Of a stretch of DNA of 52,501 nt, positions 1 through 52,501 are shown one piece after another. Location of the stretch: assembly GCA_013140805.1 (NCBI GenBank), contig JABFRW010000008.1, forward strand, positions 1 through 52,501, written 5' to 3'. The notes below the pieces were generated by a model. The model searched no databases. It had not been told where the DNA came from and worked only from the letters and a program-made list of their open reading frames with translations. The position numbers and the translations under genes are program-made. Source of the stretch: Candidatus Eisenbacteria bacterium. Lineage in GTDB: Bacteria > Eisenbacteria > RBG-16-71-46. How positions within the stretch are numbered: the first letter of the stretch is position 1; each line of letters starts with the position of its first letter.

Positions 1-2
1 AG

Positions 3-1058
3 CGCGTCCTCAAGCCCGGCGAACTCCTGCTCGACCTCTACACCTCCCCCGACACCACCATCGTGCTCGCGCTGACCACGAGTGAGGCGCGGGCGTACGG
101 CGTTCCGACCGGCACCTCGCTCGCGCGCCGGCTTCGTTCGTTGAGGGATCTGCTCGCAAGCCGCACCGAGACCACGCCGCCTCGAGCCGCGCAGCTGGCG
201 CTCGGGAGCGAAATCTTCGGACCGGCTGCCGACCTCATCACGCGCTCGAACCGGGTGGTGCTCTCGGCCGGTGCCCTCGCGTTGTTCGCGCTCGATCAGT
301 TGATCGTTCCCGGCGAATCGCAGCCGCTGTCGAACGCACGCGAGGTCACCTGGACGCCGTCGGCGAGCGCGCTGGCGAGTGCTCGCAGCGCCGCGCCCGG
401 GCGATTCAAGCGAACCCTGTTCGCAGTCTCCCAGTCGCAACCGCTCGAGGGCGCCGCGCTCCCGGCCGCGCGGCGCGAGGTCGCCTGGCTGTCGCAGCAA
501 TTTGCCGGCACTGATGTGGTGAGCGATGCGGCGGTGCAATCCGCCGAGCAGGTCGCGAGGCGTGCATCGGGCTACCAGATCGTTCACTTCGCCGCGCACA
601 CCCGCTCCGGGGGGCGACGGCCGTGGCAGGACGCGCTCCACGTCGCCGCCGGTTCGCGCGACGACGCGTGGCTGACCGCCGCGCAGATCGCCCAGCTTCG
701 GGTGCCTGCGCAACTGTGCGTGCTGGCGGGGTGCGCCACGCTCGGCAACGACTCGCAGTGGGGCGAGACGCTCGACGGTTTGGCGACCGCGTGGCTCATC
801 GCCGGCGCACGGACCGTGATCGCCACTCGTTGGGACGTCGACGACGACGCGACCTCGGAGCTGGTGCGGCGCTTCTACGATCGGCTGGCGGCGGGTGACC
901 ACACGGCCGCCGCGCTGCGCCGGGCGCAGCTCGAGATGCGCGTGCAACCCCGCTACGAGCGCCCGTTCTACTGGGCGGGCGTGTTCCTGCTCGGCGAACC
1001 CGAGACGCGAGTGGTGCTGACGCGCCGTTCGACCGGCGTCGGGGCGCCCCGACGCTGA
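3..1058 (+). CDS. CHAT-domain protein, C-terminal part (5' end outside window)
   Basis: The reading frame is open from the first bases of the window, so the true start lies upstream; an ATG at 63 is internal. The visible part is a CHAT (caspase HetF-associated TPR) peptidase-like domain: the opening segment LKPGELLLDLY is the usual CHAT entry strand, HFAAHT carries the candidate catalytic His, and VLAGCATLG carries the candidate catalytic Cys, with the domain closing at FYWAGVFLLGEP. CHAT proteins normally have N-terminal TPR repeats or another sensor, which would be off the window. It converges on the next gene with 7 bases between stops. Both catalytic residues are present, so it could be active; the target is unknown. 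Confidence 0.8.
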   Translation, partial: RVLKPGELLLDLYTSPDTTIVLALTTSEARAYGVPTGTSLARRLRSLRDLLASRTETTPPRAAQLALGSEIFGPAADLITRSNRVVLSAGALALFALDQLIVPGESQPLSNAREVTWTPSASALASARSAAPGRFKRTLFAVSQSQPLEGAALPAARREVAWLSQQFAGTDVVSDAAVQSAEQVARRASGYQIVHFAAHTRSGGRRPWQDALHVAAGSRDDAWLTAAQIAQLRVPAQLCVLAGCATLGNDSQWGETLDGLATAWLIAGARTVIATRWDVDDDATSELVRRFYDRLAAGDHTAAALRRAQLEMRVQPRYERPFYWAGVFLLGEPETRVVLTRRSTGVGAPRR

Positions 1059-1065
1059 CGCGCCG

Positions 1066-2103
<1,038 letters not shown>

Positions 2104-2134
2104 GGCTGCTCCGTCCTGGAATCGAAGGGGTGGA

Positions 2135-3109
2135 TCACGCGCCCAAGTGGCGCCCGTTCACGAGATGCTGGCGCACATAGTCGGCGACCGCGTCCTCGAG
2201 CGGGGTGAGCGGCTGGCGGTAGCCCGCCGCGTGAAGCTTGGTCATCTCGGCCTGAGTGAAATACTGATAGCTGCCGATCAGCTCGGCGGGCATGTCGATG
2301 TACTCGATCCGCGGCTCGCGCCCGAGTGCCGTGAACACCGCGGTGAGGAGTCGATTCCAATCCGCCGCCTGCCCGGTGCCCACATTGAAGACACCATTCG
2401 CGTGCGGGTGATCGCGGAACCACAGCGTCATATCGACCGCGTCCTTCACGTAGATGAAGTCGCGCTTCTGGCCGCCGTCCGGGTACTCCGCGCGATCGCT
2501 CTTGAAGAGGCGCACCTGACCGGTGTCGCGAATCTGCTCGAAGCCCTTGCACACCATCGAACGCATCGACCCCTTGTGCCACTCGTTCGGTCCGTACACG
2601 TTGAAGTACTTGAGCGCCACGATGCGATCCAGCAGGCCCCGGTCGAGGGCCCACAGGTCGAACAGCTGCTTCGAGCGGCCATAAAGGTTGAGCGCCATCA
2701 GCTCGTGCAGGCGCGCATGATCGTCGCTGTAGCCGTGGTCGCCATTGCCGTAGGTAGCGGCGCTGCTCGCGTGGATGAAGCGCGCACCGGCGGCGAGCGC
2801 CGCCTCGCACAGCGACTGGGAATACTCGATGTTGTTGCGCTGAAGGTAGTCCCAGTCGGTCTCGGTGGTGCTGCTACAGGCGCCGAGGTGGAACACGCAC
2901 TGCAGTTCGCCTCTCCACTCGCCGGCCGTCAGACGCTGCAGGAAGGCCTCGTGTGGGATGTACTCGCGGTAGGTCAGCGGCGCGAGGTTTGCGGAATCTT
3001 GTGCACTCGCGCGCGTGTCCACGCACACGATGTTGCGCTCACCAAGCTGATTGAACCGCCACACCAGCACGCTGCCGATGAAGCCCGCGGCTCCGGTCAC
3101 GGCGATCAC
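2135..3109 (-). CDS. hldD: ADP-L-glycero-D-manno-heptose 6-epimerase
   Basis: Extended SDR epimerase that converts ADP-D-glycero- to ADP-L-glycero-manno-heptose for the lipopolysaccharide inner core. The NADP-binding motif VTGAAGFIGS sits at the very N terminus, followed by SSAATYGNG, the catalytic YGRSK (YxxxK) and the HldD-specific block YFNVYGPNEWHKGSMRSM. About 324 residues against about 310 in E. coli. I chose the GTG at 3109 because the Rossmann motif begins three residues later; the frame stays open upstream to 3220 but that extension has no family counterpart. A 12-bp palindrome, CGAATCGATTCG, lies at 3124-3135 just upstream. It implies a heptose-containing LPS core and so a true outer membrane. 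Confidence 0.88.
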   Translation of the reverse strand: MIAVTGAAGFIGSVLVWRFNQLGERNIVCVDTRASAQDSANLAPLTYREYIPHEAFLQRLTAGEWRGELQCVFHLGACSSTTETDWDYLQRNNIEYSQSLCEAALAAGARFIHASSAATYGNGDHGYSDDHARLHELMALNLYGRSKQLFDLWALDRGLLDRIVALKYFNVYGPNEWHKGSMRSMVCKGFEQIRDTGQVRLFKSDRAEYPDGGQKRDFIYVKDAVDMTLWFRDHPHANGVFNVGTGQAADWNRLLTAVFTALGREPRIEYIDMPAELIGSYQYFTQAEMTKLHAAGYRQPLTPLEDAVADYVRQHLVNGRHLGA

Positions 3110-3256
3110 GGCTGGGTGCCGATCGAATCGATTCGGAGTGCCGAGCAGGTCATGGGGGCGAGAGGATAGCGCGGGACCGCCCGGGGCGAGAAATCCCGCG
3201 GGCGCGATCCGAACCCGCAATCGCGTATTCGTTCGGCATGTGCCGGCGTCACTCGA

Positions 3257-4336
3257 CTAGAACCGAACTTGAGCCCACAGGTAGAGTCGATCGTCACCAC
3301 GCACACCGCCGTTGCCAGTCCGCAACTCGTAGTTGACCATCGCTCTCAGGGTCTCGGCGGGGAGCCCGAGGAACGTGCCCACGGTCCAGCGCCTGAGTTT
3401 CGCGTCGAATTCCTCGTATCGGACGGTCGGCCCGATCCGCCACGGGGACTTGCCGACCAGGCTCACGTAGTAGCCTCGCGACTTGCGGAGTGCGGCCGTG
3501 GCGTGATTCGTTTCCTTTCCGCTCAGGTATTCGGCACTGAGGAAAAAACGTGGATGGTCGAGCTCAAGGTCCGCGCCGACGCGAGCAAAGTCGCGTCGTT
3601 CGTCATCGGCGGCGTCGAGCGGATCGTTCCCGGCGTCGACCCAGTCACCCGTGCCGCCGGAAACTCCGAGGCGAGCGCCGAGCTTGTGAGACCCGCTGCG
3701 GTAGCGCAGCCCCCATCGCCCCCAGGCACTCTTTCGCGGTGTGTCGTCCGACGGAGCGTTCGGGCCGTTGCCATTGACGACGGTCGTCGCGTCTTCAAGG
3801 GTCACCCCGTTCGCGAGGCTTAGATCGCCGATCAGTCCGACTCCGACGTCGAGCACGCTCGGGCCGCGCGCGAGCGCATCCGAGACTTCGGCGCGATTGA
3901 CGGTAAAGAGGTTGCCCGACGACTCGCGATTCTCGTACCCAAACTGCGTCTTCTGCTGGCCGAGACGCAGTTCGTGGCGCGGGAACAGCTTGAATGTCAC
4001 GAATGCATCTCGAAGCAAGCCCGCGATCGATGTCGCACGAGGATCGAATTCGATTTCGTATGACACTCGAGCCGCGATGTCGCCGTCAATGGAGACACGG
4101 AGCCTTGCAACGCTCAACTCGTCGCCGTCGAAGCGCGAGCTCGCGCTGGTCGCAGGCGCATTGCGGTAGCGCAGCTGCACGTAGCCAGAGACTTTCGGCG
4201 CACGCAGGACCACGCGTGATTCGGAAGCCTGGACTGCCACGCGGGCGGAGTCCGGCGTGCTGGCAGAACCATCGCTGTGCGCCTCGGCTGTGGCAGACCC
4301 AAGCAGGATCAGAATCACTTCCAGTCTGATCCGCAC
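3257..4336 (-). CDS. Phosphate-selective porin O/P family, copy 1
   Basis: 359 residues with an N-terminal signal peptide ending near TAEA, then a beta-barrel-like sequence ending LYLWAQVRF with the terminal Phe expected for outer-membrane barrel insertion. Family features are VSGYVQLRYR near the mature N terminus, VSYEIEFDPR, the LRLGQQKTQFGYENRESS segment and GDDRLYLW. OprO/OprP porins pass phosphate or polyphosphate through a Lys-lined channel; selectivity here is not proven. It is the most diverged of three paralogues in the window (others at 7283 and 10184) and the last gene of the PiT operon, 32 bases after the permease stop. The start is GTG; a second GTG at 4318 is also possible. Confidence 0.82.
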   Translation of the reverse strand: MRIRLEVILILLGSATAEAHSDGSASTPDSARVAVQASESRVVLRAPKVSGYVQLRYRNAPATSASSRFDGDELSVARLRVSIDGDIAARVSYEIEFDPRATSIAGLLRDAFVTFKLFPRHELRLGQQKTQFGYENRESSGNLFTVNRAEVSDALARGPSVLDVGVGLIGDLSLANGVTLEDATTVVNGNGPNAPSDDTPRKSAWGRWGLRYRSGSHKLGARLGVSGGTGDWVDAGNDPLDAADDERRDFARVGADLELDHPRFFLSAEYLSGKETNHATAALRKSRGYYVSLVGKSPWRIGPTVRYEEFDAKLRRWTVGTFLGLPAETLRAMVNYELRTGNGGVRGDDRLYLWAQVRF

Positions 4337-4368
4337 GCCTCATGCCCTCGCAATTCGAGGCCGCGTGC

Positions 4369-5379
4369 TCAGCATGCGCCGGCAGCCCGGAGAGCGAGCC
4401 AGATCAGCGCGGCGATGACTCCGGCAGCCGGCATCGTCAATAGCCAGGCCCAGACGATGCGCACGGCCACACCCCAGCGAATCGCCGACAGGCGGCGGCC
4501 CGCGCTGACTCCCGCGCCGACGATTGCGCCGGTGATCGTGTGCGTCGTCGAGACCGGAATCCCGGCCGCGCTCGCGCCGAACAAGGCGATCGCTCCGGCG
4601 GTCTCCGCACAGAACCCGCCGACCGGCTGGAGCTTGGCAATGCCCATTCCCATGGTCTTCACGATTCGCCATCCGCCCAACAGCGTGCCGAGACCGATCG
4701 CTCAGTAACTCGCGATGACGACCCAGGTCGGCACCTGGAACTCGCCATGAAGAGCACCCGTGGAGTACAGCAAGGCGGTGATGATACCCGCCGTCTTCTG
4801 GGCATCATTCGATCCGTGGCCAAGGCTGAACGCGGCTGCGGAGACCAGCTGCAATCGGCGGAATAGCCCGTCGACCTTGCGCGGCGTCGAACGTCGAAAC
4901 ATCCACATCACGGCCAGCATGAGCAGGAAACCAAGCAGCAGGCCCGCGACCGGTGACACCAGGACGAATATCGCCGTTCTCGCGAGTCCGGACCCGACGA
5001 TCGCGGCCGGGCCCTTTGCGACGAGCGCTCCGCCAACGAATCCTCCGATCAAGGCGTGTGAGGACGAGGTCGGCAGCCCAAGCCACCAGGTGAAGATGTT
5101 CCACGCCAGTGCTCCCAAGAGCGCGGCGAACACCAATGCCGGCGTGACGATTGCCGGGTCCACGATGCCCTTCGCGATCGTGCGTGCGACGTGAAACCCG
5201 AATACCGCAAACGCGATGAAGTTGAAGAATGAGGCCCACACGACCGCGCTCCGCGGGGATAGGACCCGCGTGCTTACGACCGTCGCAATCGAGTTTGCGG
5301 CGTCATGGAAGCCATTGCTGAAGTCGAAAATCAGAGCAACCGCGATGATTCCGATGACGGGCCACGACAATTCGAACAT
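4369..5379 (-). pseudogene. PiT-family inorganic phosphate permease interrupted by in-frame TGA
   Basis: Low-affinity phosphate:cation symporter of the inner membrane. The N-terminal part starts at ATG 5379 (MFELSW) and has the PiT signature GFHDAANSIATVVSTRVLSP; the C-terminal part has LGTLLGGWRIVKTMG and GIPVSTTHTITGAIVGAG. The two parts lie in the same frame, separated by a TGA at 4702-4704 between VVIASY and AIGLGT, where family members read straight through. The missing piece is a single codon, so this is either a real nonsense mutation or a one-base sequencing error (for example from TGG). TGA is the normal stop elsewhere here, so recoding is unlikely. Its start overlaps the stop of the PhoU-like gene as TGATG, which points to translational coupling. 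Confidence 0.85.
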
Positions 5380-5882
5380 CACCGACTCTTGAGCACGATC
5401 GCTTCGACCGTGTTCGCCACGTCCTCGCACCGATCCGCCGCGTTCTCGAGTCGGCCATAGATCTCCTTCCAACGCAGGATGTCGAGTAGGTCGTGCCGTC
5501 CGGAGAACAGTTCGGCGACCGCCTGTCGCGACACGTGGTCGGCTTCGCGCTCGAGCCGGTTGATCTCGATCGTGAACGCCCTCAGGTTCTTGAAGCTTTC
5601 CAGATGCTCGACTGCGCGCTCGATTTGGACGCCGCACTCCTCGACGATCGCCGTGAGTTGGACCGCCTCCGGAGTCGGAGCCAGGATCTTGAACAGGACG
5701 ACTCGGCTCGCGATCGCTTCGGCCGCGTCGAGCACGTCGTCGAGCCCGCTTGCAAGGTTGTGAATGTCCTCACGCTCAAGCGGAGTCACGAAAGTGCGGT
5801 GGCAGCCTTCGCTCACCAGCGCAGCCTGTCTCCGAAATAGCAGGAAGAAGTCCTCCTCGCGCGGAAACAGCGAAAACCTCAT
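5379..5882 (-). CDS. PhoU-like DUF47 protein with internal deletion
   Basis: DUF47 proteins are PhoU-like helical bundles encoded beside PiT permeases and thought to regulate them. Family landmarks: start FSLFPREEDFFLLF, RTFVTPLEREDIHNLASGLD (metal-binding E/D positions), EINRLEREAD, WKEIYGRLENAADRCEDVAN and the end IVLKSR. At 167 residues it is about 40 shorter than the usual 205 or so. The gap is internal: the first helix runs directly into RTFVTP, missing the segment that normally carries the EHEGDEIT-type motif. The reading frame is otherwise intact. ATG 5882 is the family-like start, 31 bases after the DUF4956 gene. Whether this shortened protein still folds is unclear. Confidence 0.8.
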   Translation of the reverse strand: MRFSLFPREEDFFLLFRRQAALVSEGCHRTFVTPLEREDIHNLASGLDDVLDAAEAIASRVVLFKILAPTPEAVQLTAIVEECGVQIERAVEHLESFKNLRAFTIEINRLEREADHVSRQAVAELFSGRHDLLDILRWKEIYGRLENAADRCEDVANTVEAIVLKSR

Positions 5883-5913
5883 GCGCGCGTCCTCTCGAAT
5901 ACGGGAATGTGGG

Positions 5914-6525
5914 CTATTGAGTCGGCTGGTGGTAAACCGTGATCTCGACCGCATCGCGGAGCAGATCGACCTGGTTGACATCGACCCGGAGCACCTTCAT
6001 ACCGGTCCTCGCGGCGAGATCTGCTGCCAACTCGGCTGCCCTTCCCGGATGCAGCAACTCGAGCCGATCGTAGAGCATCGGCGTTGCTCGCTCCCGACTC
6101 CGGCGTCCACTCAGTTCGAGCGCGGCCGTCACAGCGAGTATCGTGCCATTGACTGCGAGCAACTCAACGACGCTCACGCCCCGATCCGCGACTCCGTTGA
6201 GCACGCCAATCCCTATGACGATGAAGAGATAGGTGAGATCTCGGATCGGAATCTGTTCGGTCCGGTAACGCAAGATTCCGAACACCCCGAACAGCGCGAG
6301 TCCAACACCAAAATGGATCGACGATGCGCTCAGCAAGTAGCACAGAAAAAACGTCGTGGTGTTGAACAGGAAGTAGGTGAGGATGAACTCGCGATTTCGG
6401 TAGAGCCGCCCGTAGATCGCGCGGATCACGATCGTGCTCACGAACAGGTCCAACGCGAAGCGCAACATCAATCTGCTGAGTCCCTGCCAGTCCGCGATCG
6501 CATCCACACCAAGCCAGTTCATCAT
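5914..6525 (-). CDS. DUF4956 integral membrane protein
   Basis: 203 residues with about four membrane helices in the first 135 residues (LRFALDLFVSTIVIRAIYG, ILTYFLFNTTTFFLCYLL, GVGLALFGVFGIL and LTYLFIVIGIGVLNGV), then a soluble C-terminal domain ending ITVYHQPTQ. The segment FGILRYRTEQIPIRDLTYLF is the conserved DUF4956 core. DUF4956 genes are typically found next to VTC-domain polyphosphate polymerases, as here. Its ATG pair at 6525/6522 overlaps the stop of the VTC gene (ATGA), so the two are probably translationally coupled. The function is not established; a membrane partner or channel for the polymerase product is a reasonable guess. A short remnant of a second copy lies at 9396-9422. 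Confidence 0.82.
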   Translation of the reverse strand: MMNWLGVDAIADWQGLSRLMLRFALDLFVSTIVIRAIYGRLYRNREFILTYFLFNTTTFFLCYLLSASSIHFGVGLALFGVFGILRYRTEQIPIRDLTYLFIVIGIGVLNGVADRGVSVVELLAVNGTILAVTAALELSGRRSRERATPMLYDRLELLHPGRAAELAADLAARTGMKVLRVDVNQVDLLRDAVEITVYHQPTQ

Positions 6526-7277
6526 GCCGTACTCCGTTCAAGGTCGCGCAGGATGGGAAGCATCCGATTGAGATTCAGTTCGTGTCTGCACAGCGCAATC
6601 GCCGTACAGTACTTGCTCAGGGTGCGCCGTCTCCAGCCACCGGCGCGCATCGCGGACAACACCGCCGTGCGTGGCCAGAACGGCCACCGCTTCACCTCGA
6701 CGATCGCCGTCGAGTCGAGCGAACGCCTGATGCCGTTGACCTCGAACGCCAGATCGAGGTCGATGGTGACACGCTCCTGAGTGCTGAGCCCGAGGAGGGT
6801 GATGCGTCGGAAGTTCGTCCAGGCCTGCGGGCGCAGATCTTGACTGAATCCGGTGTGCAACGACACGAACGCCCCGTCATCCGCGGAGCGCTCGCTCACG
6901 TCAATCGGATGCGCGATCCGGCACTTGACGGTCCCGATCTCGCTCCTTCGGATCCTGACCTCCAACGTCGATAGTCGGCGGTCCGGATAGTGGCGGATGC
7001 GAGCCTTGTGTCGCACTCGGCGACCATGAAGGTGGGCATCGAAGAAGTCGAGGTTCGCGGTATCGAAGTACAGAGTCCGATAGGACGCGATGCGAGCTCG
7101 ACCGGCCAGAAGCACCGCAAAGTCATCCACGAGAGCGCGAAGCAACTCGCCCACCTGCGCGCTCGCGATCACGAACTTCGTGTCGGTCCGGCGCGTCAGC
7201 TCGCGGGGCGCAAGCATCTCCGGCCTCGCCGGCTCGAAGCGGTCGAGCCACCCACTCCAATCGATGGCATCGGGCAT
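6522..7277 (-). CDS. VTC-domain polyphosphate polymerase-like protein, copy 1
   Basis: 251 residues covering a VTC (vacuolar transporter chaperone) domain, the tunnel-fold catalytic domain that makes polyphosphate from ATP in yeast Vtc4; the family belongs to the CYTH/triphosphate tunnel enzymes. Visible tunnel motifs: RRTDTKF, ASYRTLYFDT, RRVRHKARIRHY, TLEVRIRR, FRRITLLG, IVEVKRWPF (metal-ligand Glu strand) and LSKYC. ATG 7277 gives exactly the same length as copy 2 (251 residues); GTG 7283 is an alternative. It begins 5 bases after the porin stop, and its own stop overlaps the DUF4956 start. Polyphosphate synthesis is inferred from family, not shown. Confidence 0.82.
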   Translation of the reverse strand: MPDAIDWSGWLDRFEPARPEMLAPRELTRRTDTKFVIASAQVGELLRALVDDFAVLLAGRARIASYRTLYFDTANLDFFDAHLHGRRVRHKARIRHYPDRRLSTLEVRIRRSEIGTVKCRIAHPIDVSERSADDGAFVSLHTGFSQDLRPQAWTNFRRITLLGLSTQERVTIDLDLAFEVNGIRRSLDSTAIVEVKRWPFWPRTAVLSAMRAGGWRRRTLSKYCTAIALCRHELNLNRMLPILRDLERSTA

Positions 7278-7282
7278 GGGCA

Positions 7283-8365
7283 CTAGAACCGAACCTGAGT
7301 CCACAGGTAGAGCTTGTCATCTCCACGGACGCTGGCGAACACCTTTCGGTACTCGTAGTTCACGAGAAAGCGCAGTCGCTGCTGCGGCAGGCCCCAGTAG
7401 GCTCCGATCACGTAGCGCTTGAGCTCGTCGCCGATGTCCTCGTAGCGCAGGATCGGACCGATCGGCGACCCGGTCTTCCCGACCAGGTTGACGTACCAGC
7501 CGAGCGGCTCGTCGGTCTCGCCGGTCGCCTTGTTCTCATCGCGGCCGCTCACCGCCTCGGCGCTCAGGTGCAGTCGAGGAAGGTCGAGCTCGAGATCTGC
7601 GCCAGTGCGGGTGAAGACCACCCGGAAGTCATCTGCAGGATCCAGCGGATCGTCTCCGGTGTCGAGCAGATCACCGGAGCCACCAGAGACGCCGATTCGC
7701 GCCATCCAGTCGCCCGGGTCGTTACGGTAGCGAAGTCCGAGTCGCCCCCACACGTTCTTCCGGCTCGTGTTGTCCGCCTGTACGTTCATGCCCTCACCGT
7801 TGACCACGGAGAGCCCGTCCTCGAGTCGCAGCCCTTTTCCGAGTTTCAGACTCCCGAGCAAGCCGACACCGATGTCGCGCAGGTTGATGCCGGCCGAGAG
7901 GTTGTCGGCGACGTCGGTGGGATTGACGGTGAACTGCTCGCTCGACGACACCGTGTTCTCGTAGCCGAAAAGGGTCTTCTGCTGACCGATCCGAATCTGG
8001 TGGCGCGGGATCACTCGAAATCGGATGAACGCGTCGCGCAGCACTGTGGTGATTTCCGGTGCGCGCGGATCGAACTCGACGTTGTACGACACGCGAGACG
8101 AGAGGTCGCCGTCCACTCGGATGCGGACTCGCTGCACCCGGAACAGATCGTTGTCGACCAGCGAGTCCTCGCCGGTCGCGAAGGCGTACTTGTAAAACAC
8201 CTGGACGTAACCGGAGACCCGTGGGGGCCCCGGTTTCCAGCCGGGTGCGGCGCGCAGCGAGTCTTCCGTGTTGGACGAGTGGCTCGTCTGCGCGTGTGCG
8301 GCCGCGCACCCGAGTAGCAGCAGGAACGTGGCGAGCCCGCGCGAAGCGGGGTGAAGCGCATTCAT
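7283..8365 (-). CDS. Phosphate-selective porin O/P family, copy 2
   Basis: 360 residues starting at ATG 8365 with a signal peptide ending AAAHAQ, followed by a barrel that ends LYLWTQVRF. It is nearly colinear with copy 3 (10184-11266, also 360 residues): shared blocks include PRVSGYVQVFYKYAFATG, RVSYNVEFDPRAPE, RDAFIRFRVIPRHQIR, TSRKNVWGRLGLRYRND and GSPIGPILRYED. The middle segment FGYENTVSSSEQFTVNPTD differs from copies 1 and 3, which share another version. It is probably the first gene of the porin-VTC-DUF4956-DUF47-PiT-porin operon. A 20-base element identical to one upstream of copy 3 lies 64 bases upstream of the start. Transport of phosphate or polyphosphate is inferred from family. 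Confidence 0.85.
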   Translation of the reverse strand: MNALHPASRGLATFLLLLGCAAAHAQTSHSSNTEDSLRAAPGWKPGPPRVSGYVQVFYKYAFATGEDSLVDNDLFRVQRVRIRVDGDLSSRVSYNVEFDPRAPEITTVLRDAFIRFRVIPRHQIRIGQQKTLFGYENTVSSSEQFTVNPTDVADNLSAGINLRDIGVGLLGSLKLGKGLRLEDGLSVVNGEGMNVQADNTSRKNVWGRLGLRYRNDPGDWMARIGVSGGSGDLLDTGDDPLDPADDFRVVFTRTGADLELDLPRLHLSAEAVSGRDENKATGETDEPLGWYVNLVGKTGSPIGPILRYEDIGDELKRYVIGAYWGLPQQRLRFLVNYEYRKVFASVRGDDKLYLWTQVRF

Positions 8366-8428
8366 GTCGGCCTCTGCGGGTGGATGAACGATCGACATTC
8401 CTTGGTGCTGTGAAGGGAACAGGCTATG

Positions 8429-8448
8429 GCGGAGGTTTGTGACAAGCC
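8429..8448 (-). promoter_or_regulatory. Conserved upstream element of porin copy 2
   Basis: The plus-strand text GCGGAGGTTTGTGACAAGCC is identical to 11328-11347 upstream of porin copy 3. Read in gene direction it contains CTTGTCACA, which also occurs upstream of the ECF sigma gene (12783-12791). It lies 64 bases before the porin start. It could be a promoter -35 region for the ECF factor or simply the retained edge of a duplication. Confidence 0.45.
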
Positions 8449-8498
8449 GCGGCGGGGATCTCGTCGCGCACTCCGACTCCCGGAGGCGCGGAATCCCG

Positions 8499-9345
8499 CT
8501 AGGCTCCGTTTGAGAACTGCACACGGAAGTAGCGCTCAATGAGAATCAGATGAGTCGTCGCGAGAGAGTTGACCGCGAGCTGCTCGAAGCGGGTCACCAC
8601 GCGGCGCCACGATTCGATCCAGCAAATCCACGGTTCGACGCTGTTGCGGCGCCGGTAGGCCTTGCGGTCGAAGCGCACGCGGCGGTCGTCGGGGTGCTGA
8701 TGGGTGCGCCTGGAAATCACTGCTCGGATCGCGTGGAGTTTCAGCCGCTGGCGAATGCGCGGCGTGCTGCAGGCCTTGTCCCCTGCCATCGCCTCGGGAC
8801 GTTGGCGGCGCCCGATCTTCACCCGGTTCACGACCGCTTCGAACTCCGTGCACTCGTTGATCTGGCCGGCGGTGACGTGGACGGCGAGGGGTATTCCGTG
8901 ACCTTCAGCAACCAGGTGGAGCTTGCTCCCGAATCCGCCGCGCGAGCGGCCCAGAGGCGTGGTCTCCGGGTTCTCTGGAGCCGCCTTTCCCCGGCCCCTG
9001 CGGCCGCCTTGGTGGCTCGCACCGAGCTGCCATCGACGGACGACAATTCCCAGTCGATATGCCCTCCGCATCGAGCCGGATCTGCGGCGCCTGCAGCACC
9101 CGTTCGAACACCCCCTTGCGGCGCCACGTGTTGAAGTGAGAGTACGCCGACTCCCATAGGCCATGGCACTCCGGAATATCGCGCCACGGGGCGCCGCTGC
9201 GCAGCGCCCAGAAGATTGCGTTCCACATCTCGCGCGGTGCGCGGCGTGGCCGGGCGATAGGTGCCGGCGGTGGAGTCATAGGTTCGCGTATCGTCCACTC
9301 CTCGTCCGTGAGTTCGTAGCGTCGCGTCGCTCCTCCCCTCCTCAT
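8499..9345 (-). pseudogene. IS5-family transposase, broken by two frameshifts
   Basis: Homology runs through three frames. The first, from ATG 9345, has YELTDEEWTIREPMTPP and the helix-turn-helix-like FWALRSGAPWRDIPE up to about 9065. The second has IDWELSSVDGSSVRATKAAA with the first catalytic Asp (SVDGS), up to about 8990. The third has LGRSRGGFGSKLHLVAEGHG, AGDKACSTPRIRQRL (second Asp) and AYRRRNSVEPWICWIE with the Glu region of the DDE triad, ending at TAG 8499. IS427-type elements often use one programmed frameshift; two shifts argue for decay. The DDE residues themselves are kept. Confidence 0.75.
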
Positions 9346-9395
9346 CCCGCCTTCCGTAGCGAGGTGCGGGCAGGATACCGCTTGCGATCGCTCTA
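8499..9395. mobile_element. Degenerate IS5-family (IS427/IS1031-like) insertion sequence
   Basis: About 0.9 kb with a transposase remnant on the minus strand, the size typical of the IS427 subgroup of IS5. A CTA trinucleotide occurs at both proposed edges (8499-8501 and 9393-9395), compatible with the short TA/CTA target duplications of this group, but I could not recognise convincing terminal inverted repeats, so the ends are approximate. It sits inside the porin-VTC duplication, between the upstream region of porin copy 2 and a nine-codon remnant of a second DUF4956 gene. The transposase needs two frame changes, so the element is probably dead. Confidence 0.7.
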
Positions 9396-9422
9396 AGTAG
9401 GTGAAGACGAACTCGCGATTCC
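9396..9422 (-). pseudogene. Remnant of a second DUF4956 gene
   Basis: Immediately after the stop of VTC copy 2 the minus strand reads codons for NREFVFTYL, matching NREFILTYF of the intact DUF4956 gene (residues about 44-52) almost base for base. The first 43 codons are missing, so the remnant is fused directly behind the VTC stop, and the insertion sequence begins right after it. The rest of the gene is not found on the far side of the insertion. This shows that the duplicated module once included DUF4956. Confidence 0.65.
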
Positions 9423-10178
9423 TCACGCCGCGCCGCGCCGTGCCACGCGCAAGTCGGGCAGGCGCACGTCGAGCCGCACCTCGGGATGCGCGATCGCGAT
9501 CGCGATGCAGTACTTGCTCAGACGGCGCGGCCGCGAACCGCCGGCTCTCAGCGCCGACATGGCCGGGGTGCTGCGGCAGAACGGCCATTGCTTCACTTCG
9601 ACGACCACCACGTCCTCCAGTTCTCGCCGACCGTGCCGGCCCTCAATGGCAAGGTCGAAATCGAGCGTGACGCGCTCGTGCGATCTCAGCCCCAGCAGCG
9701 TGATCCGTCGGAATTCCGTCCACACCTCGGGGGCCACCGGTTGCTCACTTCCGGTGTGCAGGCGAACGAATGCCCGGTCTTCCTCACTCAGCTCGCTCTC
9801 GCCATACGCGCGACCACGCCACTGCTTGAACGTCTCCAGCTCGGTCCGGCGCGACTTGACCTCGAGTGCAGAGACGAGCCGGTCCGGATAGTGGCGGACT
9901 CGCACCTTGTGCCGTACCCGCCGGCCGCGACGATGAGCGTGAAAGAACTCGAGCCGCGGCGTATCGAAGTAGAGCGTGCGATAGCTGGCGACCCTCGCGC
10001 TCCCGGCGGACAGCAGCGCGTAGTCGCCCGAGAGTTCGAACAGCAGCTCGGCCGCGCGCGCCGGAGCCATCGCGAACTTGGAGTCGGTGCGACGCTTGAG
10101 CACCCGGCTCGCCAATAGCTCGGGCGTCGCGGCCAGGAAACTCTCGAGCCACCCGTTCCACCGTTCGAGCGTCGGCAC
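9423..10178 (-). CDS. VTC-domain polyphosphate polymerase-like protein, copy 2
   Basis: 251 residues from GTG 10178, five bases after the stop of porin copy 3, the same length and spacing as copy 1. Tunnel motifs are LKRRTDSKF, ASYRTLYFDT, RRVRHKVRVRHYPD, ALEVKSRRTE, FRRITLLGLRSHERV, VVVEVKQWPF and LSKYC; this copy keeps the Lys in LEVK that copy 1 shows as Arg. The family makes polyphosphate from ATP at the inner face of a membrane in yeast, using a separate membrane partner. Here the expected partner DUF4956 is lost downstream to a deletion and insertion, so this copy may rely on the intact DUF4956 at 5914 or work alone. The frame is open far upstream but that part has no VTC similarity. 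Confidence 0.82.
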   Translation of the reverse strand: MPTLERWNGWLESFLAATPELLASRVLKRRTDSKFAMAPARAAELLFELSGDYALLSAGSARVASYRTLYFDTPRLEFFHAHRRGRRVRHKVRVRHYPDRLVSALEVKSRRTELETFKQWRGRAYGESELSEEDRAFVRLHTGSEQPVAPEVWTEFRRITLLGLRSHERVTLDFDLAIEGRHGRRELEDVVVVEVKQWPFCRSTPAMSALRAGGSRPRRLSKYCIAIAIAHPEVRLDVRLPDLRVARRGAA

Positions 10179-10183
10179 GTGGC

Positions 10184-11266
10184 TCAGAACCGCACCTGGG
10201 TCCACAGGTAGAGCTTGTCGTCCCCGCGCACGGCGTCTACGAGCTTTCGATACTCGTAGTTCACCAGGAAGCGCAGTCGCTCGTGCGGGAGCCCCCAGTA
10301 GGCGCCGAGCACGTAGCGCTTGAACTCGTCGTCGAAGTCTTCGTAGCGGAGGATCGGGCCGATCGGCGACCCGGTCTTCCCCACCAGGTTGATGTACCAG
10401 CCCAGCGGCTCGTCGGTCTCGCCGGTGGACTTGTCCTCCTGATGACCGCTCACGGCCTCGGCACTCAGAAACAGGCGCGGATGATCGAGCTCGAAGTCCG
10501 CGCCGTAGCGATTGAAGACCACCAGGAAGTCGTCCGCGGGATCCACCGGGTCGTCGCCGGTTTCGAACAGATCGCCCGCGCCGCCCGAAATCCCGAACCG
10601 CGTCATCCAGTCGCCCGGGTCGTTGCGATAGCGCAGCCCCAGCCGCCCCCACACGTTCTTCCGGCTCGTGTTGTCGTCCTGAACGTTCATGCCCGCGCCA
10701 TTGACGATCGTGAGCGCGTCTTCGAGGCGCAGACCCTTGCCGAGTTTCAGGTTTCCGATCAGACCCACGCCGATGTCACGCAGGTTGATGCCGCGCGCGA
10801 GATTGTCCGAGACATCCGTGCGATTGACTGCGAACAGGTTGCTCGACGACTCGCGGTTCTCGTAGCCGAACTGCGTCTTCTGCTGCCCCAAGCGGATCTG
10901 ATGCCGAGGAATCACACGAAATCGAATGAACGCGTCGCGGAGAACGGTCGAGATCTCGGGCGCGCGCGGATCGAACTCCACGTTGTAGGACACCCGGCGC
11001 GAAACATCGCCCTCGACGCGGATACGAACCCGCTGCACCCGGACTAGGTCGTTGTCCACGAGCGAATCCTCGCCGGTGGCGAACGCATATTTGTAGAAGA
11101 CCTGTACGTAGCCGGAGACGCTCGGCGGTCCAGGCTTCCAGCCCGGTGCCGCACGTACGGAATCCTCCGCGTTCGATGACTCACCGGGCTGCGCGTGGCC
11201 GCTGCCGCACCACAGGAGAACACACAGCACTGCCAGTCCCCGAATCGCGGGGATGCGTTCCTTCAT
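10184..11266 (-). CDS. Phosphate-selective porin O/P family, copy 3
   Basis: 360 residues from ATG 11266, with AGAGG as ribosome binding site about seven bases upstream and a signal peptide ending SGHAQ. It is highly similar to copy 2 across its length and ends LYLWTQVRF. Its segment FGYENRESSSNLFAVNRTDV is closer to copy 1 (FGYENRESSGNLFTVNRAEV) than to copy 2, suggesting local sequence exchange. It is followed after five bases by VTC copy 2. The gene lies 136 bases downstream of the ECF sigma/anti-sigma pair and carries the conserved 20-base upstream element. Phosphate or polyphosphate passage is inferred from family. Confidence 0.85.
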   Translation of the reverse strand: MKERIPAIRGLAVLCVLLWCGSGHAQPGESSNAEDSVRAAPGWKPGPPSVSGYVQVFYKYAFATGEDSLVDNDLVRVQRVRIRVEGDVSRRVSYNVEFDPRAPEISTVLRDAFIRFRVIPRHQIRLGQQKTQFGYENRESSSNLFAVNRTDVSDNLARGINLRDIGVGLIGNLKLGKGLRLEDALTIVNGAGMNVQDDNTSRKNVWGRLGLRYRNDPGDWMTRFGISGGAGDLFETGDDPVDPADDFLVVFNRYGADFELDHPRLFLSAEAVSGHQEDKSTGETDEPLGWYINLVGKTGSPIGPILRYEDFDDEFKRYVLGAYWGLPHERLRFLVNYEYRKLVDAVRGDDKLYLWTQVRF

Positions 11267-11327
11267 GACAACCTCTACGGGTTGGGGGGTCGGAGTGTCG
11301 CGGGTCGTGGAGAAGGAGCAGACGAGC

Positions 11328-11347
11328 GCGGAGGTTTGTGACAAGCC
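11328..11347 (-). promoter_or_regulatory. Conserved upstream element of porin copy 3
   Basis: Identical 20 bases to 8429-8448, 61 bases before the start of porin copy 3, in the gap between this gene and the anti-sigma gene. Flanking bases are also similar in both copies (GAAGG, then CAG, before the element on the plus strand), while the rest of the leader has diverged. Conservation of this block above its surroundings favours a functional site. Confidence 0.45.
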
Positions 11348-11402
11348 TCGGTGACCCGCGCGGGAGCGCCGCCGACCTTAGCAGCCGGTGACCCCGGAGG
11401 CC

Positions 11403-12152
11403 CTAGAACGTCGTGAGCCTCAGACGGTACGGCGGGCTCGAGTCCGCGGAAGCTGCGGTCGTAATGCGCGGGCCGTCCTTCAAGAACAACTGCCGGCCCG
11501 CGACCCGGATCTCGACCCACGGGGCATGGCGTGGAATCTCGACTTCGAAAGAAGCGGAGGAGCCTCGATTGTCCACGACCAATTGCCGGACACCCGAAGT
11601 GAAGTTCGCGGCGCCGATCGGCGCGTGCACAGAGACCTCGGCGCCATCGGTGAGCGTCACTCGCGCTTCCCCGGCACTCTGGATCGAGCTGAATTCGATC
11701 ACCAGTTCACGCTCGATCGGCACCGTGATTCCGCCGGCCTGAAACTCCTCGTGCGAACGCGTCGGCTCGACCTGGGCCGGCGCTTCGGTGCGCTCGCCGA
11801 CCCATCCGGCCACCGCCGCCACCCATGCGGGCAGCGGCGAGCCCGGTGCCGCGTAGGCTGCACCCGCGAGCACGACGACCAGCGCGAAGCCGGCCGCCTG
11901 TCGGGCCAGTTCCGCCGGACGCGTGCGCGCTCGCGCCGCGGACCGGACCACGATTGTTTCGGCATCCACGCGCGGCGCCGCACGATCCACCGACTCGAGT
12001 AGCGCGTCCACATTGCGTTCCTCGCGCTCGGCTTCATCCACCGTGCTCCGACACTCGATGCACGCCGCGAGATGTTCCAACGCCGCGAGTTCTTCGGACG
12101 CCGCCAGCTCGCCGTGCCTCAGGCGCTGGATCTGCTCCTCGTCAAGATGCAT
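11403..12152 (-). CDS. Anti-sigma factor with zinc-finger (ZAS-like) domain
   Basis: 249 residues from ATG 12152. The N-terminal cytoplasmic part contains EHLAACIEC, an HxxxCxxC motif as in zinc-binding anti-sigma domains. One membrane helix follows (GFALVVVLAGAAYAA, with a second hydrophobic stretch WVAAVAGWVG). The C-terminal part from about residue 120 is a periplasmic beta-rich domain (ITVPIERELVIEFSS, VEVSVHAP-like strands) resembling FecR-type sensor regions. The start overlaps the end of the ECF sigma gene by 11 bases, the standard sigma/anti-sigma arrangement. It would hold the sigma factor inactive at the membrane until a periplasmic signal arrives; the signal is unknown, but the downstream porins suggest an envelope or phosphate cue. 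Confidence 0.78.
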   Translation of the reverse strand: MHLDEEQIQRLRHGELAASEELAALEHLAACIECRSTVDEAEREERNVDALLESVDRAAPRVDAETIVVRSAARARTRPAELARQAAGFALVVVLAGAAYAAPGSPLPAWVAAVAGWVGERTEAPAQVEPTRSHEEFQAGGITVPIERELVIEFSSIQSAGEARVTLTDGAEVSVHAPIGAANFTSGVRQLVVDNRGSSASFEVEIPRHAPWVEIRVAGRQLFLKDGPRITTAASADSSPPYRLRLTTF

Positions 12153-12744
12153 CCGGCGCCTCCTGGTACCGCTCGAGAAAGGCGCGTCGTGCACGCGCCA
12201 GCAACACTCCCACGCTCGCCTCGTTGAGCCCCAGCGTGACCGCGATCTCACGGTAGCGATAGCCTTCGGATCTCAACAGCAACAGGCGCTGCTCGCGTTC
12301 CGGCATCTGATCCAGTGTGGCGCGCACGCGACGGCGGGACTCCTCCGACCCGGCCCGTTCGTCCGGCGCGGACGGCGGATCGCCGAGCGATTGTTCGCCG
12401 CGCGTCGGCGTCAACAGCCTCAGCCGCCGACTGCGAGTGGTCTTCTCGTTTCGAAACAGGTTCATGGCCACCGTGATCAGCCACGCCTCGGGCTCATCCG
12501 GCATCGCGCCACGCTGGTACAAGCGGACAAACGCCTCCTGCGCGACATCGGCCGCCAGCTCCCGCTCGCCCGAAAGCCGGTTCAGAAAGCGATAGAGACG
12601 CTGGAAGTCGGCATCGAAGAGTTGCTCGAAGCGCGCTCGAAACGAAGGCGTGGACTCAGTCAGCGGGTGAAAACCCTCCACACCGGAGCGCTCCGAGCGC
12701 CCCGATGCCCTGTCGCGAAGGTAAATCAGTTCCGGACCGTCCAC
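12142..12744 (-). CDS. ECF-type RNA polymerase sigma factor
   Basis: 200 residues. Region 2 is FDADFQRLYRFLNRLSGERE to DVAQEAFVRLYQR with the core-binding and -10 reading helices, and region 4 is LDQMPEREQRLLLLRSEGY followed by YREIAVTLGLNEASVGVLLA, a clear helix-turn-helix. The start is GTG 12744 with a strong GGAGG Shine-Dalgarno upstream. It is co-transcribed with its anti-sigma gene. A CTTGTCACA motif 38 bases upstream recurs before porin copies 2 and 3, so autoregulation and control of the porin-VTC modules is a testable idea. The TonB receptor gene ends 64 bases upstream on the same strand. Confidence 0.88.
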   Translation of the reverse strand: MDGPELIYLRDRASGRSERSGVEGFHPLTESTPSFRARFEQLFDADFQRLYRFLNRLSGERELAADVAQEAFVRLYQRGAMPDEPEAWLITVAMNLFRNEKTTRSRRLRLLTPTRGEQSLGDPPSAPDERAGSEESRRRVRATLDQMPEREQRLLLLRSEGYRYREIAVTLGLNEASVGVLLARARRAFLERYQEAPDAS

Positions 12745-12782
12745 GCCCCCTCCAACAGATGGAACCGGGGACGCGGTCGGGA

Positions 12783-12791
12783 TGTGACAAG
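12783..12791 (-). promoter_or_regulatory. CTTGTCACA motif upstream of ECF sigma gene
   Basis: In gene direction the text is CTTGTCACA, 38 bases before the GTG start, matching the core of the elements upstream of porins 2 and 3. ECF-dependent promoters of several groups have TGTCACA-like -35 boxes. No shared -10 box was obvious to me, so the promoter role is tentative. Confidence 0.35.
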
Positions 12792-12808
12792 TCGTGGATC
12801 CGAGGCCG

Positions 12809-15061
12809 TCAAAACTGCCAGTCCACCCCCGCCACCAGCACTCCCAGCGGGCGCAACTCGATGCCGATCAGCCGATCCTCTCCCGCCGGTCGCACATAGG
12901 TCAGAATGTTCATGCGACCCAGGATATTCGAAGCACTCGCGAACGCCTCCAGTCGTGCCTCGCGCCCCCACAGGTGAAGGTGCCAGTGCATGCGCAGCCC
13001 CACGTCTACACTCAGATAGCCGGGCAGCGCGACCGCGCCCAGTGGCTCGTTGCCGTAGTGGGGACTGTCGGAGAACTCGCAGCCCCGATTGAGCAGATTG
13101 CAGGCACTCCAGTCGAAGCCCCCCGGCACCACGGTGGTGCGCCGCCCCAGCACCGCGACCGCGCCGAGCCGCACCGACGAAGTCGCACTCGGGAACACGA
13201 TCACGCCGCCATCGAGGTGGTGCGCGGCCCCATGGTCCGGCACGTAGCTCGAGTCGCCGTACTCATAGCGCACGCGCTGCCAGCCGTAGCTCGCAACCAG
13301 CCCCCAGCGCGCCGAGCTGATGGCGAGGTCCGCCGATACGCCGCGTGCGCGCGCCTCGCCGCGGGTGAATCCCCCAGTCGAGAACGGCTCGCCATCGCGA
13401 GGCGCCACCAGTAACACCTCGCGCGCAACCCGCTCGTAGCCCTGCACGCCGATGCGGACCCCTGCCCACGGCCGGACAATGATCGCGGCCGAGGCCTGAT
13501 CGCTGTTCGCCACTGGCACACGCGCGCCGTCGGCGGCGACGAACACGTCCACCGGGAAGATGTTGCTGACCACCGACTCCGGATTCCGCAACGATTGCGC
13601 GAATTGCTGAGTGCGAGCGCACGCGCAGGACAGCTCGAGCTGCTCGGTGGGGGTCCACTTGAGTCCTGCGCGCGGGCTCGAGTACGCCTCGCGGTCGGCG
13701 AGCGCGAGCGCGGCCCCGACTTGGATCTGCACCTGAGCGCCGAGCGGCCGGTCGTGCTGGAGGGTCAGGGTCGTGACGGGCGGGCGTGCATCGAGGTCCA
13801 GCCGCGGGCCGCCGGCGGAATCCGGTTCGATCTGATAGCGGGTGCGCAGCGCCTCCATGCGCAGTGCCGCGACCGTGGATCCCCGCGCACGGTGTTCGAA
13901 TGTGGCGAGCGCTCCCAGGTCCCTGCGAGTGCCGGTCAGCTCGATGCCGCCTGGGGCAGCCAGCCAGTCGGAACTCACCTCGCCGTCGGCGCTCCAGGCG
14001 CGTACGCTGAAGGACTGATTCGCCTGCGCGCGACTCCACTCACCACCGAGCGAGCGGCCATGCCAGTCGAACGCATTGCGGCGACCGCGCTGACTCACGG
14101 AGTCCTCCGAGACTGCCGACGCGCCGGCGCGATTGCCGTTTCCGTACATGAGTACTCGCGCTCGGCCGCCCAGCAGCGGCGACTCGAGCTTGGCGAACCA
14201 GTCGCGGCTGGTGCTCTTCAGGTAGGACGACTCGCCACGCGGCGCCAGCACATCGTGAAGGCCGGATCGGCCACTCAGCAGGTAGCCCGCTCCTGAGTCA
14301 CCCAACGGACCGTCGAGCGTGAGTCGCGTCTGGGTGGTGCTCACGCTGCCTTGGGCGCGAAATCGTTCACCCGGAGCGCGCGTCGCAGCCTCGATCGAGC
14401 CCGACAACGCGTGCGGGTGCGAAGGGGATGGCACTGAGGACGACAGCACCAGTCGCGAAAGCGCGTCGGGATTCCACGCACTCGCGACTCCTGCGACGTG
14501 ATAGGGGCTGAGCACCGGAATGCCGTCGATCAGGTACGCGGTCTGATCCGAGGCTCCGCCGCGAATGTGAACGCCGCTCGGCGATTCGGGTCGGACCACC
14601 ACGTCTCCCCCGCTCAAGGCGACGAGCGCGTCGGGCTCGGTCAGGAGCGGATGATTCCTCATCGCGGCGATCGAGAGCACGCGATCGTGGCGCACGGCCG
14701 AATCCGCGCTCTCGGTGCCGCGCACGGTGACCCGTGCGCGCACCTGCACAGTCGAGAGCTGAACCGGCTCGGGCTCGAGCGACACGTTGATTTCCAGCTC
14801 GCCACCGCGCGGCACCAGCGCGTGCAGCGAACGTGGCGCGTACCCGAGACACCGGACCGCGACGTGATGCGGCCCCGCCGGCACGTGCGGCAGGGCGTAG
14901 CGGCCGTCAGCGCTCGTGAGCGCTGACACGCCGATGTCGGTGAGCGCGACCACCGCGCCGGGAAGCGGGGCTCGGGTCTCGCTGTCGCGAACCGTTCCGG
15001 CGATGGTTGCCAGCGTCGCCTGTGTCGCGAGTAGAACTGCGCCGAGAAGCAAGCCGGCCAT
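12809..15061 (-). CDS. TonB-dependent receptor with N-terminal carboxypeptidase-regulatory-like domain
   Basis: 750 residues from ATG 15061 with the strong ribosome site GAGGAG. A signal peptide (MAGLLLGAVLLATQATLA) leads into a CarboxypepD_reg-like domain (GTVRDSETRAPLPGAVV to YALPHVPAGPHHVAVRCLGY), then a plug (PLLTEPDALVALSGGDVVVR, GVHIRGGASDQTAYLIDGIP) and a barrel ending VLVAGVDWQF with the terminal Phe. Such receptors import scarce ligands through the outer membrane using TonB energy. No ligand can be named. It lacks an obvious STN signalling domain, so classical FecA-type signalling to the downstream ECF sigma gene is not supported despite adjacency. Confidence 0.85.
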   Translation of the reverse strand: MAGLLLGAVLLATQATLATIAGTVRDSETRAPLPGAVVALTDIGVSALTSADGRYALPHVPAGPHHVAVRCLGYAPRSLHALVPRGGELEINVSLEPEPVQLSTVQVRARVTVRGTESADSAVRHDRVLSIAAMRNHPLLTEPDALVALSGGDVVVRPESPSGVHIRGGASDQTAYLIDGIPVLSPYHVAGVASAWNPDALSRLVLSSSVPSPSHPHALSGSIEAATRAPGERFRAQGSVSTTQTRLTLDGPLGDSGAGYLLSGRSGLHDVLAPRGESSYLKSTSRDWFAKLESPLLGGRARVLMYGNGNRAGASAVSEDSVSQRGRRNAFDWHGRSLGGEWSRAQANQSFSVRAWSADGEVSSDWLAAPGGIELTGTRRDLGALATFEHRARGSTVAALRMEALRTRYQIEPDSAGGPRLDLDARPPVTTLTLQHDRPLGAQVQIQVGAALALADREAYSSPRAGLKWTPTEQLELSCACARTQQFAQSLRNPESVVSNIFPVDVFVAADGARVPVANSDQASAAIIVRPWAGVRIGVQGYERVAREVLLVAPRDGEPFSTGGFTRGEARARGVSADLAISSARWGLVASYGWQRVRYEYGDSSYVPDHGAAHHLDGGVIVFPSATSSVRLGAVAVLGRRTTVVPGGFDWSACNLLNRGCEFSDSPHYGNEPLGAVALPGYLSVDVGLRMHWHLHLWGREARLEAFASASNILGRMNILTYVRPAGEDRLIGIELRPLGVLVAGVDWQF

Positions 15062-15180
15062 TCAATCTCCTCGGAACTGGATGCGATGGGGCGTGGTCGT
15101 GTTGCAGCAACATACCCCGGAAGGTGGTGCGGGTTCGAGCTTGGGATCCGAGAGAGTCCCCGAAGTGGGGGCCGGTGGCG

Positions 15181-15489
15181 CTACGCGCCGCGACTCTCGT
15201 GCCGGGCGCAGGCAAGCAGGTCGGCGACTCCGAGCTCTGCCGCCCAGTGATCGAGATAGGTTTCGGCCGCCTCGGCAATCGCATGACGCGAGACATAGAA
15301 TTCCGACTCGAGCGCCTGCGCGAGAGCCTCCAGTTGTTCGGACGAGGCGTCAATCACGAAGTCCACATCAGCCGAAGCGCGAAAAGTGCCGTGTGCAGAA
15401 CTCGCGACCGAACCGCCAACGTGATAGGCGATTCCGAGTCGCTCCAAGGTCTGGGCGATCTCGACGACGAATTCCATCGGGTTCGTCAC
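15181..15489 (-). CDS. Nucleotidyltransferase-like protein, internally shortened
   Basis: 102 residues from GTG 15489, whose GTGA overlaps the stop of the preceding small gene. It has the nucleotidyltransferase core: GIAYHVGGSVASSAHG (GG/S motif) and ASADVDFVID (the DxD metal pair). Related proteins are about 170 residues; here YVSRHAIAEAAE runs straight into YLDHWAAELGVADLLA, the usual C terminus, so a block of roughly 60-70 residues appears missing in frame. The active-site residues are kept. It is the last gene of the winged-helix/nucleotidyltransferase operon. It may be a degenerate or minimal MNT-like enzyme. Confidence 0.65.
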   Translation of the reverse strand: MTNPMEFVVEIAQTLERLGIAYHVGGSVASSAHGTFRASADVDFVIDASSEQLEALAQALESEFYVSRHAIAEAAETYLDHWAAELGVADLLACARHESRGA

Positions 15490-15743
15490 GCGGCGCCTCG
15501 ACCACTTCGGCCGCGCTTGTGAGCGAGGACTCTCGCCGCGAGCTCCGTGCCGTGCATGAGTTCGCAAAAGAGATCGTCGAGCTCGGACTCGGTGGCAGAC
15601 GGATTGCGTCGCTTCAGGCCTTCGCGGGCCATTCCACGAACCAGCATCGTGAGGTCGTTCATCGCAGCAAGCTCTTGCGCAACCGACATGCGCCGCAGCG
15701 CCGCGTACTGAACACGACGCGCGGCTGAAGAGGTGTCGTCCAT
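15486..15743 (-). CDS. Small conserved hypothetical protein of nucleotidyltransferase operon
   Basis: 85 residues, helical and charged: ALRRMSVAQELAAMNDLTML, then REGLKRRNPSATESELDDLF and ELMHGTELAARVLAHKRGR. Similar short proteins are commonly encoded just before nucleotidyltransferase genes of this type, where they are proposed as partner or regulatory subunits. No catalytic motif is visible. ATG 15743 overlaps a palindromic operator-like site (15747-15760) that lies within its ribosome-binding region. The stop overlaps the next start as GTGA. The function is unknown. Confidence 0.6.
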   Translation of the reverse strand: MDDTSSAARRVQYAALRRMSVAQELAAMNDLTMLVRGMAREGLKRRNPSATESELDDLFCELMHGTELAARVLAHKRGRSGRGAA

Positions 15744-15746
15744 GGC

Positions 15747-15760
15747 TGGTCATGTGACCA
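15747..15760. promoter_or_regulatory. Operator-like palindrome TGGTCA-TG-TGACCA
   Basis: Perfect inverted repeat with 6-base arms and a 2-base spacer, four bases upstream of the 85-residue gene and overlapping the end of the truncated nucleotidyltransferase gene. It has the same arms as the longer palindrome at 16332-16349 in front of the winged-helix gene, so one DNA-binding protein, most simply the operon's own regulator, could bind both. Confidence 0.5.
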
Positions 15761-15995
15761 CCATGCGTGGGCAGCGGTCAATGCCCTCCCGCGGAATGGC
15801 CATTGCCCGATCGAGATCCGACTGTGTGCACTGCTCCGTCAACACGAAGTCGGCATCCAGCGAATGGTGCGCGCCACCCGAGTACAAGCTGGCACACGCG
15901 CCCCCGGTCAGCACCGCGCGGATCCCGGCGCGACGAAGTGCGTCACCGACCGCCACGGCCACGTTGGCCAGTGACTCGTCGGGCTTGAGCTTCAT
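15750..15995 (-). CDS. Nucleotidyltransferase fragment (truncated)
   Basis: 81 residues. The N terminus matches nucleotidyltransferases of the AbiEii/MNT kind: GIRAVLTGGACASLYSGG is the GG-containing motif and HSLDADFVL gives the D-x-D metal pair. Related proteins continue for another 100 or more residues; here the sequence degrades after LDRAMAIPREGIDR and stops, so the protein is only the first half of the fold. ATG 15995 overlaps the stop of the winged-helix gene (ATGA). It may be inactive, or may act with the second small nucleotidyltransferase; a decayed gene is the simpler reading. Confidence 0.6.
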   Translation of the reverse strand: MKLKPDESLANVAVAVGDALRRAGIRAVLTGGACASLYSGGAHHSLDADFVLTEQCTQSDLDRAMAIPREGIDRCPRMVVT

Positions 15996-16330
15996 GCCGG
16001 TTTGCCGGCCTTTCTGGGTCGCCGTCGGAGCGTCGCGGCCTTCGCACGCAACTTCGTCTCGGTCACGAGCAGACCATCGAGATAGCGCTCGAGGTCTTTG
16101 CGAGCTCCCGCTCTGGGGCCGAGGCGGTAGACCCGTGTTCGGCCGACTGCACGTGCGGCGACAAGTCCGTCGGCCTCCAGGGAACGCAGTGCCTTTTGGA
16201 CGCCCGAGAGATTGAGGTCGAGGAAGCGCGCGAGCTCACGTGCGTAGGTCTCGACCAGCAGTCGCATCGCCAGCAGTGCCCGCGTACGTGTGCTACTTCC
16301 GAACGGGCTGGATGTCGCGGTGACCATCAT
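15992..16330 (-). CDS. Winged-helix transcriptional regulator
   Basis: 112 residues with an ArsR/MarR-like winged helix: SPFGSSTRTRALLAMRLL, ARELARFLDLNLSGVQKALR as recognition helix, then the wing LVAARAVGRTRVYRLGP, and a basic tail LRRRPRKAGKP. No metal-binding cysteines are seen. The gene opens the nucleotidyltransferase operon and starts at ATG 16330 or 16327, directly beside an 18-bp perfect palindrome. Regulator plus nucleotidyltransferase resembles AbiE-type toxin-antitoxin organisation (AbiEi antitoxins have winged helices), but no AbiEi C-terminal domain is present, so the comparison is loose. Autoregulation is likely from operator position. Confidence 0.7.
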   Translation of the reverse strand: MMVTATSSPFGSSTRTRALLAMRLLVETYARELARFLDLNLSGVQKALRSLEADGLVAARAVGRTRVYRLGPRAGARKDLERYLDGLLVTETKLRAKAATLRRRPRKAGKPA

Positions 16331-16331
16331 G

Positions 16332-16349
16332 GGTGGTCATCTGACCACC
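16332..16349. promoter_or_regulatory. 18-bp operator-like palindrome GGTGGTCA-TC-TGACCACC
   Basis: Perfect inverted repeat with 8-base arms, two bases upstream of the winged-helix start codon. Further half-sites flank it: TGACCATC just inside the gene and GGTGGTC at 16354-16360. The clustering and the second copy at 15747-15760 support a genuine regulator binding site, probably for autorepression of this operon. Confidence 0.6.
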
Positions 16350-16378
16350 GATGGTGGTCGACCTTCAAATGCGGCGCT

Positions 16379-17500
16379 CTACCGCCCCATCCGCCGCAGG
16401 TACTCCAGATCCCATGCCGCCGGGATGCTCTCGCGCGACGAGTACGGCCCCGGCGCGTAGCGCCGTGAGCCGATCCCAAGCTGGCTCTGCTCCACGATGT
16501 CCCAGTCCTGGCGGTTGGTCAGGTCCCAGAACTCGACCCCGTCACGCATGTTGTTGTTCGGGTCGGCGATCGTATCGGGGTGGAAGAGCCACTCGGACTC
16601 GACCACGGTGCGATCCACAGCAACCGCGTGCAGCAGGTAGTAGTTCACGTAGTCGGGGTGCAGGCTCAACAGCATGTTCGGCATCAGCGAGTAGTAGAAC
16701 GCGCGGTGCTGATCGGCTTCGGGCATCGCGTCGCTCACCGACCGCCCGCACACGCGACCGCTCATGGTGGCGCTCTGGTTCGGTGCTTTAATCTCCATGT
16801 AGCCGCCCAGGAACGCGCCCTCGGTCAGGTCGTTCGCACCGCTCTGATAGGGCAGCACGGCCGCGAGCTTGGGGTGGATGGTCGGGCAGTGCAGGCACTC
16901 GGAGTAGTTCTGGAACACCAGCTTCCAGTTGGCGTTCACTTCGTACGTGACCCTGTGACCCACCGCGAGCCCCGTGAGTCCGTAACGCGCGAGCCGCCCC
17001 AGCATCGGAGCCCAGGCTCGCTCGAACGGCTCGGCATCGCCCGCGAGATTCACGAACACGAAGCCTTCCCACTCGGCGAGCGAGGCGCGATGGAGCGGGT
17101 ACTCGGCCTTGTCGAAGCCTTCGGTGTCCTGCATATGCGGCGCGCCGATCAATTGCCCGTCAGTGCCGTAGGTCCACGCGTGATACGGGCACTGGATGCT
17201 CTCGTTGAAGTGGCCCGCGGCGTCACGGCAGATGCGGGTGCCGCGGTGGCGGCACACATTGAAGAACGCATTGAGCCCGCCGCCCTTCTCGCGCACCACG
17301 ATCACCGACTCGCCCGCGAGCTCGACCGTGATGAAGTCGCCGGGCGCGGCGAGTCGCGAGCCGCGGCCGACGCAATTCCAGCCGCGTGCGAAGATCCTCT
17401 CGCGCTCTTCGGCCAGAACGGCGTCCGAGGTGTAGAACTCGCGCGGCAGCGTGCGTGCGCCCTGTCGGAACGATTCGGTGGTGCGCTTGAAGTCTGGCAT
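16379..17500 (-). CDS. Rieske non-heme iron oxygenase, alpha subunit type
   Basis: 373 residues from ATG 17500. The Rieske [2Fe-2S] site is C83-x-H85 (CRHRGTRIC) with C104-x2-H107 (CPYHAWTYG); the mononuclear iron site includes H204 and H209 in ECLHCPTIHP. The layout resembles GbcA/choline-monooxygenase-like oxygenases, which oxidise or demethylate quaternary amines, more than classical arene dioxygenases. It is the last gene of an operon with two phytoene-desaturase-like flavoproteins and a GcvT-like protein, so removal of a methyl group with transfer to folate is plausible. No dedicated reductase is encoded here; electrons would come from elsewhere. The substrate is unknown. Confidence 0.85.
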   Translation of the reverse strand: MPDFKRTTESFRQGARTLPREFYTSDAVLAEERERIFARGWNCVGRGSRLAAPGDFITVELAGESVIVVREKGGGLNAFFNVCRHRGTRICRDAAGHFNESIQCPYHAWTYGTDGQLIGAPHMQDTEGFDKAEYPLHRASLAEWEGFVFVNLAGDAEPFERAWAPMLGRLARYGLTGLAVGHRVTYEVNANWKLVFQNYSECLHCPTIHPKLAAVLPYQSGANDLTEGAFLGGYMEIKAPNQSATMSGRVCGRSVSDAMPEADQHRAFYYSLMPNMLLSLHPDYVNYYLLHAVAVDRTVVESEWLFHPDTIADPNNNMRDGVEFWDLTNRQDWDIVEQSQLGIGSRRYAPGPYSSRESIPAAWDLEYLRRMGR

Positions 17501-17510
17501 CGCGCCCTCG

Positions 17511-19097
17511 CTATCTGCGTCCGGCCTTGAGCACACGTCCCGCCGCCAACCAGCCCGCACCGCCCAGCACGCCAGGCCCCGGATGCGATCCACATCCGCC
17601 CAGCGTGAGTCCGGCGATCGGCGTGGCGTGCCGCCCCCAGCCCGCGACGGGCCGCATGAAGAGAATCTGATCGAGTCCGAGTTCGCCCTGATGCGGGGCA
17701 CCCTCCGTGAGCCCGAAGCGCTGTTCGAGATCGGCCGGCGACCACGCCACCCGGCTCACGATACGCGAACCGAATCCGGGCGCGATGGCTTCGATCGCCG
17801 CGGTGGTGGTGTTCGCGAGCGCGTCGAGCCGCGCCGCATCCCACTTTGCTCCGCCCTTCAGGCGATAGGGCGCGTACTGAACCCGCGCGACCAGCACATG
17901 TTTGCCGCCGGGCGCGAGGTTCGGCCAGCGCACGCTCGGCACCGAGAACTCGACATGCGGCCTCTCGGACACTTCGCCGTACTTGGCAGCGTCCGCCGCC
18001 TTCTCGAGTGCCACCAGCGACGTTGTGAGCGACACCATGCCGCCGAGCGACGCTTCGGCGCCGAGCCCCTTGAATGCCGGCAGCGCGTCGAGCGCGTAGA
18101 GGACGATCGCCGTGCAGCCGCGAAAGCGGATGTTCTGCACGTCGCGCATGAACTCGGGGTCCAGCCACACGGGATCGACCCAGTCGAGCATCGTGCGCCG
18201 GGCCTCCGCGGTCGAAAGCACGGCGCGCGCGGCGATCTCCTCGCCACTCGCGAGCACGACGCCCACCACCGCGTCGTCGCGCACTTGGATCCGCGCGACC
18301 TCTGCAGCGGTGCGAATAGTGACACCCGCGCGCCGGGCCGCGCGCTCGGCGGCATCGGTGAAGGCGCCGGGGCCACCGCGCCATGCGGGACGACCGCGCA
18401 TCGTGCCGGCACTGGCACCCACGAGGTGATGCAGCAGCACGAAGCCCGTGCCGCCCGAACGGGGCCCCTGCTGGTAGTCCTGAATGCCGCCGGTCGCGAC
18501 CGCGGCCTTGAGCGCCGTGGTCTCGAACCAATCGTCAAGCAATTCCCAGACTGACATCGGCAGCGTGCGCAGCAGCTCGATCATGTCGGTCTTGCCGAGT
18601 GCCCGGAATTTCTGGCCGAGCCCGAGCAGCGGCAGCAGCTCACCGAGCGAGCGCGCATCCACGTCGGGAGCGTCCATCACGTAGAGCGCCTCGAGAAACT
18701 CCGTGAGGCTCCGAAGCCGTGCGGCAAATGCCGGCCACTTCGCAGCGTCCGCGATCGAGTGCACGCGGATCGCGTCGGCCGCCGTGCGCACGTCGCTCGC
18801 GAGCGTGAGAAAGGCACCCGGCGCAATCGCCACCGAAAGCGGGGCATCGCCGGTCGCCGGTTCGAGCCCATCGAGGTTGAGAGACAGCGCGATCGACGGC
18901 GGCAACCAGCCGGCATCGAGCCCGAGTGGTGCCGCGTGAAATCCCGGCGCGAACTCGGTGACCGCTCCCTGCCCGCCCGCCGAGTCGGTGCGCTCGAGCA
19001 ACAGCACGCGACGGCCCGCGAGCCCGAGGCGTGCCGCGGCCACGAGGCCATTGGCGCCCGCGCCGATCACGATCGCGTCGTAGCCGGGCTGGCTCAT
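17511..19097 (-). CDS. NAD(P)/FAD-dependent oxidoreductase, phytoene-desaturase-like (copy B)
   Basis: 528 residues from ATG 19097, which overlaps the stop of copy A as ATGA and has a GGCGGGGG stretch upstream. The FAD-binding motif AIVIGAGANGLVAAARLG is at the N terminus with the acidic ribose ligand at VLLLERTDSAGG, and the C-terminal flavin block is LTLGGCGSHPGPGVLGGAGW. It is about 45 percent similar by eye to copy A at 19094, so the pair arose by duplication. Members of this broad family (CrtI/COG1233) desaturate or oxidise varied substrates; carotenoid genes are absent here, so a carotenoid role is unlikely. The product probably works with the Rieske oxygenase, 10 bases downstream. Confidence 0.8.
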   Translation of the reverse strand: MSQPGYDAIVIGAGANGLVAAARLGLAGRRVLLLERTDSAGGQGAVTEFAPGFHAAPLGLDAGWLPPSIALSLNLDGLEPATGDAPLSVAIAPGAFLTLASDVRTAADAIRVHSIADAAKWPAFAARLRSLTEFLEALYVMDAPDVDARSLGELLPLLGLGQKFRALGKTDMIELLRTLPMSVWELLDDWFETTALKAAVATGGIQDYQQGPRSGGTGFVLLHHLVGASAGTMRGRPAWRGGPGAFTDAAERAARRAGVTIRTAAEVARIQVRDDAVVGVVLASGEEIAARAVLSTAEARRTMLDWVDPVWLDPEFMRDVQNIRFRGCTAIVLYALDALPAFKGLGAEASLGGMVSLTTSLVALEKAADAAKYGEVSERPHVEFSVPSVRWPNLAPGGKHVLVARVQYAPYRLKGGAKWDAARLDALANTTTAAIEAIAPGFGSRIVSRVAWSPADLEQRFGLTEGAPHQGELGLDQILFMRPVAGWGRHATPIAGLTLGGCGSHPGPGVLGGAGWLAAGRVLKAGRR

Positions 19098-20677
19098 GCC
19101 CCCGCCTTCAGGATCTGAAGAGCCGCGAGCCGGCCCGATGCGCCCATGATGCCGCCGCCCGGGTGGGTGCCGGCACCGCACTGCCAGTAGCCCTCGATCG
19201 GAGTGCGGTACTTGGCCCACTGCGGAGCGGGGCGCAGAAAGAACAACTGCTGAAGCGCCAGTTCACCCTGGAAGATATTGCCCTCGGTGAGCCCTGTGAT
19301 GCGCTCGATGTCGTCGGGCGTCAGCACCTGACGATGAAGGATCAGCGACTCGAGGTTCGGTGCGTAGCACGCCAGCGTCTTCACCACCGCGTCGCCGAAC
19401 GCTTCGCGCTTCGCCACCGTCCAGCCGCCATTCAGGTTGTAGGGCGCGTACTGCACGAAGATGCTCATCACGTGCTTGCCGGGGGGCGCCATGCCGGGAT
19501 CGATCATCGATGGGATCACCACGTCCATGTACGGGTGTTGCGAGAACTCGCCGTACTTGGCGTCGTCGTAGGCGCGCTCCAGGTATTCGACGCTCGGGCT
19601 GATCGAGATTGCGCCGCGCAGGTGCGGGCCGTTGCCCGGCAGGCACGTGAAGTTCGGTAGCCCCGCGAGTGCCAGGTTCACCTTGCCCGACGAGCCGCGG
19701 AACTTGTAGCGGCGCACGCCCTCGGTCAGGTCGCTCGGCAGGTCCTTCGCCTCGACCAGCTTGGTGAACGTGAGCCGCGGATCGAGCCCCGACACCACCA
19801 GGTCTGCCGCGATCTCATCGCCATTCGCCAGCGCCACGCCGGTGGCGCGTCCCCCACGCACGATCACCCGGTCGACGGCCGCGTCGGTGCGGATCTCGGC
19901 CCCCGCCGCACGCGCGGAACTCGCGATCGACTCACTGATGCCACCGGTTCCGCCCTTCTGAAATCCCCACGCGCGAAACGCGCCGTCGAGCTCGCCCATG
20001 TAGTGGTGAAGCAGCACGTAGGCGGAGCCGGGTGAGCGCGGGCCTAAGAACGTGCCGATGATGCCGCTCGCCGACTTGGTCGCCTTCAGTGCATCGAACT
20101 CGTACCACTCGTCGAGGTAGTCGGCGCTGCTCATGGTCATGAGCTTGTGGAGCGCATGGAAGCGTTCAGCGCCGAGCGAGCGAAAGTGTCCGCCGAGCTT
20201 GAGCAATCCCGCGAGGTCCCCGGGCGACATCGAGGTGGGATTGGGCGGCACCATGGCGAGGATCGGCTTCACCGCCATCGCCATGTGATGCATGAGACGC
20301 CCGAACACCACCGCCGTGTCGGCGTCGCGCGGCGAATGGCGGCACAGCTCGCGACGCGTCTCGTCGGGGTCGGCCCACGAGCCCAGGTAGTCGCCGTTGT
20401 CGAGTGGTGTGATGGTGCTCTCGAGCGGAAGGATTTGCAGCCCGTGCTTCGGCAGCTCGAGATCGCGAATGATCTCGGGCCGCAGCAGACTTACAACGTA
20501 GGAGAACACCGAGAACTTGAAGCCCGGAAAGATCTCTTCGGTGACGGCGGCACCACCGACCATCGGCCGACGCTCGAGCACCAGCGTCTTGCGACCCGCC
20601 CGCGCTAGGTAGGCCGCGGTCACGAGTCCGTTGTGGCCGCCGCCTACGATGATCGCGTCGTAACGGGGCGCGCTCAC
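19094..20677 (-). CDS. NAD(P)/FAD-dependent oxidoreductase, phytoene-desaturase-like (copy A)
   Basis: 527 residues from GTG 20677, whose GTGA overlaps the stop of the GcvT-like gene. FAD motif AIIVGGGHNGLVTAAYLA, then TLVLERRPMVGGAAVTEE; C-terminal flavin-binding block YWQCGAGTHPGGGIMGASG. The central part has GSAYVLLHHYMGELDGAFRA, with a counterpart in copy B. Two paralogous flavoproteins in tandem could form a heterodimer or act on successive intermediates. The frame stays open upstream but only inside the GcvT-like gene, with no family match. Confidence 0.8.
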   Translation of the reverse strand: MSAPRYDAIIVGGGHNGLVTAAYLARAGRKTLVLERRPMVGGAAVTEEIFPGFKFSVFSYVVSLLRPEIIRDLELPKHGLQILPLESTITPLDNGDYLGSWADPDETRRELCRHSPRDADTAVVFGRLMHHMAMAVKPILAMVPPNPTSMSPGDLAGLLKLGGHFRSLGAERFHALHKLMTMSSADYLDEWYEFDALKATKSASGIIGTFLGPRSPGSAYVLLHHYMGELDGAFRAWGFQKGGTGGISESIASSARAAGAEIRTDAAVDRVIVRGGRATGVALANGDEIAADLVVSGLDPRLTFTKLVEAKDLPSDLTEGVRRYKFRGSSGKVNLALAGLPNFTCLPGNGPHLRGAISISPSVEYLERAYDDAKYGEFSQHPYMDVVIPSMIDPGMAPPGKHVMSIFVQYAPYNLNGGWTVAKREAFGDAVVKTLACYAPNLESLILHRQVLTPDDIERITGLTEGNIFQGELALQQLFFLRPAPQWAKYRTPIEGYWQCGAGTHPGGGIMGASGRLAALQILKAGA

Positions 20678-21861
20678 GCTTTCTTCCTCTCGGGATCGAA
20701 GAACGGCAGCCTGCACACCGTGGCGTTCGCGCGTTCGCGATGGTGTTCGACCGTCACTTCCAGCTCGACCTGCGTGCCGACTCCGAAGTGCGGCGCCTCG
20801 AGATGCGCGAGCGCCAGCGACTTCTTGAGCAGCGGCGACCAGCACCCGCTCGTCGCGTAGCCGATCTGCTCGCCGTCGCGGTAGACCGGAGCGCTGGTGC
20901 GCCAGGCGATGTTCGAGAGCTGCGGCGGCAGGCGATGCGCAGCGAACAGGCGCTCGAACGACTCCCACTCGACCTCGAGCCCGACGAAGTTCCACGACGA
21001 GCCATGCGCGCGCTCGGCGGCGAGTGCTCGGCGTCCGTTGAACGGCCCCTTGCTGGCGCTCACCGCCCAGCCCAGGTTGATCTCGTACGGCGAAGACTTG
21101 CGCGCTTCGATGAGCGCGTGATGCGCCGAGTAGTAGTCGACGTCCATCATGATGAGGCCCGCCTCGATGCGCGCGATGTCGAGCGCCCACACCCCCGCCG
21201 GTGTGATGCCATAGGGCGTGCCCGCCTCGATGAGCGCGTCCCACAGCGCTTCGGCACGCGGCGCTTCGGCCCAGATCTCGTAGCCCAGGTCGCCGGTGTA
21301 ACCGGTGCGGGAGATCGTGACCGGAAGGTCGCGCACGGCGGTCGCGACCACGCGGAAGTACTTGAGCTTGGCCAGGTCGGAGGCCGCGATAGTCTGAAGG
21401 ATCGCGCGCGACGACGGCCCCTGCATCGAGACCACGGCCACGCGCTCCGAAACATCCTCGATGTTCACGCTCATCCCGACCGCGTTCAAGTGCAGCCAGC
21501 GAAGCGACGAGTCGGCGCTCGTCAGGCGGTAGGTGTGCTCGTCGAGGCGACTCACCGTGCCGTCATCGACCACCTTGCCGGCGGCGTCGCACCAGGGTGT
21601 GTAGTAGACCTGACCGGGCTTCAACTTGGTCATGTCGCGCGTGATCGTGCGATCGAGCAGCCGTGCGGCGTCGCGCCCGGTGATCACGTACTTGTAGAGC
21701 GGCGAAACGTCGATCAGGGCCGCCGAGTTACGGATCGCCGCGTACTCGCGATCCGGATGCGGATCGTAAGCACTGGCCATCTGATAGCCGGCCCAGCGGC
21801 GCCACGTCTGGGCGCGCACGAGCGGTGCCGTGCGTGAATGGAATGGCGTGGTCTTGAGCAT
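20674..21861 (-). CDS. GcvT-like aminomethyltransferase/demethylase family protein
   Basis: 395 residues from ATG 21861. Glycine-cleavage T-protein fold: DVSPLYKYVITGRDA, VYYTPWCDAAGKVVDDGTV, SMQGPSSRAILQT, the tetrahydrofolate-site stretch SRTGYTGDLGYEIW, and the C-terminal barrel GYATSGCWSPLLKKSLALAH. Relatives include GcvT, DMSP demethylase DmdA and the folate-binding halves of dimethylglycine and sarcosine oxidases, which pass one-carbon units to tetrahydrofolate. No other glycine-cleavage genes (P, H or L protein) are adjacent, so it is not the housekeeping GcvT. It heads the operon with two flavoproteins and a Rieske oxygenase, suggesting it captures the methyl or methylene group released by them. 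Confidence 0.82.
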   Translation of the reverse strand: MLKTTPFHSRTAPLVRAQTWRRWAGYQMASAYDPHPDREYAAIRNSAALIDVSPLYKYVITGRDAARLLDRTITRDMTKLKPGQVYYTPWCDAAGKVVDDGTVSRLDEHTYRLTSADSSLRWLHLNAVGMSVNIEDVSERVAVVSMQGPSSRAILQTIAASDLAKLKYFRVVATAVRDLPVTISRTGYTGDLGYEIWAEAPRAEALWDALIEAGTPYGITPAGVWALDIARIEAGLIMMDVDYYSAHHALIEARKSSPYEINLGWAVSASKGPFNGRRALAAERAHGSSWNFVGLEVEWESFERLFAAHRLPPQLSNIAWRTSAPVYRDGEQIGYATSGCWSPLLKKSLALAHLEAPHFGVGTQVELEVTVEHHRERANATVCRLPFFDPERKKA

Positions 21862-21900
21862 GAAGCCGCGGAGTGTATGCGGGGGTGGGCGCTCGCGGCA

Positions 21901-21914
21901 ATCGCGGCCGCGAT
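21901..21914. promoter_or_regulatory. 14-bp palindrome upstream of GcvT-like operon
   Basis: ATCGCGGCCGCGAT is a perfect palindrome in the 97-base gap between the TonB receptor stop and the GcvT-like start (40 bases upstream of the ATG). It could be an operator for the operon or a hairpin after the receptor gene; no T-tract is visible. In such GC-rich DNA a chance palindrome of this length is uncommon but possible. Confidence 0.3.
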
Positions 21915-21958
21915 GCGGAGGCGGTCTCGAGTCAGCGCGGAACGGAGTCACACAGCGG

Positions 21959-24376
21959 TCAGAACTCGAACGTCACGCCGATCGTGGGCAGCAGCGCCCC
22001 CGTATCCTCTCGCGTGGTATGCGTGAGATAGGAGCCGAGGATTCCGGGATCCGGCACTGGATTCCCGTTCGCGTCGCGATCCACCAGTAGGATCGGCGCC
22101 AGCCGGGGTTGAAACGCATAGACGTTCTGGATGTCGATGTAGAGGTTGATCGACGAGCCCGTGCGGAACCAGGTCTTGTCGAATCGAACGTCGAGCTGAT
22201 GCAGCGGGCCGTTGCGCCGCGAGTTCAACAGGTCGTAGTCGGGTACGCCGCGGCCGGTCGCGTCCCACACGCTCTGGCGCGACGACAGTTCGACATCATC
22301 CGGAGTGTAGGGAGCGCCGCCGAGATACCGCCAGCGTAGGCCCAACTCATAGCCGCGCGTGAATTGCTTGCCACCCGTGAGTGAGACCAGGTGGCGGTTG
22401 TCCCACGCGCTCGGCTGGTAGGAACCATCACGAGTCGCGAACTCACTGCGCACCAGCGTGTACGCGAGCAGGAAGTAGTAACCGCGATACAGTCGCTGCT
22501 GGGCCATAAGCTCGAGCCCGTACGCGCGGCCGCGACTGGTCGGAGCGGACGGCGCATTGCCGATGACGCCGAAATCGGCGCCCAGGTTCGCGAGGCTGAT
22601 CTGGTCGCGGAGCAGGAACGGATAGTCTTCGTAGCGCTTGAGAAAGCCCTCGGCGGTGATGCGTGAATTCGTCGCGGTCGCCAGCTCGATACCGCCGACC
22701 AGATGGTCCGCGCGAATGTAGGTCGCCCCGCGGGCGCGATTGGCGAGGACTCCGGTGGAGTCACGAAACCCAAGCACCGTGTAGGCGGGCAGTTGCAGAT
22801 AGCGTCCCAGACTGAAATTGAGACGCCAACGCGGCGATAGCGCGTAAGATGCCGCGAAGCGCGGTGACCATTGCTGGCCAAGGCGCATCGTGCGTGACGA
22901 GTAGTCCGATCCGTCGAGCCGCGTTCCCAGGGAGAGCGTCAGGCGTTCGCCCGCCAGCATGCGGCTCACCTGGGCGAACACCGTGCCCTTTGCGAGCGTG
23001 AGCTTCGAGTCGTAGTTCACCACGATGATGCCGCTCTGGGTCGGCGTCTTCTGGAAGGTGCGGGTCGTGTATTCGGCGGCCTCGAGCCCGGCGCCATATT
23101 CCAGACGGTAAGCGCCGCGCCGCTCGCTGCGCTCCACGCGAAGTTTGGTCTCGGACTCCCGCGAGTCGTAGTCGAGCAGCAACTTGGCGGGGTCGGTGTC
23201 GTCATTGCCCTGGTACTTGCTCGCATTGTTGTCGAGTTGGTTGCGAGACAGCACCGTGGTCGTGACACCGAGCGGCGAGAGATGCCTCCAGACGCCGCCG
23301 ACCGTGTAGTTCCACTGCGGCGTCACCGGCAGGTTGTCCAGCAAGTAGCGCTTGAACTCCGTGTCGTTGGCCTCGCGGTTGAGGGTGAACCGATCGATCG
23401 CGCCCAGGCCCAGCAGCGCAATCTCGTCGCGGTCGCCAAGCTTGGTCCGCAGCTTGAACTGCGCGTCGTTGTAGGTGGGCAGGAATGGCAGGCCGAGCGC
23501 TTCGAACAGGAACTGCAGGTACGAGCGCCGAGCCGACAGGATGTACGTGGTGTTCTTCCCGAGCGGGCCATCGAGCGTGACTCCGAGATCGGAAGCGCCG
23601 ACGGTGGCCGTGGTCACACGCCGCTCGGCGTTGCCATCCCGCATACGGAAGTCCATCACCGCACTGAGTGCGTTGCCGCGCGAGGCCGGGAATGCGCTCG
23701 TGTAGACGTCGACCTCGCGAATGAAGTTCACATCGATCATCCCCACCGGCCCACCCGACGAACCCTGGGTCGCAAAGTGGTTGATGTTCGGGACCTCGAC
23801 GCCATCGAGATAGAATCGGTTTTCGTTGGGCGCACCGCCGCGGATGATGAGGTCGTTGCGAAAGTTCGGGGTCGATGCGACACCCGGAGTGCTCTGGAGC
23901 GTCTTCGATAGATCGCGTCCCCCGCCTGGGAAGCGCGCGATCTCGGCCGCGCCGATGGTGCGCAACGAAACCGGGCTCGCCGCGCGGCGCGCAAACGGCG
24001 ACGCCGTGACCGACACCGAATCGGTGGACACGACCTCTTCTTCCAACATGAATTCGAGCTCCGTGGGCCGCGCCGGAGTGACGACAATCTCGTAGATGAT
24101 CTGGCGCCGGTAGCCCAGCTGCTGCGCTTGAACGTTGTACGGCCCGGGCGGCACGTCGGCAACGACGAAGCGTCCCTGGTCGTCCGTGAACGCGCCAAGC
24201 AGCGCTCCCTGGAGCGTGATGCGGGCCGCGACCAGCGGCTCGCGCGTGCGCGCATCGAGCACTCGACCGCGGAGGACGGCAGCGGAGGCCAGTGCCGGGA
24301 CCAGGCTCAAGAGCGACGCAGCGGCGACCCACACGATTCGGCGGCAACCTCCGAACGGCACGTCAGAGCGCTTCAC
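21959..24376 (-). CDS. TonB-dependent receptor with carboxypeptidase-regulatory-like domain
   Basis: 805 residues from GTG 24376, whose GTGA overlaps the SDR stop, with GGAG upstream. A signal peptide (VAAASLLSLVPALASAA) leads to a CarboxypepD_reg domain (LRGRVLDARTREPLVAARIT to YNVQAQQLGYRRQ), a plug (ISL-type region AEIARFPGGGRDLSKTLQ, DLIIRGGAPNENRFYLDGVE) and a barrel ending LLPTIGVTFEF. It is the last gene of the long lipid-remodelling run, which makes co-expression likely. Its ligand is not evident; import of a fatty or sterol-like compound would fit the neighbours but is only a guess. Confidence 0.85.
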   Translation of the reverse strand: MKRSDVPFGGCRRIVWVAAASLLSLVPALASAAVLRGRVLDARTREPLVAARITLQGALLGAFTDDQGRFVVADVPPGPYNVQAQQLGYRRQIIYEIVVTPARPTELEFMLEEEVVSTDSVSVTASPFARRAASPVSLRTIGAAEIARFPGGGRDLSKTLQSTPGVASTPNFRNDLIIRGGAPNENRFYLDGVEVPNINHFATQGSSGGPVGMIDVNFIREVDVYTSAFPASRGNALSAVMDFRMRDGNAERRVTTATVGASDLGVTLDGPLGKNTTYILSARRSYLQFLFEALGLPFLPTYNDAQFKLRTKLGDRDEIALLGLGAIDRFTLNREANDTEFKRYLLDNLPVTPQWNYTVGGVWRHLSPLGVTTTVLSRNQLDNNASKYQGNDDTDPAKLLLDYDSRESETKLRVERSERRGAYRLEYGAGLEAAEYTTRTFQKTPTQSGIIVVNYDSKLTLAKGTVFAQVSRMLAGERLTLSLGTRLDGSDYSSRTMRLGQQWSPRFAASYALSPRWRLNFSLGRYLQLPAYTVLGFRDSTGVLANRARGATYIRADHLVGGIELATATNSRITAEGFLKRYEDYPFLLRDQISLANLGADFGVIGNAPSAPTSRGRAYGLELMAQQRLYRGYYFLLAYTLVRSEFATRDGSYQPSAWDNRHLVSLTGGKQFTRGYELGLRWRYLGGAPYTPDDVELSSRQSVWDATGRGVPDYDLLNSRRNGPLHQLDVRFDKTWFRTGSSINLYIDIQNVYAFQPRLAPILLVDRDANGNPVPDPGILGSYLTHTTREDTGALLPTIGVTFEF

Positions 24377-25839
24377 AGACGAGCTCCGTTCGAGACTGGA
24401 GGCTCCGGGAACTTCACGGAACTCGGCCCGCGGAGCGCCGCCGCCGCAATGGCTCGCAGCATCCCGGTGAAGATCACCCGGTGGAGCGGGAAGAGCGCAT
24501 ACCAGTAGAGGAGCCCGAACAGGCCGCGTGGATCGAAGATCGCGGTCTGACGGATGCGCGCACCCGTCGCGGTCGGCTCGACTTCGAACTGGAGCCATGC
24601 CCGCCCCGGCAATCGCATCTCGGCGACGAGCCGGAGCAGGTGGGGTGGTTCGAACGCCTCGACACGCCAGAAGTCCAGCGCATCTCCGCGACGCAGCGCA
24701 TCGGGGTCGCGCCGGCCACGCCGCAGTCCGGGCCCTCCTACCAGGAGATCCAAGGTTCCGCGGATTCTCCACAAGGCGTCTCCGTGGTACCAGCCGGTGC
24801 GACCGCCGATCCGGCGAATCGGCGCGAATGCCTCTTCCGGGGAGCGCGGGATTTCGATCGAGCGCGAATCGACGATCCGCGTGCCGAGACGACCCGTCGC
24901 CTCGGAGGGACGATCGCCGATGGCGTCGCACCAGCGGGTTTCGGCGAACGCGCGATCCTCATTGCGCAGCGCCCGGGCAATCGCTTCGGAGAATCCGATC
25001 GGACGCACGTCCAGCGTCCGGACCGCCCGGTCATCCGCGACCACGGTCTCGTTGCGAACGCCGTCGATCAAGGCACGGCCCACTGCGGCGTGAAGTGGCG
25101 TGATGAGCCGCAGCCATCGGCTCGACAGCCGTGGTGTCAGCACGGGAACTGGAATCAGCCAGCGTCGAAGGCCTCGCTGGCGGGCGTATTCGCGCATGAT
25201 CTCCTGATAGGAGACGACATCGGCGCCGCCGATCTCGAACACACCGGCCTCCGCCTCGGCGGATTCGAGTGCGGCCACCAGATAGGCGATCACGTCCTCA
25301 ACCGCGATCGGCTGAGTTCGCGTGCTCACCCAGCGCGGCGTGACCATCACGGGAAGGCGCTCAACCAGTGCGCGCACCATCTCGAACGAGAGACTGCCGG
25401 ATCCGATGATGACCGAGGCTCTCAGCTCGATGATCGGGACGCCCGACTCCGCGAGCACTCGCCCCACCTCCTGCCGACTGGCGAGGTGCTCGGAGAGATC
25501 GGCTCCACGTCCAAGACCTCCGAGGTAGACGATCCGACGCACAGCCGCCTCCCGCGCCGCAGAACCGAAGCACGCGGCGGCCTCTCGATCGCGTCGCGCG
25601 AAGTCCCCGTGCGCGTCCATGGCGTGGACCAGGTAGAACGCGGTGTGTACTCCCGCCATCGCGGAGCGGAGCGAGCTCGGATCCGAGACGTCGCCACCGA
25701 CCACCTCCGTGCTGCTCCCGACGCGCGGCGCGAGAAGCTCGGGACGCCTCGCGAGGCAGCGGATCCTCTCGCCACGCTTTTCCAGCTCGAGCAGGAGACG
25801 CCCGCCGACATAGCCGGAGGCACCGGTGAGTAACACCAT
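24373..25839 (-). CDS. SDR-type NAD(P)-binding protein with DUF2867 domain
   Basis: 488 residues from ATG 25839. An atypical SDR domain starts at once (MVLLTGASGYVGGRLLLELE) and continues to about residue 300; FYLVHAMDAHG and YLGGLGRGADLSEHLASR are typical of this subgroup. The C-terminal part (TGWYHGDALWRIRGTLDLLV, GRAWLQFEVEP, GLFGLLYWYALFPLHRVIF) is a DUF2867/SRPBCC-like module that may bind a hydrophobic ligand. A TTG at 25899 overlapping the previous stop (TTGA) would add 20 residues and is a reasonable alternative start. The gene sits between a CFA-like methyltransferase and the TonB receptor. The reaction is unknown. Confidence 0.78.
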   Translation of the reverse strand: MVLLTGASGYVGGRLLLELEKRGERIRCLARRPELLAPRVGSSTEVVGGDVSDPSSLRSAMAGVHTAFYLVHAMDAHGDFARRDREAAACFGSAAREAAVRRIVYLGGLGRGADLSEHLASRQEVGRVLAESGVPIIELRASVIIGSGSLSFEMVRALVERLPVMVTPRWVSTRTQPIAVEDVIAYLVAALESAEAEAGVFEIGGADVVSYQEIMREYARQRGLRRWLIPVPVLTPRLSSRWLRLITPLHAAVGRALIDGVRNETVVADDRAVRTLDVRPIGFSEAIARALRNEDRAFAETRWCDAIGDRPSEATGRLGTRIVDSRSIEIPRSPEEAFAPIRRIGGRTGWYHGDALWRIRGTLDLLVGGPGLRRGRRDPDALRRGDALDFWRVEAFEPPHLLRLVAEMRLPGRAWLQFEVEPTATGARIRQTAIFDPRGLFGLLYWYALFPLHRVIFTGMLRAIAAAALRGPSSVKFPEPPVSNGARL

Positions 25840-25895
25840 CCGGCCGGGTCGCAGCGCTTCGTGAGGCCCGGACGCGTCCGGCTTGGACTCGGCGC

Positions 25896-26990
25896 TCAAG
25901 CCAGCACCGCGTCGATGGAACCGCGCGGGTTCTCCTGCAGCGCTCCCGGTCGCTTCAGCCGATAATGCCCCACCATCCACTCCGTTCCTTCTCGCAACCC
26001 GAACATCTCGGCACATGCGAGGAAAAAGATCTTCCAGCGCGCGAACCAGCGCTCGGCTTCCGCAGATCCGTAGGTCTTCGCGAGAATACGAAGGATCGAA
26101 TCGCGACGGCGATCGAGATTCGCGGCCCACGCGTCCGCGGTCCGGCGGTAGTGTTCCCCGTTCCACGTCCACTCGGCCTCCACCTCGAGAGGGGCCTCCA
26201 GGTGCCGCAAGTAGTCCCGGGACGGCATCATGCCGCCGGTAAAGAAGTGTCGGCCGAGCCAGTTTTCCGGGCCATCCGTGCGATATGGATAAGTCGATCG
26301 TCGATGACAGAACACATGGAGAAACACTCGGCCCTCCTCCGCAAGGCACGCTTCGACTCTCGTGAGGAGCGCTTCCCAGTTCCTCATGTGTTCGAACATT
26401 TCCACCGACACGACGCGATCGAACGAGCCGAACGCCTCGAAGGAGTTCATGTCGAGCGTGCGAACCTCGAGATTCTTCAACCCGCGGCGGTCCGCCTGCG
26501 CGACGATGTGTGCTCGCTGCGAGACCGAGTTGGAGATCGCCACGATGCGGGCGAGCGGATAGGCGGAAGCCATCCAGAGGGAGAGCGACCCCCAGCCGCA
26601 GCCGAGTTCCAGGATACGCATGCCGTCGCGGAGGTCCGCGCGCTCGCACGTGATTCGGAGCGCCGCGGCTTCCGCTACGGCCAGGTCGGTCACGCCCGGA
26701 GGCCAGAAGCAGGCGCTGTACTTACGGTGAGTCCCTAGCACCTCGCCAAAGAACTCGGCTGGCACTTCGTAGTGCTGGTCGTTCGCGAGCTCCGGTACCG
26801 GCGCGATCGGGCCCCGCCGCGCCTCGTCACGAAACGCGAGCAGCGCATGTTCGGCTTCCGCATCGGAACCGGCCGCGAGTTGCAACGCGTGGCGCTCGCA
26901 GAGCCGCCGGATCGATCGGCGAATGAGCCATTCGGGGATCACGCCGCGTTCTGCTAGTTCGAGGCCCAGAGCCCCGCCGTTCAAAGTCAC
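25896..26990 (-). CDS. Cyclopropane-fatty-acyl-phospholipid synthase-like methyltransferase, short form
   Basis: 364 residues from GTG 26990, overlapping the DUF1295 stop (GTGA). It carries the SAM-binding glycine motif MRILELGCGWGSLSLWMA, the DRVVSVEMFEHMRNWE block and NQHYEVP-like NDQHYEVPAEFF before it, as in CFA synthases. It lacks the N-terminal lipid-binding region seen in the second family member at 27766, as many 340-370-residue family members do. CFA-family enzymes add a methylene or methyl group to unsaturated acyl chains in membrane phospholipids. Two different members in one operon suggest successive or alternative methylations. Confidence 0.83.
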   Translation of the reverse strand: MTLNGGALGLELAERGVIPEWLIRRSIRRLCERHALQLAAGSDAEAEHALLAFRDEARRGPIAPVPELANDQHYEVPAEFFGEVLGTHRKYSACFWPPGVTDLAVAEAAALRITCERADLRDGMRILELGCGWGSLSLWMASAYPLARIVAISNSVSQRAHIVAQADRRGLKNLEVRTLDMNSFEAFGSFDRVVSVEMFEHMRNWEALLTRVEACLAEEGRVFLHVFCHRRSTYPYRTDGPENWLGRHFFTGGMMPSRDYLRHLEAPLEVEAEWTWNGEHYRRTADAWAANLDRRRDSILRILAKTYGSAEAERWFARWKIFFLACAEMFGLREGTEWMVGHYRLKRPGALQENPRGSIDAVLA

Positions 26991-27769
26991 GGAGCGATCC
27001 TTCGAGGTCGCCAGGGGAAAAACGCCGAAGTCGTACGTTGATACCGACGGTACGCCTCGCCCCGGCTCTCGAGCATGCGAGTCTCGAGCAGCGGAATGCC
27101 GGTTACTTTGAGCAGCAACCACAGCATCGCGGCAGGGCCGAGCAGGACGAGCCAACGACCATCGCCGCCCGCGGCCAGGCACACGTATGCGAACCAGTGG
27201 ATCCACTCGAAGAAGTAATTCGGATGCCTCGAGTATCGCCACAGCCCCTGATTGCAGACCCGACCTGCCAATTCCTTGCTCTCGCGAAATCGTCGCAGCT
27301 GAAGGTCCGACAAAGCTTCGCCCGTGACCCCGACGACCCAGATCGCGATCCCGAGCGCATCCGGCCATCCGAGCGGCGTTCGATTCCACGCGGCCCACGC
27401 CATTGGCAGTGCGAACAGGACGGCCCACAGCGCCTGCAGCTGGTAGAAGCCGAACATATAGAGCTGAAAACGCGGTCCCCATTGCTCGCGCATGTTTCGG
27501 TAGCGGACATCTTCGTGCACGTCGCCGGAGACTCGTTGCCAGAGATGTGCGCCGAGACGCAGTCCCCAGGCGCCGGCGAGACCGGCGATGATCCATTTGC
27601 GCGGTCCTTCGCCCAGGACGATCGCAAACACAACGCCGATCACGGCGGTGGCGAATGACCACGCCACATCGACGATTGCTGCGTTACCGCTGCGGCGCTG
27701 CCAGAGCCACAGGAGCAGCATGGCGATCGCAGCGGCGACCCATGCGCCGAGAGCGAGGACGAGAGTCAC
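26987..27769 (-). CDS. DUF1295 membrane protein (steroid-reductase-like fold)
   Basis: 260 residues from GTG 27769 (GTGA overlap with the CFA gene). About six membrane helices, starting LVLALGAWVAAAIAMLLLWL, with the DUF1295/steroid 5-alpha-reductase C-terminal core GLWRYSRHPNYFFEWIHWFA and the end TRMLESRGEAYRRYQRTTSAFF. This fold is shared with isoprenylcysteine methyltransferases and sterol reductases, which bind SAM or NADPH at the RHPNYF region. DUF1295 genes recur beside CFA synthase, DUF1365 and flavin amine oxidase genes. A reductase or methyltransferase role in altering acyl chains is inferred. Confidence 0.83.
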   Translation of the reverse strand: MTLVLALGAWVAAAIAMLLLWLWQRRSGNAAIVDVAWSFATAVIGVVFAIVLGEGPRKWIIAGLAGAWGLRLGAHLWQRVSGDVHEDVRYRNMREQWGPRFQLYMFGFYQLQALWAVLFALPMAWAAWNRTPLGWPDALGIAIWVVGVTGEALSDLQLRRFRESKELAGRVCNQGLWRYSRHPNYFFEWIHWFAYVCLAAGGDGRWLVLLGPAAMLWLLLKVTGIPLLETRMLESRGEAYRRYQRTTSAFFPWRPRRIAP

Positions 27770-29073
27770 GCGCGCGCTCCGCTCAGGGCAGATGCCAGGT
27801 CGCGGTTCGCGGACTCCGATGCGATCGGTGCCCCTCGCCACGCCGGTTTCGCGAGCACCAGCTGGAGATCGTCCACGTAGCCCTCCTCGAATCCCGCCTC
27901 GCAGTAGCACAGGTAGTAGGTCCACAGCCGCACGAAACGGTCGTCGAATCCCAGCGCCTTGATCTCGGGAAGCCGGGCCGTGAACGACGCCCTCCAGCGG
28001 CGCAGCGTTTCGCCGTAGTGGCGCCCGATGCTCTCGAGGTGATCGATCCGAAGGTCGGTGCGCGCCACCGCGCTCGTGATCGCTCCGAGCGACGGAAGAC
28101 TGCTGCCGGGAAACACGTAACACTGAATGTAGTCGGCGGAAGTCAGATAGTCGTCGTAGTCGCGATCCGGCATGGTGATCGCCTGGAGCAGCATGGCGCC
28201 ATCCGAGCGCAACCGATCCGCGCAGGCCCGGAAATAGGCCGGGAGATTCTCGTGGCCGACGGCCTCGATCATTTCGATGGACACGAGCCGATCGAAGCTG
28301 CCCTCGAGGTCCCGATAGTCCGTCGTGAGCACCTCGATGCGATCCGTCAGCCCCTCCGCACGGATCCGCTCGAGCGCGAGCTGGTGCTGCGCGTCCGAGA
28401 TCGTGGTGGTGGTGACGTGACATCCGTAGTGCTTCGCCGCATGAATCGCGAAACTCCCCCAGCCCGTCCCGATCTCGAGCACCCGCTGCCCCGGCGCGAG
28501 CCCGAGCTTGCGGCACACGAGGTCGAGCTTTCGGACCGATGCCTCGCGCAGAGAACTCGCGCGCTCGGGGAAGACCGCACACGAGTAAGTCATCGTGTCG
28601 TCGAGGAACAGAGCGTAGAACGCGTTTCCGAGATCATAGTGGGCATGGATGTTCTTGCGACTCCCGCGACGCGAGTTCGCACTCAGGGCGTGGCCCAGAC
28701 GCGCGAGCGGTCGGGCGAACGCGGCGCTGGCCCATCGGCCGCCGCCGTGGCGACTCAGATTGCGAGCGAAAACGCTCAGCAGATTCGTGAGGTCGTCGGT
28801 CGTCCACTCGCCGCGCAGGAAAGACTCCGCGAAACCCAGTGATCCGGAGAGTGCCACCCGCGCATAGAACCCGGGATCGAGAACGCGGAGCGAGGCACAC
28901 GGAAGATCGGATGCCTCACCGAACCGGCGGACACCGCCTGAGTCCTCGACTGCCAGCTGTCCGTCGCGGATCCCTGCCAGCCTCTGATGCACGAGGGCGC
29001 GCGCCAGGCGCGCGATCATGCCGGACGATCGAGGGCGGCGCAAGACCGCTGGCAGCGACTGGATCGTGCTCAT
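27766..29073 (-). CDS. Cyclopropane-fatty-acyl-phospholipid synthase family protein
   Basis: 435 residues from ATG 29073, overlapping the DUF1365 stop (ATGA). The N-terminal lipid-binding region (LGFAESFLRGEWTTDDLTNL) precedes the core NIHAHYDLGNAFYALFLDDT, MTYSCAVF, the SAM motif VLEIGTGWGSFAIHAA and SIEMIEAVGHENLPAYF, ending with YYLCYCEAGFEEGYVDD. The ordering and the YCEAGF motif match authentic CFA synthases. In furan-fatty-acid and photostress clusters of Proteobacteria a CFA-like enzyme methylates an unsaturated acyl chain. The exact product (cyclopropane or methyl branch) cannot be told from sequence. Confidence 0.87.
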   Translation of the reverse strand: MSTIQSLPAVLRRPRSSGMIARLARALVHQRLAGIRDGQLAVEDSGGVRRFGEASDLPCASLRVLDPGFYARVALSGSLGFAESFLRGEWTTDDLTNLLSVFARNLSRHGGGRWASAAFARPLARLGHALSANSRRGSRKNIHAHYDLGNAFYALFLDDTMTYSCAVFPERASSLREASVRKLDLVCRKLGLAPGQRVLEIGTGWGSFAIHAAKHYGCHVTTTTISDAQHQLALERIRAEGLTDRIEVLTTDYRDLEGSFDRLVSIEMIEAVGHENLPAYFRACADRLRSDGAMLLQAITMPDRDYDDYLTSADYIQCYVFPGSSLPSLGAITSAVARTDLRIDHLESIGRHYGETLRRWRASFTARLPEIKALGFDDRFVRLWTYYLCYCEAGFEEGYVDDLQLVLAKPAWRGAPIASESANRDLASALSGARA

Positions 29074-29840
29074 GGGCGGACCCCGCTGCGAAGCCCGCCC
29101 GGATGGGGATAGTAGGGCGAGCGCTTGAGCCAGAGCCTCAGCGCTTGCCAGTAAATCGCGACGATCACCTTGCCAGTCATGAACGGGTGCCGCAGCAGAG
29201 CGGTGGCGAGACTTCCGGTCGAGATCGGCCGGCGCTCGAAGCTCATCGAGGCGTCGAAGAACCCACGTCCCTTCGAGCGGCTCTCCATATGAACGGTGAG
29301 CGCGTGCCCCGGGGCGGAGAAGCGCCAGGCGTACTCGATCTCCATCGGCATGAACGGCGAGACGTGGAACTCTTTCGCGAACTCGAATACGCGTGGACCG
29401 AGTTCCGCCGATTCCGCACGGCAGTCGAGGACGTGGCAGTGGCGCTCGCCCCACGGCGTGTTGTGAATCTCGGCAACGATTGCCTGCAGGCGATCTCCGA
29501 GTTCGTCGAAGCAGTAGTAGAAGCTTACCGGGTTCATGCAGTAGCCCCAGTAGCGGAGGTTCGTCAGCAGGCGCACGGGGCCCGCGGGGCGGAACCCGGC
29601 GCGCTCGTACACCAACTCGCGAACGCAGTCGTCGAGCGGTCGCGTCGGATCGCCGACGTGATCGGCCCGGCGGAACCACGCGGGCGCGAAGCGGCGCGCG
29701 GACCACAACCACCGGCCTCGAAAGACCTCATCCAGTTCGCCGAGATCGAGGTAGACGAGAAACGCGCGGTAGTGGAACGCGTTCACGACCGGCGTTTGCC
29801 GGCGGTGCGCGATCGTGCCGAAGTAGAGGGCACTGTTCAC
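29070..29840 (-). CDS. DUF1365 protein
   Basis: 256 residues from GTG 29840 (GTGA overlap with the amine oxidase stop). Family hallmarks: NSALYFGTIAHRR start, FHYRAFLVYLDLGELDE, LLTNLRYWGYCMNPVSFYYC, EIHNTPWGERHCHVL and FAKEFHVSPFMPMEIEYAWR. DUF1365 genes almost always lie between a flavin amine oxidase gene and a CFA synthase gene, exactly as here. Biochemical function is not established; involvement in acyl-chain modification under photo-oxidative stress is inferred from context. Confidence 0.87.
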   Translation of the reverse strand: MNSALYFGTIAHRRQTPVVNAFHYRAFLVYLDLGELDEVFRGRWLWSARRFAPAWFRRADHVGDPTRPLDDCVRELVYERAGFRPAGPVRLLTNLRYWGYCMNPVSFYYCFDELGDRLQAIVAEIHNTPWGERHCHVLDCRAESAELGPRVFEFAKEFHVSPFMPMEIEYAWRFSAPGHALTVHMESRSKGRGFFDASMSFERRPISTGSLATALLRHPFMTGKVIVAIYWQALRLWLKRSPYYPHPGGLRSGVRP

Positions 29841-31099
29841 GAGGCCCTCGCCACGAGGGCCCGATGGGCGATCGCGTCGACCACTTCCGCAGCACTCCGG
29901 ACTCCGTCCTCGTGGAACCCGTTTCCGAAATAGGCCCCGCAGAACCAGGCCTTGTGCACTCCCTGGATGCGATCGCGCTGCTTCCTGAGGCGCACCCAGT
30001 CGAGCGAATACTGGGGGTGCGAGTAACTGAACCGGCGGATGATGCGTGATGGATCCACGGACTCGGTTTCGTTGAGTGTCACGCAATAGCGCGTGGTGGA
30101 GCGGAGTCCCTGCAGGCGGTTCAAGTCGTAGGTGACCGTGGCGAGGTCGCGGTCGGGGCGAACGTGGTAGTTCCAGCTCGCCCACGCCTTGCGGGTGCGC
30201 GGCAGCAACGAGGTGTCGGTGTGCAGCACGACCTCGTTCGTCTGATAGCGCACGGCGCCGAGGATCTCGCGCTCGGCGGGAGTGGGATCCTCGAGCAGCG
30301 ACAACGCATCGTCGCCGTGACAGGCCAGGATCACCTCGTCGACGGTCGCCTCGCCCCCGGTCGTGAGTACTCGCACGCCGTCGGACGTGCGGCGAATCGA
30401 ACGCACCGGGTCACCCAATCGAATGCGGTCCCGGAACGCGTCCGCAAGTCGCTCCACATAGCTCGCCGAACCGTTGGCAACCGTGCGCCAGCCGACCCGC
30501 CGCCTGATGTTCAGTTCGAGCAGATCGTGACGATCGAAGAAGTCGACCACGAAGTGCACCGGGTAGTGGCGAAACGCAGAAGGCGGTGCGGACCACAACG
30601 CCGAGCCGAGCGGAAGGAGATGCCACGACACGAACTCCTCGGAGTACCGCGCCGCGCGCACGAGATCATCCACCGTGGCGTCCTCCGACATGCCGGCAAC
30701 CGTCGCGCGACCGTCCCGATAGAAGCGGAACACGTCGCGCAGCATGCGCCAGAAGCCGGGCCGGATCGCGTTCGCCGGCTGACAGAAGATCGAGCCAGGG
30801 CTCGATCCGTTGTACTCGACCCCGGTACGAGAGCATCGGACGCTGAAGCTCATGTCGCTCGGCTTCGAGCCCACACCGAGTTCGTCGAGGATCGCTTCGA
30901 ATCGCGGGTAGTCGCGCCGATTGAAGACCAGGAACCCCGTGTCAAGGTGTTGCGAGACTCCAGCGTCTTCCACCGTGACGGTGTGCGCGTGGCCGCCGAG
31001 TCGTGGCTCCGATTCGAACAGCGTGATCTCGTGCTCGCGATGAAGTTCGCGAGCGGCCGTGAGCCCGGAAATCCCTGAGCCGACGATCGCGACTCTCAT
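29837..31099 (-). CDS. FAD-dependent amine-oxidase-like protein (lipid cluster type)
   Basis: 420 residues from ATG 31099, ATGA overlap with the desaturase stop. N-terminal FAD motif VAIVGSGISGLTAARELH, acidic ligand at LFESEPRLGGHAHTV, then LDTGFLVFNRRDYPRF, the LACHGDDALSLL block and the C-terminal FCGAYFGNGFHEDGVRSA. This is the flavoprotein subgroup linked to DUF1365 and CFA genes, not a classical monoamine oxidase. In clusters tied to furan fatty acids such flavoproteins are candidates for oxidising a methylated unsaturated acyl chain. No signal peptide is seen; cytoplasmic or membrane-associated. Confidence 0.87.
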   Translation of the reverse strand: MRVAIVGSGISGLTAARELHREHEITLFESEPRLGGHAHTVTVEDAGVSQHLDTGFLVFNRRDYPRFEAILDELGVGSKPSDMSFSVRCSRTGVEYNGSSPGSIFCQPANAIRPGFWRMLRDVFRFYRDGRATVAGMSEDATVDDLVRAARYSEEFVSWHLLPLGSALWSAPPSAFRHYPVHFVVDFFDRHDLLELNIRRRVGWRTVANGSASYVERLADAFRDRIRLGDPVRSIRRTSDGVRVLTTGGEATVDEVILACHGDDALSLLEDPTPAEREILGAVRYQTNEVVLHTDTSLLPRTRKAWASWNYHVRPDRDLATVTYDLNRLQGLRSTTRYCVTLNETESVDPSRIIRRFSYSHPQYSLDWVRLRKQRDRIQGVHKAWFCGAYFGNGFHEDGVRSAAEVVDAIAHRALVARAS

Positions 31100-32004
31100 G
31101 ACAGCCGCCTGCGTTCGAGGACCCTTGCGGGTACGGGCTGCAGGCGGGAGATGACGCGCAAGGCGGCGAGAGCCTTGAGCCCGTAGTAGGTCAGGTCGAT
31201 TTCCCACCAGTAGAAACCTTGTCGCGCCGCGCCCGGGTAGTGGTGATGATTGTTGTGCCATCCCTCGCCCAGTGTGAGCAGGGCGAGAAGCCCGTTGTTG
31301 CGGCTGTCGTCACCGGTATCGAAGCGTCGCGACCCGAACTGATGGGACAGAGAGTTGATCGTGTAGGTCGCGTGATAGAGCACGACCGTGCTGACGAGGA
31401 AACCCCACACGAACATCTGCGCTGCGCTGGTGCCGAGCCGCGGGGCGGCGACTTGCAGCCAGGCTCCGAGGCCGAGCAGGCCCGGCGCGAGGAGGATGGG
31501 GCCGACCAGGTAGTAACGGTCGAGAAACCGAAGCTCCGGGTAGCGGACCCAATCACGCACCAGATGTTCGCGAGTGGGAGTTCCACTCTGGGTGAGGAAC
31601 CACCCCACGTGGCTCCACCAGAAGCCGTGCCGACCAGGTGAATGCGAATCACCGTCCTCGTCCGAGTGGCGATGGTGGTAGCGATGATGCGCGGCCCACC
31701 ACAACGGGCCTCGTTGAACTGCGAGCGTGCCGGCCAGCGCCATCAGGAACTGAATCGAGCGCCCCGCACGAAACGTGCGGTGCGAGAAGTAGCGATGGTA
31801 GAAACCCGTGATGGCGAACATGCGAAACAGGTAGAGCCCAATCGCGGTTGCAAGGGCTACGGGGGATACGCCCACCCAGAACACGGCGATCACGCCCGCA
31901 TGCAAGGCGAGAAACGGCGCACTCCCCGACCAGTGAATGGGTTCCGGCGGCACGGCGACTGCGGGCCCTGCATCACCGGACATACGGCGCGTGGTTTGCA
32001 ACAT
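31096..32004 (-). CDS. Acyl-lipid/acyl-CoA fatty acid desaturase
   Basis: 302 residues from ATG 32004 with AAGGA upstream inside the GPx stop region. Membrane di-iron desaturase with all three histidine boxes: HRYFSH (H70, H75), HHRYHH (from residue 106) and GWHNNHHHYP near residue 250. Hydrophobic pairs flank them. The delta-9 type makes cis-monounsaturated acyl chains using oxygen and an electron donor. Placed before the amine oxidase, DUF1365 and two CFA-like genes, it could supply the double bond those enzymes act on. It is 11 bases downstream of the GPx gene. Confidence 0.87.
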   Translation of the reverse strand: MLQTTRRMSGDAGPAVAVPPEPIHWSGSAPFLALHAGVIAVFWVGVSPVALATAIGLYLFRMFAITGFYHRYFSHRTFRAGRSIQFLMALAGTLAVQRGPLWWAAHHRYHHRHSDEDGDSHSPGRHGFWWSHVGWFLTQSGTPTREHLVRDWVRYPELRFLDRYYLVGPILLAPGLLGLGAWLQVAAPRLGTSAAQMFVWGFLVSTVVLYHATYTINSLSHQFGSRRFDTGDDSRNNGLLALLTLGEGWHNNHHHYPGAARQGFYWWEIDLTYYGLKALAALRVISRLQPVPARVLERRRLS

Positions 32005-32015
32005 GTCGCCGGTCC

Positions 32016-32585
32016 TTATCGCTTGGCTGTGAGTGAGTCGAGCCGGTCCGTGATCTGCTTGGCGAGCGGATCCGTGGCGGAATCGAACCGAGCAACCACC
32101 TTCCCGTCGGGGTCGACGAGAAACTTGGTGAAGTTCCACGAGATCTCCCCCGGGAAACCGGAGTCTCGCGTCAGGTAGGCGTAGAGCGGTTCGATCTGTT
32201 TGCCCTTCACGCTGATCTTGCTGAAGAGCGGGAAGCTGGTCCGAAACTCGAGGCTGCAGAACTCCTTGATCTCGGCATTCGTTCCGGGCTCCTGCTTCAT
32301 GAAGTCGTTCGCCGGAAAAGCGACGACCTCGAATCCCTGACTCTTGTAGCGGCGGTAGAGGGCTTCGAGCGACTTGTACTGGGGAGTGAAGCCGCACCGC
32401 GACGCGGTGTTGACGATCAGAAGCGTCTTGCCCCGGTAGTCGGCCAGGGACTTCTCGTCTCCGTCGATGGTGATGACTCGGAACTCGTGAACGCTGCGCA
32501 CCATCGATTTGTCTCCCACTCTGGAGTCGGCCGTGCTCAGCGTCCCGGCCACCGCAGCGATCAGGATCAGATTTTCAATGCTCAT
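32016..32585 (-). CDS. Glutathione peroxidase family, cysteine type, exported
   Basis: 189 residues from ATG 32585. A hydrophobic N terminus (NLILIAAVAGTLSTA) suggests export. The peroxidase core has LLIVNTASRCGFTPQYKSLE with the active-site residue as Cys64 rather than selenocysteine, FPANDFMKQEPGTNAEIKEFC with a second Cys for thioredoxin-type recycling, and ISWNFTKFLVD carrying the conserved Trp-Asn pair. It reduces peroxides, including lipid hydroperoxides. As first gene of the lipid operon it fits protection of unsaturated membranes against photo-oxidative damage. Confidence 0.87.
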   Translation of the reverse strand: MSIENLILIAAVAGTLSTADSRVGDKSMVRSVHEFRVITIDGDEKSLADYRGKTLLIVNTASRCGFTPQYKSLEALYRRYKSQGFEVVAFPANDFMKQEPGTNAEIKEFCSLEFRTSFPLFSKISVKGKQIEPLYAYLTRDSGFPGEISWNFTKFLVDPDGKVVARFDSATDPLAKQITDRLDSLTAKR

Positions 32586-32645
32586 CAAGCCCCTCCCGCA
32601 CCTGGCGGCCATCGCCAGGAATCCTGGTTCGCATCACCCGAGCAC

Positions 32646-32665
32646 GGGCGCCCTTTCGGACGCCC
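32646..32665 (-). terminator. Hairpin downstream of DUF4397 gene
   Basis: In transcript direction GGGCGTCC-GAAA-GGGCGCCC folds into an 8-bp stem (one G-U pair) capped by a GAAA tetraloop, 20 bases after the DUF4397 stop. There is no U-run after it, so termination is uncertain; it may instead protect the 3' end or separate the lipoprotein from the lipid operon. Confidence 0.4.
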
Positions 32666-32685
32666 TGCCCGCGGCGACTGTCGGA

Positions 32686-33384
32686 TCAGTTGTTGACGAT
32701 GATCTGCGCGCCCAGCGCCTGGGCGGCGGCTCCGCCCACGAAGCCCTTCGCGAACACCGTGTAGATCTTCCCGGCCTGCAGCACGATGCCGTTGAGCGGC
32801 AGCACCACCGTGCTGCTTCCGGCCAGACGAACCTCGAGGTTGTAGGTCCCCGCGTCGACTGGCGTGAAGGGCGCGAACTCCTTGAAGCTCCTGTTCGCGA
32901 ACAGCACGGCGCCACCCTGAACCGCGACATCGACAGCCGGTGCGTTCGGTGACAGGTGGACGAAGCGCACGTGCGCTTTGCCGGCAGCCGGAGCGGTGAG
33001 GTCGTCGGTCAAGACGAGGGCGCCGATGCTGGCGACCGAATCGGTCGCGAACACGGAATAGTTCGTGTTGGCGCTCAACGCGAGGTCCGCATTGATCACC
33101 GTGGTCGCGGTTCCGGTGACGTTCACCTTCACGTTGCGAGTGCCGGACGTGACGCTGAGGTACGGGGTGCTGTTCGGAAATGCCAGCGCAGTTCCGGCGA
33201 TCGTGCCGTCGACCAGCAGATCGACCGCCGGAGCGTCAGGGGACGCGTGGACGGCCATGACGCGCGCCTGAGCGGCCGGCGTCCCGGGGCTGACCGGGTT
33301 GTCGTCGTCGCTGCTGCAACCCGTCACGGCGAACAGTGCGAGGGCCGCCGCCCCCAGAAGCGAGATCTGCCTGCGATTCGTCAT
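32686..33384 (-). CDS. DUF4397 lipoprotein
   Basis: 232 residues from ATG 33384 with a strong GGAGG site. The signal sequence ends in the lipobox VTGC (followed by SSDDD), so it is probably lipid-anchored; the Asp residues after Cys may retain it at the inner membrane by E. coli rules, which may not apply. Two DUF4397 repeats follow, marked by VHASPDAPAVDLLVDG and VHLSPNAPAVDVAVQGG. DUF4397 is a beta-sandwich domain of surface proteins with no assigned function. It lies between the divergent CarH-like gene and the lipid operon; the hairpin at 32646 may separate it from the latter. Confidence 0.83.
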   Translation of the reverse strand: MTNRRQISLLGAAALALFAVTGCSSDDDNPVSPGTPAAQARVMAVHASPDAPAVDLLVDGTIAGTALAFPNSTPYLSVTSGTRNVKVNVTGTATTVINADLALSANTNYSVFATDSVASIGALVLTDDLTAPAAGKAHVRFVHLSPNAPAVDVAVQGGAVLFANRSFKEFAPFTPVDAGTYNLEVRLAGSSTVVLPLNGIVLQAGKIYTVFAKGFVGGAAAQALGAQIIVNN

Positions 33385-33672
33385 TGGATCCTCCTGATCA
33401 TCGAGCAAGTCACCGGCGGGTCCGGTGACGACGGGGCATCCGATGGCGCTTGCGTGCGGATCGATCCAATGTTTGAATCGGTTCTGAACATGTATGGCGG
33501 ATGCATGACATCTCGACAGTCGCCTGACTACCTCAGCTATTGGCCAATAAGGCAACGATTCCGGCCCGACTGAGATCTGACTGAATCTCGTTCAAAACCT
33601 GCTCATCTGAGGTGGGCCGACGGAAGCAGACTCGTTCGGCCCCCGCTCTCACGCAGTCCGAAGAGGACGCAA
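33385..33672. promoter_or_regulatory. Divergent intergenic region between DUF4397 and CarH-like genes
   Basis: 288 bases with lower GC than the surroundings and no gene. It holds two similar inverted repeats, GAATCGGTTC (33475-33484) and GAATCTCGTTC (33583-33593), and a further palindrome ATTGGCCAAT near 33540. MerR-type and CarH-like regulators bind spaced inverted repeats in such divergent promoters, so these are candidate operators. Exact -10/-35 boxes could not be assigned. Confidence 0.4.
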
Positions 33673-34602
33673 GTGAAGCCAAAACCCAGTCGAGGCGACG
33701 CGAAAACCCTCTCGATCGGCGCCCTGTCGCGAGCCACTCAGATCCCGGCCGAAACCCTTCGCACCTGGGAACGTCGGTACGGCTCGCCCATTCCGGAGCG
33801 CAAGCCGTCGGGGCATCGCCTCTATTCCGCCACGCAGGTCGAGCGCCTGCGCCGCGTCACGCGACTGCTGGCGCTGGGGCATCGACCGGGCGACATCCTG
33901 GGACTCCCGTCGGACGAGCTCGATCGCATGCTGTCGATCGCGGACCCCGAGGAGGCCGCGACGCCGGACCAGCGGTCGATCGAATTCGGGCGCGAGTCAC
34001 TCGCCCGCTCGCTCGCCGCGGCATTGAAGGCCGCCTCCGACCTCGATCGCGAGGCACTGGTTCGGGAGCTGAGAGCCAGCTGGGTCCGGCTCGGGCCGCT
34101 TCGCTTTCTCGAAGACTTCGCCGGCCCCTTCATGTCCGAGATCGGCATGGCGTGGAGAAGCAAGGCTCTCGAGGTTCGCCATGAGCACTTCGCTTCGGCC
34201 TGCCTCTCCGGCTTTCTTCGCGAGGTTCGCGAGCCATTCGATCACACGGCTCGCGGCCCGCGGCTCGCGGTGGCGACGCTCTCCAGCGATACCCACGAAG
34301 GCGGCCTGCTCATGCTGAGCACGCTGCTCGCGTACCGCGGGTACAGGGTCCTCTACCTGGGCTGCGACAACCCGGTCGAGCAGATCGCCGCTGCCGCGAC
34401 GACGCGCGGCATCGAGATCGTCGCCATCAGCATCTCGGCAGCCGCTCCTCGACGCCGGACCTCCGCCGCGGTCGGTCGGCTGCGTCGAATGCTGCCGCAC
34501 CGCATGCCGCTGTGGATCGGCGGGGCCGGTGCGCCGGTGCCTCCGAAAGGCGTCGAACGCTTCGAGAACCTCGAGGCACTCGACGCCAGACTCACGGGCT
34601 GA
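33673..34602 (+). CDS. MerR-type regulator with B12-binding photoreceptor domain (CarH/LitR-like)
   Basis: 309 residues from GTG 33673 with AGAGGA upstream. The N-terminal MerR winged helix is LSIGALSRATQIPAETLRTW and RKPSGHRLYSATQVERL. The light-sensing module has W161-x9-E171-H172 (W, then RSKALEVRH, then EH), the motif that distinguishes adenosylcobalamin photoreceptors CarH/LitR, and the B12 lower-ligand motif D206-x-H208-x2-G211 (DTHEGG), followed by a Rossmann-like B12 domain (VLYLGCDNPVEQIAAAA). In the dark the family represses as a B12-bound tetramer; light breaks it. The neighbouring lipid, GPx and desaturase genes are plausible targets. Confidence 0.85.
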   Translation: MKPKPSRGDAKTLSIGALSRATQIPAETLRTWERRYGSPIPERKPSGHRLYSATQVERLRRVTRLLALGHRPGDILGLPSDELDRMLSIADPEEAATPDQRSIEFGRESLARSLAAALKAASDLDREALVRELRASWVRLGPLRFLEDFAGPFMSEIGMAWRSKALEVRHEHFASACLSGFLREVREPFDHTARGPRLAVATLSSDTHEGGLLMLSTLLAYRGYRVLYLGCDNPVEQIAAAATTRGIEIVAISISAAAPRRRTSAAVGRLRRMLPHRMPLWIGGAGAPVPPKGVERFENLEALDARLTG

Positions 34603-34691
34603 CGCGGGGCGAGCTCGACTCCTCCCGCCACGCCGCCACGAACTCCCGAGTGGTCGTCAAGACAATCACGCCTTTGCGAGAAAGCACCACC

Positions 34692-34859
34692 ATGCACAAT
34701 GCCAGCCGTCCCATGAAGCTGTTCCTGACCGCTGCTTCGATCTCGTTTCTGTTCTCCGTCTATCTCTGGTTTTTCTTGGACAAGCAGACGGCCATCTTCG
34801 TAGGAATCTGGGTGCCATCGATTCTCTCCCTGGGCACGCTCGTCCGGAGTGCGCGATGA
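34692..34859 (+). CDS. Small membrane protein
   Basis: 55 residues from ATG 34692, 89 bases after the CarH-like gene. Two hydrophobic stretches, LFLTAASISFLFSVYLWFFL and IFVGIWVPSILSLGTLV, separated by DKQTA, suggest a two-helix hairpin. The sequence FVGIWVPSILSLG looks like a conserved short family without known function. Its stop overlaps the start of the next small gene (ATGA), so the two are probably made together. Confidence 0.6.
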   Translation: MHNASRPMKLFLTAASISFLFSVYLWFFLDKQTAIFVGIWVPSILSLGTLVRSAR

Positions 34860-34963
34860 GTCCCGACGCCGTCGTCGCGTGCGTGGGTTCCGCCGTGTTC
34901 GCCATCACCCTGATCGGCGTGCTGGAGGCTTTCCGCTGGAAGTCCGGCGGCGAGGATGAGTGA
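34856..34963 (+). CDS. Small single-pass membrane protein
   Basis: 35 residues from ATG 34856, overlapping the previous stop. One helix (VVACVGSAVFAITLIGVLEA) and a charged tail RWKSGGEDE. Too short for a family call. The overlap with the preceding two-helix protein is the best evidence that it is translated. Confidence 0.5.
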   Translation: MSPDAVVACVGSAVFAITLIGVLEAFRWKSGGEDE

Positions 34964-34998
34964 GTGATTCGGGGCCGCAGCGCGGCGACGGTGAGGAC

Positions 34999-35112
34999 CT
35001 ACCGCATTCCACCCATCTGCATTCGAATCGCGACGGGCAGAACGCAGAGCAGCGCCACGAGCGTCAGCGCGAGAAGTGCTGAGCCGACGAGCAGTCGCTG
35101 GAGCCGAGTCAT
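34999..35112 (-). CDS. Small single-pass membrane protein downstream of FG-GAP gene
   Basis: 37 residues from ATG 35112, one base after the FG-GAP stop. It has one hydrophobic helix (LLVGSALLALTLVALLCVLP) between MTRLQR and RMQMGGMR. Only coding-like spacing and the membrane helix support it; no family recognised. Confidence 0.4.
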   Translation of the reverse strand: MTRLQRLLVGSALLALTLVALLCVLPVAIRMQMGGMR

Positions 35113-35113
35113 C

Positions 35114-35764
35114 TCAGCGCACGATCGTGAAGCGTCGAGTCGCCACGGCTGCCCCCTGACGAAGGCGGAGCCAGTAGACGCCGGATCGAAGTGAGCGATC
35201 GAGACTGAACTCCATGGCCTGTTCGCCGCTGGCTCCCCTGGGCGCCCACCGCTCTTGAATGCGGCGACCCGTGATGTCGAACATCTCAAGGCTCACGGGC
35301 GCGCTGCCCGGCAGCGTGAATCTCACCTCGAGTGAGCTGGCACCTTGGTGCGGGGCGACCGGATCGAGTCGTAGCGATGCTTGTGACGTGTCATCCGCAA
35401 GCACATGGCGAGCGGATGGCTTGCTCGGCTTTCGGAGAGTCACTGATCGCTGACCGAACATGAACGCGACCTCGCCCGTGTAGATCGAAGGAAACGCGAG
35501 ATCCAGTGCGCCGTCGCCATCGAGATCTCCAAGCGCTGGAGTGCGTGCGCCGGCCATGGCGAGATCGTTGTCGCCGTCGCCGTCGTAGTCGCCGATCGCG
35601 ACCGAACGACAGGCCCCGACCGTTGAGTAGAGACGCTCGACGGCGAACCCGTCGCGATTTTGCGATTGAGCTCGGGCGGGCAGCGCGAGCAACACGCTAC
35701 CGAGGGCAAGGAAGACGGTTCCAAGGTAATTCGAGCGCAGACGCGCATCACGGCACGTGGTCAT
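35114..35764 (-). CDS. Short secreted FG-GAP protein with C-terminal sorting domain
   Basis: 216 residues from ATG 35764 with GGAGG upstream; signal peptide ending LPARAQ. Two calcium-binding FG-GAP/VCBS motifs, IGDYDGDGDNDLA and LGDLDGDGALDLAF, follow in the first half. The C terminus (VRFTLPGSAPVSLEMFDITG, then SGVYWLRLRQGAAVATRRF) matches the FlgD-like/type IX secretion sorting domain found in FCB-group surface proteins. Normal FG-GAP proteins carry many more repeats, so this is either a compact member or an internally shortened one. It is surface-exposed by inference. Confidence 0.72.
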   Translation of the reverse strand: MTTCRDARLRSNYLGTVFLALGSVLLALPARAQSQNRDGFAVERLYSTVGACRSVAIGDYDGDGDNDLAMAGARTPALGDLDGDGALDLAFPSIYTGEVAFMFGQRSVTLRKPSKPSARHVLADDTSQASLRLDPVAPHQGASSLEVRFTLPGSAPVSLEMFDITGRRIQERWAPRGASGEQAMEFSLDRSLRSGVYWLRLRQGAAVATRRFTIVR

Positions 35765-35960
35765 GGCGGCCTCCGAGGCGAGAGCCATGACAATCGCAAT
35801 CGGCGCGCCAGCTGAAGTGATGCATTAGCTGCTGAGCCCAAGTACGTGTGACTGGAGGTGCCGCCACGAGGTGGCTGCGAATGCGCGCGCGATCGGTGTC
35901 GGGTCGCTTCGAGGAATTCGTCAGCCCGTCCGACACTCCACGCCGCGCGCAACCTCGCGC
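35765..35960. other. Intergenic region without recognised gene
   Basis: About 200 bases upstream of the FG-GAP gene and downstream of the permease stop. No open frame with family similarity and no convincing terminator was seen. Confidence 0.4.
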
Positions 35961-38378
35961 CTACGCCTCCGCCAGGACCACCCGCCGACCTCCCCCACCC
36001 CACCAGGTCACCGCATACGCGAGCATTGGCAGCAGCCCTGTGCAGAGCGCCACGTCGCGCCACGGAATCACGAGCTGCACGGCGAAGTTGGTGCTCGCGA
36101 GCAGCCCGATCGCGGGCATCATACCGGCCGGTATCGCCAGCACGCAGCCGAGCAGTGCCAGGTATCCGGCCCGCGCGGCCGCGTGTTCTCGCAGCAACGA
36201 GGGAGCGGCACCCACCGTGTGCAGCACATGCTCATCGCCGGCCGATTCCGCGGCGGTGAGCGACGTCGCCACCAGAACTACGACGAGTGCCGTGAGCAGG
36301 CACGCGGCGAGCATGGTGAAGAAGAACGATCGCGCCGGCCCGCGGTGCAGCAGCACGGCATCGACGTTTGTCCCGGGCGTCGCAGCCGCCAGCGCCTGCG
36401 CCGCGCGAATCTCCTGTTGAGTGACCGCGTGGTCGAGCCTCATCACCCACGGCACGAGCGCATTGCGAGGAGGCGGTCCAGAAGTGAGGCCGCGCGACTC
36501 GAGCGCCGAACTCGCCACCACGAACGCGGGGCCGACCACGTTCTGGGTCATTGCGATGCGTTGCGTCGTCGGCCATGCGATTCGCCGTCGCCGCGGCCCC
36601 GCGATCACGCGCAGCTCCCCGGCGCCTTTCGGCAGGCCGATCGCGATCAGTGCGCCATCACGAAACGCGTTCGCGCCGGCATCTCCGTCGATCGCTCGCA
36701 GCAGCGCCTCGTCGCCGCACGCGACCCAGTCGATGCGTCGCATTGTCGCGCTGTCGCCTGCGAAACGGACTCGCAGCGGCACACCCTGCGCATAGGCCGC
36801 TGTCACGGGCGCCACCGCGATCGCGCGTTGCGCCTGCGCCACGCGGCGTGCGACGTCTTCGGCGCCCGCGCCTTCGACCACGATCTGATCATCGCGATAG
36901 GGCGCCGGAAACGACGTGATCTTGCCGTCGAGACTCGCGACCAGAACAGCGACCATCACCCCCATCGCCATCGCAGCGAGCACCGCAGTCACCACCGGGC
37001 CGTTGCGCGCTGCGAAGCGCCCGGAGTCGCGCAGCGCCAGTCGCCACGCGAGCGGCAGCGGGCCGGCGCGGCGCCCGAGTGCGGCCAGCACCCACGGGCT
37101 GCAAGCACCAAAGCCGATCACGCCCAGCACCGCACTGCCGATCACCGCCAGGCCGGACATCACTCCATGCCCTCGTGGCACGAGCAACAGCGCAACCGCC
37201 ATGGTTTCGATCGCCAACCCCGCGACCAGCCACCGACGCGAGACCGCACGCACCGGGCGGCGCGCACCGAGCGCTTCGCGAATCGGAAGCCGCGCGGAGA
37301 ATCGCGCGGGGAACAGAACCGCGATCGCCGCCGCCGCTACTCCGAGCCACGCGGCGGGAAGCGCGTACTCGAGCGGAAACTCGAAGCTGCCGTTCCACCG
37401 ACGATTGAGCGTATCGAGAAACGGAAGCACCGCAGCTGCTCCTGCGGCTCCGAGTCCGACGCCGATCGTCGCGGCAACCGCACCCAGTGCGACCGCCGAG
37501 AGCAGCATGGCGCGGGTGATGCCACTCACGGTCGCGCCGAGTGAACCGAGCAACCCGATCTCCCGCTGTCGCCGGCGCAGGCTCACTGCAAATGCGGCAG
37601 CGATCACGAGTGCAGCCTCGAAGAACCCGACGCTGCCGAACAGAAAGATCACGGCCGTCACGGTGGCACCGCGTCGCCCGGACTCAGTCCGCGTATGCAC
37701 GGCGTAGCCCGCCGCTTCGAGCGCCCGGGCGGCCGATGCGACCGAGTCGCCGGCGAGCCCAACCAGCCACTGCCGTTCGACTCGATCCTCCACAGCGATC
37801 GGCGACCTCACGACCAGCGGGTCATCGAGCGCCTCGGGGTCGAACAGCACGCCCGAGATCGTCCGCGCCGAGCCATCGCCAAGCGTCACCGAGTCGCCGA
37901 TCGATCGCGCCAGCCCTTCCATGAGCACCGGCGAGAGTGCGACCTCGCGGTCGTTCGCAGGCGGACGGCCGCGCTCGACGCGCACGAGTCCAAGTGCAAG
38001 GCCGCGAGTCGCCAGTGCACTCGGCTCGAGTGCGAGCAGTCGTGCACCCAGACGAATGCCCGGGACACTCACGCGCTCGATTCCGTTCGCAATCGCTTCG
38101 GTGCGAGCTGAACGAGGCAACAGCGCCAACGCTCGGTCGGCGGCGCCGGCGATGTCTGTCAGATCCACACGCATCGCGGCCGATCCCATGATCGAAGCCC
38201 GCAACTCTTCGGGCGATGGCTCGACGATCCGAAGCAACGCCGCGGCGCCGACCATGGCCGCCACCGGTACGGCGACCAACGACATGAGCAACAGCGTGCG
38301 CCGCGGGTGCTGAACGAACTGGCGCCACTCGACCCGTGCGAGCGCTTGAAGTGCGGTCCAACTCTTCGCGCCGCTCAC
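35961..38378 (-). CDS. ABC transporter permease, FtsX/MacB type, large
   Basis: 805 residues from GTG 38378, GTGA overlap with the ATPase stop. The arrangement is two FtsX-like modules with about ten membrane helices: one near residues 30-50, a group at about 240-360 (VIFLFGSVGFFEAALVIAAA, then REIGLLGSLGATVSGITRAM, the coupling helix), and a second half with FFFTMLAACLLTALVVVLVA at the C terminus, with a large extracytoplasmic domain between helices 1 and 2 (about residues 55-235). Such permeases with LolD/MacB-like ATPases export peptides, lipids or drugs or transmit mechanical signals. No periplasmic adaptor is encoded next to it. Confidence 0.83.
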   Translation of the reverse strand: MSGAKSWTALQALARVEWRQFVQHPRRTLLLMSLVAVPVAAMVGAAALLRIVEPSPEELRASIMGSAAMRVDLTDIAGAADRALALLPRSARTEAIANGIERVSVPGIRLGARLLALEPSALATRGLALGLVRVERGRPPANDREVALSPVLMEGLARSIGDSVTLGDGSARTISGVLFDPEALDDPLVVRSPIAVEDRVERQWLVGLAGDSVASAARALEAAGYAVHTRTESGRRGATVTAVIFLFGSVGFFEAALVIAAAFAVSLRRRQREIGLLGSLGATVSGITRAMLLSAVALGAVAATIGVGLGAAGAAAVLPFLDTLNRRWNGSFEFPLEYALPAAWLGVAAAAIAVLFPARFSARLPIREALGARRPVRAVSRRWLVAGLAIETMAVALLLVPRGHGVMSGLAVIGSAVLGVIGFGACSPWVLAALGRRAGPLPLAWRLALRDSGRFAARNGPVVTAVLAAMAMGVMVAVLVASLDGKITSFPAPYRDDQIVVEGAGAEDVARRVAQAQRAIAVAPVTAAYAQGVPLRVRFAGDSATMRRIDWVACGDEALLRAIDGDAGANAFRDGALIAIGLPKGAGELRVIAGPRRRRIAWPTTQRIAMTQNVVGPAFVVASSALESRGLTSGPPPRNALVPWVMRLDHAVTQQEIRAAQALAAATPGTNVDAVLLHRGPARSFFFTMLAACLLTALVVVLVATSLTAAESAGDEHVLHTVGAAPSLLREHAAARAGYLALLGCVLAIPAGMMPAIGLLASTNFAVQLVIPWRDVALCTGLLPMLAYAVTWWGGGGRRVVLAEA

Positions 38379-39091
38379 GCGGACACGCCGACAGTCGCGG
38401 CCTCGGTTGACCTCTCGACTTCGGCAACCTCGTCGACCATCAATCCGTCACGCAGGTGCAGCACGCGATCAGCCCACCGCACGTGGGCCGGATCGTGCGT
38501 GACCAGCACCACTGTCCGGCCGCGATCACACTGCGCGCGCAGCAGCCGCATCACGATCTCGCCGGTGGCTGAGTCGAGCGCGCCGGTCGGCTCGTCGGCG
38601 AGCAGCAGTCCGCGGGGCCCGACGAAGGCACGCGCGATCGCGACACGTTGCTGCTCGCCGCCCGACAGGTCATCCGGGAAACGGTGAGCAAGTGCAGACA
38701 TGCGGACACCCTCGAGTGCTTCGTTCGCCAGCCTGCGCGACTCGCTCGACGCCACTCCGTCCAGATCGAGCGGCAGCGCCACGTTCTCGATCGCGCTCAG
38801 ACCCGGCAGGAGATTCAGATCCTGGAACACAAAGCCGATTGTCTGGCGCCGGAGTGCGGCCAACGCGGCTGGCGCCAGAGTGGCAAGGTCGTTGTTGTCC
38901 ACCAGCACACGGCCTTCGCTGGGCTGATCGAGAGCCCCCGCGAGTGCGAGCAGCGTGGACTTACCCGAACCCGACGGACCCATGATCGCCACCAGCTCGC
39001 CGCGCGGAACGTCGAAAGTTACAGGCCCGAGCGCGCGAACAGCCTTAGGGCCAGTGCCATGAACGCGTGTGATGCCTTCGAAGCGGAGCAT
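38375..39091 (-). CDS. ABC transporter ATP-binding protein, LolD/MacB type
   Basis: 238 residues from ATG 39091. Walker A GPSGSGKSTLLALAG, Q-loop FVFQDLNLLPGL, signature LSGGEQQRVAIARA, Walker B LLLADEPTGALDSATG and the H-loop VLVTHD are all present, so the protein should be an active ATPase. It is first in a two-gene operon with the FtsX-like permease. The cargo is unknown. Confidence 0.88.
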   Translation of the reverse strand: MLRFEGITRVHGTGPKAVRALGPVTFDVPRGELVAIMGPSGSGKSTLLALAGALDQPSEGRVLVDNNDLATLAPAALAALRRQTIGFVFQDLNLLPGLSAIENVALPLDLDGVASSESRRLANEALEGVRMSALAHRFPDDLSGGEQQRVAIARAFVGPRGLLLADEPTGALDSATGEIVMRLLRAQCDRGRTVVLVTHDPAHVRWADRVLHLRDGLMVDEVAEVERSTEAATVGVSA

Positions 39092-39224
39092 GCGGGGGAC
39101 CCCGGGGCGATCTCTGAGCAGCGGGAGAAGGTTGCTGCGAGGAGATACGGGGCGGGGCGGAGGGTGTCACAGCATGCAGCGATTGTGAGGCGCGTCGGCA
39201 CGACCGTTCTGGCGTGCCTAGCGA

Positions 39225-39893
39225 CTAACGAGTATTCCGATTCCGCACCACGCCCTTGTCCGCCACATCCAGGTAGCCCACCAGCCGCGCATTCCGTCGC
39301 ACCGCATCCGCGAGATGCGCCGCGCCCCTGTCCCCCGCGATCGCCAGCGCGAGCCCCGGCGTCAGCACCAGCGGGTGCCCGCGTTCGCCGCGATACCTCG
39401 GCACGATCGCGTAGGCGAAGCGCTTCTTGTCGGCGCGGCTCCCCTTGTAGGCACCCAGGGCCGCATCCATCCCCGCGCCGAGCGCGCGCACGGTGTTCAC
39501 CTTGACGTTCGGGTGATCGACCGGCAGCACCACGACGCTCTCCGGCTTGAGCGACACCGCACCGACCAGACCGAGTCGCACCGAGCTGTACATGCCCTTC
39601 TTCCACGCGCGATTGGTCACGAAGTGCACCTCGAGCCCTTCGGCCCCGTGCTTGTGGGCGCCCTGAATGTCGCGGTGCAGCTTCCCCGACTCGACGAGCT
39701 TCACGAACTCGGCCTCGATCGACTTCTGAATGCGCTTGGCGTCGTGCCCGAGCACCACGATCACCGAATCGCACACCGACCACAGCGTGCGAATGCCGGC
39801 GGCGGCAAAGCTCTCACCCTTGAGCTTCACCAGCGCCTTCGCACTTCCCATCCGCGTCGATGCACCCGCCGACAGCAGCACGCCCACCTTCAT
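39225..39893 (-). CDS. MobA-like nucleotidyltransferase (molybdopterin cofactor type)
   Basis: 222 residues from ATG 39893, ATGA overlap with the XdhC stop. The nucleotide-binding start VGVLLSAGASTRMGSAKALV matches the LAAGxSxRMGxxK motif of MobA/MocA-type enzymes, followed by VVVLPVDHPNV (metal Asp) and RGERGHPLVLTPGL. MocA adds CMP to molybdopterin to make the cytosine dinucleotide used by xanthine-dehydrogenase-family enzymes. As the last gene of the molybdenum hydroxylase operon it most likely matures that enzyme's cofactor. An atypical insertion (EFVKLVESGKLHRDIQ region) lengthens the middle. Confidence 0.78.
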   Translation of the reverse strand: MKVGVLLSAGASTRMGSAKALVKLKGESFAAAGIRTLWSVCDSVIVVLGHDAKRIQKSIEAEFVKLVESGKLHRDIQGAHKHGAEGLEVHFVTNRAWKKGMYSSVRLGLVGAVSLKPESVVVLPVDHPNVKVNTVRALGAGMDAALGAYKGSRADKKRFAYAIVPRYRGERGHPLVLTPGLALAIAGDRGAAHLADAVRRNARLVGYLDVADKGVVRNRNTR

Positions 39894-40720
39894 CGGCCTA
39901 CCTCCCGGTCCTTGGGTTGGTTCACAACGGGCGGCATCCAGGGTTCGGGCAACGTGACGCCACGGCGCGTCGCGACCAGCTCACCCACGATGCTCACCGC
40001 GATCTCCTGCGGCGTCTGCGCGCCGATCTCCACTCCGAGCGGGCAGCGCAGCCGCGCGATGTCGGCGTCGGCAAAACCGCGTGCGCGCAACCGCAGCGCG
40101 AACTTCCGCTGCTTGGGAACACTGCCCACCATGCCGACGAATCGCAGGGGCTTTCGCAGCAACTCCTCCACAATCCGCTGATCCACCGCGTGATCGTGCG
40201 TCACCACCACGGCATACTCGGCGCCGCTCGCTTCGAGCGTGCGCGCCACGGCTTCGGGGTCTCGATTGATCAGCGTTGCATGCGCGAACCGTTCGCTGGT
40301 GGCCCACTCCTCGCGCGCATCCACCACGCTCACATCGAACCCGCAGTCGTGCGCGAGGCTCGCGAGCGGCTGCGCGATGTAGCCGGCGCCGAAGATCGTC
40401 AGCTTGGGCGCAGGCTCCAGCACTTCGAGGTACACCGACATCTCGCCACCGCAGCACATACCGAGTTCCTGCGTGAGGTGTCGCTTCACGAGTGACGAGC
40501 CGCCATTCTCGAGCAGTCGCGCCGCCTGCTCGCGCACCTGGTGCTCGATCGCGCCGCCGCCGATCGTGCCGGCGGTCGTGCCGTCTTCGCCGATCAGCAT
40601 GTGAGCGCCGGGCTTTCGCGGGGTGAAGCCTCGCGACTCGATCACGCTCGCCATCACGAACCGGCGGCGCTCAGCGCGCCACCTCGCCACGGTGTCCCAG
40701 ATCTCTTCGCGATCGTTCAT
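39890..40720 (-). CDS. XdhC-family molybdenum cofactor insertion protein
   Basis: 276 residues from ATG 40720, ATGA overlap with the FAD subunit stop. N-terminal XdhC domain (FVMASVIESRGFTPRKPGAH, then GGGAIEH and GMCCGGEMSVYLE with the conserved Cys pair), and a C-terminal Rossmann domain with LTIFGAGYIAQPLASLAHDC. XdhC binds and protects the molybdenum cofactor and helps its sulfuration before insertion into xanthine-dehydrogenase-type enzymes. The gene position between the catalytic subunits and the MobA-like gene agrees. Confidence 0.87.
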   Translation of the reverse strand: MNDREEIWDTVARWRAERRRFVMASVIESRGFTPRKPGAHMLIGEDGTTAGTIGGGAIEHQVREQAARLLENGGSSLVKRHLTQELGMCCGGEMSVYLEVLEPAPKLTIFGAGYIAQPLASLAHDCGFDVSVVDAREEWATSERFAHATLINRDPEAVARTLEASGAEYAVVVTHDHAVDQRIVEELLRKPLRFVGMVGSVPKQRKFALRLRARGFADADIARLRCPLGVEIGAQTPQEIAVSIVGELVATRRGVTLPEPWMPPVVNQPKDREVGR

Positions 40721-41706
40721 GGCGTCACTCCCAGCGCGTCTCTCACCGCGCGCTTCACGAACACCGGCACCATCTCGTGCCGGTAATCCTTGTCGTAGGG
40801 CACGTTGGTCTGCGGATGACACTGCTTGTAGGCGGTCTGCCCGACCGCGGTCAGCACGGCGTCGTCCACCGCGACGCCGTCGAGCAGCTTGTCGACTCCG
40901 GAGACCACGCGCGGCTTGGCGGCGAGTGCGCTCACCACGAGTCTCGCGCCACCCAATGAGCCACCGTCGCGGCGCGCCGTGAACGCGACCGACAGCATGG
41001 GGAAGTCGATCGCAGCTCGGGGCCGCAGCTTCTGGTAGCCGAACACGAGCCCGCGCGACGCGGCCGGCACCGTGATGAGAGTGACCAGGTCGTCGGGTTC
41101 GAGCACGTTGTTCTTGGCGCCGTCGGCCGCGAAGAAGTCATCCACCGCGATTCGCCGGCGACCGGTACGATTCGCGATCTCCACCTGCGCGCCGAGCGCG
41201 ATCAGCATCGGCGCCACGTCGGACGAGTGTGCGGCTACACAGCGCTTGCCGGCGGTGACCACGTGGCAGTGCACGCCGTCTTTCTTCAAGCAGAAGCCGA
41301 GCGCTTCGCGCCAGAAGAACGTCTGGTTGTAGTAGGTGCAGCGCGTGTCGAGGCACAGGTTGCCGCCGATCGTCCCCATGTTGCGAAGCTGCGGCCCCGC
41401 CACCATCGACGCGGCTTTCGCGAGCCCCGGGAAGTCGCGCTGCACGATCGGATCGCGCGTGAGCTGCGTGAGTGTCACGAGAGCGCCGATCTGCAGTCCT
41501 TCGGCGTCTTCGCGCACGTAGCGCAATTCGCCGACGCGACCGAGGTGCACGATGCGCTTGGGTTCATGCAGGCGATGCTTCAGGTTCGGCACCGCATCGG
41601 TGCCGCCCGCGATCAACAGCGTCTCGCCGCGCGGCCCCTCGAGCAGCGCAAGAGTTTCCTCGACGGTGGCGGGACTCGCCCACGCGAATCGCGGCAGGGT
41701 CAGCAT
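40717..41706 (-). CDS. Molybdenum hydroxylase FAD-binding subunit with extra [4Fe-4S] motif
   Basis: 329 residues from ATG 41706. It is a CoxM/XdhB-type FAD subunit: LLIAGGTDAVPNLKHRL near residue 31 and MGTIGGNLCLDTRC around 110-123 contact FAD. Four cysteines at 123, 139, 147 and 156 (spacing 16, 8, 9) lie in an insertion absent from plain xanthine dehydrogenases; the same pattern carries a [4Fe-4S] cluster in 4-hydroxybenzoyl-CoA reductase beta subunit and a related one in PaoB. The stop overlaps the XdhC start. It passes electrons between the molybdenum subunit's 2Fe-2S partner and the outside acceptor or donor. Confidence 0.84.
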   Translation of the reverse strand: MLTLPRFAWASPATVEETLALLEGPRGETLLIAGGTDAVPNLKHRLHEPKRIVHLGRVGELRYVREDAEGLQIGALVTLTQLTRDPIVQRDFPGLAKAASMVAGPQLRNMGTIGGNLCLDTRCTYYNQTFFWREALGFCLKKDGVHCHVVTAGKRCVAAHSSDVAPMLIALGAQVEIANRTGRRRIAVDDFFAADGAKNNVLEPDDLVTLITVPAASRGLVFGYQKLRPRAAIDFPMLSVAFTARRDGGSLGGARLVVSALAAKPRVVSGVDKLLDGVAVDDAVLTAVGQTAYKQCHPQTNVPYDKDYRHEMVPVFVKRAVRDALGVTP

Positions 41707-41716
41707 GAGCGGCCAC

Positions 41717-44224
41717 TCATCGCTTCGCTCCCGCCGCCAGCCCCGCGCGTGCTTTCTCCCACGCGGCACGCGCATCGGTGGTCCCGAGCTGCGACAACAC
41801 GCGCGGCGGGCTGAACGGCAGACGGTCGCAGCGAATGCCGAGCGCGTCGTAGATCGCGTTCGAGATCGCCGGCACACTCGGGTGCAGGGGCCCCTCGCCC
41901 GCTTCCTTGGCGCCGTAGGGTCCTTCGGGATCCACCGACTCGATGATGAACGACTCGAGTTCAGGCGTATCGAGCGAGGTCGGGATGCGATAGTCGAGCA
42001 GCGACGGCCCGTGATGAATGCCTGAGCCGTGATGCGGAGCGGCGGCCTTATAAGACTGCTCCTCGAAGATCGCTTCGCCGAAGCCCATGTAGGCGCTGCC
42101 TTCCATCTGACCTTCGACGGTCACGGGGTTCAGCGCGCGCCCGCAGTCGTGCGCGACCCAGATCTTCTCCACCTTCACGAACCCGGTCTCGGGGTCACAC
42201 GCGACCTGAGCGATGTGCGCGGTGAACGAGTAAGCGGGTGACGCACCGATGGTGCCGCCGCGATAGTCCCCGCCGAGCTTGGGCGACTGGTACCAGCCCA
42301 CCGAGCCGAGCGTGCCGTTGCGCGCCTCCGCGAGCTGGAACGCCCGCTTCACGCTCATCGCATGCTTCTCGGGGTCGCTGGTCGCGCAAGCCACGCCTCC
42401 CGCGAGCACGATCTCGCGCTTGTCCACACCCCACTGCTTGGCGAGCGCTTCGGCGACGAGTTCGCGCAGCTTGCGCGCGGCATCGAGGCACGCGTTGCCG
42501 CACATGAAGGTCTCGCGACTCGAGTAGCTGCCGAGGTCGACCGGCGTGAGGTCAGTGTCGGCCGCCACGACGCGCACGTCGCGCAGCTCGAGGCCCAGCT
42601 CCTCACACACGATGTACGCGAGAACCGACTCGGCGCCCTGGCCGATGTCGCTGATCCCGCAGAACACGGTCGCGCGTCCGCTGCGATCGAGCTTCAGCTG
42701 TACCGCCGATTGCGGCATTTCGTTCGGGTAGATGCAGTAGTTGGTGCCGCTGATGTACATGCTGCCGGCCACACCTACGCCACGGCCGTACGGCAGGCGG
42801 CGGAACTTCTGCTTCCACTCGGACGCCGATTCGATCGCCTCGAGACACTGCAGGAAGCCGTTCGAGGTGACGCGCATGCCGTTCACGGTGCGCGTGTTCT
42901 CGCCGATGAAATTCTTGCGCCTCACCGCGATCGGGTCCATGCCGATCGCCTCGGAGAGCTTGTCGAGCTGGCATTCGAACGCGAAGCGCGGCTGCACGGA
43001 ACCGTGGCCGCGCTTGGGGCCGCAACACGGCTTGTTCGTGAACACGCGCGTCGAATCGAAGCGATAGGCCGGCATGCCGTAGGGCGCGGTCAAGAGCTGG
43101 CCCGAGTAGTAGGTGGTCACGAGCCCGAAGCTCGAGTAGGCGCCGCCGTCGATGTGGATCTTCGCGTCCACGGCGGTGAGCGAGCCGTCCTGCTTGATGC
43201 CGGTTCGATAGGCGAGCCGCATTGGATGCCGCCCGCGATGTGCGTAGAACACTTCCTCGCGCGTGTAGAGGATCTTGACCGGTCTCCCGGTCACCATGCT
43301 GAGCTTGGCCGCGCAGAACTCGAGCGAGAACGGCTCGCTCTTTCCTCCGAAGGCGCCGCCCACCACCGGCTGGATCACGCGCACGCGCTGGGTGGGCAGC
43401 TCGAGCACCTTGGCGAGATCGCGATGCAGGTAGTGAGCGACCTGCGTGCTCGAGTAGAGCGTGAGGAAGCCGGTCGCGTCGAAGTCGGCGAGTGCACAGT
43501 GCGGTTCGATCGGCGCGTGCGTTGAGCCTTCGTACCAGTACTCGCCTTCGACCACCGCATCACTGTCGGCGAGTCCCGCCTCCACGTCGCCAAACGCGAG
43601 ATGCACGTGCTTGGAGATGTTCCCCTCTTCGGCCTTCTCGTTGACCTTCCACTCGGGGTGCGCGAGCGCCGACTCGATGTCGATGACTGCCGGCAGCGGC
43701 TCGTAGTCCACCAAGATCGCTCGCAGTGCTTCTTCGGCGAGCAGCTCCGTGTCGGCCGCCACCGCCGCAATCGCATCGCCCACGTAGCGCGCCTTGTCCT
43801 CGCACAACGCCTGCTCGTCTTCGGTCCAGGGGATGATGCCGAAGTAGATCGGCAAGTCGCGGCCCGTGATCACGGCGTGCACACCCGGCATCGCGAGTGC
43901 CTTGCTCGCGTCGATCGAGCGGATCCTCGCGTGCGGGTGAATCGAGCGCAGCAGCTTGGCGTGCAACATGCGCGGCAGCGTGAGGTCGTCGGCGTAGACC
44001 GCGCGGCCCGTCACCTTGGCGAGCCCCTCGATCTTCCGGTTGCGACGTCCGATCATGCGGAAATTGGAATCGTTCGGCGGCTGCGATCGCCCGCCCTCCC
44101 ACTGAGGGGGCGTCAAGCGATCCTCGCGCGGCATTGTGCGGCCTTTGGGGATCGCCATGCCGGGCGGCGGCGTGGTGCTTCCGGCCGGCGCCGCGTCGCC
44201 GCGCTTCTTGTCCCCGCCGCTCAC
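41717..44224 (-). CDS. Molybdenum-cofactor-binding hydroxylase large subunit (4-hydroxybenzoyl-CoA-reductase-like)
   Basis: 835 residues from GTG 44224 (GTGA overlap with the 2Fe-2S subunit); an ATG at 44158 is possible. The entry domain is KVTGRAVYADDLTLPRMLHA, the cofactor-binding segment includes VIQPVVGGAFGGKSEPFSLE (the GGAFGGK dithiolene motif), DIGQGAESVLAYI, and the C-terminal GPYGAKEAGEGPLHPSVPAI, where the Glu of the AKE/GEG stretch is the proposed active-site base. These resemble 4-hydroxybenzoyl-CoA-reductase-like alpha subunits rather than purine dehydrogenases. The physiological substrate cannot be named. Confidence 0.84.
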   Translation of the reverse strand: MSGGDKKRGDAAPAGSTTPPPGMAIPKGRTMPREDRLTPPQWEGGRSQPPNDSNFRMIGRRNRKIEGLAKVTGRAVYADDLTLPRMLHAKLLRSIHPHARIRSIDASKALAMPGVHAVITGRDLPIYFGIIPWTEDEQALCEDKARYVGDAIAAVAADTELLAEEALRAILVDYEPLPAVIDIESALAHPEWKVNEKAEEGNISKHVHLAFGDVEAGLADSDAVVEGEYWYEGSTHAPIEPHCALADFDATGFLTLYSSTQVAHYLHRDLAKVLELPTQRVRVIQPVVGGAFGGKSEPFSLEFCAAKLSMVTGRPVKILYTREEVFYAHRGRHPMRLAYRTGIKQDGSLTAVDAKIHIDGGAYSSFGLVTTYYSGQLLTAPYGMPAYRFDSTRVFTNKPCCGPKRGHGSVQPRFAFECQLDKLSEAIGMDPIAVRRKNFIGENTRTVNGMRVTSNGFLQCLEAIESASEWKQKFRRLPYGRGVGVAGSMYISGTNYCIYPNEMPQSAVQLKLDRSGRATVFCGISDIGQGAESVLAYIVCEELGLELRDVRVVAADTDLTPVDLGSYSSRETFMCGNACLDAARKLRELVAEALAKQWGVDKREIVLAGGVACATSDPEKHAMSVKRAFQLAEARNGTLGSVGWYQSPKLGGDYRGGTIGASPAYSFTAHIAQVACDPETGFVKVEKIWVAHDCGRALNPVTVEGQMEGSAYMGFGEAIFEEQSYKAAAPHHGSGIHHGPSLLDYRIPTSLDTPELESFIIESVDPEGPYGAKEAGEGPLHPSVPAISNAIYDALGIRCDRLPFSPPRVLSQLGTTDARAAWEKARAGLAAGAKR

Positions 44225-44709
44225 GACGAATTCCGTGCGGACTTGGCCGCGAGCTCGACCGCTTCGTAGATCTTCGTGTAGCCGGTGCAGCGGCAGAGGT
44301 TCCCCGACAGCGCGTGCGCGATTTCTTCGCGTGACGGAGAGGCGTTGCGCTTGAGCAGCACCCAGGCGCTCATCAACATGCCGGGCGTGCAGAATCCGCA
44401 CTGCGCACCGCCCGTGACGTCGAAGGCGTCCTGAACCGGGTGCGGCGTGCCGTGATCCGCGAGACCTTCCACCGTCGTGATCTCGCGCCCTTCGGCCGCC
44501 AGCGCCAGTGTGATGCACGCGAGCACCGGCTCGCCATCCATCACCACCGTGCAGGCACCGCAATCACCCTTGTCGCAGCCCTGCTTGGAGCCCGTGAGCC
44601 CGAGGTGATAGCGCAGCGCCTCGAGCAATGTGGTGTAGGGCGGCAACGCGCATGTGCGCTCGTCACCGTTGACGCGCAGGCGGCAGGGAACGGACTCGGC
44701 GTCGCTCAA
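44221..44709 (-). CDS. Molybdenum hydroxylase [2Fe-2S] iron-sulfur subunit
   Basis: 162 residues from ATG 44709. Plant-ferredoxin-like cluster motif SKQGCDKGDCGACTVVMDG, and the helical second cluster with GGAQCGFCTPGM and GNLCRCTGYTKI. The spacing matches XdhC/CoxS-type small subunits exactly. It is the first gene of the five-gene molybdenum hydroxylase operon. It links the molybdenum site with the FAD subunit. Confidence 0.9.
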   Translation of the reverse strand: MSDAESVPCRLRVNGDERTCALPPYTTLLEALRYHLGLTGSKQGCDKGDCGACTVVMDGEPVLACITLALAAEGREITTVEGLADHGTPHPVQDAFDVTGGAQCGFCTPGMLMSAWVLLKRNASPSREEIAHALSGNLCRCTGYTKIYEAVELAAKSARNSS

Positions 44710-44880
44710 GGGGGCTCCCGGGGAGAACGCGCTTCAGATGGGGGACTCGCGCAGGCGATTGAACCGGCTCGGGGGCGAGGGTGTCAACGCGTTGCACAGC
44801 GCCGATTGGGAACCGCACTTGCGAAAAATTCATCCCGGGCTTGCCCGCCGCCCCGTCGAGCCCGCACAATGTGTTCGCAC

Positions 44881-46134
44881 ATGTCCGACGCATCCCTCAA
44901 ACATCCGGTGTGGTGGCGCGAAGCGCCGCCCGCATATCCCGAACTCCACGGTGAACTCGACGCCGACGTCGTGATCGTCGGTGGGGGCATCACGGGTGTG
45001 ACGCTCGCGTACACGCTGGCCGAGCAGTCGGCGACCGTCGTGATGCTCGAAGCCGATCGCATCGCCTCGGCCGCGAGCGGCCGCAATGCAGGATTTCTGC
45101 TCGCCGCCCCCGCCGAGCCCTACTCCGAAGCGATCGCGATGTGGAACCGCGACGGCGCCCGGGCCATGGTGACGACCGGCCGGCGCGCTCATCAGCGCGT
45201 GAAGGAACTGGTCGGAGCGCTCGAGCTGGAGTGCGACTATCGGCTCACCGGCAGCCTGCGCCTGTGCCGCACCGAGGAAGAGGCCGAGGATCAGCGCGCG
45301 TCGCTGCCCGAATTGAACGCCGACGGTTTCCGCATGCTCGAAACGCAGGTGCATGGCAACGTGCCGGTCGAATCCGAGGGTCATTTCAAGGCTGCGTTCC
45401 TGATGCCCGAAGACGGCGAGTTCCACCCGGTCAAGTTCCTGCATGGCGTCGCGGTCGGTGCCGCGGGGCTCGGTGCGCGACTCTTCGAACACTCGAGCGT
45501 CAAGTACGGGCAGTGGCGCGCGGGGCTGTGGCATGTGCACACGGCCCACGGCGTGGTTCGCGCTCGAACCGTCGTGATCGCGACCAATGCCTACGCACCC
45601 AAGCTGGTGCCGGCGCTCTCGCGACTCATCGCGCCGCGGCGCGGGCAGTTGCTCTGCACCGCTCCGATCGATCGCACCATTGCCGCACGCCCCACCTACG
45701 CCCACTGGGGCTATCAGTCGTGGCGGCAACTTCCGGACTCGCGGCTCGTGATCGGTGGATGGCGCGATGTGGCGCTCGACACCGAAGTCGGTTTCGAGCA
45801 GAACCCCACGGAGCAGATCCAGTCCGCGATCGAATCGGGACTGCGCGACCTGGTGCCCGAGGGTGCGGCGATCGAGCACCGCTGGGCCGGCACCATGGGC
45901 TTTGCGCGCGATGGTCGCCCACTGGTCGGCTGGCTCGATCCCGAGCACCACGTCGCGATCAGCGCCGGCTACACCGGCCACGGGATGGGAATGGCGCCTG
46001 CATGCACGCTGGACCTCGCGGCACTCATCAACTGGAAGCCGGCCCCGGGGATTGCGACCTTCGATCCGGCTCGCTTCAACGAGCTTCGCGATGCGCGCGA
46101 AGGCACAGTGCTGCTGGGGGCTGCGGTCGGGTAG
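44881..46134 (+). CDS. FAD-dependent oxidoreductase, DAO family (gamma-glutamylputrescine-oxidase-like)
   Basis: 417 residues from ATG 44881; an ATG at 44869 would add four. FAD-binding DVVIVGGGITGVTLAYTLAE and the ribose Glu in VVMLEADRIASAASGRNAG, with the glycine oxidase-type HHP-like loop SAASGRNAGFLLA. The C-terminal half has GTMGFARDGRPLVGWLDPEH and SAGYTGHGMGMAPACT, typical of the DAO/PuuB family, which oxidises amino groups of small amines or N-methylated amino acids. It stands alone on the plus strand and is divergent from the molybdenum hydroxylase operon. The substrate is unknown. Confidence 0.82.
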   Translation: MSDASLKHPVWWREAPPAYPELHGELDADVVIVGGGITGVTLAYTLAEQSATVVMLEADRIASAASGRNAGFLLAAPAEPYSEAIAMWNRDGARAMVTTGRRAHQRVKELVGALELECDYRLTGSLRLCRTEEEAEDQRASLPELNADGFRMLETQVHGNVPVESEGHFKAAFLMPEDGEFHPVKFLHGVAVGAAGLGARLFEHSSVKYGQWRAGLWHVHTAHGVVRARTVVIATNAYAPKLVPALSRLIAPRRGQLLCTAPIDRTIAARPTYAHWGYQSWRQLPDSRLVIGGWRDVALDTEVGFEQNPTEQIQSAIESGLRDLVPEGAAIEHRWAGTMGFARDGRPLVGWLDPEHHVAISAGYTGHGMGMAPACTLDLAALINWKPAPGIATFDPARFNELRDAREGTVLLGAAVG

Positions 46135-46159
46135 CAGAACCGACGCCGCGCCGTTGAGC

Positions 46160-46188
46160 TTTCGAGATCCCCGGAGCGCCGCTATACT
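46160..46188 (+). promoter_or_regulatory. Candidate sigma-70 promoter for aldolase-FBPase operon
   Basis: TTTCGA at 46160-46165 and TATACT at 46183-46188 with a 17-base spacer, about 100 bases before the aldolase ATG. The -10 matches consensus well, the -35 weakly. The leader between it and the start contains a GC-rich stem region. Confidence 0.4.
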
Positions 46189-46286
46189 CCCCGCGCCGTT
46201 TCTGAAACTCGACTGACCCACGTGCCCTGGCCGCCACCGGCGCCTCCGGTCCCCCGCTCCGGGCACCCCTTACGGAACGGAATCCC

Positions 46287-47684
46287 ATGGAACTGAAGTC
46301 CTCAGACGAGATCCGCCATGCCACGGCTGCGCTTGCGAGCGGCAGTTCGGACGCGCTGGATCGGCTGGTGCACACCGGCGTCTTCGGCGCCTCGATCGAG
46401 CTGAGAGACGCGGCGCGCGACGCGGTCATGCAGGAGGCGCGGTCGCGCGGGCTCTACCCCGCCTCGATCCACGGCCTCTACATGGCGCGCGGGCGCGGCG
46501 AGGCGCCGGCCGACTTCACGGTGCCGGCGATCAACATTCGCGGCATGGCGTACGACACCGCGCGGGCACTTTTCCGCGCCCGCCGCGCGCTCGATGCGGG
46601 TGCCGTGATCTGCGAGATCGCGCGCTCCGAGATCACCTACACCGATCAGCGACCGACCGAGTACACCTTCGTGATCATCGCGGCGGGACTGCGCGAGGGC
46701 TGGACCGGCCCGGTGTTCATTCAGGGCGATCACTTCCAGGTCAACGCGAAGAAGTACCTCGCGGATCCGGGCAAGGAGATGGCGGCCGTCAAGGACCTGA
46801 CGGCCGAAGCGCTCGCGGCCGGCTTCTACAACATCGACATCGACACCTCGACGCTGGTCGAGCTGGACAAGCAGGGTCACGAGGCGCAGCAGCAGTTGAA
46901 CGGCGGGCTGTGCGCCGAGCTGACCGCGTTCATCCGCGCGCACGAACCGAAAGGCGTGATCACCTCGGTCGGCGGTGAGATCGGCGAGGTCGGTGGCCGC
47001 AATTCGAACGCCGATGAGCTGCACGCGTTCATGAAGGTCTACGGCGCCGCACTCGAGAAGCGTGCAGCCGGCTCGACCGGTATCAGCAAGATCTCGATTC
47101 AGACCGGCACCTCGCACGGCGGTGTGCCGCTGCCGGACGGCTCGGTCGCGGCGGTCAAGCTGGACTTCGATGCGCTCGAGCAGCTCTCGAAGATTGCGCG
47201 TGAGCAGTACGGACTCGCGGGCGCGGTGCAGCATGGGGCTTCGACGCTTTCGGCGGACCTGTTCGATCAATTCCCCAGGCGCGGCGCATGCGAGATCCAT
47301 CTCGCGACCGAATTCCAGAACATGATCTTCGATCACGCCCGCTTCCCGGCCGAACTGAAACAGTCGATCTACGCGAAGCTTCGGACCGAAGCCGCGGATG
47401 AGCGCAAGAGCACCGACACCGACGAGCAATTCTTCTACAAGACTCGAAAGAAGGCGCTGGGCTCGTTCAAGCGCGAGCTGTGGAACCTGCCGACCGAGGT
47501 ACGCGCGGCGATCGGAGTGACGCTCGAGGACAAGTTTCGCTTTCTGCTCACCAAGCTGAACGCGGGTGGGACGCGAGCGCTGGCCGAACTGCACGCGCCC
47601 AAGGTTCCAGGCTCGTTCCCGTCGGTCGGCTCCGCAGTCGGCGTGGGGCGCGGCCCCGAAGACATCACCGGGCTGCACGACTAG
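46287..47684 (+). CDS. Class II fructose-bisphosphate aldolase-like
   Basis: 465 residues from ATG 46287 with a GGAACGGAAT stretch upstream. Zinc-site motifs are FIQGDHFQVN (His), GGEIGEVGG (Glu) and AVQHGAST (His), with SIQTGTSHGGVPLPDG between. This is the long class II aldolase form seen in several phyla, about 100 residues longer than E. coli FbaA. It joins or splits fructose 1,6-bisphosphate and the two trioses. The fructose-bisphosphatase gene follows after eight bases, so the pair favours gluconeogenic flux. Tagatose-bisphosphate specificity cannot be excluded. Confidence 0.85.
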   Translation: MELKSSDEIRHATAALASGSSDALDRLVHTGVFGASIELRDAARDAVMQEARSRGLYPASIHGLYMARGRGEAPADFTVPAINIRGMAYDTARALFRARRALDAGAVICEIARSEITYTDQRPTEYTFVIIAAGLREGWTGPVFIQGDHFQVNAKKYLADPGKEMAAVKDLTAEALAAGFYNIDIDTSTLVELDKQGHEAQQQLNGGLCAELTAFIRAHEPKGVITSVGGEIGEVGGRNSNADELHAFMKVYGAALEKRAAGSTGISKISIQTGTSHGGVPLPDGSVAAVKLDFDALEQLSKIAREQYGLAGAVQHGASTLSADLFDQFPRRGACEIHLATEFQNMIFDHARFPAELKQSIYAKLRTEAADERKSTDTDEQFFYKTRKKALGSFKRELWNLPTEVRAAIGVTLEDKFRFLLTKLNAGGTRALAELHAPKVPGSFPSVGSAVGVGRGPEDITGLHD

Positions 47685-47692
47685 GGGGCGAT

Positions 47693-48748
47693 ATGCCGAA
47701 ACGCACCTTGACCTTCAGCCAGTTCCTGTTCGCCGAGGAGCACAAACACCCCGAGGCGAGCGGCGAGTTCACGAGCGTGCTGATCGACATCGCGCTCGCC
47801 GCCAAGCTGATCAATCGCGAGGTCACGCGCGCGGGACTGGTCGACATCCTGGGCTTCACGGGCGACGAGAACGTGCACGGCGAGAAGGTGCAGAAGCTCG
47901 ACATGTTCGCGCACGAGGTCTTCTACCAGATCCTCGGCTCGACCGGTGAGCTGGCGGTGCTCGCGTCCGAAGAGGACGAGGACATCGTGCCGGTTCCCGA
48001 GGGCGCGCGGGTCGGCAAGTACGTTGTGAACTTCGATCCGCTCGACGGCTCCTCGAACATCAACGCGAACGTAAACATCGGCACGATCTTCTCGATCCTG
48101 CCGCGCATCACCCGCAAGGGCCCCGGCACGCTCGAAGACTGCCTGCAGGCGGGGCGTCGCCAGCTCGCGGCCGGCTACGTGATGTACGGCTCGAGCACCA
48201 TGCTGGTCTACACCACCGGCGACGGCGTTCACGGCTTCACCTTCGAGCCCAGCATCGGCGAGTTCCTGCTCTCGCACCGAAACATCCAGACGCCACCCCG
48301 CGGCCGCATCTACAGCGTGAACGAGGGCAACTATGTGCACTGGCACGAAGGGCTCAAGCGATATGTGGACTGGCTCAAGCGCGACGACCCTTCCACCGGC
48401 CGCCCCTACAGCGCGCGTTACGTAGGCTCGCTGGTGGCCGACTTCCATCGCAATCTTCTCTACGGTGGCGTCTACCTCTACCCCGCCGACTGCAAGAATC
48501 CGAACGGCAAGCTGCGAGTACTCTACGAGGCGGCTCCGCTCGCGTTCATCGCCGAAGAGGCAGGCGGCGCGGCCAGCGACGGCATTCGCCGCATCATGGA
48601 GATCGCGCCGGGCTCATTGCACCAGCGCACCCCGCTGATCATCGGCAGCCCGATGGACGTGAAAGACGCCGAGGAGTTCATCTCGGGACGCCACGTCGAG
48701 GTGACGAGCGAGCGGCGAACGCCGAGTCAGGTGCGCGTCGGGCCGTAG
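47693..48748 (+). CDS. fbp: Fructose-1,6-bisphosphatase class 1
   Basis: 351 residues from ATG 47693, preceded by a GGGGG ribosome site just after the aldolase stop. Motifs: SEEDEDIVPVPEG, the metal-binding NFDPLDGSSNINANVNIGT, substrate loop YSVNEGNYVHWHEGLKRYVD and the active-site LYGGVYLYPADCKNPNGKL with the EAAPLAFIAEEAGG block. It removes the 1-phosphate of fructose 1,6-bisphosphate in gluconeogenesis or a reductive pentose pathway. Operon with the aldolase. Confidence 0.9.
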   Translation: MPKRTLTFSQFLFAEEHKHPEASGEFTSVLIDIALAAKLINREVTRAGLVDILGFTGDENVHGEKVQKLDMFAHEVFYQILGSTGELAVLASEEDEDIVPVPEGARVGKYVVNFDPLDGSSNINANVNIGTIFSILPRITRKGPGTLEDCLQAGRRQLAAGYVMYGSSTMLVYTTGDGVHGFTFEPSIGEFLLSHRNIQTPPRGRIYSVNEGNYVHWHEGLKRYVDWLKRDDPSTGRPYSARYVGSLVADFHRNLLYGGVYLYPADCKNPNGKLRVLYEAAPLAFIAEEAGGAASDGIRRIMEIAPGSLHQRTPLIIGSPMDVKDAEEFISGRHVEVTSERRTPSQVRVGP

Positions 48749-48753
48749 CGGCT

Positions 48754-48765
48754 GCCGAGCTCGGC
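48754..48765. terminator. Palindrome between convergent genes
   Basis: GCCGAGCTCGGC lies in the 18-base gap between the FBPase stop and the DUF4386 stop. A short hairpin could act on both transcripts, but the stem is only four pairs with an AGCT loop and no T-tract, so the call is weak. Confidence 0.25.
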
Positions 48766-48766
48766 G

Positions 48767-49465
48767 TTACTCGGTGGTGCGTTCTCGAATGAACGCAATG
48801 CCGAGGACGACGAGCCACAACGGCAGCGCGAGGTTGTTGGCATCGGCGATTCCCGCCACCAGCGGCGTGACCCTGCGAAGCATCGCGGCGAACCCGATCA
48901 GACTCGCGGCGACTCCGGCGATGCCCAGCCATCGCGAGCGCGCCGGCGAGCACAGAATCGCGTGGGCGGTCAGCAGGAAGAACAGATTGAGCGTCAGCTC
49001 GCCGACGAACTCGCCGACGTAGCCGCCGAGGTAGGAATTGAGTCCCCCATAGACGGCGCTGAGCGTGGTGCGCTGTGAAGCCGTGGCGGTCTCGAATGCG
49101 CGAGCGAGGTGCCAGTGAATGCTCGGCCAGCGCAGCAGCCCGAGCATCATGCTGAACGCCGAGACGATCGCGAACGCCGCCGCGCTGCGCGCGGCACCCG
49201 GTGCCGCGTCGCGCAACGCCACCCACACGCCGACGCCGGCCGGCACCAGCAGCAGGGGAATCAGCGCATACAGCGTCCACACCGCGCGCCCGGCGGCACC
49301 GAGTCCGATCAGACGCGGCAACACCTCGGCGGCCGGACGATCGAGGACTTCCGGGTAGTCGAACTGGACCGCGAGGTAGCTGAACACGGCGATGAACAGC
49401 AGCGCCGCGAGTACCAGCGCCAGCCCTCCCAACCGGACGGCGGCAACTTCTCGAGCGCGTGCCAC
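48767..49465 (-). CDS. DUF4386-like integral membrane protein
   Basis: 232 residues with six probable helices, among them LALVLAALLFIAVFSYLAV, AVWTLYALIPLLLVPAGVGV, AFAIVSAFSMMLGLLRW and SRWLGIAGVAASLIGFAAML. The layout (a conserved W-P region, HWHLARAFETA) resembles DUF4386, a membrane family of unknown function. GTG 49465 is chosen, four bases downstream of the ArsC stop. Operon with ArsC and aquaporin is likely. Confidence 0.65.
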   Translation of the reverse strand: MARAREVAAVRLGGLALVLAALLFIAVFSYLAVQFDYPEVLDRPAAEVLPRLIGLGAAGRAVWTLYALIPLLLVPAGVGVWVALRDAAPGAARSAAAFAIVSAFSMMLGLLRWPSIHWHLARAFETATASQRTTLSAVYGGLNSYLGGYVGEFVGELTLNLFFLLTAHAILCSPARSRWLGIAGVAASLIGFAAMLRRVTPLVAGIADANNLALPLWLVVLGIAFIRERTTE

Positions 49466-49469
49466 GGCG

Positions 49470-49961
49470 TCAATCCCCGCGCGGCCACAGGCTGGCGACT
49501 CGCCAGCGAATCTCGTCGCGCGCCTCACGAAACGCTTCGAGCCTCGCGTTCTCGGACGCCGCCGCCGGATCGGGCAGCGGCCAGTGCACGCGCCGAACCG
49601 TGGCTTCCACGTTCGGGCAGACCTCGTGCGCCTCGCCGCACAGCGTGATCACGGTGTCGGCTTCCTTCCATGGCACCGCGTCGAGCGTCTTCGAAGTCTG
49701 AGCGGTGATGTCGATCCCGACTTCCTTCATCACCTCGACCGCGAGCGGGTTCACGTGGCTCGGCTGGATCCCCGCGCTCATGACCCGAACACCCACGGGC
49801 GCGAGTGCGCGTGCGAAGCCCTCGGCGATCTGACTGCGCGCCGAGTTGTGCACGCACACGAACAGCGCGAGTTCGGGCGGTCGCGTGATGAACGCCGCCG
49901 GCCGCTCGGGCGAGACACGCTCGTCGCGACTCACACCCTTGGTCTCAGTCACGCCGACCAC
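49470..49961 (-). CDS. arsC: Arsenate reductase, thioredoxin-linked type (low-molecular-weight phosphatase fold)
   Basis: 163 residues from GTG 49961 (GTG 49952 also possible, overlapping the aquaporin end). The active-site loop CVHNSARS gives Cys36-x5-Arg42. TLCGEAHEVCPN contains the Cys pair used for disulfide relay to thioredoxin, and HWPLPDPAAA the acid Asp of the family. It reduces arsenate to arsenite. The aquaporin gene immediately upstream could release the arsenite, as in aqpS-arsC operons described in rhizobia. No ArsR regulator or ArsB/Acr3 pump is nearby. Confidence 0.87.
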   Translation of the reverse strand: MVGVTETKGVSRDERVSPERPAAFITRPPELALFVCVHNSARSQIAEGFARALAPVGVRVMSAGIQPSHVNPLAVEVMKEVGIDITAQTSKTLDAVPWKEADTVITLCGEAHEVCPNVEATVRRVHWPLPDPAAASENARLEAFREARDEIRWRVASLWPRGD

Positions 49962-50628
49962 TCAGCACGCCGACGTGGTAGAGCCGCGCCGCCAGCACAC
50001 CACCGGCGATCGGTCCCAGCCACCAGATCCAGTGCAGCTCCCATGCGCCCGCGATCACCGCGGGACCGAATGCACGCGCCGGGTTCATCGCGGCACCGGT
50101 GAGCGGTCCGCCGACCAGAATGTCGCCCAGCACCACCAGGCCGATGGCGAAGCCGCCGATCTTGGGCCCGCGCGGATCGACCGCCGTGCCCCAGACCGCG
50201 GTCACGAGCAGAAACGTCATCACGATCTCGGCGATCACGCCCTGATGCGGCGCGAGTTCGGGGGCGAGTCCCGCCGCTCCGAGTCGCACCACCTGCCACA
50301 CGGCCGGCGGGAAGATCAGCGTGAGGAGCCAGCTCGCGAACACCGCGCCGATGAGCTGGGCAACGATGTAGATCATCCCCGAGCCGAGCTTCTGCCGCCC
50401 GGTCGCGACGAAGCCGAGCGTCACGGCGGGATTGAAATGAGCGCCGGAGGTGGCGCCGAGCGCCGAGATCATGACGGCGAGCGCCAGCCCGTGGGCCACT
50501 GCGATACCCAGCAGTCCGGGACCGTCCGCGCCCAGCAGCTCGTTGGCGCAGATCGCCCCCTGCCCCAGGAAGCACAGCGTGAACGTACCGAGAAACTCAG
50601 CCCAGTAGGACTTGAATCCCTGATCCAT
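49945..50628 (-). CDS. Aquaporin/MIP family channel
   Basis: 227 residues from ATG 50628 with a strong GGAGGG site. Both NPA loops are present at residues 66-68 (HFNPAVTLG) and 182-184 (AMNPARAFGP), with six helices. The His before the first NPA and Arg after the second fit a water/small-solute filter; the ArsC neighbour suggests an arsenite-conducting AqpS-like role. The gene is first in the operon aquaporin-ArsC-DUF4386. Confidence 0.88.
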   Translation of the reverse strand: MDQGFKSYWAEFLGTFTLCFLGQGAICANELLGADGPGLLGIAVAHGLALAVMISALGATSGAHFNPAVTLGFVATGRQKLGSGMIYIVAQLIGAVFASWLLTLIFPPAVWQVVRLGAAGLAPELAPHQGVIAEIVMTFLLVTAVWGTAVDPRGPKIGGFAIGLVVLGDILVGGPLTGAAMNPARAFGPAVIAGAWELHWIWWLGPIAGGVLAARLYHVGVLSGRRD

Positions 50629-50735
50629 GGTGCCCTCCAGTTGGCGTCCAGTGCGCTGCGCGACAGCAGGTTATCCGAATGAGATGCGATCGTCCACGGG
50701 TCGAAGGCGGTGGCCGAATGGGCTAGGCTGCCGTC

Positions 50736-51350
50736 GTGAACGACATTTCGCCCAACCCTCCGCGGCATCGCGGCCACTCACAGGCAGATATGCGGCAAAC
50801 GGCGATCTCCCCGGCGGATGACCGCGCACTGGCCGAAGCGCTCCAAGTCCGAGGGGACGAACGAGCGTTTCGCGAGCTCTATCGTCGCCACACCCCGGCG
50901 CTCTACCAGCTCACGCTGCGAGTGCTGGGAGGCAGCGACGCCGATGCGCAGGACGTCATACAGGAAACCTGGATTCGAGCCACCACCAAGCTCGACGGCT
51001 TCCGATGGGAGTCGAGTTTGCGCACCTGGCTGACCGGCATCGCGCTGAATCTCTCGCGCGAGGTGCTGCGCCGGCGCGCACGCCGCCCCACGGTCGAGTG
51101 GAGCGAAGTGCACGAGCCGGCGATCGCGCCGCCGCGTCTCGGGGACCGCATGGACCTGGAACGCGCGATCGCCACACTCCCACCCGGAAGTCGCACCGTG
51201 CTGGTTCTGCACGACATCGAAGGATTCACACACGAAGAGATCGCGAATCGACTCGGGGTCTCGATCGGCACCTCGAAGAGCCAGTTGTTCGCGGCCCGCC
51301 GCGCGCTTCGCGTGCGACTGACGCGAGTGGAGGAAATACCCAATGCATGA
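50736..51350 (+). CDS. ECF-type RNA polymerase sigma factor
   Basis: 204 residues from GTG 50736; a later ATG at 50790 is also possible. Region 2: AFRELYRRHTPALYQLTLRV and DAQDVIQETWIRATTKLDGF. Region 4: IATLPPGSRTVLVLHDIEGF and HEEIANRLGVSIGTSKSQLF, a helix-turn-helix. Its 3' end overlaps the anti-sigma-like gene start by eight bases. It opens a three-gene operon with a membrane anti-sigma candidate and a PDZ protein. Confidence 0.87.
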   Translation: MNDISPNPPRHRGHSQADMRQTAISPADDRALAEALQVRGDERAFRELYRRHTPALYQLTLRVLGGSDADAQDVIQETWIRATTKLDGFRWESSLRTWLTGIALNLSREVLRRRARRPTVEWSEVHEPAIAPPRLGDRMDLERAIATLPPGSRTVLVLHDIEGFTHEEIANRLGVSIGTSKSQLFAARRALRVRLTRVEEIPNA

Positions 51351-51903
51351 CGAAGAGGATCTGACTCCCGAACTTCGCGCCGCGCTCGATGCGCTCCCGC
51401 GCGAACGCGATCCCGGCCAGTTGCTCGAGGAACGCGTGGTGCACGCGCTGCGCGACCGCGGCGTGTTCGACGAGCCGCGTCGCGTGCGGCGCTTCGTGCT
51501 CGCTCCCGCGTGGGTCACCGCGGCGGCGGCGGCATGCCTGGCGATCTTTGCCGGCGGCTTCTCGATCGGCCAGTGGGTCGCGAACCGCCAGGCCTCTCAG
51601 ACGCTCGTCGCACTCCGGCAGCAGGACGCGACCCAGGCGGCGGCACTGGTGCAGCAGACCGGCTCCGCCTACCTCGCGGCACTCGCAGCCTTCGCGAATG
51701 TGTCGCGCACCGGCTCGTCGAGCGATCGACACCAGGGCCAGGAAGTGGCGACCAACATTTTGCACGCGGCCGCCAACGAAATGACACGCATCAATCCCGA
51801 CGACCCGCTCACCGTGCAGATCTTGAATGGTCTCGAACGTGCATCGCGGAAAGACTCGACCCGTACCGGGACCGATGAAGCGAGGAAAGTGGCATGGTTC
51901 TGA
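51343..51903 (+). CDS. Membrane anti-sigma-factor-like protein
   Basis: 186 residues from ATG 51343. A cytoplasmic N terminus (DEEDLTPELRAALDALPRER) precedes one membrane helix (AWVTAAAAACLAIFAGGFSI), then a helical, Gln/Ala-rich periplasmic part (RQQDATQAAALVQQTGSAYL). No zinc motif is seen, unlike the anti-sigma factor at 11403. The role is inferred from the overlap with the ECF gene. Its stop is overlapped by the next gene start. Confidence 0.68.
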   Translation: MHDEEDLTPELRAALDALPRERDPGQLLEERVVHALRDRGVFDEPRRVRRFVLAPAWVTAAAAACLAIFAGGFSIGQWVANRQASQTLVALRQQDATQAAALVQQTGSAYLAALAAFANVSRTGSSSDRHQGQEVATNILHAAANEMTRINPDDPLTVQILNGLERASRKDSTRTGTDEARKVAWF

Positions 51904-52501
51904 GACGCTCCAGGTTCGCGCTCATCGCAGCGGGGCTCGCGCTCACCGTGGCGCCGGCGCTCGCCGCCACCACCAAGACGGGTGATCGCTGCCCGGAGGG
52001 ACGCTTGCGCGGCATCGACCTTGGCATCGGGCAGATCGACGGCAGCTTCAGCAAGACCGTCAAGTCCTCGACCACCCGGGAAGCGGGATCCAAACAGCAG
52101 GTGGTGTGGTTCTTTCGTTCCGAGCCGCGCATCGCCGACGTCACGATCGATGGCCCTGCGGCCGGGCGCCTCAAGTCGGGCGACGTTCTCATCGCGGTCG
52201 ATGGTCAGCTCATCACCACGCGTGCCGCGAGCGCTCGACTGAGCGAGCTGCGGCCCGGCCAGCCGATTCAGCTGCTGGTGCGACGCTCCGGCAAGTCGGT
52301 CCCGGTGCTGATCATCCCACGCGAAGCGTGTCTCGATCGCGGCTCCGAGCCGTTCGGTGTCACCGGCTTCACCTACCCGCTCGGCGCCGAAGCGCCCGAA
52401 GCACCGCTTCCACCCGATGCTCCGAGCTGGATCGACATGCCGGCCCCCACACCCGAGCCAGCCGAGGCGCCGAGCGCGCGCAGTCGCGTGTGGCCGGCGA
52501 G
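51894..52501 (+). CDS. Secreted PDZ-domain protein, 3' end outside window
   Basis: 202 complete codons from ATG 51894 to the window edge with no stop, overlapping the anti-sigma gene by ten bases. Signal peptide ALIAAGLALTVAPALAA, then a PDZ domain (GPAAGRLKSGDVLIAVDGQL to LRPGQPIQLLVRRSGKSV). The tail after about residue 160 is Pro/Glu/Ala-rich. PDZ proteins beside ECF sigma and anti-sigma genes often act as sensors or protease partners for stress signalling, as with DegS/RseP. The missing end may hold a protease or further domain. Confidence 0.75.
   Translation, partial: MVLRRSRFALIAAGLALTVAPALAATTKTGDRCPEGRLRGIDLGIGQIDGSFSKTVKSSTTREAGSKQQVVWFFRSEPRIADVTIDGPAAGRLKSGDVLIAVDGQLITTRAASARLSELRPGQPIQLLVRRSGKSVPVLIIPREACLDRGSEPFGVTGFTYPLGAEAPEAPLPPDAPSWIDMPAPTPEPAEAPSARSRVWPA

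Follow-up and report, generated by a model that had tools for sequence, protein, structure and literature searches.

The window, the whole 52,501-nucleotide stretch of DNA analysed here, belongs to the 3.8-Mb draft genome (215 contigs, 96% complete) of an uncultured member of the Eisenbacteria. Four genes and two related promoter-operators lie close together on its minus strand:

16328..16368, minus strand: promoter-operator P1 and the start codon of the wHTH gene, TTGAAG-N18-TCAGAT-8 nt-ATG, with a palindrome at 16334-16347
16330-15992, minus strand: wHTH regulator gene, 112 aa, intact, encoding a single-domain ArsR/MarR-like winged helix
15995-15750, minus strand: NTase1 stub, 81 aa, with a 4-base overlap with the wHTH gene
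15741..15781, minus strand: P2, second copy of the wHTH promoter-operator, TTGACC-N18-TCACAT-8 nt-ATG, with a palindrome at 15747-15760; its ATG is the start codon of the menA1-like gene
15743-15486, minus strand: menA1-like antitoxin gene (the small gene, S85), 85 aa, intact except that its N-terminus starts from the P2 ATG
15477-15181, minus strand: NTase2 (MenT1-like) stub, 98 aa from the ATG at 15477

All four open reading frames are free of frameshifts and stop codons. The small gene and NTase2 do not overlap but lie 8 bases apart, and a 190-aa ORF from 15753 is merely the NTase2 frame read upstream. An earlier sequence-only reading had described this four-gene set with two palindromes, a half-length NTase1 and an NTase2 with an internal gap. 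Genes and palindromes were found in the places it gave, and comparison with full-length homologues showed that both the shortening and the gap are real.

Upstream of the locus lies a gene for a Rieske ring-hydroxylating oxygenase (16379-17494), adjoined by two tandem genes for FAD-dependent phytoene-desaturase-like oxidoreductases (17511-21244; named by reading of the translations alone). An empty-site comparison that used the Rieske gene as flank found that homology stops at its stop codon and that the downstream genes differ in G003, G006 and G012. A search of the genome contigs with the 85-aa protein gave no match. The comparison class comprised 47 species including that of the window, and several members of the genome's family are Candidatus Eisenbacteria MAGs (GTDB records).

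The wHTH-NTase1 module

The window wHTH protein is 48-74% identical to its homologues; its matches to Pfam MarR_2, GntR and TrmB and to NCBIfam HTH_metalloreg (E 6.6e-8) are below the cut-offs. The homologues mostly precede a gene for an NTase1 of 182-198 aa, usually with a 4-bp overlap. Intact pairs occur in Eisenbacteria, Rokubacteria, Acidobacteria, one Acidimicrobiia MAG and on plasmids, with distant pairs on plasmids of Bdellovibrio, Sulfurospirillum and Leptospira (L081, L082 and L083) that are annotated as hypothetical or wHTH proteins. We regard the wHTH-NTase1 pair as an unnamed, widespread two-gene module of a mobile and uncharacterised family, and as a putative toxin-antitoxin (TA) pair. 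The window fits this module in gene order, including the 4-bp overlap, in wHTH length and in its operator, which is present in many bacterial relatives; it differs in the truncated NTase1 and in a second operator copy in front of another gene.

A full-length NTase1 has no above-cut-off hit in Pfam or NCBIfam and matches one PHROG of unknown function; closest to its predicted fold (mean pLDDT 90.5) are nucleotidyltransferases, MenT1 among them. Both proteins of the pair match PHROG profiles (phrog_18520 / phrog_13263-like), but annotated phages gave no NTase1 match and viral contigs neither a wHTH nor an NTase1 match at the sensitivity used, and a phage or viral origin of the module was not retained.

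The NTase1 stub is homologous over residues 1-66, with 71% identity to a 191-aa protein (L016), and continues with 15 unrelated residues. GG31-32 and D47-x-D49 are retained; about 120 C-terminal residues are lost, including E87 and the TDxCRDRL...HWxD motif. The motifs of the module's full-length NTases (GG, DxD, VEF and TDxCRDRL) are thereby incomplete in the window, where homology ends after residue 66. We also considered, and rejected, the idea that the window wHTH had evolved faster once its toxin was lost: a Tajima-type count gave 19 versus 1 unique changes against L016, but in the tree the L016 branch is simply very short (0.032), and that of the window (0.36) is similar to that of L017 (0.32).

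Repeated loss of NTase1

Among the wHTH loci with a readable downstream side, 14 of 18 encode a full-length NTase1 and 4 have an NTase1 destroyed beside an intact wHTH gene. Besides the window, with its 66 remaining residues, there are three independent losses: L018/L052 in G014 (about 60 residues left, frame lost), L020/L046 in G018 (about 18) and L051 (about 14). In L052 the frame of the remnant runs into a downstream open frame; G018 has a wHTH without detectable NTase1. The reverse, an NTase1 without wHTH, was not found in the class of 47 species. This asymmetry matches the prediction for TA decay, because an antitoxin cannot safely go before its toxin. It fits an antitoxin role for the wHTH protein, although it falls short of proof. 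Bacteria commonly carry orphan antitoxins, for which roles as anti-addiction factors or repurposed regulators have been proposed (PMC7192599).

Against their nearest relatives, the retained parts show dN/dS values of 0.10-0.18 where computable, with dS near saturation and consequently low power; pN/pS of S85 against L003 is 0.36. Such dN/dS values would fit recent deletions or pieces that are still in use.

A MenA1-MenT1-type module: the small gene and NTase2

The 85-aa protein is 54-62% identical to three homologues in the two nearest genomes, G009 and G014; two of the three precede a full-length NTase2, and the combination of S85 with an NTase2 of about 190 aa is intact in several Eisenbacteria. 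With the Pfam family Rv0078B the window protein scores 16.3 (E 0.01) against a gathering threshold of 27.1, which the relative L003 passes (28.9). Full-length NTase2 homologues match Pfam AbiEii with 25.8-27.0 bits (cut-off 22.5), whereas the window NTase2 stays below it (17.4 bits) and NTase1 has no match. The PDB sequence nearest to the NTase2 family profile is that of Mycobacterium tuberculosis MenT1 (8an4, E 2.9e-6), and the predicted full-length fold (pLDDT 94.5) is closest to the MenAT1 complex (Foldseek, 8an5, E 6.2e-8, TM 0.68). The 85-aa gene and NTase2 are a module of the MenA1-MenT1 (Rv0078B-Rv0078A) type. The MenT/DUF1814 fold is found in the full-length NTase2 homologues and is partial in the window protein.

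Compared with L003, the NTase2 stub is 80% identical over residues 1-70 and matches again at the C-terminus. Approximately 91 codons between these parts are deleted in frame, with the last 25 or so residues (the C-terminal helix) kept. Toxicity of MenT1 is abolished by the substitutions D41A, K137A or D152A (PMC10435456). By motif and position, rather than by residue-by-residue alignment, the family residues K131 and D148 are probably the equivalents of catalytic K137 and D152. The stub keeps DxD (37/39, L003 numbering), whereas K131, D148 and the third carboxylate D89 fall inside the deletion, which leaves the MenT1-type catalytic set incomplete. Family members have GAGGC(G) near both sides of the deletion junction, an arrangement compatible with a short-repeat deletion as one candidate cause of the gap.

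A related arrangement exists in G014:C395 (L014 1492-1692 and L004 1492-2324), where about 1.5 kb separates two menA1-like genes. The first is truncated and toxinless, and we consider it another orphan antitoxin remnant; behind the second stands a full-length menT1-like gene.

In both stubs the N-terminal lobe with DxD is preserved, and according to the predicted folds both lack the strand of the third carboxylate and most of the C-terminal half. The sequence-only reading had asked whether the two fragments jointly form one active enzyme. Since they keep the same half, miss the same half and come from different modules, they cannot complement each other, and this idea was abandoned.

Promoter-operators P1 and P2

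The paired palindromes proved to be perfect TGGTCA-N2-TGACCA sequences before the first and third genes (16334-16347 and 15747-15760), and occur nowhere else in the 3.8-Mb genome. With one mismatch allowed, 0.08 sites are expected in the window, and none of 100 shuffles gave two; the longer form GGTGGTCANNTGACCA, also with one mismatch allowed, matches the genome at these two places only. In relatives, TTGAC-N~17-GGTCATATGACC-N4-ATG leads up to the wHTH start, and half-sites lie both upstream of it and inside codons 2-4. P1 likewise has an upstream half-site and a downstream one (GGTCA) inside wHTH codons 2-4, and its -35 sequence TTGAAG is one off the family form. This architecture and its distance to the wHTH start are the same in Eisenbacteria, Rokubacteria and other phyla; in 95 genomes of the phylum that contains the Rokubacteria, four exact sites occur, each in front of a wHTH gene. 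Upstream of the plasmid homologues of wHTH-NTase1 no such operator was found. As 8 nt lie between the -10-like hexamer and the ATG, the wHTH mRNA is predicted to be leaderless. Binding of the wHTH protein to either site is likewise a prediction.

The -35-to-ATG distance of P2, 38 nt, equals that of the wHTH promoters, and its central operator is intact; the downstream half-site is absent. The menA1-like ATG sits exactly where the wHTH ATG would be relative to the promoter, and upstream of the relatives' menA1 genes this promoter was not seen. A position weight matrix built without the window sequences gave 35.0 bits for P1, 23.5 for P2 and 6.5 for the best unrelated site of the window; with a second, wider matrix the two promoters reach 46.8 and 27.1 bits, while 4 Mb of random sequence yield at most 10.1. 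P2 is identical to P1 at 30 of 41 positions and to the P1 of another genome (L048) at 31 of 41. Being equally unlike both, it is not a recent tandem copy.

A second case of promoter capture was found in G007 (L071), where a promoter-operator with the downstream half-site (TTGACG...GGTCATATGACCGACGATGAAGGTCATC; 37.2 bits) opens the gene of a 498-aa patatin-like phospholipase. Promoter, operator and ATG are fused in frame to this gene (514-2045), the product has a signal-like N-terminus as in secreted proteins, and the G007 genome gave no wHTH match. The promoter-operator-ATG unit might thus be a recurring scar or cassette that passing wHTH-NTase1 modules leave behind and that rewires the next gene under wHTH-type control, an idea that we put forward tentatively and hold to be doubtful. 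Two captures in one family, the menA1-like gene of the window and the phospholipase, are suggestive, no more.

Comparison with known systems

Similar to MenA1-MenT1, the window has a small antitoxin gene upstream of an NTase, with an Rv0078B match in relatives and an NTase2 whose profile and fold are closest to MenT1. Unlike that system, its toxin lacks the catalytic K and D and the third carboxylate, its antitoxin gene stands behind a wHTH-type operator promoter, and the host is an Eisenbacteria member. AbiE, a type IV TA system, combines a wHTH autoregulator (AbiEi) acting on promoter inverted repeats with an NTase of the DUF1814 class (AbiEii) (PMC7319586). The window shares this general logic. 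However, its single-domain wHTH protein of 112 aa lacks the C-terminal antitoxin domain of AbiEi and has no AbiEi match in Pfam or PADLOC, and NTase1 matches no Pfam family even at full length. The AbiE-like control proposed earlier is therefore right only in a loose sense: no antitoxin of the AbiEi type is present, and the closest solved relative of NTase2 is MenT1. HEPN-MNT systems were also considered, and none of the four window proteins has a HEPN match in Pfam. As in the orphan antitoxins of decayed TA modules, the antitoxin is kept and the toxin lost (PMC7192599); different from these, the window fuses two modules and has the regulator's operator duplicated before the second antitoxin gene.

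Interpretation

We consider it probable that the locus is a composite remnant of a wHTH-NTase1 and a MenA1-MenT1-type module, in which the toxins are gone and the regulator and antitoxin are kept and transcriptionally linked. By comparison with relatives, both presumed toxins lack the third carboxylate and the C-terminal half, whereas the wHTH and MenA1-like genes are complete. A wHTH dimer would bind GGTCA-N2-TGACC over the -10 region and repress its own leaderless promoter P1, and could repress P2 in trans. The simplest history would be that menA1 originally lay behind a second wHTH module, until a deletion fused that module's promoter and ATG to the menA1 core and so gave rise to P2. The toxins would have decayed first, because a cell with an active toxin would suffer from the loss of its antitoxin. 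The remainder is at most a regulator-plus-antitoxin unit, which could act against incoming MenT1-type toxins, and may simply be disappearing. Of the earlier interpretation, the TA character, the wHTH regulator, the operator-linked control and the decay of the enzymes stand, and the joint enzyme does not. It had also named full-length relatives with the same operators as the mark of simple decay; relatives indeed have full-length enzymes, and those of the wHTH gene have the same operator.

Ordinary decay is likely, and an antitoxin-only role is possible. As a selected anti-addiction or immunity unit, the wHTH and MenA1-like proteins would neutralise incoming modules of both types under shared control, with the stubs as passengers or with NTase2 as a decoy still touching MenA1. 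We regard this as rather unlikely, even though antitoxin or regulator is intact and the toxin disarmed in both modules, P2 places the antitoxin under the same operator, and wHTH was kept after NTase1 loss in four loci; the expected decay order of any TA module gives the same picture, and there is no sign of selection since the deletions. The MenT1-MenA1 interface (PMC10435456) is divided, with A3, V4, L8, F28, E35, F38 and R40 in the retained N-lobe but A93, V95, L120 and L123 in the lost part. Some observations also count against decay: with uninterrupted frames and the dN/dS values given above (of low power), long neutral decay is not visible, and an in-frame NTase2 deletion that spares the C-terminal helix is expected also of a protein still in use.

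These same observations, with the retained GG...DxD motif, would suit short nucleotidyltransferases that function as minimal proteins, alone or as a pair rebuilding one active site. Such a role is very improbable, since the halves kept are not complementary, the predicted folds show the loss of the third-carboxylate strands (E85-87 in NTase1, E87-92 in NTase2) and of most of the C-terminal lobe, and no similarly shortened pair was found among the relatives searched. A misjoined MAG contig, with full-length genes in the true genome, could be suspected from the fragmented draft, from two deletions in one locus and from the failure to find an empty or intact site in a close strain. This too is improbable: no full-length copy or lost half was found elsewhere in the 96%-complete assembly, NTase1 was lost independently in other assemblies, and the spacing of the P2 promoter is exact.

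As a composite remnant, the locus mainly shows toxin decay in a neat form, with an unusual regulatory connection. It gives a clear picture of how NTase TA modules decay, repeatedly, with the toxins first and the antitoxin or regulator last, and it draws attention to a wHTH-NTase module that is widespread yet unnamed and whose operator-promoter is highly conserved and apparently leaderless. It also suggests that TA promoters, together with their start codon, may be captured by neighbouring genes.
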